NCBI RefSeq assembly: GCF_030704535.1
Contig: NC_081819.1
Location: 19,936,001 to 20,000,000, forward strand
Reading direction: 5' to 3'
DNA: 64,000 bases
Origin: Vitis vinifera
Lineage: Eukaryota; Streptophyta; Magnoliopsida; Vitales; Vitaceae
Shown here: piece by piece, positions 1 to 64,000 of the stretch
How positions within the stretch are numbered: position 1 is the first letter of the stretch
How the letters are laid out: every line of letters starts with the position of its first letter
Program-made: the position numbers and the translations under genes
The notes under the pieces: model-generated
The model's input: the letters and a program-made list of their open reading frames with translations, nothing else
Databases searched by the model: none
Told to the model about the DNA's origin: nothing

Positions 1-59
1 TGAGATGGATTGCAAGCAACTGCATGCACATGAGAAGTCAAACCAGAAATGCCGCAGCG

Positions 60-390
60 GATATGAATCTTCTCATCCAAAACTATGGAATCTTCAATGT
101 CAGGCACGATGTTAGGGTCTTGAGGAGGTGGCGCATACCCATATGCCTCGTATATTTGAGCATACCCAGAATATCCACCATTGAAACCAGTGCAGCAACC
201 ATGCAGACTGTATTCTCCCTGCAAGTCAGATCCGAAAACCATTGGCAGCAACAGAAGAAACTCCCAAGCATTCAAACTGGAAGTATGGATACTAACGTCC
301 AATCTGCCTTCAACAATATGCTATAGGTTGCGTTCTTTGTGCTTCATCATTAAACTTGTTCTCAGCCGTGGGTGACAAACTAGTTGGACT
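60..390 (-). pseudogene. Fragment resembling the low-complexity tail of an RNA-binding protein
   Basis: On the minus strand two short frames suggest a Tyr/Gly/Pro-rich protein tail. One, at roughly 174-60, reads GGYSGYAQIYEAYGYAPPP followed by QDPN. The other, at about 395-310, reads SSPTSLSPTAENKFNDEAQR and hits a stop at about 308. The frames are offset, so the piece is not translatable as one protein. Such tails occur in plant RRM-type RNA-binding proteins, but I cannot name the parent gene and no RRM is visible. The fragment may continue left of the window. The assignment to RNA-binding proteins is weak. Confidence 0.3.
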
Positions 391-399
391 GCTCACAAG

Positions 400-731
400 C
401 CCAAATACAAGACCAGGTAGCCTCTTACTGCAGCCTGTATTATAGCTGCTGCAACGTCCATGCGGGATGAATTAGATCTTCGTGGAGCCTTGAAGCTTCG
501 ACAGCAACGGAGAGGGACCATGTCTAAAGACTTGATGATAAAAGTATAAGTGAAGGCATATTCTTGGAGCTTCTCAAATCTCCCTGACTTGGAGGAATGC
601 CCAGCAGCTAGTTCCACCATCAATAACATTGAAAACAAGGAAGCCTTGGAGACCAGTACAATAGTCAGCCAGTTTTTGGATCTGGTCCGAGCATAGAATG
701 AGAAACTTTGATGGGCAATCTGAGTTTTCAT
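400..731 (-). pseudogene. Open fragment with an IQ-like motif, parent gene unknown
   Basis: An open minus-strand frame of about 110 codons ends in a peptide containing AAAIIQAAVRGYLV, which looks like the core of a calmodulin-binding IQ motif (IQxxxRGxxxR) as found in IQD and BAG-type plant proteins. The second basic residue of the motif is not reached before the frame runs into a stop. The rest of the frame shows no family I recognise. It directly follows the DUF641-like fragment on the same strand. It could be a chance open frame apart from the IQ-like end. Confidence 0.25.
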
Positions 732-759
732 AGGACTGTTACTGTTGAATCTCTGCAGC

Positions 760-924
760 TAAGCAAGATCTTGGGGAGAAACACATATAGGTTTGGGATT
801 TTTCTCCTTGTAAAAATGCTTAAGTTCAGAAAGGTCCTTCAGTTCTTAAGGGGGAGATGTTCATAAAAATCCTGGATATCAGGGCTTCTAGTGCTTCTGG
901 AGTCTGATTAGTGGCCTCTTCCAT
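760..924 (-). pseudogene. DUF641 / GIL1-like gene fragment with internal deletion
   Basis: The minus strand begins with MEEATNQTPEALEALISRIF and MNIS. After a frame change it continues with ELKDLSELKHFYKEKNPKPI and CVSPQD, then a stop. These peptides match the conserved N-terminal block of the plant DUF641 family, which includes GRAVITROPIC IN THE LIGHT 1. In that family, from memory, a segment of about 25-30 residues separates the two blocks. It is missing here, so the copy carries an internal deletion plus a frameshift. The remaining two-thirds of a normal DUF641 protein is absent. It is flanked by unrelated gene pieces, which supports a captured or retrocopied fragment rather than a decayed resident gene. 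Confidence 0.62.
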
Positions 925-1072
925 GGGTTAGGGGTGAACCTTCTGGCTGTTACTCTCGCGGAGTTGAGTTTCTTTCACTCCAGTGGGTAGCATAGCTACT
1001 TCCAATGAAAGGGGAGTAGCTCAATGGGCTTCCAGTTCAGCATAACCTACAACAATTGAACACCACCGACCT

Positions 1073-1315
1073 GTTGCATCCATCTTATTGCAACAGCAGA
1101 TCATTTGCCTGACACCAGGGGTGAAGGTATAAGCAAAGCATGCTCACGGGTCTGACCATCCTTGGAAATACCAGTTTCAAAACCACCAGTGGTAAGAATC
1201 AATGATAAGCCCAATCAGCCTGCGAGGCGCCAGTGATCATGTTCTTGAAGAAGTCAGGATGTCCAGGAGCATCAATGACAGTGCAGTAACATTTAGTGGT
1301 CTCAAACTTCCATGA
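1073..1315 (-). pseudogene. Elongation factor 1-alpha fragment (GTP-binding domain)
   Basis: Minus-strand translation gives [20 protein letters not shown] then [15 protein letters not shown], and after a frame break [20 protein letters not shown] and [15 protein letters not shown]. This is the G-domain of eukaryotic EF-1A, including the DxPGH (G3) and NKMD (G4) GTP-binding motifs. The functional protein has DAPGHRD where this copy has DAPGHPD. At least two frameshifts are present: one after SQADWAYH and one at the position of the usual HALLAFTLGV, where an indel shifts the frame. Only about 80 of roughly 447 residues are represented and no start or stop context is kept, so it is a non-functional fragment. 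Confidence 0.87.
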
Positions 1316-1340
1316 AGTATGCCAATCTCAAACCAACCTC

Positions 1341-1418
1341 AAATGTCCGTCAATCTGTTATTTTCCGAACACAGGGTGGTCAGATTTGCCAAATTTCCTA
1401 ACTCCTTTGGTGCCTCAC
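1341..1418 (-). pseudogene. Short leucine-rich-repeat fragment
   Basis: A single minus-strand peptide, PKELGNLANLTTL followed by CSENNRLTD, fits one to one-and-a-half plant extracellular LRR units (LxxLxxLxxLxLxxNxLTGxIP), as in LRR receptor-like kinases. It is too short to identify the parent. It lies between the At2g33490-like and EF-1alpha pieces on the same strand. Confidence 0.4.
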
Positions 1419-1457
1419 CAGTTACATCATTACCTTTTGACATGAGTGCTCAGAATC

Positions 1458-1731
1458 CCAATTTTGAGGAGCTTCTGATGGTCCAAAAACACGTGGAATC
1501 TTCAGTCTCTGACCACTGGAGGGAGTGAAGAAACTGCGAGGAACAGCTTGCTAAGGGAATGGAAACCGAGATGCTGTACTTGACACCACCAATTTATTTA
1601 TATCAGAAAAGTTGGTGACCACTGGCAGCCAAGGGGGTAGAATGACTTATCAAACTTGAAGGTCTTGAAGTTTCAAAGTCAAACTGGAAGTGGGCCTAGG
1701 AAGTTCATGAAGCTCATTTAATTTGGGCTCC
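1458..1731 (-). pseudogene. Fragment of an At2g33490-like (hydroxyproline-rich, BAR-like) gene
   Basis: On the minus strand the peptide EPKLNELHELPRPTS is followed, through frame shifts and stops, by STASRFPFP and then PRSFFTPSSGQR and GPSEAPQN. The ordered series HELPRP, then ASxxPxP, then PRSFxxPSSGQR is characteristic, from memory, of the C-terminal region of the plant protein family represented by Arabidopsis At2g33490. Two consecutive stops follow the first peptide and the blocks are in different frames, so the fragment is dead. The family's cellular role is poorly known. Confidence 0.58.
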
Positions 1732-2030
1732 CTCATAGATCCTATTCCAGCGTTTCATTGATCCCAAGACCATCTTGGGCTGTATGAAGATTGAAACTTA
1801 GGAAATTGTGTCTGTTAAAAAAAATTGCTCGGTGGGTGGGATCTCTGCATAAGCTGAAACTGAGTTTCAACCCCATGACCAGCTGCCCTCATCTCCGAAC
1901 AATTGAGACTAGTCATGGATTTGGGCATGAGTTTGAAAACCAGAGAGCATCGTCCGTACACATTACCCTGCCCATTTGCTCATCTCTGTTTAGTGTAGGA
2001 CATATTACCCTACATATTGCTCATCTCAGT

Positions 2031-2310
2031 TCAGTGTAGCGCAGGACCAACATAGCCAACAGTTGCCTGGTAGAGTGCAAGTCTAGGGTAAACTATGACT
2101 TCTTGGGAAACAAGATCCTCATCCACAAGAACCCGATAACCATGAAAGTCCCTTACATATAAGCTTGCTTTATGATGGGAGATAACAGAACGATGAGGAG
2201 AAACAGGCCTCAATACGCCTTTCACATCAGTCATTATAGCCAAATATTGAAGTCGAGCCTGCAACCCATCAAATCTGGAAGTCACCTGAAGCCCAACACG
2301 TTTGCCACTA
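2031..2310 (-). pseudogene. Open minus-strand stretch, likely another captured fragment
   Basis: An open frame of about 85-90 codons with protein-like composition contains DFHGYRVLVDEDLVSQEV and ends with a stop at 2031-2033. It shows no motif I can assign. It lies between the USP-kinase and At2g33490-like pieces, on the same strand, in DNA that is less AT-rich than the intergenic background. That is the only reason to regard it as a further host-gene piece. It may equally be spacer. Confidence 0.25.
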
Positions 2311-2362
2311 CGTCACAGAACTGTTACTTCTTCTCGTTTTCACAAAGATTCCCACCATCTCT

Positions 2363-2786
2363 GTTTCAGCCGTTTATCCAAGACAACCCAGTTTGTTTGA
2401 ACACTCTGGACTTCAGCTGCCACTACTCCACATCGTGAGCCAGAGACAATTTTTATCCTCACATTTATCATATCAGGGTCATAAACATCATGGAGTTGAA
2501 GCATCATTTGGGTGCATGTATCTGTAATAACATCCTTCTGCTCTGAGCTGATTCCTGAATGAAACCTCCTCTGACCAGTGGTACAATCACTACTAAATCT
2601 TGGAAAACCCCATAGTTTTTTACCACGGTCGTGAGGAGGGATGACCACCAGAAGCATAATGCAATCCCCGGGCTGAACAACGTGAGCCAAAGCCCACACG
2701 AGAGCCCATCTTGGGATTTCCCTTAAAGCCTTAACAGCAACAACAACAACTTTATTAGCCACATTTGAGCACTTCTGCTTCCCATG
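2363..2786 (-). pseudogene. N-terminal fragment of a USP-domain (inactive) receptor-like kinase
   Basis: The minus strand stays open for about 140 codons containing VVVVAVKALREIP, ALVWALAHVVQPGDCIMLLV, KLWGFPRFSSDC, MMLQLHDVYDPDMINVRIKI and NWVVLDKRLKQ. These are the hallmark blocks of the N-terminal universal-stress-protein-like domain of plant proteins annotated as inactive protein kinase SELMODRAFT_444075-like. Similarity stops abruptly after DKRLKQ and the frame ends a few codons later, so the kinase domain (the greater part of a protein of about 650-750 residues) is missing. Upstream sequence also does not match the family's normal start. It is the best preserved piece in the mosaic, with no stop inside the matching part. 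The family identification is firm; function is lost. Confidence 0.82.
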
Positions 2787-4020
2787 CTTCCAAATGAGGA
2801 CTGCTAGCAGGTATTCTGATAGCTGAAAGCCCCACAGGAGTTGGCTAGCTGAGGATAACACCCTGAGTCTTGATTGATAGCGGACCACGTTCAAAGACTT
2901 CTTTTAAGACCCATTCAGGTGAAGAAAAATCCCCTGTCTCAGGAAACACACTCCACAAAACCATCTTCTGGTCCCAAGCTTTAGGAACTATGCCCATATG
3001 AAACCAAAAGCTCAGGCTGGACCAAAACCCTTCTCCTTGGGGGTATGAATGGCCATTGAGAACAGAATATGAACAGCAAGGGAGCAAGCACAAAAACAGA
3101 GCATCCAAATGAACTTAAGAAAACAATTACATGATCCTCTTCTTATGTTGAAGTCAGTAGGTTCATGTATAGGTGGGAAAATAAGTGGAAATAGGACCCA
3201 AAGACATGACTCAGACACCCAATGGAGAGATAAAAAAAAAAGGAATCGGATCACTCTTAAATCAATTTTTCATGAAGAACAAGGCACAAATTATTATAAC
3301 ACCTACACAACAATGTCAAGAAAATCTACTACAACAAGTATGTGGTCCAGAAAACGCACCTGAGAGGCTCCCCTTCCAGCTGAAATGAGCAAGGAGACTG
3401 CTGTGTTTCTCCTTTTTCTTCAACTAAGCAATGCCCTCTAAAATATCTCTCTCTAAGCTCCCCAAAAACTCACCTCCCTGCTCCCACTCCATCTCTCTCT
3501 CGCAAGCTAAAACCATCACCTCAAAAATCATCTCTCCTCCCTCAAATGCACCCCAGGTTCTTGCAGCTTCTACCCGTCACCCCCTCTCTCCCTCATAAGC
3601 TCCTCCTCACAGAAAAATCTGCCCTCCCTGCTCTGAAAATATCTCTAACGGCTTGCTCTCAGACCACCCTCCTGCAGCCCCAGGTACCGTCCCCACTACC
3701 ATGCAGCTGGCAGCCCAAAAGCACCTTCTCCCAGCTAAGGCCCCCCTCAACAATATCTCCAGGCAGCCTGCTAAAAAAAAACACCACCTCCTGCCAAAGG
3801 TTCTTTTGCACCAATCAGCACCTACCTCCTCTAACAGAAAAAAATACGTGCCTCACTACTGCCAGAATATCCCCATGCAACGTGTCAATCCCTGATTTCT
3901 TACTTCTAGGATCACTCCTCTCATGCCACCCTCTCATACCAGCTGCCAAAAAGCTCCTCAAAGTGGTGAAAATATGCCCTGAAAATACCCTAGACCAAAA
4001 TGAGGGTCTACAATAACCTA
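2787..4020. other. No gene recognised: spacer, then pyrimidine-rich low-complexity stretch
   Basis: 2787-3110 holds an open minus-strand frame (FPETGDFSSPEWVLKEVFERG near 2930) that I cannot assign. It may be one more fragment. From about 3400 to 4015 the plus strand is unusually C/T-rich with recurring pieces such as CCTCCCTGCTC and AAAATATCTCT at irregular spacing, which looks like a degenerate minisatellite. A plus-strand open frame (3546-4016) is rich in Leu/Pro/Ser, as expected from such composition. I do not call it a gene. Base composition drops sharply to AT-rich after 4020. Confidence 0.4.
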
Positions 4021-5898
4021 AATATAAAACAGTTGACATTATTTTTTATCTTTTAATATTTTAAATTTAATAATTTTGCATCTCAAAAAGGTTAAAATAA
4101 GAAGGTTTTGTTTTTTTTAACTTTTTACTTAAAGTAATTTGTTTTTAGGCTTTAAGTTGCTTATTTTTTATGACTTATTATAAATTTTTTATTGAATAAA
4201 AAAATAAAATATTTTTAGTTTTTTTTTAAATAGCAAAAATAATATATCGATTTTTTTTTTACTTTTTAATACTTAATATAATAAAATATTATAAAAAAAA
4301 CAATCTAATAGTTAACACTATTAAATATTAAAGTTATATTTAAAAGTATTTTTTTAAAACACTACTAAACGAACTTTTTTTTAATTGATTAAAAATACTT
4401 TAAACCAAATAATAAAGCTAATTTTATGTTTTTAGGTTCATATTTTGGTCTTGTATTGTTAGGAATTACTTTAGTAACAATTTTTTTTTTAATTAGTAAT
4501 AGGTTTTAGAAAGTGATTATCGTTCAACTCAATTTCTGGATGGTAGTTGTAGAAAATAAATAAAAGCTAATTTTCCAAATGAACCTTTTTAATTGAGATC
4601 ATTAACTATAAAATATATATAAAAAACATCAATAAATATGTTTACCTGAATTAAAAAATAATATACAACAAAAAAATTTTCTTTAAAATAAAAGAAAAAT
4701 AATTAAATTTTAAATAGTATAATAATTTATATAATTAAATATTAACTTATATATATATATATATCAAAACAAAGGAAATTATTTAATTTTTTTTTTAGCA
4801 TCAGCCATTACATAGTTTCATATCAATTTAACAACCTATTTTACCAAATACTTAAATTTTACTTTTAAAACTCGCAATAATTTTAAAATTTATCAAACTC
4901 TCAACCATTTTTCATCAATTATTTTTCATTCTTCTTTAGAACAAATTGTAAATATTTTCCTCTTCCCAACTAGTTTGCCAACAAAAAAGTATTTAAACTA
5001 GGTTTGAAGCAAGTTCCAACATCTTTTGTATATTTTTTTTAATCCATTCACTAATATTATGTTTATTCCACATGAAGTTTACGACTTATTATTTATACAA
5101 CTCTTGACAAATAAAAATAGTTAAAACACATTTAGAAATACTTTAGAATTGATTTAAAAGTGAAAACATTTAAAAAAAAGTGAAAGAAATTTTTTTTTAA
5201 AAAAGAAAAACCTTTATATGGGTCCTAAGGTATAATGTTAGATGACTGTGAGTGCGTTTAGAGGTAGTTTTCGATATTCGGAGGTACAATATCGTTGTTT
5301 TTAAATGTTTGGAGGTATAAGATCAGATGTCCTTAAAAGTATTTAGAGGTGTTGAATGCTCGATCCCTCCTTTTTAAACTCAAAAAAGAGAAAAAAAAAA
5401 TTAAAATACCAAAAGAAAGAAAAGGTAAAAATGCACTTTTAGCATTGTTAAAGATGATTATTTATTTATATATCATTAAAAAAATATAATTTTCTTCAAA
5501 AATTTTATAAAAAAATTATAATCCTAAATGGATGTAAAGAGAAATGAGGTGGATGCAATACATAATTTTTCTTTTTTATTTAAAATAAAATGATTGGGTG
5601 TGAAAGATTTGCATGAAAATATTTAATACGAACCTTTCTAATATTTTTATAATAAAAGATTTTTATTAAAAAGGGAATTTAAATTTTGATGGGAGGCAAT
5701 TATATAATTTGAGAGAATTCTAGGAGGAGTCATTGTAATTTTCCATAACTACAAGGATGTGTAAAAAAACAAATGATAAGTTTGTTAGGATTTGATGTAA
5801 ACACAACATTTTTCTTTCAATTTTTCTTTGAAATGTTTGTTTGAGTTCAGGGAGTTGGCTAGAAAAAGGCAAAAAAAAGAAGAAAAAAAAAAGGCAAA
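4020..5898. other. AT-rich intergenic region
   Basis: Mostly A/T runs with no coding signal. It includes a weak inverted relative of the GGTGGTGTTTG MITE (see 4090-4380) and an irregular run of similar phrases around 5221-5350 (AGGTAC, AGGTAT and TTTAGAGGT recurring). CT-rich tracts at 5905-5935 probably belong to the 5' leader of the NPH3-type gene. Confidence 0.5.
4090..4380 (-). mobile_element. Degenerate inverted relative of the GGTGGTGTTTG MITE family
   Basis: Contains, in reverse orientation, the landmark phrases of the better copies at 23275 and 30600: GACTTATTATAAATTTTTT, TTTAATACTTAATA and AACACTATTAAATATTAA. Terminal repeats are too decayed to set exact ends. Confidence 0.35.
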
Positions 5899-6068
5899 AT
5901 CCCCTCTTCTTCTTCTTCTTCTTTTTCTTTTGTGTTGTTGTTCTTTTGGTTTTTCTTTCTAAGTGTTTGGATACTAAGAAATCTGTTATGTTGCAGAAGT
6001 TTACAGTGTGAAGAGAAAGGCTGACCTGGTCAAAGGCATATTGTTACTCTGAAGAGATTCAGAAAAAG

Positions 6069-8823
6069 ATGGCTTTGATCAGGAAAAAGTCTGAATCATC
6101 CGCTTCTTCTTCTTCTTCTTCTTCTTGGTAAATCTCTATCTCTTTCCTACCCACATACAATGCCATAACTATTATTTTAATATCTGTAAAGAAATAATTG
6201 AAGGAATTTCTCTTTAACCTTTTATTTTTCACTACATAATAATCTTTGGCTAAATTTAGAAATGGGTTTTTTTTTTTTCTAAAAAAAAAATTTTTTAATC
6301 TGGGTGTTGGCATTTCAGGTTGAACATGAGTACATATCCATCAGGTGAGGTGCAGATCCATGTACGTGGCATTCCATTTGTTCTAAACAGAGTAAGAAAG
6401 AAAAAAACCATATCATTAGCATTATCTTTCATGTGTATTCTTTCCCCTTTTAGATTGTTTTTTCAAAACCCTTAAAGCTGCCTTCCATGCACGAGAACAA
6501 AAGTTAAAAGAGTGCAAAAGTTAAAAGAGTGCAAAATCGAAGCATAATATGAGAAAAAAAAAAAATTAAAATCCTTTGATAAATATTTTTAGGGATTTAA
6601 TAAATTCAAATTATTTTCAATTCAAAATTTATGAAATGTGTTTTGAAGTTAGAACAATAGAAGAATAGTTTTCTCAATCAATCATTTTAGAAAGTTTTTT
6701 CTCCCTTAAAAAACTCAACAAAACATTTCAAAATATCTTAGGAATCAAAACTTGTTTTTAAATTAAAGAACAAAAAATAATTTTTAAAAATAAGTTTCAG
6801 AAAATATAATCAAATAGGTCTATGATTTTTATTTTTATTTTTATTTTAAATTGATGACAACAATTTTGACTTATTTTTTAAAAATTATTTGGACAGAAGA
6901 AGGATGAAACAATATTAAGAATTTTTAAAAATAGTTCATTATTTTTAAAAACAGAAAACTGTTTTTAAATCATAAGTAGAAATAATCTCTCAAATTTTAA
7001 TTGTTTTGAAAAATATATTTTCTAAGTTGAAAAGCCGTTTTCTTAATAACAATATACCAACAAATTCTAAGATTTTAACAGAATGGAGACTCTAACATGG
7101 CACCAGATAGGGTGAGTATAGGAACTAGGGCTATGCGTTTATGGAATGCCCTTAATTGTGTAGGAATCGAATGCTATCTGTTTGACAATGGTCATCGATG
7201 GCTGTACAGGAGCTTCTGGCCTTAAGGTCCTCCAGAGTGGCTGCATTACTCAAAGAGAATCCTTGTCAAGATCTCTCGTATGTCCTACGCGACATCCCAG
7301 CTGACCCAGAAACGTTTGAGCTTGTAGTAAGATTCTGCCGTGGCTTTGAGCTCAACCTGTCCACTGACAACATTGTTCCCCTTTGTTGCCTTGCCCACTA
7401 CCTGGGGATGACGGAAAGCCATAGTGTTGATAACCTGTTGAAGAAAGCTCTTACCCTCTTTGGGGAGAGGGTACTCCCGAGTTGGAATGAATCTGTCAAG
7501 GCTCTCCGAGCATCAGAAAAAGTTGCTAAGCAAGCTATGCATCTTGGTTTGGTTGATGCCTGTTTGGAGTCCATCATTGGGAAGGCGCTGGCCGATCCTC
7601 ACCTTCTTGGGCAGCCGATCAGGCCTTGGACGAGTGGTGTTGATATTGAGGATGATGAGGATTATAAGCCAAATGTGCGGAGGAGGCTCTTTGTTATTGA
7701 CTGGGAATCGGAGAGTCTGTCGACATTGTCTCTCCGCCTCTACACGCCTATCATTGATGCAATGGTGAAGCACAAAGTCCCGTCACAGTATGTGGCCGCC
7801 TCGCTTTGTGAGTATGTGAAGAAGTGGGGCTTCTCGGGCAATACAGGAGGGGGAGAGACGTCAATCTACAAGAGGAACGCTCAGAGGGAGGTCATTGAAG
7901 CGGTGGAGAGGCTTTTGCCTCGTGAAAGAGGGCTTGTTCCATGCTCATTATTGTCTGAAATGCTCCGCTTTTCTGTTTCCTTGGAAGCTAGCTCCGACTG
8001 CAAAAATGGGCTTGAGATCAGGATCGGGACGCAGCTCGATCAGGCCACCGTCGAAGACCTCCTGATACCTTCTCAAGGTTATGCCAAGGAAACTCAATAC
8101 GACACCGAGTGTGTGAGGAGGATTCTGAAGAACTTCTACAGAAATAACACTAGCCTAGACATTCCAGGAATCATCAAAGTATCAGAGCTTATGGAAGAGT
8201 TCTTAGTGGAGGTTGCAAGCGATATAGACTTGAGGATAAGCACGTTCGTGTCACTAGCAGAGATGGCAGCAGTTACATCACGAGGAACCCGACGAAGCTC
8301 CGATGGAATGTACAGAGCCATTGACATCTACTTGGACAAGCACAAGCACCTCACGGAGGCTGAGCGGGAGGAGGCGTGCCAAATGCTGGATTACCAGAGG
8401 ATGTCCCCAGAAGCGCTTGAGCATGCGGCTCGTAACGAAAGGCTGCCACTCAGGGTGGTTGTGCAGGTGCTGTTTGTTGGGCAGCTACAGCTGCGGGAAA
8501 CCATCACGAGGAAGGCTGAGGCGGAGGAGGAGGAGGAGGAGGATGAGGAGGAGGAGGAGGAGGAGGGAGGGGGAGTTGAATTGGGTTGCAGTGAAGGAGG
8601 AGGAGTGAGGAGGGAGATGGAGAAGATGGGTAGCAAGGTGATGGAGCTGGAGAGAGAATGCCATGTAATGAGGAAGGAGATAGAGAAGGGGAAGAGTATA
8701 GGAGGGAAGCAAATGAAGGGAGGAGTTAGCATGTGGAAGACAATGAAGAGGAAGTTTGGGTGCATTAGTAGTAAGCATAATTCTAGCTGCCAAGTCAACA
8801 AAAAAAGGGCCCATCCAATATAG
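6069..8823 (+). CDS. NPH3/BTB-family protein (At3g22104-like), three coding exons
   Basis: Model: join(6069..6127, 6319..6391, 7210..8823), 581 aa. A shorter start at 6326 would give 559 aa. The introns have GT donors at 6128 and 6392 and AG acceptors ending at 6318 and 7209, and the frame is kept across both. Exon 1 encodes a Ser-rich leader. Exon 2 gives STYPSGEVQIHVRGIPFVLN, the first strand of a BTB fold, and exon 3 continues the BTB part (LRDIPADPETFELVVRFCRG). The NPH3 domain follows (ARRLLFDLDW-like block, SIYKRNAQREVIEAVERLLP, VASDIDLRISTFVSLAEM, RAIDIYLDKHKHLTEAEREE, RLPLRVVVQVLF). The C-terminus has a Glu run (GAG repeat) and a short coiled coil. Family members act as CUL3 substrate adaptors at the plasma membrane, several of them in phototropism and auxin transport. 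The role of this subclade is not established. The family is certain; the exact N-terminus is not. Confidence 0.9.
8518..8571 (+). repeat. GAG/GGA trinucleotide run encoding poly-Glu
   Basis: Near-perfect GAG/GGA repeat inside the last exon of the NPH3-family gene, encoding a run of Glu with one Asp, then Gly. It is prone to length change while staying in frame. Confidence 0.85.
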
Positions 8824-10398
8824 TTTTTATTTACTTCTTAGCTTTTGTAGCTCCCTTGATTGATTGGCTTTTCCATCAACATTCTAACAAATAAATCTCA
8901 ACCATTTTGTCTTTTCGTCTCCACTGATGAATTCTTTGTTTTGGGGTCAGTCACAATTTTATGGTTCTTTCACACATTTATGTCATTAGATTGTTTTGTT
9001 GGGTTCAGAGGTTGCACTTTCCTTGTTTGTCATTCCTCTTGCTTTCTTAAACTCAGCCCAGATATAGTGCAGTAAATTTTGTTAGGATCATGACAATATG
9101 GTTTCTTGACAAACCATATTTGCTCATCCTTCCTGTACCAGACCATCATCTGCTGCATGTTTAGGCAGTCCTGTTCTTGGTTACTTGGCTGCTGGTACGT
9201 TGATTCGGCCTTATGGTCTCTCCATTCTTTGTCATGTACATGAGACCGACCAAAGCGATTGCAGAATTTGGAGCTGTTTCCTTGCCATCTAACATTGTTC
9301 TTGAGGTGGACTCTATAAATCTTTATTTTGATATTCTTCACAAATGAATAGAATTAAAATTGAACCTTCTGTCTGCCTTGCAGCTGTCTGTTGAATGACT
9401 TCCTTGGCTTTCAAAATCATACTTGCAAAATTTGAAAAGAGCGAGAGAAGTTGTGAATGGGACTCAAGCTTGAAGTTTAAGCCCAAGCCTGGGACGAAGT
9501 TCAAGCCCGAGCCTAATCTAAAGCCCATGACAAACGAATTAGAGGATCAAATAATATTTTTCTCCTGTAAATTTCCTCTGGGCGGATGTGGATATTGATA
9601 TTTTATAATCTATTCATAGGATATGTATATGAATGTTTGTGATGATTTGTAAGATAGCAAATTTCCCATTTGCCTCTTGATCAGGAAGAAAATGACACAG
9701 CACCACGCATATTTCATGGCTTATAGGATCACAAGATGACAAAATATTACTCAAGTTGCTTCTTGGGTTTTCCATGGGGGCTGGCAAAAACAATGGAGGG
9801 CAGAGGATAAGATGGAACGTGTCTGGATTAAGTGGCCCAATACCCATAAGTCATTTTCATTTTCATTTTCATTTTCATATTCATTCCTTCACCATCATGT
9901 GTGGAACTTTAGGCAAGAAGTTTCCAACCGGTTTCACAGTGTGTAAAAGGTGTGCAACATGCCACAGAATTCTTCACGTAATAATTGCACATGCTCTGAT
10001 TCTCTGATTGGGGGTGTTCATGGCTGAATCAAGGGTATGTGGTAACATGTTGGGAGAGAAACAGTGCCGCTCTCCCTAGCCCTATCCCTATCCCTAGGAT
10101 GGATAAATATTCTAGGATAAATCCAAATATATGTAACATCAAATACCATAAAGCATCCATCTATTTGAAAACGTTTTATTTTTTATTTTTAAAAATTGTT
10201 TTACTTTTAAGAATATAATCTTCTTTGAAATCTCGATTCAGATACGATAAAAAAGAAAAAGAATAATTAAAGAAAAAGGAATCAGATAAAGAATTGTGTT
10301 TCGATTAGATTTGAAATTAAGTAAACGTGATTCTTCATGCTTATCTGATAAAAGGAAAACGAAAAAAAGATGATGAACCCAATTTACAATAAGATTTA
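8824..10398. other. 3' flank of the NPH3-family gene and intergenic DNA
   Basis: Probably 3' UTR just after the stop. From 9030 to 9600 the DNA is less AT-rich and open in short frames on both strands (for instance minus 9341-9030), but I recognise no family and see no start or splice context. A TTTTCA repeat lies at 9852-9885. Nothing else stands out before the MITE at 10399. Confidence 0.4.
9852..9885 (+). repeat. (TTTTCA)n microsatellite
   Basis: Five to six imperfect TTTTCA units. Confidence 0.85.
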
Positions 10399-11141
10399 GA
10401 GTCTGTTTGGTAGTGATTCTAGTGGAAGTGTTTTTATTTGAAGTGTTTTCTGATATAGTATTTATCTGAAAAATACTTTTATGATAATAAGAAAAAATGA
10501 TCGTAAAGTGTTTTTGATAATATATTGTATAAATATAAAAACACTTTTAATATTAATAAATTATCAAAAAGGACATACAATTTTAATTAAAAAAAATGGT
10601 ATGATAAACAAAAAAAACTTTTTATTAATGAAAAAACATCTAAATCACTAAAAAAATAACATTAAATAAAAGATAATTTTAAAATTAAAACAATATATGA
10701 TTACCTATTAATTTCTATAAATAAAAAAAAAAAGACTTTTCTAATTAAAAATAATAATTTTTTTATCACTATACTAAAATTTTAAAAAATATTTACAAAA
10801 AACATCTAAATGAATCAATAAATAAAAACATTGAATAAAAGATAATTTTAAAAGTAAAACAATATATGACCACCTATTAATTTCTAAAAAAAAAAAAGAT
10901 TTTTCTAATTAATTTATCACTGGGGGCATTTTTGGAATATTTCAAAAAAATTGAAGTGTTTTTTTTAAAAAAACATCTGTTAAGTGATTCTCTAAAAATC
11001 ACTTCAAGTGTTTTTCCAGATTTTAAAAAGTGTTTTTTAAAATTTGTCAAACACTTTATTTTCATCCCAAATAAGGGTAGAAACATTTAAAAGTGTTTTT
11101 AAGGGTAGAAACACTTTTAAAAATCACTGCCAAACGGGCTC
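10399..11141. mobile_element. Tourist-like MITE, 743 bp, TTA target-site duplication
   Basis: Left end GAGTCTGTTTGGTAGTGATT and right end, read in reverse complement, GAGCCCGTTTGGCAGTGATT. The similarity continues to about 35 bp on each side (AAGTGTTT at the inner edge). The element is flanked by TTA at 10396-10398 and 11142-11144, the target preference of PIF/Harbinger transposons. It has no coding capacity. The inside is AT-rich with secondary inverted repeats. Confidence 0.75.
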
Positions 11142-12935
11142 TTAGAACTTGTTTGGAAATGATTTTAAGAAACGTTTCTAACTTTTCTAATATTTGAAAA
11201 AACGTTTCTAATATTTTTATTATTTGAAACCAACTTTTTTGATAAAAAAAAAGTTAAAAACATTTTTTTACATCATTACCAAACACACTATTAAAATGCA
11301 TTTGAGAGAGTATTTCTACTCAAAGTATTTTTAATAAAAGTGTTTTCTAAAAAGTAATTTTATGACTCACCTGTAAAGAGTTTATCTAAAAAAAATTATA
11401 AGTCACAAGTGATTTTTTTATATTTTTAAAAATATTTTCTAAAATTTGCCAAGGCCTAACTTTTTTTAAAAAAATATTTTTTAGGCTAAAAGCACCTCAT
11501 AAAATCTGTGTCAAATGGACCCTTAAAATTAAATAAAAGTGTTTCTTCATATCTCCTTAGTTACTAAAATATTTTACAAAAAATTAAATATATTTTCTAA
11601 ATTAATTTTCAAAAAATCAATCTCATTTCAAAATTTATCAAACATGTTTTTTTTTCAATTTAAAAATCTATTTGATTAAATTAATTTTCAAAAAAAAAAA
11701 TCAATCTCATTTCAAAATTTATCAAATATGTTTTAAAAATCCATTAATTACATTTTAAAGAATAAAAATTTATTTTAAAAATAAGGTCTTGCTATAATAC
11801 TGAATTAATACTTTTTCGAAATATCATATCATTTACGACTTATCATGTATACACATCTTATTAGTTTATGCTCAATTTGTTTTATACCTTATTTTTATCA
11901 ATTTTATTTATTTATATCTTATTCTCATTTATTTATTTATAGGTGACCGAAGGTTGAAAATTTCATTATTGAGTTTTGATATATAGTCGAGATTGCCAGT
12001 CATCCATACCCTACAAACCCATACACTCGTGGCATTTTTCATATCTGTTCCCATATTTGTGGCTATCATCAGACAACAATAATTATGACCCCTGAAGATC
12101 TATTTATAATTTTTCTACTTACTTTTTTCTTTTTTTCTTTTTTTCAGTGAGGCTAATTTAGTCAAAAGTAGCCAGACATTTACAACTTTCCTTTTGCTGT
12201 CTGCCTGTCTCGTTCTGAAATTTCAGGACCTAGCCCAAACACAATTCCTAGCGATTAATTGGAATTGAGCCTGAAAAAGTTTTCCCGAGAAAATGAGTCA
12301 AAGAAGTAAAATCACTGTTCATATGACTGCCAAAAGTAGCTTAAAGGTATCATGGAATTATGCCAATGCTTTCATCACTGAAAGCACTACTACTAAAAAG
12401 AATCCAGATTTAATTAATTTTTAGGGACCCATAATGCTGCCATAATTATATCTTCCTGACTCCCACAAATTTTAATTTTAAAAATTACAAACATACTGCA
12501 TGATTTGATCTTCATTGATCCAAATGGGCCAATGGTAAGCAAAAAGGTCAACATTGCATATAAATTAAAAATAGGAAAATAATAATAATAATAATAAGAA
12601 TAAGAATAAGAATGAAGTATCTGCTGTCTAACACGTGACTAATTCTTAACACCTACAAATTTATTTATTTTTAATTTTTTTTATTAATAGTGGGTTTCCT
12701 TCTCACAAGTCACATCTCATCATTTAATTTAATTTACTTTTTAAAATAAAGTTTGTCATCGGTTTTCATTTGAAAATCTTTATCATCTTTTGTAACCCAC
12801 GTGATCAAATGTTATATTCTTTTTAAGTATAGTTATATGATTAGTTAAAAAAACAAAATTAATAACTTACGAAGTTTTTGTATAAAAGTAATCTTTAAAA
12901 TAGAAAATATGATATGCACATTCACGAATATTTAT

Positions 12936-13310
12936 TAGGAATGATAATAAAAAATATTTTTTTTTATCATTTGTCTTTGTTGAGATGAATTTGAAATTTA
13001 AATAAATAGATTAAAAATTGATTTAAAAAATAAATTCTTATTTTTAATATATATAAAATAATGATAAAAATAAAATACTTTTCAATAAAATAAATTATAA
13101 AAAATTATAATAGTTTAATTATCTATAAATAAATTATTTGAATGTAATTTAAAATTTTTAAAAGTAATTTAAAAAAATTAAAATTTTTCACATCCACCCA
13201 CCTTACCCTCATTTAAGTTTTCTATTGGAAAATGATAAAACTTATTTTGAATAAGTGGAATGGATAAGGGATAAGGAATAAGGATAGGACTTATCTCATT
13301 ACCATCCCTA
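12936..13310. mobile_element. Candidate MITE with short terminal inverted repeats
   Basis: Left TAGGAATGATAAT matches the reverse complement of the right end, TAGGGATGGTAAT, at about 375 bp spacing. No clear target duplication and no coding content. Confidence 0.4.
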
Positions 13311-13934
13311 ATATTTATTATTTATCAAAAATATTACTTTTGAAATATTTTTATATTCAAGCTAGGTGATGATGTTTTTTTATTTTATTTTTTATTTTTA
13401 TTTTAAGTACGGGTAGAATTATAATTTCAGATATTTATTTTAATTCAAAAATAAAAATAATATAAAAATGGTGGGTAGTGAAAAGGGAGACGTGGGGGCT
13501 TAACTTTAAGTACAATCACTTTATTTTATTATTGCTTGGTGAAAAAAGTGGAGAGGGAAACACATGAGAGTTTGATTGGGTAAGGCTCTACAGGTGATAA
13601 AATTACGCAAAAGCCCTTAAATAAATTAAATGAATAATAAGGACAAATAAACATTTTGCACGTGGTTATATTTACAAGTGCGTGGGTCCAAAGATTCCCA
13701 TGTCCCAAACAACCCCCACCCCACTTTCCATTGCGTCCACAAAAGAAGAGACACTATTGGATATTTTAGACCCAGAACAAAATCACATCCACACCTTCAT
13801 CATAACATATAGTACACATTAACACGTGCTAATTACATTAAAAATATATTTTTATATATTATACATTATTATATATACAAAATTGGACCAACTCAACATT
13901 AGGAATTGCAAGAAACTAACAACAAAAATGTAAA

Positions 13935-13936
<2 letters not shown>

Positions 13937-13993
<57 letters not shown>
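13937..13993 (+). repeat. (AT)n(GA)n compound microsatellite
   Basis: About 14 AT units followed directly by about 14 GA units, ending in GTGTGT. It sits about 170 bp beyond the stop codon of the bHLH gene. Confidence 0.95.
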
Positions 13994-14164
13994 GTGTACC
14001 AGTTATTATTATTATTATTATTTTTGGGTATTTGAAAATAGGTTGATGGCTATGGATGTCACGCAGACGGATATTTTAGTTTTGGTAATTACATGAAAAT
14101 TAGAAAATAGATTAAGAAAAATTTGGGAAAAAAGTGGTCTGAAAGTGAATAATGAATGGAAAAT

Positions 14165-15562
14165 CTACTGATCGAGTAGAGGGAGAAGGGCAGATTTCAA
14201 GGCGTCTTCGTTCCTGAATCTGTCAGGAAGTCTGACAACGACGTCTTGAAGCATGAGGTCATTGATGGAGGACATACTGGCATGGTGGACCTGGAATTCA
14301 AGGTCACGAAGGGCACCCATGAGCCTGGCCGATGGGTGGTTGTGGTTGTCGGATTGGACTCTGATCATGGCGTCTGGACCCACGATCTTGATCTCCACTT
14401 CCAGCGCAACCCCGCCACCGGTGGCGGAGCTTGGGGGTGGTGGGGGTGGTGGTGGTGTTGGCCCGGTTTGGTCGACGGAAGTGGTGGTGCTTTGGTTGTC
14501 TGTGGTGTCCGCCATTTCCAGCTTTACTTTCTTGGATTCCTTGTGAACTTGTGACTCCAATTCGTCGACTTTAGCTTTCAGCTCATTGATGTACGACACT
14601 GCGTCCGCTAGCAAGGATGCTTTGTCCATCCTTGACACGTTCGGGACCACCGCCCGCAGGGCGTAGAAGCGGTGGTTCAGCTTCTCCCGCCGCTGCCGTT
14701 CCGCCTCCACGTGGTTGAGGGGGGCGTCCCGGCCGAGCCTCGGCTTTCTTCCTCGCTTTTTGGGGACTCTCTTTTCGACCGTGACGGCAACTAGTGGGCA
14801 GTCGGAATCGGAATGCTCTGATTCTAAGCATAAAGATTGACACCCATTAACTATTCCTTCTTTCTTAGCATTTCCCATGGGTTTTTTGTCCTGTCTAGTT
14901 CCCTCCTCCTCTTGTATGCCACTGATGATCCCGATGTCCGCAAACGAGAAGTGGATGGGGGCGGAGGGAGGGGAGTGTTTGGAGACTAAGCCAATGAAAT
15001 GGTCAGACCCGAACAACGACTTGGCCTGTTGCACCAACCCCCAGTTTTCCCTGATCACATCAGAAGATCCCAATTCAAGGACCCCGTTTCCAGTTGGTAT
15101 ACACACAAAAGTGTCGATTCCATGGATTTGAGCTTCTTTAGCCCTTTCACAGTTGTAGAACATCAGCTCCTGAGCACCAGTCAACCACACCAAAGACCCT
15201 GAGCTCAAGGCTTTCCCCGGAACCCCATCGCCCGCCGAGAAGCACCGTGTCAGCGACATGACATAGAACCACTCCACGTCTGTGACATCTCCATCCATCA
15301 GCCCGTCCATGTCCGGGTTCTCTGTGATGAGAGCTTGAATCCCCTTGATTGCCTTCTTCCTGGTGAAGAGCCCTGCTCTGGACTGATCACCTCTGAGCCC
15401 CAACTGCCTGGGAACCATCCCTTTACCCCCCTGGAAATGCCCATCTCCCCAAGCTAGAAAAATCCTCCCATTATCATCATTGCACGTCTGCCAGAATATG
15501 GCATAAGCCCACCACTCTGCCTGGCTTTGCACTATGAACTGAAGCCTCTCCTGAAGGCTGGG

Positions 15563-15595
<33 letters not shown>

Positions 15596-15658
15596 CTCCT
15601 GAGGCATCACAAGAAGAGAAGCAGCTGAAGATTGGGGTATAATACTAATCTCTTCCAT
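14165..15658 (-). CDS. MYC-type bHLH transcription factor (bHLH14-like), single exon, 497 aa
   Basis: One uninterrupted frame, as is usual for the intron-less MYC2 subgroup. Residues 34-215 form the bHLH-MYC_N domain ([20 protein letters not shown] near the start), with a JAZ-interaction segment around 100-140 ([23 protein letters not shown]). Residues 300-307 (KKRGRKPR) are a likely nuclear signal. The basic helix-loop-helix spans about 315-365, with the H316-E320-R324 triad needed for E/G-box contact ([10 protein letters not shown]). A Pro run (402-409) precedes an ACT-like C-terminal domain. Family members bind G-boxes and are regulated by JAZ repressors in jasmonate responses. Some related bHLHs repress rather than activate. 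Residues 22-32 are an Ala-Gln repeat from a hexanucleotide repeat. A G-box lies in its own promoter, and a decayed paralogue lies at 26.98-27.64 kb. Confidence 0.93.
15566..15600 (-). repeat. Hexanucleotide repeat encoding (Ala-Gln)n
   Basis: Five or so GAGCCT units on the plus strand (AGGCTC in the sense direction) encode [10 protein letters not shown] in the N-terminus of the bHLH protein, ahead of the conserved MYC_N domain. Unit gain or loss would keep frame. Confidence 0.85.
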
Positions 15659-15797
15659 CCTTAATTAAAACAATTGTCTGCAGAATTTGAAGATTCAAGA
15701 AGATAAAACCCAAGAACTAGAAAGAATGAGAAAAAAAAGGTGGTATTGTTGTTGTGTGGTTGGTGTTGGTGGGGCATTGAGGGTGCAAAAAAATTCG

Positions 15798-15803
15798 TTT
15801 ATA
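15798..15803 (-). promoter_or_regulatory. TATA box of the bHLH gene
   Basis: TATAAA on the minus strand, about 140 bp upstream of the start codon at 15658, in otherwise gene-free sequence. Confidence 0.55.
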
Positions 15804-15830
15804 GGGGGAGTCACAAAATGGCACCACAAG

Positions 15831-15836
15831 CACGTG
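15831..15836. promoter_or_regulatory. G-box CACGTG upstream of the bHLH gene
   Basis: Perfect palindromic CACGTG about 30 bp upstream of the TATA box. MYC-type bHLH proteins bind this site, so autoregulation is possible. Confidence 0.6.
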
Positions 15837-17959
15837 AAGATAAAAAGAATGACCAATAACACTGATGGGTGAAGGGATGTGGGGTAGTCTCTCTTACATG
15901 AAATGAAAGAATGCGACTTGGTTACATGTGCCACTGCTTGCAGCAACAAAATATTTATTACATTATTCAAATATTGCTCTTTTTTTTTTCTACAGTCTCT
16001 CCCCTCTTGATGGCTTTTTCCGTGCAATCATTCAATCATTTGTTACCCTACTCTTGTTGGCATGTCACCTCCCTTCTCTCGTCCACCTATTTCTCTACCC
16101 CCCTCCTTTTTTCACCACATCAATTGATCATCTCATAGATCATATATCCTCTAATTCCTATCTGATTTGTGCTTTAAAAATATAAAACTTATTTTGTATG
16201 AGAACCCTCCGCTATTAAATTTGTCTTTACATAGCGCTGGCGAATACTATTTATATATTGTATTTTATCGTATAAATAAAGATCAATCGATATGTGCAAA
16301 CAAATTTCACAATTCACCAAATATGTATTTTAACCCTTGGTTTCTTTATTATAATTCTATGTTGAAGCACAACACTTCCATATCATGACTATTAAAATTC
16401 ATTATTTAATTTGTCCTTTTTAATGTGATTATCTCGTTTAAAAATAAACTTATCATTGATTGTAATAATTCACCTTAAATTTGTTTTTTTCGTGTATCGA
16501 CACATTGTATCTTATTAAAGAAGCAATTTAACTTTATTATACTTTTTTGTATGTTGACATTATACTATATTTGCAACAACCAAAGGATGTGTGGACAAGT
16601 TTCAAAACTTACCAAAAAACATTAATGCATTGTGTCTTCTAATGTGATTGCATCTTTTAAAAAATAAATTTATCTATGATTGTAACATTTTATTCTTAAA
16701 TTTGTTTTTTTTTTTTCCATATATTGTTGAGTTTTGTGATCTATTATACAATTTTAGAGTACATATTCAATCTTATTGAAGAAGCAATAAAGGTTTTTTT
16801 TTTTTTTTTGTACTTTAATATTGACATTACATTAATACCTTTAAAGAATTTGGCGACAAATTTCGAAACCAACCAAAAAATATTGATGTATTATATCTTT
16901 TAGGAGAAGCAATATAGTTTTTTTGTTACTTTCTATAACATTGACGTCACATTGGTATTTTTAATCAAACATATAGACAAATTTCATGGTCGATAAAAAA
17001 TATAATCTATACATTATGTCTTATGGAAGAAGTAAGATATCTTTATTATGCTTTTCCTAATATTGACAATGCAATAATATCTATCGCGATACAGATCTTA
17101 ACAAGATACAAATTTTGACAAATTTCACAACTAACAACTATTGCACCATGATATATTGTTTACTTGTACCATGGAATGATTTTAGACTTGTATTAATTAT
17201 TAGCGTATATTGTTGACAAAGGCATGAAACACACATCATTGTAGGTCATAGAGGTGAACTCCATTTCTTAAATTTGAAGGTTATGATGGCCATGATGGGG
17301 ATTGGTTAAGAATTATTATGTTGGTTAAAGATTCTAGCTTTCTTTCTAATAAAAACCATCTTTTTTGAACTTTTGCTATGATGCTACAAAACTTGAATTT
17401 AACTTCTTAAATGAAAAGAAAATCTTAATTATACCCTTATGTCTTATTTGTACTTTGGTTCTTAAGGTTTTTTTTTTCAATTTTGTCGTTAAATAAGTTA
17501 AATTTTTTAATCTTTTAACTTCACCTAAAGCAACGATGTTAGTCTATTTAAGAAAGATTCTAGAAAGATTAGAAGTTGTGTATCTTAATGTTTTAATGTA
17601 TTATTCTTATAAAAATTAGATATATATTTAATAAAAATTTTAAATTATTTTAAAAATCTAGAGAATCACAATATCAAACTTTGTAGGCACTATTTCTCAA
17701 AATTACCTTTTTATTACATAATAATTAATTAAAAAGACTATAGAAAACATTTCTTTTTTTATTAATCTCCTTGATGTTAATTGATTTTTCATTAAAGCTT
17801 TCTCATTAAGAGTGTTATTGATTAAAAATATTTTTATAAGAATCTATAGTTAATTATAAAAATCCAAATCATAACTCTTCAAAAATTCTCAAATTTCTTT
17901 CTAGTGTCCAATGAAATTAATTTTCATTTAACAAATGATTTAATTTTGATGTAACCCTA
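15837..17959. other. Upstream region of the bHLH gene with degenerate repeats
   Basis: No genes. From about 16290 to 17135 the same phrases recur in the same order at irregular intervals: GACAAATTTC, AACCAAAAAA-like, ATTGTATCTT-like, GAAGCAAT and TTGACAT. See the repeat entry. 17140-17959 is plain AT-rich DNA. Confidence 0.45.
16290..17135 (+). repeat. Degenerate tandem repeat, roughly 120-bp unit
   Basis: The motif TTGACAT or a close variant occurs at 16554, 16821, 16941 and 17063. GACAAATTTC or variants occur near 16594, 16850, 16976 and 17118. The last three units are spaced about 120-140 bp and the earlier ones 260-300 bp, which suggests lost or expanded units. Confidence 0.45.
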
Positions 17960-18181
17960 AAACAAAAAGGGTTATTTGATTAAAATGGTCATTGAAAACC
18001 CAATTTTGAAAATCTAATATTTCATCCTAATTTGGTCACATTTTGACAAAAATACCCTCATGCTTTTCTGGTAAAAATAATCTTTTATTTTAAAACATTT
18101 ATGTAAATACTTGAAATAATCAAGGGTATTTATGTCAAAAATAATAATTTTCAAGTAAAAACATGAAAGAGATTAAATTTA
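17960..18181 (+). repeat. Dispersed repeat, copy 1 (inverted copy at 40090-40325)
   Basis: Shares with the reverse complement of 40090-40325 an ordered series of phrases: TCATCCTA, GACAAAAATACCCTCAT, TGTAAATACTT, GGTATTTATGTCAAAAAT and TTTTCAAGTAA. It is cut on the right by the TTA-flanked element at 18182. Confidence 0.6.
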
Positions 18182-18361
18182 GGGGTGTTTGGTACGTCGG
18201 AATATGAAATGGAAATGAATATTTTGTTTCCATTCCTATTTCTTAGTGGATAGAAATGAATTTGATGATTCAATTTCTAGCATTTGGATGAACTTAAGAA
18301 TGCAAGATTGAAATGATTATTTGTTTTCATTCCAATGTTTGATAATAATAGGAATGAAAAT

Positions 18362-18487
18362 GAAAAAGAAATAAATTTAAAATAATATCCTTACATATAA
18401 TTTGAAAAAGAAATAAATTTACAATAATATCCTTACATATAATTTGAAAAAGAAATAAATTTACAATAATATCCTTACATATAATTT
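18362..18487 (+). repeat. Three tandem copies of a 42-bp unit
   Basis: Each unit begins GAAAAAGAAATAAATTTA and includes ATATCCTTACATATAATTT. Starts lie at 18362, 18404 and 18446, with nearly identical sequence. Confidence 0.92.
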
Positions 18488-18690
18488 AAAATAAATTTTT
18501 TTATTTTTAAAAAATAAATTTTGAGAGTTTTTTTGTTATTAAATAATAAGACTAAAAATATATATATACTCAATAAATAAAAAATTAACCATAAAAAATC
18601 ATATAACCTAATGTACAAATATTCAATTATTATTTTTATTAAAAAATTGAATAATTTGACATGCTTAAGTAGTTATAAAATTAAATTTTA

Positions 18691-18693
<3 letters not shown>

Positions 18694-18769
<76 letters not shown>
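18694..18769 (+). repeat. (AT)n microsatellite, about 38 units
   Basis: Uninterrupted AT dinucleotides for about 76 bp inside the 18182-19345 element. Confidence 0.95.
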
Positions 18770-18774
<5 letters not shown>

Positions 18775-18981
18775 TTTAAATTCTCAAAGTTAGCAAATGT
18801 TTTTCCTATTTCCAAAAGAGGAAATAAAAGAATTCAAATTTCATTCTAATTTTCAACAAGTATCATATTCCGATAAAATCCATAACCTTAAAAAATTTTA
18901 AATATTCATTTTTTTTATCAAAATTTTTCTTAATGTCGATTAAGGTTTCATTGATTCAGTTTGGGATAATCACTTATTGCA

Positions 18982-19107
18982 GAGAAGTGGATGATGAATG
19001 AGTTTCTAGCTTTGTAAAGAAGATAAACATGAGGCTTGAAGAATGAGAAGTGGATGATGAATGAGTTTCTAGCTTTGTAAAGAAGATAAACATGGGGCTT
19101 GAAGAAT
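18982..19107 (+). repeat. Two tandem copies of a 63-bp unit
   Basis: GAGAAGTGGATGATGAATGA starts at 18982 and again at 19045. The copies differ at one visible base (ACATGAGG versus ACATGGGG), so the duplication is recent. Confidence 0.93.
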
Positions 19108-19387
19108 GAGATAAGAGGGTAAATAATAAATTTAGGTTATTTTATATTATCAAATGAGTTTAATGAATCAGAATACCACCTACTTTTGATGAATTCAAAT
19201 CCGACTTATAAGTTGGATTTGATTTCTACCTGAATAATTTTTTATTTCATTTTGTCTTCTTAACATTTATCCAAACATAAGAATAAGGAAGAAAATGAAT
19301 GAGATGTCTATTTCCATTCTCTATTCTTGTGTACCAAACACCCCCTTAGATGACAGGCCTATAATTTTTTATTGGCGGTTAAATCGT

Positions 19388-19503
19388 AAAGGAAATGTAA
19401 GCATGACGAAGGCCATTATCGAAGTTTATATAATATTAAGTAGGCAAAGGAAATGTAAGCATGACGAAGGTCATTATCAAAGTTCATATAAAATTAAGTA
19501 GGT
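19388..19503 (+). repeat. Two tandem copies of a 58-bp unit
   Basis: AAAGGAAATGTAAGCATGAC starts at 19388 and 19446. A few differences separate the copies. It produces the short open frame seen here, which I do not regard as a gene. Confidence 0.88.
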
Positions 19504-22500
19504 AAAAAAGATTCAAGTGGTGGGCCAGTATGGATTTAACATTACAAAGTAAATCCATCAAGAAAACGAGGTAAAGGGAGATGTATGATAAAATCCCATG
19601 TTTTATTACTATTGTTTAAAATATATATCCTAAGGTCAGCCTCTTAAACCAATTCAAGATTCCAAGCAATTGGACAAGAAATTCTACTACTTGCCTAACC
19701 TGTGATTTTAGTTGAGAAAATGAAATTTCTTTTTAATAGGATTTTAACACTAACTTACCATATGTAGTTGGTTGTGCAGATGGTACCTCAGTCATTGCAA
19801 CCTTTTACAATTAACCATAATTAATATGTAAGTTATTTATGATAAAAGAGAAAGTCAGAGCCTCTTTTCCTCTCTGATTTAGGAATAATTTTTTTGTATT
19901 TAAAGAAACCTCTTTTTAATAATGATGTTATGCTTGATGTTTAATTTTATGACATTATATAGGATCTATTAATGTCTCCCTTCTCATTATGATTATTTGA
20001 GACTTTTTATTGATGATTACTTGGGTTGTTTTTACCAAGATAATGATATTATTTTAGAAATCTCATGATGTTATATGATTGATTGATTGATTATATATGT
20101 ATATCTCTTGCCTCGTATCTTTATCTTGTCAATTACTACTTGTTCTCTATGTTATTTATATTAATTATATTATTTTTTACTACTTTTAATATACTATTTA
20201 AAGTTCTTAAATTTGCATACATATTTTCTAAAATCAAAAGCAACATATATTAAGGGAGAGCATTTTAATAATTTTAGTTTTGTCATTATTAAAAATGAGA
20301 AATTATTTGACATAGGTTTTATTAATCTTAGTTTTGATCAAAATAAGGTATAAAAATAATGATTTTTATTTTTTAAAGTGTGATCTGATAAGAAGATTTT
20401 CAAAGAGACAATTACGAAGATATATTAAACCCAGAAGAAATCAAAAAGAAGAAAAAAGAAAACTTAAACGAGAAGATTCATTAAGTTTAATATTTTTTGT
20501 AGGATCTTTTTATAAGATTGTTAGTATACTACAATCATAATGTGTTGCATTTTTTATTTATGCATCTAATTTTTTTTAAGTTCATCTAAGTACTAAATTG
20601 GTTTTAATTTCTTTATAAATTAGAACAAAATTTGGTTTGAGGAAAACCATAAGTTTTAATTTTGTTAAAACCATTTTAAAAAGATTTCAAAGATTGATTA
20701 AGGAATTAATAATCATTATTCCCTTTTCATAATTTGGTTTGAAACTTGCAAAAATTTCATAATGTGTAAAGTATTATTCAATCAACCGATCGAGCTCTTG
20801 TATTAAGACAAAATGTAAAAAAAAATTGCATTTTATCTTAATACAACTCAGTCTTATTTTCTTTGTATCCATTTGAACCAAATTTATAACCTAAGATTTT
20901 ATTCTTATTTACTCGTAAACTTTACAAGGATTGCCAAGCATGGGAGATCAAGAATGGGGTATCTATTAAGAGGATCTCTTGAAATCATAATTTTGGAGAT
21001 AATTTGGAGAGTTTAACTTTAAAAGTCCTATAGTTATAAAGAATCCTTTAAAAACATAATTTAAGAGTAGAGTTTGAAGGTTTAGGCCGAGAGTCTTAGT
21101 AGTGAAACTCTACTTTTAATGTGATTAAAGTTCGAGGAAAGTAGGTATAAGTCAAGTTGCACCGAACTATTATAAAAATATTGTATTTGCATATTATCTT
21201 CCTTGATTTTCTATTTATTTCATAAGCAATTACTCTTTTATAGATTTAGTTGTCATCATAACTTGCATTTTTAATTGTTTAAATTTTTAAAAAGTGACAA
21301 TCATTCAATTCACCCTCTCTTCCTTGGGTAATTACCTTAAGTTTATTAGCACATCATCCTAATATAATTAATTACAAACCAAATCAAAATGAGACAAAAT
21401 ACTATGTCCATAATTTATTATTAAATTTGTGTATATAATAAAAAAAAATTATATATAAAAAAAACTAAACTATATTTTCAATTTCATTTTAAATAAAATA
21501 TTAAATTAGTATTATTCATTTTGGGAAAAAAAATCAATTATGTTATATATATTACAATATTAATAAAATTCTAATTTGAATGAAAATAACAAACCAATGA
21601 TAGATTGGACACCTCAATTGCATAGGTGTTGTAATTTGATTGGTTCTTATAAGGACAAACTCCCACTTTTTATTTTTCCAAAAAAAAATATTTAATTCCT
21701 CAATTTTTATAAATAATTATTTTCTTTTAAGTACATCAATTTCCAAACTTTTGGGGGAATTAATTAAAAAGATGTTGATTAGAGTTCATAATTCATGATT
21801 TTTATTTCATCATCTTTAGGTTTTAAAATATTCATAAAAGACAAAGGAATTTCATTTCAACAAAAAAAAAAAATTTATATCCAATCTACATGATCCAAAT
21901 TAGGTCACGTTTCACTTGCGTTAGCCAACCTTGATATATTTTTAATGCAAAAATAAAATAATATTTTTGAAAAGATCAAATAAGAGTATTAAAATTATTA
22001 AAATATTTTGTAAATTGTAATATTCCTTCTAGATTTGCAAAAAAAAATTAAGATCAAATGTGAATGTTAAAATTATTAAAGTATTTGGTAATATTCTTCC
22101 TTAGATTTGCATAAATATTCTTGTGCATGCATGGTATATTAATTTAAATTAAAAGAAGTTTGCACTAACTAATCGGATATTAAACGTGTCTCCATTAAAA
22201 TAAAACAAAAAATAATGGGTTCTAGTACATGGGTATAAAAATGTCTTATTATTATTATTTGATAAGAAAATATATAGTCAAATATATACCAAAAAATTGG
22301 GAAAAAAAAACTATAATGTTGCATTTGAAAATTGGGAAATATAAATTTATGAAACTAAATGAAAATAATTAAAAAAAAAATTGTCTATTCTCAATAGAAA
22401 TGACAATGGGATGGGTTTGAGACAGGTTACCCGTATTTCGACTTGTCTCATTTATACAAATAATTTTCTTCCCCATCCTAATAAAACAATTAAATGGGGT

Positions 22501-23274
22501 AGGGCAAGTATGAGAATCTTTTTTTTTTCTTTCTAATTTTAATTATTTTAATATATTAAAAATAAATATATTTTATAATTAATAAAATATTGTAATTTTA
22601 TAAATTATTTTATTAAAAATAATCATTTTATATGTGTTAAAAATTGAAAAATAAAAAATTAAATTAAATTCAATTATTTTAAAAAAATAATCATAAATAT
22701 GACTTGAATCTGCTTGGGTTTAAAAAAAGTATCATAAACCTATCTCTAACCCATTTATTTTAAATCTAAATAATTCCACTTAGAGATAAAATAGAACGAG
22801 TATCCAAACAAATTTGTCCTATTGTCATCATGACAACAGTTGGATGGTTTGATAAAATAGGTTTTTTTTTTAAAGATATTATCATTTCTGTGTTTAGAAA
22901 TGGGAAATATTTTTAGAAAAATCATTTTTAGTCACATCAAATCATCACAAGTCTTGACAATAAATAAATAATAATACTATTTTTATCGTTATTAAAAAAA
23001 AATTATTATTATTATTGCAAATTTTTCTAAAGGCAAGTTGATATTCATGACCCCCAATTAAGATGACTTATAAGGTTTACCATTGTCTCCTTCTTTGGAT
23101 AGTATTGGTGTCTTAAATATTTTTAATATAATAAAAGTTATTAAATGAAATACAACAAAGAGTGAACCTCAATACTTTTATTTATATGTTATTAACTTCA
23201 CATTCAATATCATTTAAACTCCTTAGTTTTATAATCTTATTTTGAGAAGAAAATAATTAACTTCTCTTTTCTAA
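19504..23274. other. AT-rich intergenic region
   Basis: No coding signal. One MITE-like structure at 22399-22828. Otherwise long A/T-rich sequence with short simple repeats. Confidence 0.5.
22399..22828. mobile_element. Candidate TIR element, about 430 bp
   Basis: Left ATGACAATGGGATGGGTTTG and right, reverse complement, ATGACAATAGGACAAATTTG. The inside is extremely AT-rich. Similar ends recur in many plant genomes. No clear target duplication is visible. Confidence 0.4.
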
Positions 23275-23551
23275 GGTGGTGTTTGTTTTTTTATTTAATT
23301 CTAAATAGAACCTTAATACTTAATAGTATTAAATATTAGGTTGTTTGTTTTTGTAGTATTTTATTTCTATTAAGTATTAAAAAGTAAAAAAAACCATTGT
23401 GTTATTTTTTCTATTTAGAAAAAGCCACATATTTTGGCTTTTTCTATTTAGTAAAAAGTTTATAATAAGTCATGAAAAAGTAAAAAAACAAACAACCTAA
23501 ATTCTAAAACTAAATGGTTTTCAGCAAAAAGCCAAAAAAACAAACACCACC
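23275..23551. mobile_element. MITE, GGTGGTGTTTG family, copy A (277 bp)
   Basis: Ends GGTGGTGTTTGTTTTTT and, in reverse complement, GGTGGTGTTTGTTTTTTT, flanked by TAA at 23272-23274 and 23552-23554. The inside is about 85 percent similar by eye to copy B at 30600-30877. Non-coding. The 3-bp T-W-A target points to the PIF/Harbinger group. Confidence 0.82.
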
Positions 23552-24039
23552 TAAGTCTAGTTATCTAGAAGGTTGACATATCATTTATAAGCCTAGAACT
23601 CCAATGGGTAAGAAATTTCAACAAACACTTTCCCTTGTTTTCTTTAAACCATAGGCTTTCAAGCATTTTACCACTTTCAAAATAACAAAGAATATTTATG
23701 TATGGTTCAAAAACCAAAGCATCTCCATGAGAATGTTACATGTTTCTATAATCTAAACTGTTCAAAGCAAATCCAAAGCACATGCATGATAATCATGCAT
23801 GTTTCTATCTCTAATATCAATTCTAAGATCAAGATTTGACCATCTTATCTGAAAATCAATTAATGCTCAATGAGAGTTGACCAAACTTTTATGGCATCTG
23901 ACATCACACCCCACATGACTGTTTTAAAAATCATCATTTGGATGACTCATTTCCGGGTTTAAGAGCAACATTATTGCACCCCAACAAATGAATTTGTACC
24001 CATTTGTTATCAATCATATAAATATTGTTTGCTCTAAAT
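23552..24039. other. Intergenic, nothing recognised
   Basis: Moderately AT-rich sequence between the MITE and the tandem array. No open frame or structure worth naming. Confidence 0.4.
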
Positions 24040-25560
24040 CTAACTAATGGACCCTTTCAATTTTAAAACGTAGAAAATGTTTACGATGCTATATATGTAT
24101 GATATCTTTTTAATCATGTAGACATATTTTAAAGTCATAAAAATTTGTACGTAGACTTGGAGTGAACAATAATCATGTATGAAAGAGTTCATTATAATAT
24201 CACTCTACTCATTTTTGGACTAGATTGATCATCTTTAAGAACCTGTACAAGCATCTCTTATCAAAGTTAATGAACTTTTCTTAATCATATAAACATATTT
24301 TAAAGTTGTAAGGGCTCATTAGACTCAAAGCGGATAATATTTAAATGGTTGAAAAGGTTTATTACAACATCACTATATTCATTTTTAGACTAGGTTGATC
24401 ATCTTTAAGAACCTATAGAACCATCTCCCATCAAACAAACAAAAACTACAACTCCAAGACTAAAACATCTATAAGAGATGTTCAATATGGAAGTTAGAAT
24501 ATGATCATCTAAACTAATCAAAGCAATCTTCACTCTAGAATATGATATCATATGGTGGGTTGATAATGGATTTTATAATAGAAACAAATTTCCACAACAA
24601 CCCTTCATGCGATGAAGCATTGAGCAATGAATTCGAGTCCCTTTCCTAAACCCATCAAATCCCATCAACCCACAAGACCTTTTTCAAGTAGTGCATTTAT
24701 AACAATCCCTTCTTAATCATGTATATATATATATATATTGTTCTCTTTGGGCCTAATTGGCCTTTTCAGTTTTAAAAGGCGGATTTTTTTTTTGTTATTG
24801 TATATGTATGAACTTCTCTTAACTATATAAACATATTTTAAAGTCATAAAATCTATTGGATTTAAAGTGAACAATCTACATGATTGAAAAAGTTAGTTAC
24901 AACATCACGTTATTCATTTTTGGATCATGTTGATCATCTTTAAGAACTTATACAATCATCTCCTATCAAACAAACAAAAACTACAACTCCAAAAGTAAAA
25001 GCTCTATAAGATATGCTCAACGTGGGAAATAGAATAGGATTATTTAAACTAATCAAAGCAATCTTCACTTTAGAATATTATATCAGAGTGGATTGGTAAT
25101 GGATTTTATAGTATAAAAAAAAAAATCCATGGCAATCCCTCATGTGATGAGGTGCTAAGCAATGAATCCAAGTCTCTTTCCCAAACCCATCAAACCCCAT
25201 CAACCTACAAATCATTTTCTAATTAGTGCATTTGTAACTATCCGTTATCAATCATATAAAATTTGTTCACTTTAAATCTAATGGGCTCTTTCAATTTCAA
25301 AGGCGGGGAAATTGTCTACTACTATATATATGAGTTCCTTTCAATCATGTAAACAAGTTTTAATATCATAAGGATCCATTGGACTCACGGTGGACAATAT
25401 CTACATAGTTGAAAGAGTTCGTTACCACATTACTCTATTCAGTTTTGGGCTAGCTTAATCATCTTCAAGAGCCTATACAACCATCTCCCATCAAACCAAC
25501 AGAAAGTACAACTCCAAGGCCCAAATGCTTAGAGATGTTCAATATGGGAGCTAGCTAGCT
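24040..25560 (+). repeat. Tandem array of about 530-bp units (about three copies, one with an internal 170-bp duplication)
   Basis: The phrase TTGATCATCTTTAAGAAC or a variant occurs at 24225, 24395, 24930 and 25455, that is at spacings of 170, 535 and 525 bp. Each unit carries, in order, ACATATTTTAAAGTCATAA, a block on gaps to GTGAACAATAT, TCACTCTATTC-like, CCATCTCCCATCAAAC, ACTACAACTCCAAG, AATCAAAGCAATCTTCACT and AAACCCATCAAATCCCATCA. The 5' part resembles, from memory, a widespread plant repeat that reads GGACAATATCT just before a TTACAAATGGTATCAGAGC-type end, though the latter is absent here. Non-coding. Confidence 0.75.
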
Positions 25561-26386
25561 CAAAAGAAAGGTTGTCAGTAATGGATGATCACCAAAAGAT
25601 CAATGCGATGCTCCTAATGTGGGAGGTACAAAGAAAGGTGTTTGCCCTCATGAGCAACCAAACCCTTCCCTCAGCTCTTACAGCATATTGGTTATCGTCC
25701 TTTCTTGGCTTACCCATGCAGGGAAAATCATTAAGATTCTAGGTTTAATTTGTATAAGTAATGCCAGGCAAGGGTTAAGCTAAAGAAGAAGAGAAGTACA
25801 CAACATTTGGCATTCTGGGTTTTGGAAAAGTAGCAATCTGCCCCTCAAAATTCTGTCTGAATCCATCTCATGTCCCGGCTTATCCACCTCCTTCACTGCT
25901 ATTTTCGGGTGCCTGCTTGGCCTATCATATCCATCTTATAGACTTAATTAAATGTTGTTGATGCATCTGAAACATTCAGCCTGTGTGGCAAAAGGCACAA
26001 CAGAAACCAACTACACATCTCCCTGCAGCCCTTGGCCTGAAGCCAGAAGTAATTAGTTGAGGGAGGAGGATTTATGACCGAGAGCAGAGGATTACAATGG
26101 ATTTGACTAATTGTGAGCAATATAGGTAATGTTTGATGCTCAAAGGTACTGAGAAAGAAAAAAATAATATTAAAGAAAATTATTTTCTCATCATTAAAAA
26201 TATAAAACATCAAATATGATTAAAATTAGTTAAAAAAAAATTATATAATTTCAAATTATTTAATTTTTATATGGAAGAGTTAAAATAAGTAAAATGATTT
26301 TAAAGTAAAATATAAAAATAATTTATCAAATTTGAATGTATCTTTTATTTTTCTTCAATTTCTCTTTCTTTTTATTTTCATTTAGG
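25561..26386. other. Less AT-rich intergenic segment, no gene recognised
   Basis: 25561-26120 has gene-like base composition but only short frames, for instance minus 26213-25944. No family is recognised and no splice model is apparent. 26120-26386 returns to AT-rich. Confidence 0.35.
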
Positions 26387-26705
26387 CTATGTTTAGTTCT
26401 TGAAAATTTTAAGAAAAAATATAAGGAAAAAAAATTATGAAGAAAAGTATAAAAAAAAAAAAGGTAAAGAAAAATAAAAAACAGATTTAAAATCACTAAA
26501 TTATTTTTATATGTTATTTCAAACTCATTTAATTTATTTTAACTTTTTATTATAAAGTTTAAATAATTTTAAAATACATAAATTTTTAATGAATCTCAAT
26601 TACATTTCATTTTTATTAATATTTTTCACAATATAATAAAAAATGAGAAAAACATTTTCCTTAAAAAAAAATTTCTTAGTACTTTTGAGAAGCCAAACAT
26701 AACTT
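26387..26705. mobile_element. Candidate MITE with TATGTTTRG termini
   Basis: Left GCTATGTTTAGTTCTTGAAA and right, reverse complement, GTTATGTTTGGCTTCTCAAA, about 320 bp apart with AT-rich interior. Target duplication unclear. Confidence 0.4.
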
Positions 26706-26974
26706 TATATTTTCCTTCATTTACATTTTTCCTGGAATTTTCTAAAACCAAACATATCTTCACGGTTTTAATTCCCCTCATTCAACATCCTTACCCATAA
26801 AAATTTTTCCGTTTCTTTATGATCTTCTTAATTCTCTCCCTATGATCCTTGTGTGTATCGTATGACGCCTACATTATATTCACTTGGGTACTACAATTTG
26901 AAATCTTTGCAGTTAGGGGCTCGACATCATCAAGATGATCTCGCACAGCCACAACACCAGGCATAGCACAGCAA

Positions 26975-27640
26975 GCAGTGCCCTCCTCTCGTATGCCATT
27001 GACTAATGACTATGCTGATTTTTGACAAAAGAAAGGTTCCCGAGACTGAACTGTTTGGAGACTTATTCAATTAGAACAAGGACTTGGCCAATTGCACCGA
27101 GCCCCGTTTTTTCTGCTCATAACAGAAGACCCCAATTCAAGCACTTGATCCGTGGACAAAATTTTCAATTCCATGGATTTGAGCTTCTTCAGCTCTTTCA
27201 CAGTTGTAAAACATCAACTCCTGAACACTTGTGAACCGCATCAGAGAACCAGAACCAAAGGCTTTGTCTACAACAACAGTACTGGCAGAAAAGCATCCAT
27301 GTTCACCATATCACCAAGAACCACTCGGCCATAGTGACATCTCCATATCCGTCCGTCAGCCCATCTATGTCTGGCTTCTCACTGGTCAGTCCTTGAATTC
27401 TCTTCATTGCCTTCTTTCTCATCTAAATCCCGGCTCTAGACTCGATCATATCAATAGCTCAGTTGTTTGGTGACCTGGCAAATGGGCATCTCCCAAAGCT
27501 GAGAATCTTCCTACTGTCATCAGGTTTGCCAAAATATTAGCGTCAGCCCATCACTCAACAGGGCTTTGCAGCCCCTCCTGAAGACTTGCTTGGTTGAGAT
27601 TGGCCTTCAGGAATGGCAAGACAAGAAGATGTTGAAGAGT
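26975..27640 (-). pseudogene. Decayed paralogue of the N-terminal half of the MYC-type bHLH gene
   Basis: The minus strand aligns along its length with bHLH codons from the N-terminus to about residue 260 of the gene at 14165-15658. One readable block is RKKAMKRIQGLTSEKPDIDG then LTDGYGDVTMAEWFLVIW and a stop, against [20 protein letters not shown] and [16 protein letters not shown] in the intact gene. Another is FYNCERAEEAQIHGIE. Frameshifts and in-frame stops are frequent, and the bHLH and ACT regions are missing. The copy has the same orientation as the intact gene and lies about 11 kb away, so it is most simply an old tandem duplicate that lost its 3' half. Identity of roughly 65-75 percent is a visual estimate. 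Confidence 0.88.
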
Positions 27641-28394
27641 GAGCTCCGACAATTTCCAGCATCCCCACCACCTCTAAAACTATAAGAACCGCTACTATCC
27701 ACCACCATCTGCAGTTTCAGTCACCAGCATAGCCATCCTCACCATTGTGAAAACTAACCCTTCTCCAGCATCTTTGATGTCAGCACCCGCATGTCCCCAG
27801 AAAAGACATTGCACCCCCACCTTCACTGCAGAAACTTTCATCTCATTGGCACCTGCAAGCACCGTGAAAAGGAAGACAATATTTGGCGTTCTGAATTCTC
27901 AATAAGCAAAGCTGGGAAATGATCTAAACAAATAGAAAACAACAAACCACGTTCAGGGTTATTGAGAAGAAACAATTTTTTCTTTTTAACATGTGAAGTT
28001 TTTTATATCCACTAGGGTCCTCAAAAGTAAATCAACATCCATGCATTCAAGCCTGCATGTTCACATCAATCCTTGAAGGGTACTATAATCCATGTAAAAA
28101 CCCCAACATTATTATTAAGATGACTGGTAAAAAGTTAAATGTAACAAACAGGCAGGGAGCAGCTTGCGCCTCAGAAATTAACATCATCTAGATGAAGCTT
28201 TAGTTAGTCCCTTCAAACATCTTACAAACTTCCAAGTGTTTTCTCATAAGAGAATCAACCAAACAACACTGTCTTCTACACTATAACATGGTTTACGCCA
28301 GGCATTAATGACCTCAACAACCAAATAATGGTACACGCCTGAACCTAATCTGAATCTATATCATGCCAAGCTTATCCATCTTTTTCATTAGTAT
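27641..28394. other. Between the MYC pseudogene and the RopGAP stop codon
   Basis: 27641-27900 is of near-genic composition but gives no recognisable protein. 28100-28394 probably includes the RopGAP 3' UTR on the minus strand. Confidence 0.4.
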
Positions 28395-31300
28395 TTACAA
28401 TCCCAGGGGCTCCACAGTCTTCTTAACTGGCTTACTCAAATGAAATATTGGGTGCCTGCATAGTTTCCTCACTCCTTTTCTCAAACTTAGCCTATCCAAT
28501 ATCCCCTCAACTTCCCCATTCTCATATTCACCCGTACATCTATTTTTCAAAGTGCCCGCTTCACCTACAACAGGTGAGCTGGAACCTGAAATGGACTGGT
28601 ATTCCTCCTCTGCTTCACTCTTCTGCTGTGAACTCCAAAATTTCTCCTCAATGTCAGATTCCAGTCTATCTAAAGCATCGGGCTTCAAGAAATCGCTAAT
28701 GGTATGTTCTTCAGGGGCACAACCATCCTGAGTTTGTTCACAGGATATATTCCTGTTTGAGTTTGATGAATGAGGGTCATCCTTGCTGCTGGGAGAATCT
28801 GTGCATGAAGAGAGCAACCTAGACTTGGCAGCTGATTCTTCTCTTTCTTGAAGGGTCTTCATAATCAGTGTCTTAAGGAAGTTCATAACTTGCACCGCAT
28901 GAATCAAGGCAGTCAAAGGATCGGCCATCTGTATCAAACAAAATAAACAATCATTTACTTACACTGTAGCCAAATTGTCTTGAAAGAAGGAAAATTTCAC
29001 AATAGCCATTTTAACTACACATGCCAATTTCTGACTAAAGTAAATCTAAATATCAATATGTTCCTCCTATGGGGAACCTACGCAAAATGGATGGAATAGA
29101 TTATCTCAAGCTCCTACACTCCATTCAACCAAAATTCATCATCACTTTTCTTGATTTTTAGTCATTCATACATGCATTCGAAAGTCAGCTAGTGAGGCTA
29201 GCACATTGGATACCAACTGTAGATACCCCATATGTAGCAGAACCTTAAAACAAAACGACAGAACAAGATATGTTAAGCAACCTGAGTCATGTTAGGTGCA
29301 AAAACCATTGCAATGTTGCGTGCATTCATCTTGTTGTGATGTTCATGCTGCACTACATCTGTCATCAAATTGATGGTCCAGTCAAGAAGTGCAGCCTCCG
29401 TTGGTGGAAGTAACTTTACAAGCTGAGTGCACTCATCTTCTGTGTTGCAGTGCATCACCTGTTCTGGTGTAAGGGAATCAAGCACCCCTGTTGGAAGTTC
29501 TCTAAGCCATGCCTGCAGAATGTGAGGAAATTACAGTAATTAGTTAAGAGGTGCAAAATAGAGATTTACTAATTGTCTAAAAAATTCCTAAACAAAGCTT
29601 CTAACACAAGATTCCTTACACAGCTGGAACAAATCACATGTGAGGGAGGTTGTTGGGATTGTTATACATGCATTTGCAGCATGCCTAAAATCATAAATTG
29701 TAAACTTCAATTGACAGGCCAATCTTTAGATTTCAATGGATCTCCCAAACATAAAAAATTTCTGCTTCTAGACATTAAAAAAAAAAGTTAAATATTTTGC
29801 CATGAGTTGTTTCTCCAAATGAGAATTCTTGACCAAATTATAAAACTACAGATGGAAGTTTATGGTAATTTAAATCTAAATAAGGAGAGGTTCACATAAT
29901 TTGACAAAGGGTAATTCAGAAAAATAAAAGAAAGAAACTGGAAATGCACCAATACAAGCAGCCTCAACCCCCAACCCTACTGACTGTAAACCCCCATTCT
30001 ACTTTCCCAAAGGAAGAAAGGTGTTAGGTGTCAGTCACTCCTATATTTCTTGGCTATTAATATGATCACAGAGCGTGTTCTTGCAAGCAGTGACTGGATC
30101 ATCAACTAAGACATAATCTTTATAATTTTTCATTTTTTCTGATAGGTAAGCTAACATATTATGTGTATTACCTTTATCAACCCTGCCAAACAATGAACAT
30201 CAATTCCACGAGGCAAGAGCCCCTTGTTTAGCTGATTCCGGACATACTCTTCTTGCCCATTCTCAGCATTTATTCGGAATATTCCTTCTGCCTTTGACCA
30301 AGACAAGAATGAAACAGAAACTCAAAAATTTTGGTAAAAGTAAGAAGCAGTAACTAAATTATTTGGAAACTAATTTAGCACACAAATAAAAGCATACCTG
30401 CAGACCTCCTTGCGAATACAAACGCTTTTGCAACATAAGAAGAATAGTTGGCACACTGTTGCCTCTTTGATCATACGAGCACTGCATTGACTGGGCAGAA
30501 ACTCCAAATACACTAGCACTGAACAATAGGAGAAACAATAATGTATCAGGACCGACAAATCAAATGTTAAGAAAATTTGAAATCATGAAAGAAGAATTAG
30601 GTGGTGTTTTTTTTTTTACTTAATTCTAAATTGAACCTTAATGCTTAATAGTGTTAAATATTATGTTGTTTGTTTTTGTAGTATTTTATTTATATTAAGT
30701 ATTAAAAAGTAAAAAAAACCAATATGTTATTTTTTCTATTTAGAAAAAAACTACATATTTTGATTTTTTCTATTTAGTAAAAAATTTATAATAAGTCATA
30801 AAAAAGTAGAAAAACAAACAACCTAAATTCTGAAAACAAATTGCGTTCAACAAAAAACCAAAAAAACAAACACCACCTTAGTTTTATTCCAATGGTGCAA
30901 TGAAAGATGAAAGTGACCATGAACCATCTGATAATTTCCAGAAAATTCACCATGAAAAATCAAGTGCATTGAGTGATTTGCTCACATAAAAAATAAAATA
31001 ACATATCATATCAAATGATTAAGTGAAAAGAACCATACATTCAATCTAATCTGCTTTCAAGTGCCATACTACAGTAGCATCCTATTAGTCAACAGCATAA
31101 TTTTTTATCAAATTTATTTCACTAATTGATTGATAAAAGCCCAAGTCACATACATCTATCGTGGGCCCATAAGCTCAAGCCTGATTAACTTCTTGTAGAA
31201 GCAGCCGGCCAAGCATCACTACAAGAGAGCGACAACAACAACAGTCTGCTATCACATGAGAATTAGTCAACCCCGGTCTACTTGGCTGCAATTCTCTGGT

Positions 31301-32499
31301 CACTCACAGGCATTCCACTGTAGCTGATTAGGAAATCAGAGTTCAAACTAGAGAAGAAGCAACCCGGGTCTGCCATGAAAGGGAAAGTCCTGAAACTTGT
31401 AAAATCCTGTCTTCCTAGGAGGAATGGAGCATTAATAAGCCTATCGGATTGGGAGAAGGGTCTCGAGGTTAGACTTGGAAAATCCTAAAATTTCTCAACC
31501 TTCCAGTGAGATTCACTAGCTAAGTTAAATTATTTGGAACAGTGTCAAATAAAGGAACAGTTTCAAAGTTAAAGCTTTAACCCCATTCTCCATGATGATA
31601 TAACCCCACAAACACGCACTTACCAAAAGGCCAAACTACAGAGATCCTCTCCTAAAAACATGAAGATCAGATTGTCCCCCATAAAAGATAAGACCCAATA
31701 AAGAAGGGACCTCCCCGTGTACTTTCCCCCTTGACTGGAAATGAAGGGAAAAACATCAAATTTACGGTACTCAAACTCCAAAATTTTCCCTCCCCTTTTC
31801 CCCTGAGTCTCAATTTTCTAAGCAGCGTCTCAAAGACATGAAATTTGTGAATTTGAAACCTCAGAATTTTCCCCCAATTTTCCCATCAACATCTCCAAGA
31901 TTACACAAAGAAAATGCATCTGATTCTGAAGATAATTAACCATATCACATACCCAACTGAGAAATCTCTAATTCAACCCATTCAGAGATCCAAAATCCCA
32001 TAACAAACCCCACAATCCCGAAAAAAAATATAAACAAAAATCACACACGCCCACAACAGCAAACAATCCAAGAACCAAACCTGGCACTAGGGACCCTCCT
32101 GGGCACCTCAGGCTCCAGCTCAACCGGCAAGCCAAGGAACCCATTGAACCGATCAAACGTCACATGCGACACATGTTGCACATTCGTCGGCCAACTGATA
32201 TCCACCGCCGACACATCCTCCCTCTCCACGCTACACGTCACCAGCGACTTCCTCAGCGCTGCCAGCAGAATCGGCAGTATCGGAAACTGATGGCCCTGAC
32301 TCTGTCCATTAGCTGAGCCGCTCTCCCTCGATCCGGCTCCGATAAACGGCGTCGAAATCGGATTACTCGCAAAAAAGTCGTCATCATCATCGTCAAACTC
32401 GTCCTCCCCACTCCCATAAAACCCCAAACTCGGCGGCGCCGTGTGAAACTCGCCCCCCCTCCCGAGTCCGCACGACCTGGATCGAAACAACCCAGCCAT
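28395..32499 (-). CDS. ROP GTPase-activating protein with CRIB and RhoGAP domains, five exons
   Basis: Model: complement(join(28395..28928, 29282..29512, 30172..30291, 30398..30518, 32081..32499)), 474 aa. All introns have GT-AG borders and frame is kept. The start at 32499 (MAGLFRSRSCG) matches the usual family N-terminus; an in-frame ATG lies eight codons earlier. Residues 34-43 are an acidic run. Residues 101-130 hold the CRIB motif (ISWPTNVQHVSHVTFDRFNG) for binding active ROP. The RhoGAP domain starts near 140, with the catalytic arginine finger at R186 (AEGIFRIN), and includes LDSLTPEQVMHCNTEDECTQ and NARNIAMVFAPNMTQ. The C-terminal tail is Ser/Glu-rich and less conserved. Such proteins stimulate GTP hydrolysis by ROP/RAC small GTPases at the plasma membrane, limiting ROP signalling in polar growth and stress responses. 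Intron 1 (30519-32080) carries a MITE. Confidence 0.95.
30600..30877. mobile_element. MITE, GGTGGTGTTTG family, copy B (278 bp) in RopGAP intron 1
   Basis: Ends GGTGGTGTTTTTTTTTTT and, reverse complement, GGTGGTGTTTGTTTTTTT, flanked by TTA at 30597-30599 and 30878-30880. Its left end lies 82 bp from the 3' splice site of intron 1 (exon 2 begins at 30518, reading leftward on the minus strand). Confidence 0.82.
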
Positions 32500-32820
32500 C
32501 ACTTCCACCACCGCCACCAGCAACGCGGCAAGGAGTCAACCGGGCGAGTCAAGAAGAGGAAAGAATCATCAAAGAAGTTGATGAAGAGAGCAGGAAAAAA
32601 GAAAAATGAATGATGGAGTAGAGATATGGTAAGGGTGATGGAGACATAAGGCGGAGTGCTTCTGTTTTAGCTTTTGTTTTGGGCGTTGCGAGAAAGCAGA
32701 TTCGACGGCTCGTGACACGGAGGAAAGAAGAAAACAGGAGCGTTTTTCAGTGTTTTTGGATGCTTCGGTTCTGAGTTGTTTTGTTGTGACTTTGCGAGAA
32801 CGATGCGAGTAGTGCGAGCC

Positions 32821-32855
32821 TGGGCCTAATGGGCCCGATGGACCATATGGGCCCC
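32821..32855 (+). promoter_or_regulatory. Three TGGGCC (site II-like) elements upstream of RopGAP
   Basis: TGGGCCT at 32821, TGGGCCC at 32830 and TGGGCCC at 32848. Clusters of TGGGCY motifs in plant promoters are bound by TCP factors and mark genes expressed in growing cells. They lie about 320-360 bp upstream of the start codon. Confidence 0.55.
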
Positions 32856-34321
32856 TCCGTGATTTGTCTGTTTTTGGATTCTGAGGTGTGGCGGGAAATG
32901 CAAGATAAGATTTGTTTCTTTTCCTTTTTTTTTTTTTTTTTTCTTTTTGACAAAGGACAAAAATAAAAATACATATTCTAAAAAGAAAATCCTATTTTTA
33001 ATTAAGGAAGCAATTTACAATTTTTTTTTCATTGAATATGTGAAAAAATAGAATTTTTATGAAAATTAATATTTTTAACTTATATAATAGATTATTTTCC
33101 AAGTATAAGCTTTTTCAATAGATTTTTTTAAAATAAATACATAAATTTTAATCAAATTGAAACAATTTTTTTCCCTTCTCAATTAAATATATTTTTAAAA
33201 CCATATGAAAAAAAAAAACTTGTTTTGATACACTCATATAAAAAAAAAATCATAAAATAGAAACCCAAATTTATAAAATACAAATTTCAAATAGTTATTT
33301 AAAAATAATCAATATTTCATACACTTTTTTTATTATTAAAATGATTATTTTTTGTCATTCTGATGCTATCTTTTAGTACTATAGCTATTATATTTGATCA
33401 TTCTAATACTATCATTTTTAAAAGGTTATTATTTTGATATTATTTTTATAGGCATGAAAACTCGCTTTTCCTATAAATTTAAATTTATTACTACATTTAG
33501 AATGTGAATGGGACACACCCCAATAATATTGAGGGGAAATATTAAGAAATAAATGGGGGCAACAAAAATCAATATAGCAACCAAATTGGATATGCATGGA
33601 CCATTAATTTTAATATCAAAATTCCAAAGAAGGCAAAAACTATAATATTTTCTTTCCCATTTTAATGTCCTACAAACCCATGTGATGAGACCACCCAACT
33701 TCCCTATCCTTCATTTGGTCTGTACATGGTCCACCAAAATAAATAAATAAAATGTATTTATTTTTGGTATATAGATTTATTTTTGTGTAGCCTACATGTT
33801 TGATGAAATGTCTGCTCGTCAGCTAACTGTGGTCACATGCCCACATGTGATGTTCCTTTCTTCTTTCTCTATTCTATACTCCTTGTGGGTTCTCTTTGGC
33901 CTTTGCCATCTTGCACAGTTGTCTTGTGATACCTTTTACAGCTCGGCCGTAGTAGTACCTTGACCAAGTTAGGTCCGGCCATTCTTGGAGTCATAATCAG
34001 TGGATTCATTATAATTTTCTCCAATTTGGTGGTGTAATTTTTCAAAGTAGCTAATGATTTGCAGTGCCACAGACCTAAGATCTATGAAAATTAGAAGATT
34101 GTTATTAATTTTTCCCTTTTTAAATTAAGGGTCTGTTTGGAATGTTTCCGAAAATGGTTTTAAAGATTAATTTTGAAGAATAAAATAAAAGTTTATTTGA
34201 AAATTTGGAATGTTTTCAGTTTTTATTTTCAAATATTTCTTTAAAAACAATTAAAATACAATAATGAAAATGGTTCCCAAATAGGAGACTTCAACCGATG
34301 GTCTTATATTGGTATGAAAAG

Positions 34322-34449
34322 GCATTAATTTTCCTTAACATGTCCTAGTTTCTTCTGACAGACTACCAACTATCATTAAAAAAATGCATTAATTTTCCTT
34401 AACATGGCCTAGGTGCTTCTGACAGGCAAGCAAATATTATAAAAATAAA
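34322..34449 (+). repeat. Two direct copies of a 64-bp unit
   Basis: GCATTAATTTTCCTTAACAT starts at 34322 and 34386, each followed by CTTCTGACAG. Confidence 0.85.
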
Positions 34450-36031
34450 TAATAAATAAATAAATAAAAATAAAAACCTACCACTACCTCTTCTCACAAT
34501 AGATGCCCTAAATGACTGGGACAGTGGCTTCCCTAGAGGGTCAGTGCATGGGGTATTACCTTAATAAATACAGAGGGTAGGACACGTGAATACACCATGC
34601 ATTTCATGCAAATGCAGCTATCCTCCATTACTCTCCAAAACCACTTGATGTTGATCCTACGATGACAAGGCATGCTTCGAATGCGACCTCTTCGGCGGAG
34701 CTGGAGCACATGATATTCCTTATCCATAGTACTAGTCTTCGGATTAATTCTATCCTATTATACCAATAGAATAACTCAACAATAGTACTCTTAAAATTAA
34801 CGAGATAACCTTAACCTAAGGGTTTGTAGTTTAGCTTGTTTCGCAACATCCTATTCACATGTTACATGACTTGTTTGGATGGCGTATACGTCGTTCATTA
34901 TCTTAAGAACATGATATTTGATTATATCGAGTTTAAGAGCAGCATGGTTACATCTCAACAGTTCCTCTCCTAGTTTGGAAGACCAATGGATACTAGATTT
35001 TGGATCAAATTTTAATTATATCATTTAAAAAACAACCGATATCCAACAAGGTAAATTAAACATTTTACAACATTTGATTATCATCATTTGAGTAACTTAT
35101 TATCAAATTTAAAATAACATTATTAGACCTCGATAATTTGAGATCGTATTCTTTTTCATGCAATAAAATCTATAATTAAAAAAATAATGATAATCATTTT
35201 ATCTTCCATTGAATGTAAGTCTTATGTCATACAGTTTGACATCGCTATCAATATAAAACGGTGTCAAATAATTAAGCAATGATCCTAAAATTATTGAAAT
35301 AATTAATGATGATAAAAAATAAATTGATGGGATTTGAAGTACTCCCGATGTCTCAACAACTATAAAGTTTTAATATCATATTAAATTATTAATGAACGGG
35401 GCTCTAGAGCTACACCTATAAATACATGCAATTTTTTTAAAGTCATGATTGGGGCCTAGTCTAAATGCATGGCTGGTGCCCCAACATTCCTTCACAATTG
35501 TTGCTTACATGATGATTAAATAAATGAGGATCGATGATTCCAACATTCCACCCACCCATTCCCGTTCAAACTTCATCCACATATGCTTCCTTATGAAGCA
35601 TTACCCATCACACACACACTTTGGCTTTTTCATGCAAAAAGAGAATTGGAATGTGGGGAAAGGGCCAAGGCACTTTGAGACAACGGATTTAGAATGAGTT
35701 TCTTTCAAGCTACTCCAGGAATCTCTTTCTCCTTTAGGGATGTGAGATTAGGTTCTAAAAGTTATGTATGTACTTTCATATTTTATGGAATGGCTCAACT
35801 AAATCACCAACTTGAATAGCCTTCTTAACTGAATTCTAACCGGTCACCCACATCTTGAGATTTAAGATATTCCAAGTCTTTGGACATTGTGTGCTTATTC
35901 AAGTGGTTTTGTTAGGGCTTGAAATTGTTTTTCAAGGAACTCAACAATGGTGACACCTCGAATTAGGGTTTTAATCATGCCAATATGTTATGTTTGGTTT
36001 TGAAAAAATAATTAGGAAAGAAAAAAATAAT

Positions 36032-36341
36032 GTTAAGAACTTGTTACGTAACCATTTTCAAAAACAGTTTTTAGTTTTTAAAAGCAAAAAACATAACATT
36101 TTTAGAAAAAATATTTTTTAGTTGTTTTTTTTTGTTTTAAAAAAATAATTATACTAATATGGAGAATGATTAAGAATAAAGCACTACATGTAAAAGTTAT
36201 TTTTAAAATATATTTATAAAAAAATGGGTTATAAACATTTTAGGTTTTCAATCAACTATTTGTTTTATAAAACATAAAGAACAATTTTCAAAAACTATTT
36301 TTTTTTAAATTATTTTCGAAAACAGTTATTAAACATGACTT
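36032..36341. mobile_element. Candidate TTA-flanked MITE, TAACTGTTTT family, copy 1
   Basis: Left AGAACTTGTTACGTAACCAT and right, reverse complement, AGTCATGTTTAATAACTGTT, with TTA just outside on both sides. Related to the better copy at 60729-61117. Confidence 0.45.
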
Positions 36342-36667
36342 AAGGAAAATAGTTTTCTCATATTTTGTTATACTATGACAAATATAAAAAATAAAAAATA
36401 AATCAAATATAATTAAAATTAATTAACAATTATAAAATTGTCTGCAAATCATTCTATAGAAAAATATTGACCCTAAAAGAGCTCCATAAGATGTTGATCC
36501 TAAATGACAAGATTAGTTGCAGAGAAAAATGAAGATAGTCTTATTCATATACATAAAAATTATAGAAACTCGTATATTTTTAAATTATTTAATTTGTATA
36601 TTAAAAAGTTCAAATAAGTGAAATAAGTTGGAAATATTGTATAAATATAATTTATTGAACATAAATC

Positions 36668-36668
<1 letters not shown>

Positions 36669-36709
<41 letters not shown>
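36669..36709 (+). repeat. (TAT)n microsatellite
   Basis: About 13 uninterrupted TAT/ATT units. Confidence 0.95.
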
Positions 36710-38930
36710 TTTTCATTTTCTTCTACTTTTTCTCTCTATTTTCTTTCCCTTACATTTTCCATCAAAATTTCCAAAAACCAAACAAAGTTTTACTGTATAA
36801 AATAAATTAATTCAAGCATGATTACAATGAATCGTTATCTTTTTCCTGAAAACCAAACATAGTTTTAGTGTTATAATTTATACTTTTAACACTACAGGAA
36901 GTAGAAATGGAAGTAATGAAAGATAATATGTCATACTATATTCAGCCAATCAAACATAGTTGTAAGGATTATAGTTGACTACCCGGTGTTGCTAGTTGAA
37001 ATTAAGCTTATAACACACTAACAAATGCCATACATTTTTCCAAAGGTTCATGGATCAATTTAGGTGGGCCAGCTTGGGGCCCATATCGAGCTGGCTGCGA
37101 GTTAGACCAACTCCTTGAGGTGAATTTGCCCACCCAATCTTCGATGAATTGGAAGGAAGCCCAAACTTAGAAAGCCATTCAAAAGTCCAACTATTTTATT
37201 TGGTTCCAGCCCAGAGCATTGATTACTAGTTCGGCCCAATGAAGTTAACCCACTGGGCCAAGATTGGACCATTCAAAGTTGCATGTATAACCGATTAAGC
37301 CCTAATTTTAACTTGGACCGGGATTTTGGACAGCTCAGATCTCAAACCAGTCAAATAGATATTGGTATCACGTGTTCGTTATTTGGAGGACTTTATGAAG
37401 CCAAACTAGCTTTGAAAATCCGTAATTTTCAAGGCAACGTTTGGTTGGCTACGCATTAGATATCATTTTCAATATGATAGACACCTTGATATTTGTTTAA
37501 AATAATATTTATTGTAAGTAATTTTTTGTTTCTTTATAATAATATTAATGATTAAGATATTTTAGATTTATAAATAAAAATATTATATATATTAAATTTT
37601 ATATCAAATAATGCAAATATTAGTATTATTTTATGATACATTATGCATAATTTTTAATTTTAGTTTCAAACAATAAATTTAATTTTTTTAATCTATTTTA
37701 TTTTATTTTTTGAAAAATTATTATTTTAAAAAATGGAGAAAATGGATGAAAAAAAATATAAATTTATGATGAGTAAGATATGTTTTTCTTATATTTCAAC
37801 TTAAGAATATTATATGCCATGTAGAGAGGATATAAAAGAAGAAGTTAGATAATATAATTCATCATTTATTTTATTTCATGTTATATTTACTGAATCAAAT
37901 ATGATCTAAGGATGTTTGAATATGACGGTCAAATGTGCTCCCATGTTCTCCAACATGATTATCTACATTATGGACAATTAGAGAAATCCATGTCGTATGT
38001 TTTTCTTCAATATTAATGTGAAAAGTAAAACTATATTTGACTGAATCAAAATTATTTTTATTTAATATTTAAGTCACAAGCGAATAAACCCAAAGATAAC
38101 ACATAACTCAACCCAAGTATACTTTTGTTGCTCATTATAGCAACCTTCTATCTTTTAATAGGAATGAGGTAACACTAGATTAGTTATCGTTGCATCAATG
38201 GAGGAGTATCGTAGTGCATGTTTCTATTTTTCGAGTTTAAATCAACAAAATAAAGAAAACCTAAAGGAATAAGAGACATGAGCATTCTCCCAAGCAATGC
38301 CACACTCTCTCCTGAGAAATTAGAATGTTTGGGGATAATGATTGATAACTTTGATAGGTCTAGACAAATATTACCAAATATTACATAATTTTAGCACACT
38401 CACACACTAGACCAACTATTCAAGTTCATCTAGTACCACTCTTTGTAAAGAGGTGAGAGAATTTGCCACAACATCTAGTTTTTTTGCTATAAAGTCAATT
38501 ACCTATGCTTGTGTTTCACGGAAGATGCAAAAGAGACAAGAAAACAACACTAAAAATAAATAAGAGATTTTTGTTTCTACTCCAGTGATTTTCAAAGTAG
38601 AAGGGAGCAACTTATTTATAGACTCAATTAAATGAAGTGTCTCCATCAAATAACCATTTAATTATGATAAGATCTCACATCCGATAAACTTCTCATCAAA
38701 GAGGCTCTATATGATAGTCTTCTTATCAAAAGACTACCTAATCTGATGGATTTGCTTAATTTAGACGACTCTCATCTCGATAATAAAATTAATCAATGGA
38801 TATATATATATTGAATGATTGTTAAATCATAACAAATAATTATTTAGCAGAGAAGGGTCTACCAAATGCTAATCTAGAAGTCACTTTAAGTGATTTTTAA
38901 AACTTAATAAAAGTGATCTAATGATTTTTA

Positions 38931-39055
38931 AAACTTTATCAAATACCTACTTATAACAAAGTGCTTCCAAACCTTATAAAGCACTTCTAAAACTTTATCA
39001 AATACCTACTTGTAATAAAGTGCTTTCGAGCCTTATGAAGTACTTCTAACTCAAA
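38931..39055 (+). repeat. Two direct copies of a 59-bp unit
   Basis: AAACTTTATCAAATACCTAC appears at about 38931 and 38990, each followed by AAAGTGCTT and CTTATRAAG-type text. Confidence 0.8.
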
Positions 39056-40089
39056 AAAATTACTCCAAAATGCATCCTTAATATCATAACACTATTTATC
39101 TTTTTATTACTAAAATAAAAAATAAATCTTTAATGACTTAACTAATTACTTGCTTCCTCTACAACCATTTTTTATTTATTAATTAACCAATTAGATATAT
39201 TCTTAATACTTTATGTCTATATTCGGTTCTCATAAAGTGCAAGGGAATGGAGAAGAAAAATAAGAAAAATAATTTTCTCATATTTGATTTTATTACAAAA
39301 AAAAATACAAAAAGGAGTTACACATAATTAAAATCATCAAAAAATTACATATTTAATTTTTGTATAAAATATTTAAATATATGAAAAAATATATATAAAT
39401 TAATATATAAAAATAATACATTAACTTTAAATCTATTTTTTATTTTCTTTCACTTTTTCTTTCTCTTTATTTTCCCTAAAATAAGAAAAAAGTATCAAAA
39501 TAGATTGAAGCGATTTGAAAGCGACATTTCAATTTTCGTTTCGTTCATAACAAATAGGTTGCATAAATCTGTGAACCTTATGTTGATTTTGGAGACTCAA
39601 TAAAAATCATTTCATTCATAATTCTACAATGGGACCGCATTTTTTCTTTCTTCCAAAAATTGATTTTCAACCACAACACCCACCACTTTCCTTCATTTAT
39701 AGCTATAAAGTCTCTCTGCTAACTTTGAATTGGCTTGGAGTTGGGTGGCAACTCTATTCAATGGGGGCCAAAGGTGTCTTGTAGCTTTAACTCTTTGCCA
39801 ATGATGCACCATACCAATAACTTCATTTCTAATTTTTGAAAAAGTTCTACTTCATTTCATGAAAGCTACAACAAATATAAGCCAAAATAATTGAATTTTA
39901 TTTCTCTCTTTTTGGGTTTAATATTATGTTGTTTGGATAGTTTTTACATCTATTTTTAGTGAAAAAAATAAAAGGATAATTGGTTATTTTTGCCTTCCCA
40001 TTGGTTTTAAAGATATGATGTCATTAAGAATAAAAATAATTTTGATATTTATAAAAGTTTAATCAAATAAAATTTAAAGAATTAATTGG

Positions 40090-40325
40090 TTAAAAGAGAT
40101 GAAATAATCCCTCAATTTATGAATCTAACTCTTCTCATGTTGTTACTTGAAAAATAACTCATTTTTGACATAAATACCTTATATCATTTTAAGTATTTAC
40201 ATGTAGTGTTTAAAAGAGATGATTATTTTTACACGAAAATAATGAGGGTATTTTTGTCCAAATGAGATCAAAATAGGATGAAGGGTTAAATTTTAATATT
40301 TGAGTTTTCAATAATCTTTTTAATT
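40090..40325 (-). repeat. Dispersed repeat, copy 2 (inverted relative to 17960-18181)
   Basis: In reverse complement it shows the same phrase order as copy 1 (TCATCCTA, GACAAAAATACCCTCAT, TGTAAATACTT, GGTATTTATGTCAAAAAT). Non-coding; the superfamily is not clear. Confidence 0.6.
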
Positions 40326-41035
40326 AAATATTCCAAATGTAAATAAGCACAGATGTTTTTTTTTTTTTTTTGGTTTTTTTTTTCAACATAGATAAAATTA
40401 TGTTAAGAAGTATAAGACTAGAGACTTTTATCCAATATTCTTAAAAGTTATGATTTATCTTTAAAATTATTCTTAGCATCTAGAAAGTTCTCTAAAGAAT
40501 CATAAACAATTAAATATCTTAATTTATTTTGAAATAATGGGTATAAATATAAAATATAAAATAAGTAAAAAAAAAAACCCAAAAACCCATTTGGGATTTT
40601 GTTGCATTCTTGGTAAGAAAATTTCACATTCTAAAACCCCCAAAAATTGATAAATTTGTTGGAGATATTGGTAGAGGTACAAAAGGTAAAAATTAATTTA
40701 ATATACATATCTAAAATTAACACACCAAAAACTTATGCAAGTGAGGTGGATTCATATTATTGGATTCATTAATACCACGTGTATTTCAAAATTTCAAGAA
40801 AATTTTATTATTTATGTATATGTCGTTAATAATGGGTACATGGCATTGGCCCATCTTTCATATTATTTATGTATATGTCTATCTAGCTATATTTCTATAA
40901 AAATTGTGTCCATAACAATGGATTAGACCAAAATTTTATTTAGTTTAAAGTAAATTTTCTACCATAATAATGATAAAATGATAGGTTTTGCAGTCGCGTT
41001 GCTCCATTTTAATTTTCTACTATATTTTAAAACAT

Positions 41036-41244
41036 TAAGATCGTGTTGGTTTGTTAAATAGTAATTAATAATGTTAAGTATTAGATTATTTAAAAAACTA
41101 GTATATTACTTTTTTATTTAAAAAAATAAAAATATTTGATTTTTTTTATTCGGTCAAAAACCTATAAGTCATAAAAAAAAAATAAACAATATAAAATTTG
41201 AAGGCAAATTGCTTTCCGCAAAAGATTAAAAAACAAACGCCCTA
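41036..41244. mobile_element. Decayed copy of the GGTGGTGTTTG MITE family
   Basis: Shares GTTAAGTATTAGATTATTT, CCTATAAGTCATAAAAAA and a terminal AAAAAACAAACGCC with copies A and B, but the left end is degraded and about 70 bp is lost. Confidence 0.45.
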
Positions 41245-43391
41245 TATATTTAATATGTCATTAAAGTATAAACTTGAGGAATAAAAAATTTGATTTTTTT
41301 ACTTATGAACGAGTCAAATAAAACCACAAAGAATAAAAGTTGCACATAGCTTCCTTGTGTACCCACTTCTTGGTATTTTACATGTGTTTGCCCAAGATGT
41401 CATGTTGTTTAACTATTTCTCTTTTGACTTATTATTATTTAGACCCTTTTGTATTGCAGTTGGTATATAGTTAAGTAATCCAATAGAGTAGGTTTCATCA
41501 TCCTCATTTTATTATATCTTATAAAATTCTTGTAATCTTTGTTAGGTTGGTAAAGCCATATATCCCCTGTATGATATTGTGGGCCTTGACTATGAATGTT
41601 TAATATTCTCCCAAACATTATTTTACTAGAATTTTTTTTTAATTCTTTTTCCTCATTTGTTCCCATTCGATACAAGGTTTATGATTTTTCTAACCTATGA
41701 CTTTTTCTAAAGTATTACCAACACCTCACATGGTATTGATTATTTGAATATAGCTTATAAGTAGGGTTTATGATAGATTAATCGATCATTAAGTGTAACG
41801 TATCAGAAATGATCAAAGTTCTAATTTCATTAAAATATTAAAGACGTGTTTGCTCATAATGTATATAATTTCAAATTATGTTAGTAAAGACAAACATCAT
41901 AATTTTAACCTCGCATTTTGAATCGAAATTTGATCTTATTGCTCGGGTGTATATTTATAAGACATGAATGTTTATATTAGAATATCTAATTAGAGATACA
42001 ATTATTTACCTTTTTAGAAAAGAAGATGTTGGTGTACATTCGGCTAAAAAAAACAATTTAAATAATTCATTATCGATATTAGTTAAACACAAGGTAGAAA
42101 ACAACATATGTTTTTCAATTTTTTTATTAATAAATTTTTTTTTTTTTTAGATTATTAGTAAATGCCTCATTGTTCATATAAACTTTTTCTTTTCCATCGT
42201 TGAACAATTGTATTATCAATTTTCTTAATTATATCAATTTTAGATCTATAATCATTCTTGAAGTGTTGCAATATCTTTATCATTAGAAGCATTCAAAATT
42301 GCATGGAGACTCGATGCATCTTGACAATTGAACCGTCATCCTCATTATCAAACATGTAAAGTTAATTGAAGTTGGACCGTTAATAATAAAGTCCCGCCAT
42401 AATGCTAATAAATTATATGCGTATTATAACTATCTTAATAGTTTGGAAGAAAAAAAGAAGTTCCCCGATATTTTACGGATCTGGGTTAATACTAGGGATA
42501 ACAAATTTAACGATTATTTAATGAAGGTCGTTGAAATTTGTCATAAAACAAATATTAGAGATGTAACAGACTTAACGAACCTTCAAAGGTACTAGTTAAA
42601 AACTTGTTATAAAAAGTAACAAATACTCTTAATTTTTTGTTACTAAAATCTATCTAAGATTATTAATATATTCTCGAAATCCCGCGCTTTTCCTTTCTAA
42701 TTATTTACTTTTTTTTATTGTAATAAAATACTTTATTGTTAATGTGAATAATTATTTATAAAAAAAAAAAAAAAAAACTTCATTGTAGGCAACATGAACA
42801 ATTTTACTATGATTTTTTATTTTTTTTTAACTATACCTATCTTAATGAAAATATTTTCTAATTACTTTAAATAATCACCAAGACATCATTATTCTCATTA
42901 TGAAAGTACCAACCCCTCTAGGCCAACATCATTGCCTTTCTTTGCACCAATCTAACTTTCCTCATATTTAACTAATCATTCAAGTGTTTTACAGAAGTTT
43001 TTCTTGTTAAAAAAAAAAAAAAAGAATACTTCAATTGATTATTGCAAATCAATTTGAAGATCTGTTTGGATCCTGTAAACAAAAAAAAAGAAAAAAAAAA
43101 AAAAAGCCAATTATCGACATCATCATATGAGCCACATTTCAAAATTAGAAAAAATGAAAAGCAAAGAAAAACAGTTTTGGGAAGTAATCAGAATTTACGG
43201 CTGAGAAGTCGCCACGTCAGCTTTTAAACTCCCCTGCTGACCTTCGTTGAATAGTCGTCATTTTCGAACCTTCGAACCAGGCTGTTCATGCACCGGCGTT
43301 GGTCAGCTCTGATTCTCCAATCCACTCTGCGAAATCTCGTCCCTACTCCCAACTCCATTCATTTAACATACACCCCGCTCTCTTTGCCACC

Positions 43392-43397
43392 CACGTG
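43392..43397. promoter_or_regulatory. G-box CACGTG upstream of the CRK gene
   Basis: Perfect CACGTG in CCACGTGCCC context, about 430 bp upstream of the TATA box. A CCACGTCAGC element lies near 43212. Confidence 0.4.
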
Positions 43398-43826
43398 CCC
43401 AATCGGGGTGTTTCCGTAACACGACCTAATCATAAATCCCCCTTGAAATACCCGAAACACCCTCAGACCAGTAAACCAACGACCACCTAATTCTAATTTT
43501 TCCTTTTACATTCAGCGCTTTTTTCTCTAAATTAAAAATTAAAAAAACCCGAAACAAAAATAAAAAATATGAAAAGACAAAATGAAAAGGGGCTGTGTTG
43601 TTTTGCGGAGAAGGAGGACTACTACTATGTGGTGAGGTGCAGGGAATGAGGGTGAGGATTAGTGTGATTTTGAGATGATATATATTTTAGACAACGAGTA
43701 TCATGGGTCTGTGGATTGAGATGATGAGTTGCCATGTATGATTCCATAGATTTAACGAGCCCAGATCTTTCCGTATATTTTATTTCTCTGTATGATATTA
43801 ACTCTGTACAATTCCCCAACTCTTGC

Positions 43827-43833
43827 TATATAA
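43827..43833 (+). promoter_or_regulatory. TATA box of the CRK gene
   Basis: TATATAA, 244 bp upstream of the start codon and followed by a CT-rich leader (43865-43900) typical of plant 5' UTRs. Confidence 0.6.
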
Positions 43834-44070
43834 CCCTCTGTCACTCTCGTTTTAGTTTTTCAGACCGTGTCTCTTTCGCTCTTTCTCTCTATCTCTTTCT
43901 AGTTTCTGACTAAATTCTTCCTTCATTCTCCATTTTTAACGTTTTCTCGCCGTAGATCTCATTTTTTGTATCGGTTTCCGGCGAGAATCTGAGATCTGAA
44001 TCAGAGGTTTCTCGCCGGCGGATGTTGAGAGTTTGACCGGGGAGCGATCTGAGAGTCGGGAGTGGTTGCG

Positions 44071-47000
44071 ATGGGGCAGTGTTACGGGAAGCCGGTTGTG
44101 AATGGGAACGGTAAAGGAGGTGTGGTCGAGGAGTATCCGCAATCGCCGTTGCCGTCGGTGGGGAACGGAGCGGCGAGCGTGCAGTCAGTGAAGACGCCTG
44201 CTCGATCATCGTCGACGAGCCCCTGGCGGAGTCCCTTCCCGCACGGCAGTGCTTCCAGTCCGCTTCCGGCTGGAGTGGCGCCGTCTCCGGCGAGGTCGTC
44301 GACTCCGCGGAGGTTCTTCCGTCGCCCGTTCCCGCCTCCGTCGCCGGCGAAGCATATCAAGGCGTCTCTCGCGAAGCGGCTCGGTCCTGCGAAGCCGAAG
44401 GAGGGTCCGATCCCGGAAGAAGGTACGGAACCTGAACAATTACTTGATAAGAGCTTCGGCTACGGTAAGAATTTTGGTGCCAAGTATGAATTGGGGAAGG
44501 AGGTTGGGCGAGGGCACTTTGGTCATACCTGCTCTGCTAGGGGCAAGAAAGGAGAGCTAAGAGACCAACCTCTTGCAGTGAAGATCATATCAAAAGCGAA
44601 GGTTCGATATTATTACTTTCTTCTGAATTTGATGTCTCATTGATTTTGATCAGTTGAATTGGATTTACATTTCTTGTTGCTTTACTCTTATCGATACATC
44701 TGGTTAACATTTCTTGTTGTTTTTCCGTGTAAGGCTGGTTGAATTGGAAAATGATTGAACTTTGCTTGTTTTTTGTCTCTGTTTTTTTTAAGGTGATATT
44801 GGATGCGTTGCATGATCTGAAACCTAAACCATGTGCTTATTCGGCAATGTGTCCCAATTCCAACCGGTTTAGGTCAGGTTCATATTTATTTCCAAACAAG
44901 AATGTTGTTTTTTCCCCGATAATTTGGAGTAAAGTTAGGAAGTAGCGTCTGCTAGAACGATCAGAATATATACCAAATCAATTTTTCTTATAAAAAGAAA
45001 ATTATTGCTGAAATGAAAAATCTTTGAGCTAAAACTGAATTGGAATACCTCAAATATTAGTAATGATAAAATATTTATTTTTATGTATCATTGTCGAAGA
45101 GAGTACAATGCAGGTTAATAGTATGTATTTATAGTGAGAGCCCTTTTCTGTAATTTTTCCACTTCAATCCATTGACCTCACTCTCCTCTCTATGTTAAAC
45201 ATTTTGGTAGCCAAATATGATATATTTAGTTGATAGTTACTTCCAAAATTCTCAGTTCTCCCAAGGTTATTTGATATGCAAGGGACAGAGAAATAGGTGC
45301 TTGTCCAGCAGGAATATTAGGCATCTGATATGGAGGCCTAAAAATTTCAAATGTGATCTTACCATGCTCAAGTCGCTATATATCCGTCATGTAAGTGTTC
45401 TTTTTTTTTTTGAAAAAAAAAAAGATCCATCAAGCATGTCAATGTGATTGACCAGAGTGTGGGTTATAAAGTCCATCCTTTTATTCTTGTTTCCTAAATA
45501 AACATAATTATTGATGCTTTGATCATTGCACACATATTGGACTTGATAGAGAAATTCCAGATCAATTATCTTTCATTTGGCCATTTCTGTTTCTTGAGTT
45601 GTTAACATTCAATTAAATGAATTCTGAACCATGCACTGTAAAGATTTTGGAGCTAATAAATGTTTCAGTTATCTAATGTCTTTTCTAGACTGCTATAAAA
45701 GCATGTTGTTAAAGCTTTGCGAGATCTTCGGCTGGGTTTTTCTTTTAGATAGTCTTAACAATAACTAATCATGTCCGAAAATACTGATGGTAGAAAAACG
45801 GTATTACTGAAATTCTTGCATCAATTTTTGGAAATGATGTGAAGAGAGAAGCAGGAGGGAAAGAAAATTAAGATGCCAGATCATTGCAAATATCTGTGGT
45901 CCTGGTTGGACTGCATGTGTATTTGTCTAACATCAAAGAATAAAAGTTAAGGTGATGTTTTAGCCATAATTAGTGAGAATCAAACCTTCGACTGAATCAA
46001 CCACTTCATGTGCCTTAACCAACGTGCCCTGGGTTTTCACACAAAAAGGGATTGAAATCCATCTACTGTTTCCACACTAGATAACTAGTCAATAAAAATT
46101 GTTATTCGGGTTATGGGTGATCAAAATCTTTTCATTCTTAGCAATTTTGTGTAACAAGTGGACCTCAAAATTTAGAAGCTATGAACTATATTCTTATTAT
46201 TATGTTTGACATATCAACTATGTAGTTACAGTATCTTAACAATCTTAAATTGACAGATGACAACAGCAATAGCAATTGAAGATGTTCGTAGAGAGGTAAA
46301 GATATTGAAGGCTCTATCAGGGCATGCGCATCTAGTCAAATTTTATGATGCATGTGAAGATGCAAATAATGTGTACATAATCATGGAGTACGTATTTTCT
46401 TGCTTACTATTTTAATTTTTGGAGACTGTAGTTCAACATTGTTAGGACCACTTTGAGTCTATCTGTTTTGTTATAAGATGTGCTAGTAATCTTCATCAAA
46501 TTTTCCTCATATGGAAATTATGATTTCTCAGCACCTTAGAATCCTATTCATGATAAACCATTGATGAATGTACAGTCATCGTTCATTTGTGAATGTATTG
46601 AAATAATAGGTTTTCATTATGTTTAACCATGAAATATTCAAAGGTTCAGATTTTACTGATGATTATAATATCAACAAAGTCCTTTACATGCTTCTGAATT
46701 GGGTCTGAAACATTTTGTTTTGCTTATCAGATTGTGCGAAGGTGGGGAACTACTAGACAGAATTTTATCAAGGTAAAAAATGACCCTTTTTTCATTCCCC
46801 CAGCACCACACACACACCCACCCCCACCCACACACACACACACATATTTAGAAGTTATGAAATAGTTCTCATTTGTTGCAGAGGAGGAAGATACACTGAA
46901 GAAGATGCAAAAGCAATTGTTGTACAAATCTTAAGCGTTGTTGCATTTTGTCATCTTCAAGGCGTTGTGCACCGTGACTTAAAGCCAGAGGTTTCTTCTT

Positions 47001-50000
47001 TTGCTTGATTAATGTTGATGAACTGTGACCGACTATCTTATTCCCTTTTTGAAAGAAGTGCTGCTTTCTTTCCTTTTACGTTTAATTCTCTCACCATATA
47101 GTAATAATTACTGATACTCTTTCCTCCTCGTTGTCGAACAGAATTTCCTTTTTACCTCAAGAAGTGAAGATGCTGATATGAAGCTTATTGATTTTGGTCT
47201 TTCTGACTTTATTAGACCAGGTAATGTTTAACTATACTCAATTTTTGATCTATAATTTGTCCACTATTTAACAAAATTCTTATCCTTTATAAATAACTAT
47301 ACTTGATGAATTTAGATAATGGCCTTGTATATCCATGTATCATGAAACTTTAAGGTCATTTCGGGTGTGATGAAGCTGGGCTATGGTTATATTTGACAAA
47401 AAAGCACTTTATAATTTAGTAAAAGGCCCTTGCTTGTACTAGTGCAAATAAGTAATTGAAACATACTCCGAAAGTTATCAGTTCTTCATCATACCTTACT
47501 GTTTTTGTAGTACATGTAAGCTTTTCTTCAGGAAGTTTCCTTTGGGCATTCTTCTTAAGGCAAGTTATTACAGACTTACAGTTACACTATCCCTCCAATT
47601 ACTGGCAATCCTAATTAAGTTCTGGATGATGCATTCTGCATGCCAATGATTGATCTCAACAAGTTAATAACTTCCACTAAAGCTAGCTTGTCTCTTTATC
47701 AACTTTGGTTCTAATTATCAATTCATGCATGTGCACCATCTCCAAAAGCTTATTGGAGTCATAACTTGGGTTTGTTTAGTTAGACTCAGATCGTTAAGGA
47801 GACAAGCATGGGGTCTAAGGTTGAGCATGTTTTGTTTGATTGCACCTGAACAAACCTCATGTCAAGCTGAGTATAATGTATCTGTGTGTTAATTTTTTTG
47901 CTCTTCTTTCTAGCTTATTTTAGGATTTTTTTCCAAAAAAAAAAAAGAATAATATTAAAATCTGTGAAGTGTAGCTAAATTTTGGGCTTCTTGTTTGTCA
48001 CAATTAACTTTTGCAGAACTTGTAGCAGGTTCATGATTTTTCCAACAACAAATTTGTCATATCTTCTATTTTACTATTCTATTTTGTCCTACCTGCTTAG
48101 GGAATTGTTTATTTATTTATTTGTCTATCTCTTAGGGTAAGATAGGGTGTAAATGTTGACTGTAAGCAAAAATTCTTTTGTATAAATGAGAATTCTGTAG
48201 ATGACCATGTTTAGATGGTTCTCAGATGTTCAAGAGTAGTTCATTGCAAAATGCTATGTGTATTCAAATCTGAAAAGAATTCTATAATTTTCAGCATTCC
48301 ATGCATAACAGTCATAACTCATTTTGCAGCCAGTCTGCCAGTATTCATTTCATAACTTAGCTTGTTACCTATTTCCCTCTCAAGTCAAAATGGAAATTTT
48401 CTTACCCGTTTGTTTTTCCCCCTTCCAAATATGCATATATGCAGATGAAAGACTCAATGATATTGTTGGAAGTGCATACTATGTTGCACCTGAAGTTCTC
48501 CATAGATCCTATTATCTGGAAGCAGATATTTGGAGTGTTGGCGTTATTACATATATCTTGTTATGTGGAAGCAGGCCTTTCTGGGCAAGGACAGAATCAG
48601 GAATTTTTCGTGCAGTATTAAGAGCTGATCCTAATTTTGATGATTTACCCTGGCCTACAGTCTCAGCTGAAGCCAAGGATTTTGTTAAAAGGCTATTGAA
48701 TAAGGACTACAGGAAGAGAATGACTGCCGTCCAAGCTCTGAGTAAGCACTATTTCCTGTCATTTCTGTGAATGTGTTCCGGATATTAGCTGGATGATAAT
48801 TTTTTAAATGCACTGCTGCTTTTCCTTTTTATGGTTCTTTGTTATGAGAAAAGCAACCAAGTTTAGCGGAATGAATGTCATGGACCAGTAATGGTTTTGT
48901 GAGTGAAATGATTTTGATTGATGGAGTTTTGTGAGGAAAGATCTATTTTGAATGTGTTTAGATGCTACTGCTGTCTTGTGAGTGTAATGGTCAAAGAGCC
49001 GCTTGAAATACTTAAGTGGCCATTGAAGATGGAAGCATCTCTAGCAGTAGGCGCTCCCTTTTAGGTGGTTGAATGTTTGGACTATGAGAAATTTGGTTTG
49101 AGTATTAGCTATTACTGACATTACATTGTGTATGTTATCACCAATCAGATTTCCCTTTTAGACGCCATTAATTAATTTGACTAATGAGGACAATTCTTTA
49201 ATTGCAGCTCACCCCTGGTTGCGGGATGGAAGTCATCCTATCCCTCTGGATATATTGATCTATAAGTTGGTCAAATCTTATCTTCTTGCTACACCTTTTA
49301 AACGTGCTGCACTAAAGGTATTGCCCTTGTAATATTTCACATCACTCAATGCCATTCCTATTATTTCTTTGTCTGGATGAACTTTTAGAACTTTGTAGAC
49401 ATAGACGTATCTTTATACCTTTAGTTATATTTGTTTCTGGTTCTGGTGCATTCCATAGAGAAACTTTTATGAACAACTATCAGATTTATTTGTGAAAAGC
49501 TTCAATCATATCTGATCAGAAAATAGGACTTGTGTGAAAACTGAAACATGAATATTTAAAGATTGAGGATTGTATTTCAATATGTTTTCAACAATTGATT
49601 TAGCTATTTTTCTCATGTTTTCAGGCTCTCTCAAAAGCTTTGACGGAGGATGAGCTGGTGTACCTTAGATCTCAATTCAAGCTGTTGGAACCTGGTAGAG
49701 ATGGGAGTGTGTCTTTGGATAGCTTCAAAATGGTTATTTACTGTTTCTTTTCTTTTAATTTGAGCTTTCATCCAATTGTTCATTTATGATTTGAGTATCC
49801 CATCATTCATTCTATTTTCAGGCATGACATGGTCATTTAGTTAAAGAACTAGTATAGTTTCCTTTGTTGGGGTCTTTTTTTTCCTGTCTATATAATATCA
49901 AGTTTATGGCTTACAGAAGTTAAAAAAAAATTGTAGGCCCTTGCACGGAATGCAACTGATGCCATGAAGGAATCTAGGGTTCCTGATATTCTAAATGCGG

Positions 50001-50832
50001 TACGACATCTGATATTTTTTTCTGCTAGAAATGTCATATTAACTGCTATCATTCTGGACTTCATCATGGAAGAGCTAGTTTTGATATTAGGATCTAAGTT
50101 TACCAGGATACATTTTAAATGAGATCACTAGTTCTCATCAAATCAACAACTGCAATTGCTTCACATATGATTCTTTTATCTCAGCCTTAATTATTTAAGC
50201 TAATCAATTCTATAATCTCAGGTCTTTTTCCAGTAAGTTGAAAATGAAATCAATTTTAAACTTCTTATCAGTTAGCAGTCAACTCTCTCGTCATTGCTTG
50301 CATTGAACTTAATTCTATTTGATACAAGTTCCTTTTATCTTTCTTTCTGCCTCTTATATTTTCTGTTGTTTTGTGTGCCTATTTTCATGTCCATTGACTC
50401 TGTCATCAGTCCTCAAAATTGTTGCATTGATGTTATTTCAGTTGGAACCATTGTGCTATAGAAGGATGGACTTTGAAGAGTTTTGTGCTGCAGCTATTAG
50501 CACACATCAACTGGAGGCTTTGGAAGGGTGGGAGCAGATCGCCTCTACCGCTTTTGAAATTTTCGAGCAGGAGGGGAATCGTGTCATCTCAGTTGAGGAG
50601 TTGGCTCGGGTATTTACAATTACTCCTTCAAGAAACAATTCATACGCTTGTTTTAGCATGTATGGCTTCTTACTTCTGCGATCCATTAATGCAGGAACTG
50701 AATCTGGGTCCTTCAGCTTATTCGGTCCTGAAAGAGTGGATCAGAAACTCAGACGGAAAGCTCAGTTTACTTGGATATACCAAATTTTTGCATGGTGTAA
50801 CTCATCGAAGCTCAAACACCAGACAGCATTAG
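44071..50832 (+). CDS. CDPK-related protein kinase (CRK), 11 exons, 591 aa
   Basis: Model: join(44071..44601, 46257..46387, 46731..46772, 46882..46990, 47142..47220, 48445..48741, 49208..49317, 49625..49732, 49937..49999, 50442..50609, 50695..50832). All introns are GT-AG and frame closes exactly at the TAG. The N-terminus MGQCYGK offers Gly2 for myristoylation and Cys4 for palmitoylation, and a Pro/Ser/Arg-rich variable region follows to about 135. Kinase motifs are complete: Gly-rich loop ([15 protein letters not shown]), Lys171 in LAVKII, HRDLKPEN with Asp267, DFG Asp288 and [11 protein letters not shown]. The C-terminal part corresponds to the calmodulin-like domain of CDPKs with degenerate EF-hands ([35 protein letters not shown]), as typical for CRKs, which generally do not need calcium directly. 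Expected at the plasma membrane as a Ser/Thr kinase. The length fits the family. The subfamily member cannot be named safely. Confidence 0.96.
46803..46845 (+). repeat. (CA)n-type microsatellite in a CRK intron
   Basis: Imperfect CA/CCCA run ending in ACACACACATAT. It lies 31 bp after the donor site of intron 3, which is only 109 bp long. Confidence 0.9.
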
Positions 50833-53800
50833 TTTTTAGGCTTTGAGATTTGATTCCTTAAAAATTCATGACATTCAGAAGATTTGCAGGAATATTTTTT
50901 CTTCTTTGGGGGTTGGGGTAAAGGAAAATTGTGTATACATGGATGTTAGTCAAGCCAGATGTGATCTTGTTGAGGCGAATTAAGTCAGAAGGATCTCTTT
51001 GCTCGTTCCCTGCTTTGGCAAATCTTATATTTATGTGGGTTTGAGCTCATAGTATGATTGTTTTAATCATTTCAAGAAAGACAGAAAAGAATTAACAATT
51101 GTTTCCATAATCGCTTACTGATCTCTATTAACAACTCCTAGTATTCATTGCTTATAAAATGAAAAATATCATTGTCATTCAGATACCAACGACCATTAGC
51201 AGAATCCCAAACGATGAAGGTGGAGAAGAAATCCCCAAAGATTCTATCCAGCATGGAAGCCAGAAGAAGGTTGGGACACTGCTCCCTGTTGGGTCTCTTG
51301 CTCATGCCTGCAGGTAACTCTCTTTTTGTAAATCTTGTTTCTGAAACTCTACTGAAAAGCAATGTTTCCATGACAGAGAAGGCTTCACCTTCTCTGCAGA
51401 TTGCAAAAAAGTGGAATAACATCTTCCTATGAGTTTTTTATACTGTTAAATTGAAAGTAAATCATTTAGATATTTGGTTGATATGTTGGGTTCAACTTGA
51501 ACCCAGAACCATTGGAAATGAATAAAGGAATAAACTCCCACAGTTAAATTTACATTTGGTTATATATTTGGACAAAGACTTACCGTTAATAAAGTTGTGA
51601 TTTGGATTGAATTGACTTGTCATATTAGATATGCCCATGATGATTGCTTTATCCCTAACATGGAACCCTGTATGTATGTAGCTATCTCCTGGGTCATTTC
51701 TTCTTGTTTCATCATTTCAAGCCTTGACAAAAGACCATGAATAGCGTGTCTTGCTTTTGTTACTCCACTTAATTATTTCTTGGTCTGTCTACATATTCCA
51801 CAATTATTTTTTTGAATTATCTGTCATGCATGGTGGCCTTTGGACCATAAACCAAATGCCCAAATACATTGTAACCCACATCCCCCACATTTGCCACTCA
51901 TTGGTTTAAGTTTGGTGTCTGGTGACTAAAATTACACTTCCACTAAGTGGGTCTGTCAAAATTGAATAACTAGAAATAATGTTTCAGCATGCATGTTGTC
52001 TTCTAGAAAAAGCACTTGAAAGTTATGTTTATTTTGTACAAGCTTTCCGATTTCTTCTTTTGATATGGTTGATTATGTTTTTGTTTGGCAGGTCAACGGG
52101 GTGAGATAGGATTTTAAAATCTTATCATGCAAACAGACCAAAAGGGTATGGATAAGTTATCCAGCTAAGATTTCTAATTCTGACAAACTAGAATATCCTA
52201 GCCCTATAAGGTTTTATTTTTTAGACACTATTAAAATGGGCCCTTTTGCAGACAGTAATACTAATGCCCCAAGTTCTACAAGTAGTTAGTTACATGTGAC
52301 AAAATTGACTGAGTTGGGAACCGGGTCGCACCAATTCATCCAAAGTCAAGTGGGGTTGAAGTTGGGAGAAGAACCCCTCAACTACCACACTAATCATGAT
52401 GGAGGAGGAGACACATGAATGAACATCTGCACACTTCCAGCATTTTTAAGTGGAAGGAAGCCATCAGGATCTCACCTTTTTAAGTGGCAGCCAAATTAAA
52501 AAAACACACCCCAAAATTGCAGCACAAAAAACTTTGAAAAGTTGGATGACTCTCACCCAATTGTCCCCTCTTTTTGCATAGTTTATTTTGCTTTCTTTTC
52601 TCAACAAACAAACACCAGGCAAATTAGATCTTCACGTAACAAAAAGGGCCCGGAGGCTTTCACAAACACCCCATGTTTCAACAACTCTTCTGTAGTGGGG
52701 TAGTGCTCCATGCACCATTTATTTTTAAAAAAATTAATAACGAATTATCAAGCATGTGATTATAATTTATTTTTTTTATAAAAAAAATCATCTTTATCGA
52801 TTCAATGATGAACATTTCGGTTGACTTTTTCATTGACCAGTCCTAAATCAAAATCATAGCATTCTCCTTTTTATTGTAGTGTGTAACATATATTTATATA
52901 AAAAAAGCACAATTCCATTATTGGGTTACATTTCAGTATTTTTCTTTAATTTAATTTAATTAGTTGACTTAAGAATTGGACCCATGAATGAAGTTCTATG
53001 ATGGAAACTGGTGGCAGCCCTATTTGGACTTCAACTTCCCTAGAAAAAACCGAGAACCTCGCTGAATGAATCTCATGAAAATAAAAGAGCACAATTATCT
53101 TATTATTTTTCTGGCAAACCATATAAAATCATGTACAATCTCACTCTTGTGAATAATCTAAATGAAAGTCAATCCAACACTTGGGTTTCAAAAATATAAA
53201 AAAAGTAGCTGATGACTGATTGGTGCCAAATCACTTATCAATATCCCTGTAACAACATGAATTTCATTGTTAATTTTCTTGGTCAACTATGGATGGCAGA
53301 AGGAACGATTAGTGATGTTTGTGATGGTGAGATTGAATATTCATTATTATTTTTTATATTATTTGTAAGAGAATATTAGTTGCTTTGAAATGGTTGAGAT
53401 AGTTCTCAGGTCAGCAATAAAAGGGATAGACCATTAACCAAGGGAGAAAAAACCAATGTTGACATTAAGAATATTAATCATATATTTTTTTTACTAAACT
53501 AATAAAATGAGAGTTGAGACCAGAGAAAATTATAAGGTACTGATTCAATATCATATCGAATTTTAAATCTCAATTTTTTATTTTGTTGTTAAACTTGGAG
53601 TATTGAATAAAGGTACGAATAAATAAGATTAGATTAAAAGAAATGAGACATTTCTTATATCATGATATTTTGTATTAATTAGTACTTTTGGACTAGTAGA
53701 AGTCTAGAAGAGTCCTTGAAATTGAGAAATCAAAATTTTAATTTACAAAAATGCACTTAATAATTTAAAGTGATTTAATAACTTAATTTACGTCATTAAG

Positions 53801-54737
53801 TAAATTAAATATATTTGGTAAAATAATTTAATAGTTTGATTTAAAGTAAAAAATAATTTTAAGTAATAAATAAAAATAATTAACTTATTCTTGAATCAAT
53901 ATCTTTTTTATCCTGATTTCTCTTAATTATCTTCATAATTTCTTTTGCTATTATAGAACTTTCATTGTTATTCAACCTCATTTACCTTATTTATAAATAT
54001 GAGAATTAATGATTTAAAATAAATTTTAATCTAATTTTATTAAACAAATTTAATACTTAAAGTAATATTTAAATGATAAATTTTAAGTCATTAATTTAAG
54101 TATAATTTAACGTAAATTGTTAAGTGATAAGTTTTATCACATAGCCCCAAATTTAGTAACTTGAATTAAAATTTTAACATTATCAATATTTTTTGGAATC
54201 TAAACCTTTCCTTATATTAATTTTAGGAAAACAAAAAAAAAGCAAATCATGAAAATAACAACTACTTTGTGATTAATTTTTTTTGGAAAATTAAACACTT
54301 TCAAGAAAGTGAATCCTGAAGATAATTTTTATTTTCTTAATTAAGTCATTTTTTTTTACTTGAAATAATTACCATAAAAACTCTGTGGCAGGAAAATTCA
54401 ACTTTAACAAGGAATATTCTTGATATTCCAATTTTGATTTAAAAAATTATGGATCACAAACACTAAAAGAAGAATAATTGTTCCTACAGCTTTCTTCTAT
54501 GCCTGCAAATTTAATAACTTGCCAATGAGAGAATGTAAGAAATAATAAAATCAAAATCATATAAAGATTTCATACAGTCATTCAAAATATCTTTTACATG
54601 ATTCTACTCAATATTACAGCTAGAAATTTCCTTCTCTAGAGTTTATCTCCATGCATGCATGGAAAGCTGAATAAAAACATATCACAATTCCATAGTTTTC
54701 CATCTATGGGTTTAGGGTTTCAAATCCTTCATTATTG
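50833..54737. other. CRK 3' flank and intergenic DNA
   Basis: 50833-51120 is probably the CRK 3' UTR. 51138-51432 is open on both strands for 85-95 codons with gene-like composition, including a possible donor site (CCTGCAG then GTAACT at about 51313), but no family is recognised. 51440-54737 is AT-rich with no coding signal. Confidence 0.45.
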
Positions 54738-54744
54738 TATATAA
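54738..54744 (+). promoter_or_regulatory. TATA box of the XTH-like gene
   Basis: TATATAA, 55 bp upstream of the ATG at 54793. If used, transcription would begin after the earlier in-frame ATG at 54748, which favours the downstream start. Confidence 0.5.
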
Positions 54745-54792
54745 TTAATGAGAATTAATGAGATTCTTACCGGCCAAACAACTCCAAGGAAG

Positions 54793-55761
54793 ATGGCCAA
54801 GTCTCTCTTTATTTGCTCTATCCTTCTCCTTCTTAATTCTTTCCTTTCTTTCCGATCTTCTGCAACAAACCTAGCATATTCCACGCCCTTTGATCGTTGG
54901 TTTTTCAAGGTCTTTGGGGACGAAAACATAAAATCTGTACACAATGGCACAGTGGCGAAGATCAGTCTGGATCAGAAAACTGGTTCTGAGTTTGTCTCTT
55001 CAGATATTTTCCTCCATGGATACTTCAGTGCCTCCATTAAACTACCAAGAAACCAGGACACTGCAGGAGTTGTGGTTGCGTTTTTTACCATGAATCAAGA
55101 CATATACAGCAGGAACCAGGACGAAGCGACCTTCGAGTTCCTGGGAAACGTCAAAGGCAAAGAGTGGGTGGTTCAGACCAATATTCATGGCAATACAACC
55201 ATCAGAAACAGCACCAGTAAAGGAAGAGAAGAGCGCTACACCCTCTGGTTCGACCCATCCGCAGATTTTCACAAGTACAGTATCCTCTGGACTGAAAACC
55301 ATATCATATTTTACGTTGATGATGTCCCCATAAGGTTGTTCATGAGGACAAAAGCCATAGGAAACTACTTCATCACTAGTCCAATGTATGTGTATGGCTC
55401 AATACGGGACGGGTCAGACTGGGCCACTGATGGAGGAAAACAGAAAGTGGATTACAAGTATGCTCCATTCACTGCTGCATTTTCTGAGTTAATTTTACTG
55501 GGATGTCCAGCTGACCCAATTGATCTCAAACCCTATTGCATTGACGAGGACCCATGGGAGAAGAAGGTTCCTACTGGTTTGACAAGAAAGGAAATCACCC
55601 AGATGAGGAGGTTCAGGCACAAGTTCATGACATATTCTTATTGCTTTGATAAGGAAAGGTACCCAGTTACTCCACCAGAGTGTTTTGTTGATGGCCGTGA
55701 AATGGAGCCGCCTCAAAATTTCGACCCTGTTGTGTTTGGTGGAGACCCAGTTGAGAAGTGA
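54793..55761 (+). CDS. Xyloglucan endotransglucosylase/hydrolase-like protein with altered active site, single exon
   Basis: 322 aa from the ATG at 54793, chosen because it starts a good signal peptide (MAKSLFICSILLLLNSFLSF, cleavage near residue 24). An upstream ATG at 54748 would add 15 residues before it. The GH16 fold is clear: GYFSASIKLPRNQDTAGVVV, REERYTLWFDPSADFHKYSI, HIIFYVDDVPIR, then the XET C-terminal region with four Cys (GCPAD, PYCID, SYCFD, PECFVD). Family members cut and rejoin xyloglucan in the wall. The active-site block normally reads HDEIDFEFLG or HDELDFEFLG. Here it is QDEATFEFLG at 109-118: both catalytic Glu (E111, E115) remain but the middle Asp is Thr113 and the leading His is Gln. 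N-glycosylation sites NTT and NST follow. Family genes usually have three or four exons; this one has none interrupted, suggesting a retrocopy or intron loss. Activity is doubtful. Confidence 0.9.
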   Translation: MAKSLFICSILLLLNSFLSFRSSATNLAYSTPFDRWFFKVFGDENIKSVHNGTVAKISLDQKTGSEFVSSDIFLHGYFSASIKLPRNQDTAGVVVAFFTMNQDIYSRNQDEATFEFLGNVKGKEWVVQTNIHGNTTIRNSTSKGREERYTLWFDPSADFHKYSILWTENHIIFYVDDVPIRLFMRTKAIGNYFITSPMYVYGSIRDGSDWATDGGKQKVDYKYAPFTAAFSELILLGCPADPIDLKPYCIDEDPWEKKVPTGLTRKEITQMRRFRHKFMTYSYCFDKERYPVTPPECFVDGREMEPPQNFDPVVFGGDPVEK

Positions 55762-56507
55762 AGAAGGGATTTCTACTGAGTTTTTTCTAGGGTTTTTAGG
55801 TTGATATTTGTTTAGGGCCTTGTGATTAGTAAAAGCATATAGTTAGGAAGTTTATTAGTAATAACATTCTACATTGTTTTAAGGAAATTTATAACATTGA
55901 TATTTGATCATGTGTTTGATAAGATTTGAATGCAATTAAGTATCATTGTATTACTTTGATTTTCATATGATAATATGAAGAGTTAATGTAGAAACTCTTC
56001 AACTTGATTTTTTCTTTGCAGATTGTTAATTATTGTATTTATGCATGCTATCAAGAAGAGGGGAAGCCAATGTGATTAAGGGTTCGGTCTATGATTTTAA
56101 AGAAGGGTTGAAGAAAGATACGATGGAAAGGATTATTTTATCAAATATAAGGTAGGATGATGCATGCAAAAGAAAATTAATAAAATTAATATATGGATGA
56201 AATGAAAATTAATCAAAATTCATAAAATATTAGAAAAAAATATAAATATATGATAATATAAGTATATTGAATTTGTTTTATTAATGAAAATAATATTTAT
56301 GTATAATAAAATTTATAACATTAAGATAATACTCTATATGCATTCAAAGATATAAAATAAATGATAATATATTGATATAATTATCTTATTTAAAAATTTA
56401 AATTTTGGGTTGGATCAAATTTGAAAATAAGATAATTTATTTTAAATTTTGTGTATTATAAAACTGATACAATTACTAACAAAATACCATATTTAGAAGT
56501 ATATTTA

Positions 56508-56653
56508 GAGTGCGTTTGGGAGTGATTATAGAAAGCGTTGCTAACATTTTAAACATAGGGTTTGGCATCACTATCAAATACTGGGATCACTATCAAATGA
56601 TAAAAAATTTCAAATATTAAAAATGCTTCTTAAAATTACTATCAAACGGGCTC
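56508..56653. mobile_element. Short Tourist-like MITE, 146 bp, same end type as 10399-11141
   Basis: Left GAGTGCGTTTGGGAGTGATT and right, reverse complement, GAGCCCGTTTGATAGTAATT, flanked by TTA at 56505-56507 and 56654-56656. It is likely a deletion derivative of the 743-bp family. Confidence 0.78.
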
Positions 56654-56678
56654 TTACTTTGCAATTTTGATAAAAATA

Positions 56679-56814
56679 GAATTGTGATATTGAGATCTTG
56701 GGTAGAGAGGCAGACCCATGTGACAGTCTAACAATGGAATTGTGATATTGAGACCTTGGGTAGAGAGGCAAATTTAGGATATATTGAGATATTGGGTAGA
56801 GGCAAATTTAGAAG
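56679..56814 (+). repeat. Direct repeat, 58-bp spacing, with a third partial copy
   Basis: GAATTGTGATATTGAGA begins at 56679 and 56737, each followed by CTTGGGTAGAGAGGCA. A shortened third copy (TTGAGATATTGGGTAGAGG) follows at about 56782. Confidence 0.82.
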
Positions 56815-58009
56815 ATAATAAAAAAAAATTCCAAAAACCATTGTTAAATCATTAGGAATATTTGTTTCAAAAGTGCCCCTCATTTCTTATTATATACTTT
56901 TAAGGCCACTTTTTTTCAATTATTATGAATTCATTAAAATGGTAATAATAATTGATATAGTAGAAATGAGATTTAAGATCAGAGCGATGATTCCATTCCA
57001 TGTACAATTAAAATTATTTTTGGAGAATAACTCAAACCTACCAAGAATGATAAAAATAAGAAAAAGCAAGAAAGAAAGAAAACAACTTCACAAGGTAAAA
57101 ATTAATTTCAAAATCTCTTTAAAATGTTTACAAATCAATCAAACAGATACTTATTTACTTTGGATTATTATCTCAGACTTTTGTCACTTTTCTTTCCTTA
57201 ACTCTCTCAATCAATGTGTGGCTGCTGACAAAAATATCCCCATCCCTTCCTCTTTCATCACATGCCAAACAACCAAAGAAAATAATAGGAAAATCCGAAT
57301 AAAAATTCCTATTTTAAATGAAGATATGAATGAATAAGATTTAAAAATATATGTGTGAAAAAAATAGACTCCAACCCAAAATAATAATGAGCTTTCGTAT
57401 GTGAAAATGAGTTAGTAGTTTGGTCATTGGTGTGGAAAGAGGACCTAATAAATATGTTTTCTGCAGGTTGGAACTGCCCTCCGTTTGAGGCATCGGTTGA
57501 GGGCCTAGGTGCCCTAAAATCAAGGGTCACAGCAGAAGAAGTTGTCATACGTGGGGGTCACCCACCACTGACAGTTTTGACTCTCCAAACCCTGTGTCCC
57601 CTCATCAACGACCCTTAACTTAATGCCTTTCCTAATCCTAACACTCCCAACAACCCCATTAATACTGGGCTTTCTTCACTTCAAAATCAAAAGATTCAAA
57701 ACGTTTTACGAAAGCCTCTTTGGTTTTTTGAATTACCCATCACCAAATTTAGAGGATTAAAGCAGCCCCTTCGGCCCCTCCACCCACTACTACATAAAGA
57801 GATAAAGAAAAAGCAAAGGATAACGCCAAAAAAAAAGAGAGGAAGAAAAGCATTTAATTCTCTTCATTATGGTTGCTAACAAAATAACAAAGAACACTAC
57901 AAACGCAAGCATCGTTTGGTCGTCGTCATTATCTTGATCACCATTGATTCATTGACTGATCACTTCCTAACTGAAACGAAAGGACTGCAACTCAGAAATT
58001 TACATGCTT

Positions 58010-58357
58010 TCAAACTCTAAAACAGCCACCATGGTGGTGGTGGTGGTTATGGTTCTGAGGGTGAAGAGAGTGTTCTCTGTCGATCATGCCTTGAACGTAT
58101 CGGAACTCCTCGACATGACAGGGAATGGTGATTGCCCCTTGCTGCTCAAACCCATATTCCTCTTCGGCTTCCTTAAGCAACTGCATGAAGAGAGGGTGAT
58201 TGAAGTATATTACTGGGACTATGAATCTCTGTTGCTCTTCTCCTTGCCCTACCTTGATAGCCAAACACCCCTTTGGAACATCCCTGTACTGCTTTTTCCC
58301 ATGAAGGTGAGGGAGATGCAGATGGAAGTTCAGAAGACCCTTTTCTCCGCTACCCAT
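58010..58357 (-). CDS. SAUR32-like small auxin-up RNA protein, single exon, 115 aa
   Basis: Intron-less, as is normal for SAURs. The N-terminus is His/Leu-rich (LLNFHLHLPHLHGKK). Residues about 24-95 are the SAUR domain: DVPKGCLAIKVGQGEEQQRF, IVPVIYFNHPLFMQLLKEAE, EEYGFEQQGAITIPCHVEEF. The C-terminus has a His run. The combination of VGQGEEQQRF, a GAITIPCHVEEF block and a His-rich tail is typical of the SAUR32 clade. SAURs inhibit PP2C-D phosphatases and so raise plasma-membrane proton pump activity and cell expansion. For this clade the role is inferred. The gene sits behind a TATA box and a G-box-rich promoter. Confidence 0.95.
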   Translation of the reverse strand: MGSGEKGLLNFHLHLPHLHGKKQYRDVPKGCLAIKVGQGEEQQRFIVPVIYFNHPLFMQLLKEAEEEYGFEQQGAITIPCHVEEFRYVQGMIDREHSLHPQNHNHHHHHGGCFRV

Positions 58358-58651
58358 CTCTGCAAAACCTAAAACTGCAACAAGAAGTCAACAACAGACG
58401 CACAAAACCCTAAACCCTTAACTTTCTCTGCTGTTTTCCAGAGAAAATTTTACAAGAGATAAGAAGCTCAGAAACCCTGGAAGCTTGGTCATGGTTGATC
58501 AACTCCTCCCACACACACAACCAACACATGTAAGAACCAGAAAAAAGACTAGATATAGAGAGAGAGAATTCAAGGAAAAAAAAATGAAAAAGAAAAAGAT
58601 AAAAATTAAAAAAATTGAAAAAGCCCAAGAAAATCCAACAGAACTGGCGGG

Positions 58652-58659
58652 TTTTTATA
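58652..58659 (-). promoter_or_regulatory. TATA box of the SAUR32-like gene
   Basis: TATAAAAA on the minus strand, about 295 bp upstream of the start codon. Confidence 0.55.
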
Positions 58660-58689
58660 AGGTGTATCGCTAGGGCGCTCCCGATTTGT

Positions 58690-58875
58690 ACACGTAAAGT
58701 GTCGGGCAGAGCACGTGGACGGTCACTGGTGCCTGGTGGGACACGTGGCGCATCTTGGGGACGTGAATCATGAGATCGCCGACAGTGATGTGTCATCTAG
58801 AGGTGGACATTTGGGTGGACAGCCAATAGCAGGTCTGGAACATGTCCAAGTGGACATCAACATGCCACGTCAGCG
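58690..58875 (-). promoter_or_regulatory. ACGT/G-box cluster with a TGTCGG auxin-response-type site
   Basis: Within 190 bp upstream of the SAUR TATA box: TACACGTAAA (about 58690), TGTCGG (58700-58705), perfect G-boxes CACGTG at 58712 and 58742, GGACGTGA (about 58759) and CCACGTCAGC (about 58864). TGTCGG is a high-affinity ARF site. CACGTG and ACGT cores are bound by PIF, BZR, MYC and bZIP factors. Sites are read from the sequence; use by a given factor is inference. Confidence 0.55.
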
Positions 58876-60538
58876 TGTGGGGGGCCATGACGACAGTGAT
58901 CTTTGGTCTCTGACCTTGGATGATTGAAACCACGGTGGGGTCCTTTGGGTGGACGTACACTACACGAGTAGAATATATGTACCCCACATGCGGCAGAATA
59001 AAATCGGGGTAGTGAAATGACAAAATTGTCCTCCTCCTATGAGTTAAATCCCAGCTCTGGGTCCCAAAATCTTGTACCCCGGATACGGTGTTGGATTTTA
59101 CGGACCGGCAACGGCTTCCTCCTTAACGGGACTATAGACGAAGGGGTTTCCATACTCTACGGTGTCATCCACCAAAAGAAATGGTAGACCCTCGAGAATA
59201 CCCGACCATCCAATTTAACGGCTATGATCAAGGCTAAATCATATCCTTTTGGTGATAATGCAAAGATGGTTAATCATGGACAAAAAGGAAAAAAATAAAA
59301 TAAAATATATTGACCAAAATCTCAACTAAAATATCAGAATTATTGGTAAGATTGCGTTTGGTTTAAACATATTTTCTAAGTGGATTAATTCTCTTCCATA
59401 TAATATATTTTTTAAACAACCATAACTAAGGAAAGACAATATAATTGGAAATGAATAAACAAACCAAAATTTTACATGTATTAATCATTTTGGGTTCTCA
59501 GAAAATTAGTGGAAAAACGTGAGAGAAATAAAATAAAGAAAAAATGTGGGAAAAAAAAAAAACAGATCCAAAATCAATAAATTATTTTTACATCTTTTTT
59601 CAAATTCATTTCATTTGTTTTATATTATCTAAACATTAAATAATTTTAAAATACATAATTTTTATTAATTTTTTTTTAATTCCTTAATATTTTTTAGGAA
59701 TCAAATATAAAATAACTATTATTAGATATTTAATTTAAATATGTGTAATTATTTAAAATAAAATAAAAAAACAAAAAAGAAAATTATTCTATTCTAAACT
59801 AATATAGCACTTTTTAAAATATGATATATGCCAAATAAGTGAAATTATTAGAGTAATTAAGTAAAATATTATATGATAATTAGGATTAAGGGATTAATAT
59901 GATCAATTTTCTTTGTTCCTTCATTTCTCTCACATACCCTTCCCCAAACAATCTTCCTAATCTTTATTGAAAGTTAAATAAGGTAAGATGAGACTCATAT
60001 CTCACAAATCTCCCATCATTAGAAAATTTCTAATGGAATATCTCCATGATTTAATTCCAAATTCCCATTTTGAATTCTTGAGTTATTAAGAACCATTGCC
60101 AAACAATACCCACTAAGTATTGCCTACCCTTTGCTCTTTTTTTTTTTTTTAAAAAAAAAAGAAGAAGTGAAAATATAGAATTAAATAGAGTTAGATGGTG
60201 GGGGAAAAGATGCAAAGTCAAGAGGAGTGGAGAAGCCATCCAAAGTGGGATTAGTGAGTGTGGGCTTTTTGGAGGAAAGCAAAAGCTTTGTAAAGATGTT
60301 TTGACATGTTGATATTCTCCATTGGTAATTGGAGGTGGGCTTTACCTTTGAATGTTTATTATATTATATGGTGAAAAACATTTGACTTCAATTAAATTAG
60401 AGAATATTTTTCATTAAAGTCAAGGACATGAAGCACTTATGTATTTTCACAACATAGAATTTTCCACTCCACTTGTTGGGGGGTTTTGTCTTGTTTGGAA
60501 AGCTTCATTTTTAGAGGAATTGCCATTACCTTTCAATA

Positions 60539-60569
<31 letters not shown>

Positions 60570-60728
60570 GAAGGAAAATTCAATGTGCTTGACAAAAATT
60601 ATTTGAAATTTAAATTAAATTTTAATTTTCCTTTTTCTTTCTTTGTCCATTTACTATGTAACTCCAAATTTGAACTTGAATTTCCAATATTGGAAAAATA
60701 TAAATAATCGGGGAATGTGAAAAAATTA
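58876..60728. other. Intergenic, AT-rich after 59.2 kb
   Basis: 58876-59200 is the distal SAUR promoter with normal GC content. 59250-60728 is AT-rich with an AAT microsatellite at 60538 and no coding signal. Confidence 0.45.
60538..60568 (+). repeat. (AAT)n microsatellite
   Basis: About ten ATA/AAT units. Confidence 0.93.
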
Positions 60729-61117
60729 GAACATGTTTAATAACTGTTTTTTAGAACAATTCTCTGTTTTCTAAAAATAAGAAAACACATTTGGTAATAA
60801 AAAATTCTTTTATGTTTTCTATTTTTAAGAACAAAAAAATAGAATGTTTTTTTATAATATCTTTAAGTTTTTTCTATTATTTTCACTTGTTTTATAAAAG
60901 TTATTTTTAAAAAAATCATTTATACAAACATGTAGTATGATTAAAAATAAAACAATAAACATAAAAATTATTTTGAAAACATATTTAAAAATATTAAAAA
61001 TATTTTAAATTTTTAAACAAATTTTTATTTTACATAAAATTAAAGAACAGTTTTCAAAAACTGTTCTTAAAAACTATAATTCAAAATAGTTTTTAAAAAC
61101 AATTATCAAATATACCC
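60729..61117. mobile_element. TTA-flanked MITE, TAACTGTTTT family, copy 2 (389 bp)
   Basis: Left GAACATGTTTAATAACTGTT and right, reverse complement, GGGTATATTTGATAATTGTT, with TTA at 60726-60728 and 61118-61120. Several shorter inverted pieces of AAAAACTGTTCT lie within. Non-coding. Confidence 0.6.
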
Positions 61118-61322
61118 TTAATTTATTGTCCTCTTTTATCGTAATTGCATCAGAAGTAAATATGAGAAGTTAGTAATTTTGCTTGAAATTATTTGGTATA
61201 TGATTGTAGGTTTCTTACATTAACAACTGCATGTGGATCAATTATTGCAGGTTATATATTGAACTTATGAAGGTACAATCAATAATACAGTGTCACATGT
61301 GTTGGGACATATTATCATGTGT

Positions 61323-61500
61323 TTTAAGACAATTCTGTACTAATATGAGACTTGATGTATGTTACGTCTGGGCTCGTGTATGAATATGTTTCTACTCTCT
61401 CTCTCTTTCTCATTTCTCTTGATGTGATTTAAGACAATTCTGTACTAATATGAGACTTGATGTATGTTACCTGTGGGCTCTTGTGTATGAATCTCTCTCT
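61323..61500 (+). repeat. Tandem duplication, 105-bp unit, ending in CT microsatellites
   Basis: TTTAAGACAATTCTGTACTA starts at 61323 and 61428 and both copies continue through ATGAGACTTGATGTATGTTA. Each ends in a CTCT run. The copies are almost identical. Confidence 0.9.
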
Positions 61501-63885
61501 CTCTCTCATGGGTTTTTACTAATTTAAATTTTAAGTTCAAAATACATTTAAACTTTTCAACCCAAATAAATATATTGAAAAATTAATTTAATCAAAGTCT
61601 CATAATGATAAATTACTTTAATATAATCCACAAAATATATATAATAATAAATATTTAAAAACTCTTAAAATATTGAAAAATTATAAATCACAAAAGAGAT
61701 ATCCGTTTGGTTTGATTTTTATCAATTATGAGATAAGGAAATTGAATTGATAAAATCGATTTTTGAAATTCTCAAACCCCATAAACTTTTTATTGATGTT
61801 GAAAATCGAATCGATTCAATCAATTTTGATTGGATTAGATTGGTTTGATCGGTTGTTCGGTTTTCAATTGCACCTTTACTTTGACCATTGATGTCAATTT
61901 TCAAGTATGGTAGATCTGAAGTGATTTCTCATAGTATGTCTTTTGGTAAAGGGAAAAGAGCAAAAATCTCCTCCAACATAATTATGGCTACATAATCTTT
62001 TATGTCACCTTGGCATAGTGCCCCAATGCTGTTAAATCTAGCCAAATCAAGAGTGACATGAGTTCAAAATACCTCTTACCACAGATAGGTAAAAGTAACG
62101 ATGGCAACCACTGGATTCAAGATGCATCGGGCCTACTCCGTTCATATGCTCTTTATGAAAATCTATTTTTGTCGCATGTGTGAGACAAGTCAATACCCGA
62201 ACCCTCTCACCCATTTATCTTCGTATAAAATCTGATCCATCAGGGGCAGATTTGGGCGAAATTCCCATTTTTTTAAAATTCATTTCCTGATTTTGTTGCC
62301 ACTCTCCGATACCCAATCTTATCTCACTCTGCCATGTTCCTCTACCTCAAAACTCTCGTCACCTTACGACCTAACATAAATGGCCCTCGGCAATTAAGTA
62401 GCCTTACATAAACAAAGAAAAAAATATGTTTGGATGATGAGAAATTACGGATTTTTGAATTTATATTCTTGGAATGCACACTTGGTGTATGTTTTCTCTT
62501 TGGAAACGTTCTGTAAATTTGGGTCTATGGGTGGAACTACAAGATTTGGGCCTGCAGAATTCACAAGGAAATTTGCAAATTAAAGATGATGGTTCTACTA
62601 AATTTAGGTCCACTGATCAGTTCCACAATTTGGGCCAGCTCAATGTTGATTTTAGGTTGTTATGGGCCGGAAAAATTGGTGGCCCAGATCAAGTATGTGT
62701 TTGAAATCCTTGGCTCTGCCTTAATCACACTGGTTATGGCATTGGAGTCCTCATGAGTTTGGATAAGGCCAATGGCCCACGATCAGGCCCATCAATGCTG
62801 GGCCACTTGCACTGTGGGCTCAGGCCCATATGAAGCAAAGAATCACCCTAAAGCTGGCTCATTAGTGGGTCCAACACAGCCCATCTTAGCCCACCCATCA
62901 CCAGTGATTTCACCTCACAGCCATGTCTGAATTCTCCCGACTAGTTCTTCATATGATGCAATGAAACTCGGTGTTTCTATAAAAGCATGGGGCCAGCCAT
63001 TAATCCGACATAGTTTTAAAGCTGTGAGAGTCATGGGTCCAAAGAAATGTGTGGAATTTGGTCACCCAAGAATCACATGGACTACAATAGGGACATCTGC
63101 TCGAGACTTATAACCGATATGAATCATCTGATATATGTGCATACAAAAGTGAATCAAAACAACTATTTTGCACACCTAGAGATTGTAATTGAAGTAAAAT
63201 TTCCATTTCTTGATAGAAAGTTGAGGACAACCCATCTGCATAGGAAAGTGAATTAGTACCCTCTTCTTACATGGGAAAATGATACTTTTGTTGAATGAAT
63301 GCTCTCTCACCTGGTTGTGGGGTTTTGTAAGTAAAATATTGCCTGAGTAAAGCTGAAGACTGGACTAGTGTTCCACAACAAGTGTAAAGGCCTTGTTTGA
63401 ATGCCTAGTCTGAGACCCATAGTTCAATAGCTTGTACACAGCTAGGAGATATGGATAAAGCTACTACCATGAGGTCCTGAGCTTCCCAAATCCAACAGTC
63501 CAAAAACTTTGAAAAGTTTTTCCAAAGTCCTGGTCAAGTTGTACACACAGATCAATTATTCATGGAAAGTTGTGGCCATAAAGTTGTTGTTTTCCTCTAT
63601 CTATTGCTCTCAAATCATGGGTTAAAAGTAAAGCAAAGTAACAAGTGTTCTACTTTATATTTACAAAGTCAAAAAGATCCAAATTCCCAAAAGGCACTTC
63701 TCCACACAAACCATTCACACAAAGCCCTATTCTCAAACCCTCCCCCAAAGTCTCAACAGCAATGAAGATAGGGGTGAGAAAGTTTGATGACTCCCAAGGA
63801 TGTGTAATATAATGCCATGTATTAATAGTAAATAACAAAGAAAGAGAAAACAAAAAAAAAAAACTGACATTTGCTTCCTAGATTC
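61501..63885. other. Intergenic, including a GGCCCA-rich stretch
   Basis: Short frames at 62474-62704 and 63047-63256 have no recognisable features. 62500-62900 repeats GGGCC/GGCCCA words many times (for example near 62544, 62630, 62664, 62768, 62784, 62800 and 62822). The rest is plain. The last 150 bp before 63886 may be the 3' UTR of the gene running off the right edge. Confidence 0.4.
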
Positions 63886-64000
63886 CTAGCCAGCTTTTTG
63901 GACATGAAGATTGAACAGTGATTCAAAATCAGAGGTGGGATCATCACAGCCCATTAATATCCATTTCATGGCTTGAAGAGCCATCCATGTCTGACCTTGT
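63886..64000 (-). CDS. C-terminus of an unidentified minus-strand gene (partial)
   Basis: From the window edge the minus strand reads QGQTWMALQAMKWILMGCDD then PTSDFESLFNLHVQKAG and a TAG stop at 63888-63886. The frame is open for 37 codons, with protein-like composition and no low complexity. The other frames close sooner or look less coding. I do not recognise the family. It could be the last exon of a gene that continues to the right. Frame choice is the main uncertainty. Confidence 0.4.
   Translation of the reverse strand, partial: QGQTWMALQAMKWILMGCDDPTSDFESLFNLHVQKAG

Follow-up and report, generated by a model that had tools for sequence, protein, structure and literature searches.

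The maize LTR retrotransposon Bs1 contains segments of three host genes (PMC13317346), of which exons only were captured (PMC4717578), and the soybean TRIM GmaRetroS15 has taken up host-gene exons without introns (PMC4717578). In rice and sorghum, LTR retrotransposons mobilise host genes at scale (PMC3726574); neither "intron" nor "template" turned up as a term in the main text of that report. BARE-2 and the long form of Veju have been attributed to abnormal template switching (PMC13317346). Besides, plant Ogre/Tat elements possess giant LTRs, reported at 1.9-6.5 kb for Ogre (PMC6431247), and Tat elements a dual RNase H (PMC6431247, PMC5348765).

Here we describe a mosaic of host-gene pieces at the left edge of a 64,000-nucleotide stretch of Vitis vinifera DNA, hereafter the window. 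At a probability of roughly 0.88, we consider this mosaic to be the interior of a 5.6-kb solo LTR from a large Tat-like Ty3/gypsy family, built by serial template switching onto spliced host mRNAs. As far as the accounts at hand go, the locus resembles Bs1 in its intron-less host exons, its several donors and its LTR retrotransposon carrier; Bs1, however, involves three genes, their segments reportedly positioned between its LTRs, whereas the focal unit holds 15 pieces from 14 places inside the LTR, duplicated along with it. GmaRetroS15, as summarised in the source, likewise pairs exons minus introns with an LTR-element carrier, yet it is a miniature element with a single host gene, compared with a mosaic in a giant LTR. 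According to a figure legend of the rice and sorghum study, captured genes are boxes apart from the LTRs (PMC3726574), while the focal pieces lie inside one. BARE-2 shares with the focal LTR the entry of foreign sequence into the LTR via abnormal template switching, but in the available description the donor for BARE-2/Veju is another retrotransposon or unknown sequence rather than what would here be many host mRNAs. The present family matches Ogre/Tat elements in its giant LTRs, RT_RNaseH plus RVT_3 and long interior; the consulted parts of the Ogre/Tat accounts do not mention host-mRNA content in the LTR (PMC6431247, PMC5348765), which the present LTRs have. While exon-only capture is already known from Bs1 and TRIMs, no many-donor host-mRNA mosaic within an LTR was reported among the titles and abstract openings searched.

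The original prediction placed the mosaic at 1..3110 and recommended looking leftwards for Helitron or MULE ends. Leftward extension instead led to LTR-type ends with a short inverted repeat (TGTGGACCC...GGGTCTACA), both flanked by a 5-bp target duplication, ATAAC. The unit proper, C15:19934392-19940012 (window -1608..4012; 5,621 bp), starts left of the window, from which alone the placement of the mosaic inside an LTR was not visible. Its sense-strand terminus TGTAGACCC lies at 4012 and the opposite terminus TGTGGACCCCGC at L009:8392. The features are as follows (window positions; percentages are identities to the donor).

1..4012, minus strand: right 4,012 bp of the 5,621-bp focal solo LTR, sense on the minus strand with the 5' end at 4012; delimited by its ends and the ATAAC duplication
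4013..4017, no strand: right copy of the ATAAC target-site duplication; left copy immediately before L009:8392
2964..4012, minus strand: 5' part of the LTR, host pieces not recognised; portion 2964-3415 repeated widely in the genome
2374..2783, minus strand: USP-kinase piece, three spliced exons of C11:1963017-1964090 (94, 96, 90%); name presumed by us, as in the original prediction
2163..2262, minus strand: probable captured piece outside the count of 15; 78-80% to paralogous places on C17, C12 and C2, with no gene assigned
1460..1727, minus strand: At2g33490-like piece (91% to C1:26764133-26764400); name likewise presumed, following the original prediction
1347..1436, minus strand: LRR-gene piece (82% to C7:23722780-23722869; donor LRR_4, E 4.7e-9)
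1084..1312, minus strand: EF-1alpha piece (91% to C8:14580349-14580579; Pfam GTP_EFTU, E 2.3e-7)
923..967, minus strand: second part of the C6:20316184-20316326 stretch (91%); gene without family name
846..924, minus strand: DUF641/GIL1-like piece (92% to C12:17722474-17722552; donor ORF DUF641, E 9.2e-17)
690..797, minus strand: first part of the C6:20316184-20316326 stretch (90%); gene without family name
599..697, minus strand: alpha-tubulin piece (89% to C3:8435816, plus paralogues; PDB phmmer E 4e-7)
503..581, minus strand: piece from an unnamed gene (95% to C10:26862183-26862261)
457..505, minus strand: piece from an unnamed gene (86% to C3:19286547-19286595)
412..464, minus strand: IQ-motif gene piece (87% to C16:20896413-20896465)
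342..428, minus strand: piece from an unnamed gene (90% to C12:12482055-12482140)
109..182, minus strand: tail piece, presumably of an RNA-binding-protein-like gene (93% to C19:6429463-6429536)
-96..119 (1..119 inside the window), minus strand: Kelch-repeat gene piece (91% to C15:22696977-22697193)
-329..-131, left of the window, minus strand as the sense of the LTR: Methyltransf_29 gene piece, by donor match and family name

The middle 3.1 kb of the focal LTR thus listed holds 15 pieces of 45-410 bp each, whose donors occupy 14 places on 12 contigs and represent at least ten unrelated plant genes. Of the 3,113-bp capture zone they cover 2,036 bp, the other 1,077 bp lacking an assigned donor. 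The same-strand mosaic announced by the original prediction is real, and all six pieces it named lie in minus-strand (LTR) sense: EF-1alpha, DUF641/GIL1, At2g33490-like and USP-kinase were each located with a donor at 90-96%, and the probable LRR and RNA-binding-protein tail were found at 1347-1436 (82%) and 109-182 (93%, the latter name being our presumption). Its count of "at least four" holds as a minimum and falls well short of the 15 pieces. Present-day donors are 82-96% identical to the focal pieces, so that they may include paralogues of the actual source genes as well as copies that were themselves captured. No gene name could be given to four of the 14 places, and three carry names presumed by us or taken from the original prediction only; a PDB search with the USP-kinase donor gave no match, nor did Pfam match the RNA-binding-protein-like donor. 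The DUF641/GIL1-like piece sits between the two pieces of the C6 stretch.

The focal unit is a solo LTR because full-length relatives show such a unit to be an LTR. One relative, C15:1240846-1262179, has direct repeats that are 99.6% identical over 2,453 bp and end within one base of the LTR end, outer flanks ATACG and a PBS-like AAATGGCGACTCCACTGGGGAT. Its interior (L041) encodes, in order, PF00078 (RT), PF17917 (RT_RNaseH), PF13456 (RVT_3), PF17921 (H2C2) and PF00665 (rve). RT occupies one open frame and RNase H-integrase a separate one, and this copy may therefore itself be defective. A second relative, on C12, has twin LTRs of about 4.8 kb (L022:2420-7261 and L021:2520-7350; 99.09% identical over 4,842 bp), a PBS and a purine tract, the latter seen at C12 only; its gag-like ORF matched no Pfam family. 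Both C12 LTRs contain the captured stretch of window 1238-1711 (92%).

Matching 5-bp flanks were present in seven of the nine units with both ends located, namely six solo units (focal, C16, L018, L019, L023, L027) and the C15 full-length element; the outer flanks of the C12 element are unlike (GCACC/AATTT), and the two ends of L016 showed no matching target duplication. Genome-wide, the 5'-terminal LTR motif had 254 matches at up to three mismatches (control 0), and LTR-end/PBS junctions numbered 637 at the same tolerance (reversed-pattern control 0). Among 100 of the 254 places, 5'-end pairs 8-30 kb apart were on the same strand in eight cases vs one on opposite strands. Window 2964-3415, in whole or in parts, matched at least 39 other places at 75-92%. 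Long inverted repeats at L017 appear as two outward-facing LTR 3' ends.

From these sequences, the family would be classed as Ty3/gypsy, Tat-like. The C15 element shows the Tat domain order RT - RNase H - second RNase H - integrase, its RVT_3 being probably the archaeal-type aRNH, and the LTRs here measure 3.3-6.1 kb, in the Ogre-type range of 1.9-6.5 kb. The PBS-like AAATGGCGACTCC.. of the C15 element may match tRNA-Arg, the tRNA expected for a PBS of the Ogre lineage; no tRNA genes were found in the window or the 20 loci scanned. A TRIM, a miniature element with short LTRs, is ruled out by the 5,621-bp LTR, and a new TIR transposon with a 5-bp duplication was dropped given the direct LTR pairs, PBS and pol of the relatives.

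All three identified donor introns (364, 576 and 85 bp) are precisely absent from the focal LTR, in line with the intron-less pieces originally predicted, with 37/40, 37/40 and 38/40 bases matching around the respective junctions. Two of them, the GT..AG introns of 85 and 576 bp, belong to the USP-kinase donor. Two C12 donor introns are also absent, with a poorer junction match (35/40 and 28/40 bases). Pfam rows at E<=0.1 in seven LTRs with captured pieces numbered 24, every one of them in an LTR-sense frame and none in antisense; ten of them (eight families) exceed Pfam's cutoff. These rows are not independent, because some pieces recur: the EF-1alpha piece is shared by L019, L022 and the focal LTR, and L016 has its methyltransferase piece in common with the focal LTR.

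These observations bear on whether a Helitron or Pack-MULE took up parts of several genes directly from genomic DNA. Gene-fragment mosaics are known in both (PMC13317346, PMC6431247), but the three missing introns, the uniform sense frames and relatives that are LTR pairs with PBS, one with pol, make this origin extremely improbable. Instead of the 5' TC, 3' CTRR with hairpin and lack of duplication of a Helitron, the focal unit has TGT..ACA ends and a 5-bp duplication; as for Pack-MULEs, no long inverted repeat was found in it, the duplication is 5 rather than 9-11 bp, and introns, which a Pack-MULE would keep, are absent. Of the two interpretations in the original prediction, the one invoking such transposons thus fails on the ends and duplication, while chained template switching during retrotransposition is supported by intron absence, LTR pairs with PBS, and pol.

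Intron-less pieces would also be expected if separate processed pseudogenes (LINE-type) or cDNA fillers had piled up in an old LTR. We regard this as highly improbable: each piece comes from the inside of its donor and spans 45-410 bp, with several abutting at shared bases; independent events should give both orientations; the C12 mosaic is present in both LTRs; and visual inspection of the sequence showed no obvious poly(A). At six of six abutting donor junctions, bases are shared (runs of 11, 14, 5, 2, 4 and 2), against a mean of 0.68 at random junctions of the same donors, and none of 200,000 random sets reached the observed sum, the count having taken abutting or overlapping pairs only, which favours shared bases.

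On the other hand, the chimeric stretch might first have been a host transcript or retrogene, taken up by an LTR element in one event. The identified pieces all have sense orientation, and many adjoin one another. Some partial matches could be such loci: C18:36604084-36604375 takes in the EF-1alpha piece and extends past it, and the methyltransferase piece is matched, minus its intron, at C18:26091924 and C1:6959295. The longest match outside the window in the focal searches, among best candidates only, was the C16 LTR. Yet different LTRs hold different combinations of common pieces, and those of C12 and C15 have match sets of their own, so that pieces were added or exchanged repeatedly, and a single uptake is very unlikely.

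Under serial template switching, whose steps we infer, reverse transcriptase would repeatedly leave the element RNA during reverse transcription, copy short segments of spliced host mRNAs packaged with it, and move among these at short shared sequences before returning to element RNA. We propose this switching, the packaging and the U3/R borders alike. The patch would sit in a part of the LTR that is copied a single time and then duplicated (U3, possibly R), and would therefore appear in both LTRs of a new copy and be inherited later. Later insertions would gain or exchange pieces through recombination between element RNAs, and the focal copy would subsequently have lost its interior and one LTR via LTR-LTR recombination. 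This suggests that such elements can enlarge giant repeats by copying host mRNA. More tentatively, at slightly less than even odds, capture into the LTR may be no accident and instead the usual way in which a giant LTR grows and turns over in this Tat/Ogre-like lineage, most family LTRs being evolving libraries of spliced host-mRNA fragments, built through switching at microhomologies and reshuffled between elements. Such growth would account for the huge size of LTRs in these lineages and for their having little in common except their ends.

Host-gene capture is thereby placed in the LTR, the promoter-bearing part copied to both ends every round. The finding also suggests, in testable form, how the LTRs of Tat/Ogre elements came to be so long and to change so fast. 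The captured pieces would preserve a record of the host mRNAs that met reverse transcriptase, and of its switch points. In genome annotation, such LTRs can be miscalled as genes or give rise to spurious chimeric genes. Captured LTR sequence might also affect the donor genes and, if capture is indeed the usual route, sense pieces could expose these to element-derived small RNAs.

The host-gene mosaic at the left edge of the window lies within a 5,621-bp unit (C15:19934392-19940012, window -1608..4012, sense on the minus strand; C numbers denote grapevine contigs, L numbers individual loci), running from L009:8392 (TGTGGACCCCGC...), outside the window, to window 4012 (...GGGTCTACA). ATAAC stands on either side, and neither long direct nor long inverted repeats were detected when the unit was compared with itself. 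Because it is one LTR with its own duplication, it is a solo LTR, presumably formed by LTR-LTR recombination. Ends of this type enclose different interiors on C16 (L011:5672 to L012:1265) and at L018, L019, L023 and L027, each unit having its own pair of matching 5-bp flanks. Seven of the nine units with two placed ends have such flanks (six solo units and the full-length C15 element); they are absent at the full-length C12 element and at L016.

These full-length relatives identify units of this kind as LTRs. In the C15 element (C15:1240846-1262179), two direct repeats separated by 18.0 kb show 99.6% identity across the 2,453 bp compared, with divergence starting at most one base from the TGT..ACA end. 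The upstream repeat, a 5' LTR of 3,335 bp, is followed by a PBS-like stretch, AAATGGCGACTCCACTGGGGAT, which we take to be complementary to tRNA-Arg, and ATACG is present on both outer flanks. Six kilobases of the interior (L041) encode RT in one open frame and, in the next, RNase H, an RNase H-like RVT_3, an integrase zinc finger and an integrase core. This order agrees with the Tat arrangement (RT, RNase H, second RNase H, integrase) as outlined in PMC5348765. In the C12 element, L022:2420-7261 and L021:2520-7350 are direct repeats of 99.09% identity across 4,842 bp; a near-identical PBS follows the first, and GAAGAGGGGCATATT precedes the second. Searches of the whole genome gave 637 occurrences of the LTR-end-plus-PBS pattern at up to three mismatches (reversed control, 0) and 254 of the 5' LTR-end pattern (control, 0); among 100 places listed of these 254, 5'-end pairs 8-30 kb apart comprised eight on the same strand versus one on opposite strands.

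Several further arrangements were also seen. About 5 bp past the 3' LTR of the C12 element lies a second LTR 3' end in opposite orientation (L021:7310-7400, C12:17350309-17350399), and, with the mismatched outer flanks, the copy looks as if it had been rearranged. At L017:502-8900 (C3), an outward-facing pair of LTR 3' ends of the focal family forms inverted repeats of ~0.8 kb (75%) on either side of sequence akin to window 2362-3413 (92%). Both 5'-end pattern matches at C3:145349-163481 have an LTR-PBS junction ~4 kb on (C3:149377, C3:163455), an indication of a tandem LTR-interior-LTR-interior order. Within the window, 7186-8823 (+), ~3.2 kb right of the solo LTR, holds a 545-aa open frame resembling an NPH3-type protein by eye, and 24016-25525 a diverged direct-repeat array (families spaced 525 and 535 bp, 64-85% alike).

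Both outer portions of the focal LTR, between which the mosaic lies, are found again elsewhere in the genome. Searching the window's own genome (495.6 Mb, 21 contigs; window at C15:19936001-20000000) for donors and relatives, we obtained at least 45 matches to window -1608..0 (best 40 of 3,652 first-look candidates scored); window -750..-321 resembles other places at 69-96%, and window 2964-3415 recurs in most of 39 other places listed. In the mosaic zone (window -329..2783), donors, i.e. genomic places matching a captured piece, were assigned to 2,036 of 3,113 bp.

Captured pieces in the focal LTR, with donor and identity (family names from Pfam and PDB searches unless marked as presumed)
Methyltransf_29 gene: C4, 95 and 91%
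Kelch gene: C15, 91%
RNA-binding-like (presumed): C19, 93%
no gene name: C12:12482055, 90%
IQ-motif gene: C16, 87%
no gene name: C3:19286547, 86%
no gene name: C10:26862183, 95%
alpha-tubulin: C3 and paralogues, 89%
split pieces, no gene name: C6:20316184, 90 and 91%
DUF641: C12, 92%
EF-1alpha: C8, 91%
LRR: C7, 82%
At2g33490-like (presumed, following the original prediction): C1, 91%
USP-kinase (presumed likewise): C11, 94, 96 and 90%

All host genes that the original prediction had read in window 1..3110 (EF-1alpha, DUF641/GIL1, At2g33490-like, USP-kinase and, as probable, an LRR and an RNA-binding-protein tail) are among these. It had missed alpha-tubulin (E 4e-7 in a PDB search of the three minus frames only, where EF-1alpha scored E 4.9e-11). 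C6:20316184-20316326, unbroken in the donor, is interrupted in the focal LTR by a stretch including the DUF641 piece; either the chain quit this template and then returned, or a later insert was taken up. Further partial genome matches include C18:36604084, C18:26091924, C1:6959295 and C14:15557063.

The captured pieces are in one orientation. All six-frame Pfam rows of window 1-4050, namely EF-1alpha (E 2.3e-7) and two weak ones (LRR_4, IQ), fell in minus frames and none in plus frames, bearing out the predicted strand. Across seven capture-bearing LTRs (focal window 1-4050, L022, L023, L019, L016, L027 and L018, the last scanned together with ~0.9 kb of flanking sequence and the rest mostly short of the common 3' end), 24/24 rows at E<=0.1 were in sense frames and 0 antisense, these rows not all being independent because the LTRs have pieces in common. 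The curated Pfam cutoff was exceeded by 10 of the 24, from eight families (GTP_EFTU, Metallophos_2, DUF641, Methyltransf_29, FAD_binding_7, XS, MLLE, Aminotran_1_2). The C15 element LTR gave a single weak sense row, GIP1_N (antisense frames of the first 883 bp left out), and matches many other genomic places in short pieces.

Besides, the mosaic is derived from spliced RNA. The focal LTR exactly lacks three introns of its donors (364, 576 and 85 bp, GT..AG) and matches the spliced junctions at 37/40, 37/40 and 38/40 bases, respectively, in line with the intron-less pieces originally described. The C12 element LTR lacks two further donor introns, at junctions less clean than the focal ones: that of the C1:11227 donor matches at 35/40, and for the C4:19649 donor the best scripted GT..AG choice matches at only 28/40, the junction read by eye (GGTTAG joined to GTGACCAGG) showing a small indel relative to the LTR. 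Judged by GT..AG, gene sense equals LTR sense at 5/5 of these introns.

At six junctions between donors, the two share runs of 11, 14, 5, 2, 4 and 2 bases, all of which the LTR contains as well, the mean common run at random junctions of the same donors being 0.68. The observed sum was reached by 0 of 200,000 random sets, and runs of at least 11 bases occur at 1.5e-5 of random junctions. Because only abutting or overlapping assigned donors were counted and gapped junctions left out, the set is biased toward overlap, a bias that does not explain the runs of 11 and 14 bases.

Template switching in reverse transcription is the most likely source of the LTR mosaic. Minus-strand DNA synthesis on the element RNA would be broken by switches to putatively co-packaged host mRNAs, and then back, at short sequences common to both templates, yielding sense, spliced and piecewise inserts. 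If switching hit sequence destined for the LTR, presumably in U3 or R, plus-strand synthesis and strand transfer would place the mosaic in both LTRs; in the C12 element, both LTRs contain it. Of this account, what was observed is that the unit is an LTR, that the mosaic lies inside it and is present in twin LTRs, that its pieces are spliced and in one orientation, and that bases are shared at junctions; packaging, the switching itself, the U3 or R position and solo-LTR formation are deduced from these. Later rounds would reshuffle pieces between LTRs. Other LTRs hold stretches of the focal mosaic at 85-99% identity but in other combinations, and the 3' ends common to those LTRs are only 77-80% like that of the focal LTR.

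Exon-only host capture among plant LTR elements has been described for Bs1 and the TRIM GmaRetroS15 (PMC13317346, PMC4717578), which the focal LTR resembles in holding host exons without introns, and large-scale host-gene capture for rice and sorghum (PMC3726574); Ogre LTRs measure 1.9-6.5 kb (PMC6431247). The BARE-2 LTR acquired retroelement sequence via abnormal switching (PMC13317346), whereas the inserts of the focal LTR are many host-mRNA pieces. We found no report of LTRs built of many host-mRNA pieces in literature judged mostly by title and abstract start, with subscription journals outside the scope, so this absence is unproven. That plant LTR elements take up host exons alone is already known; a mosaic of many host mRNAs within the LTR itself is apparently new.
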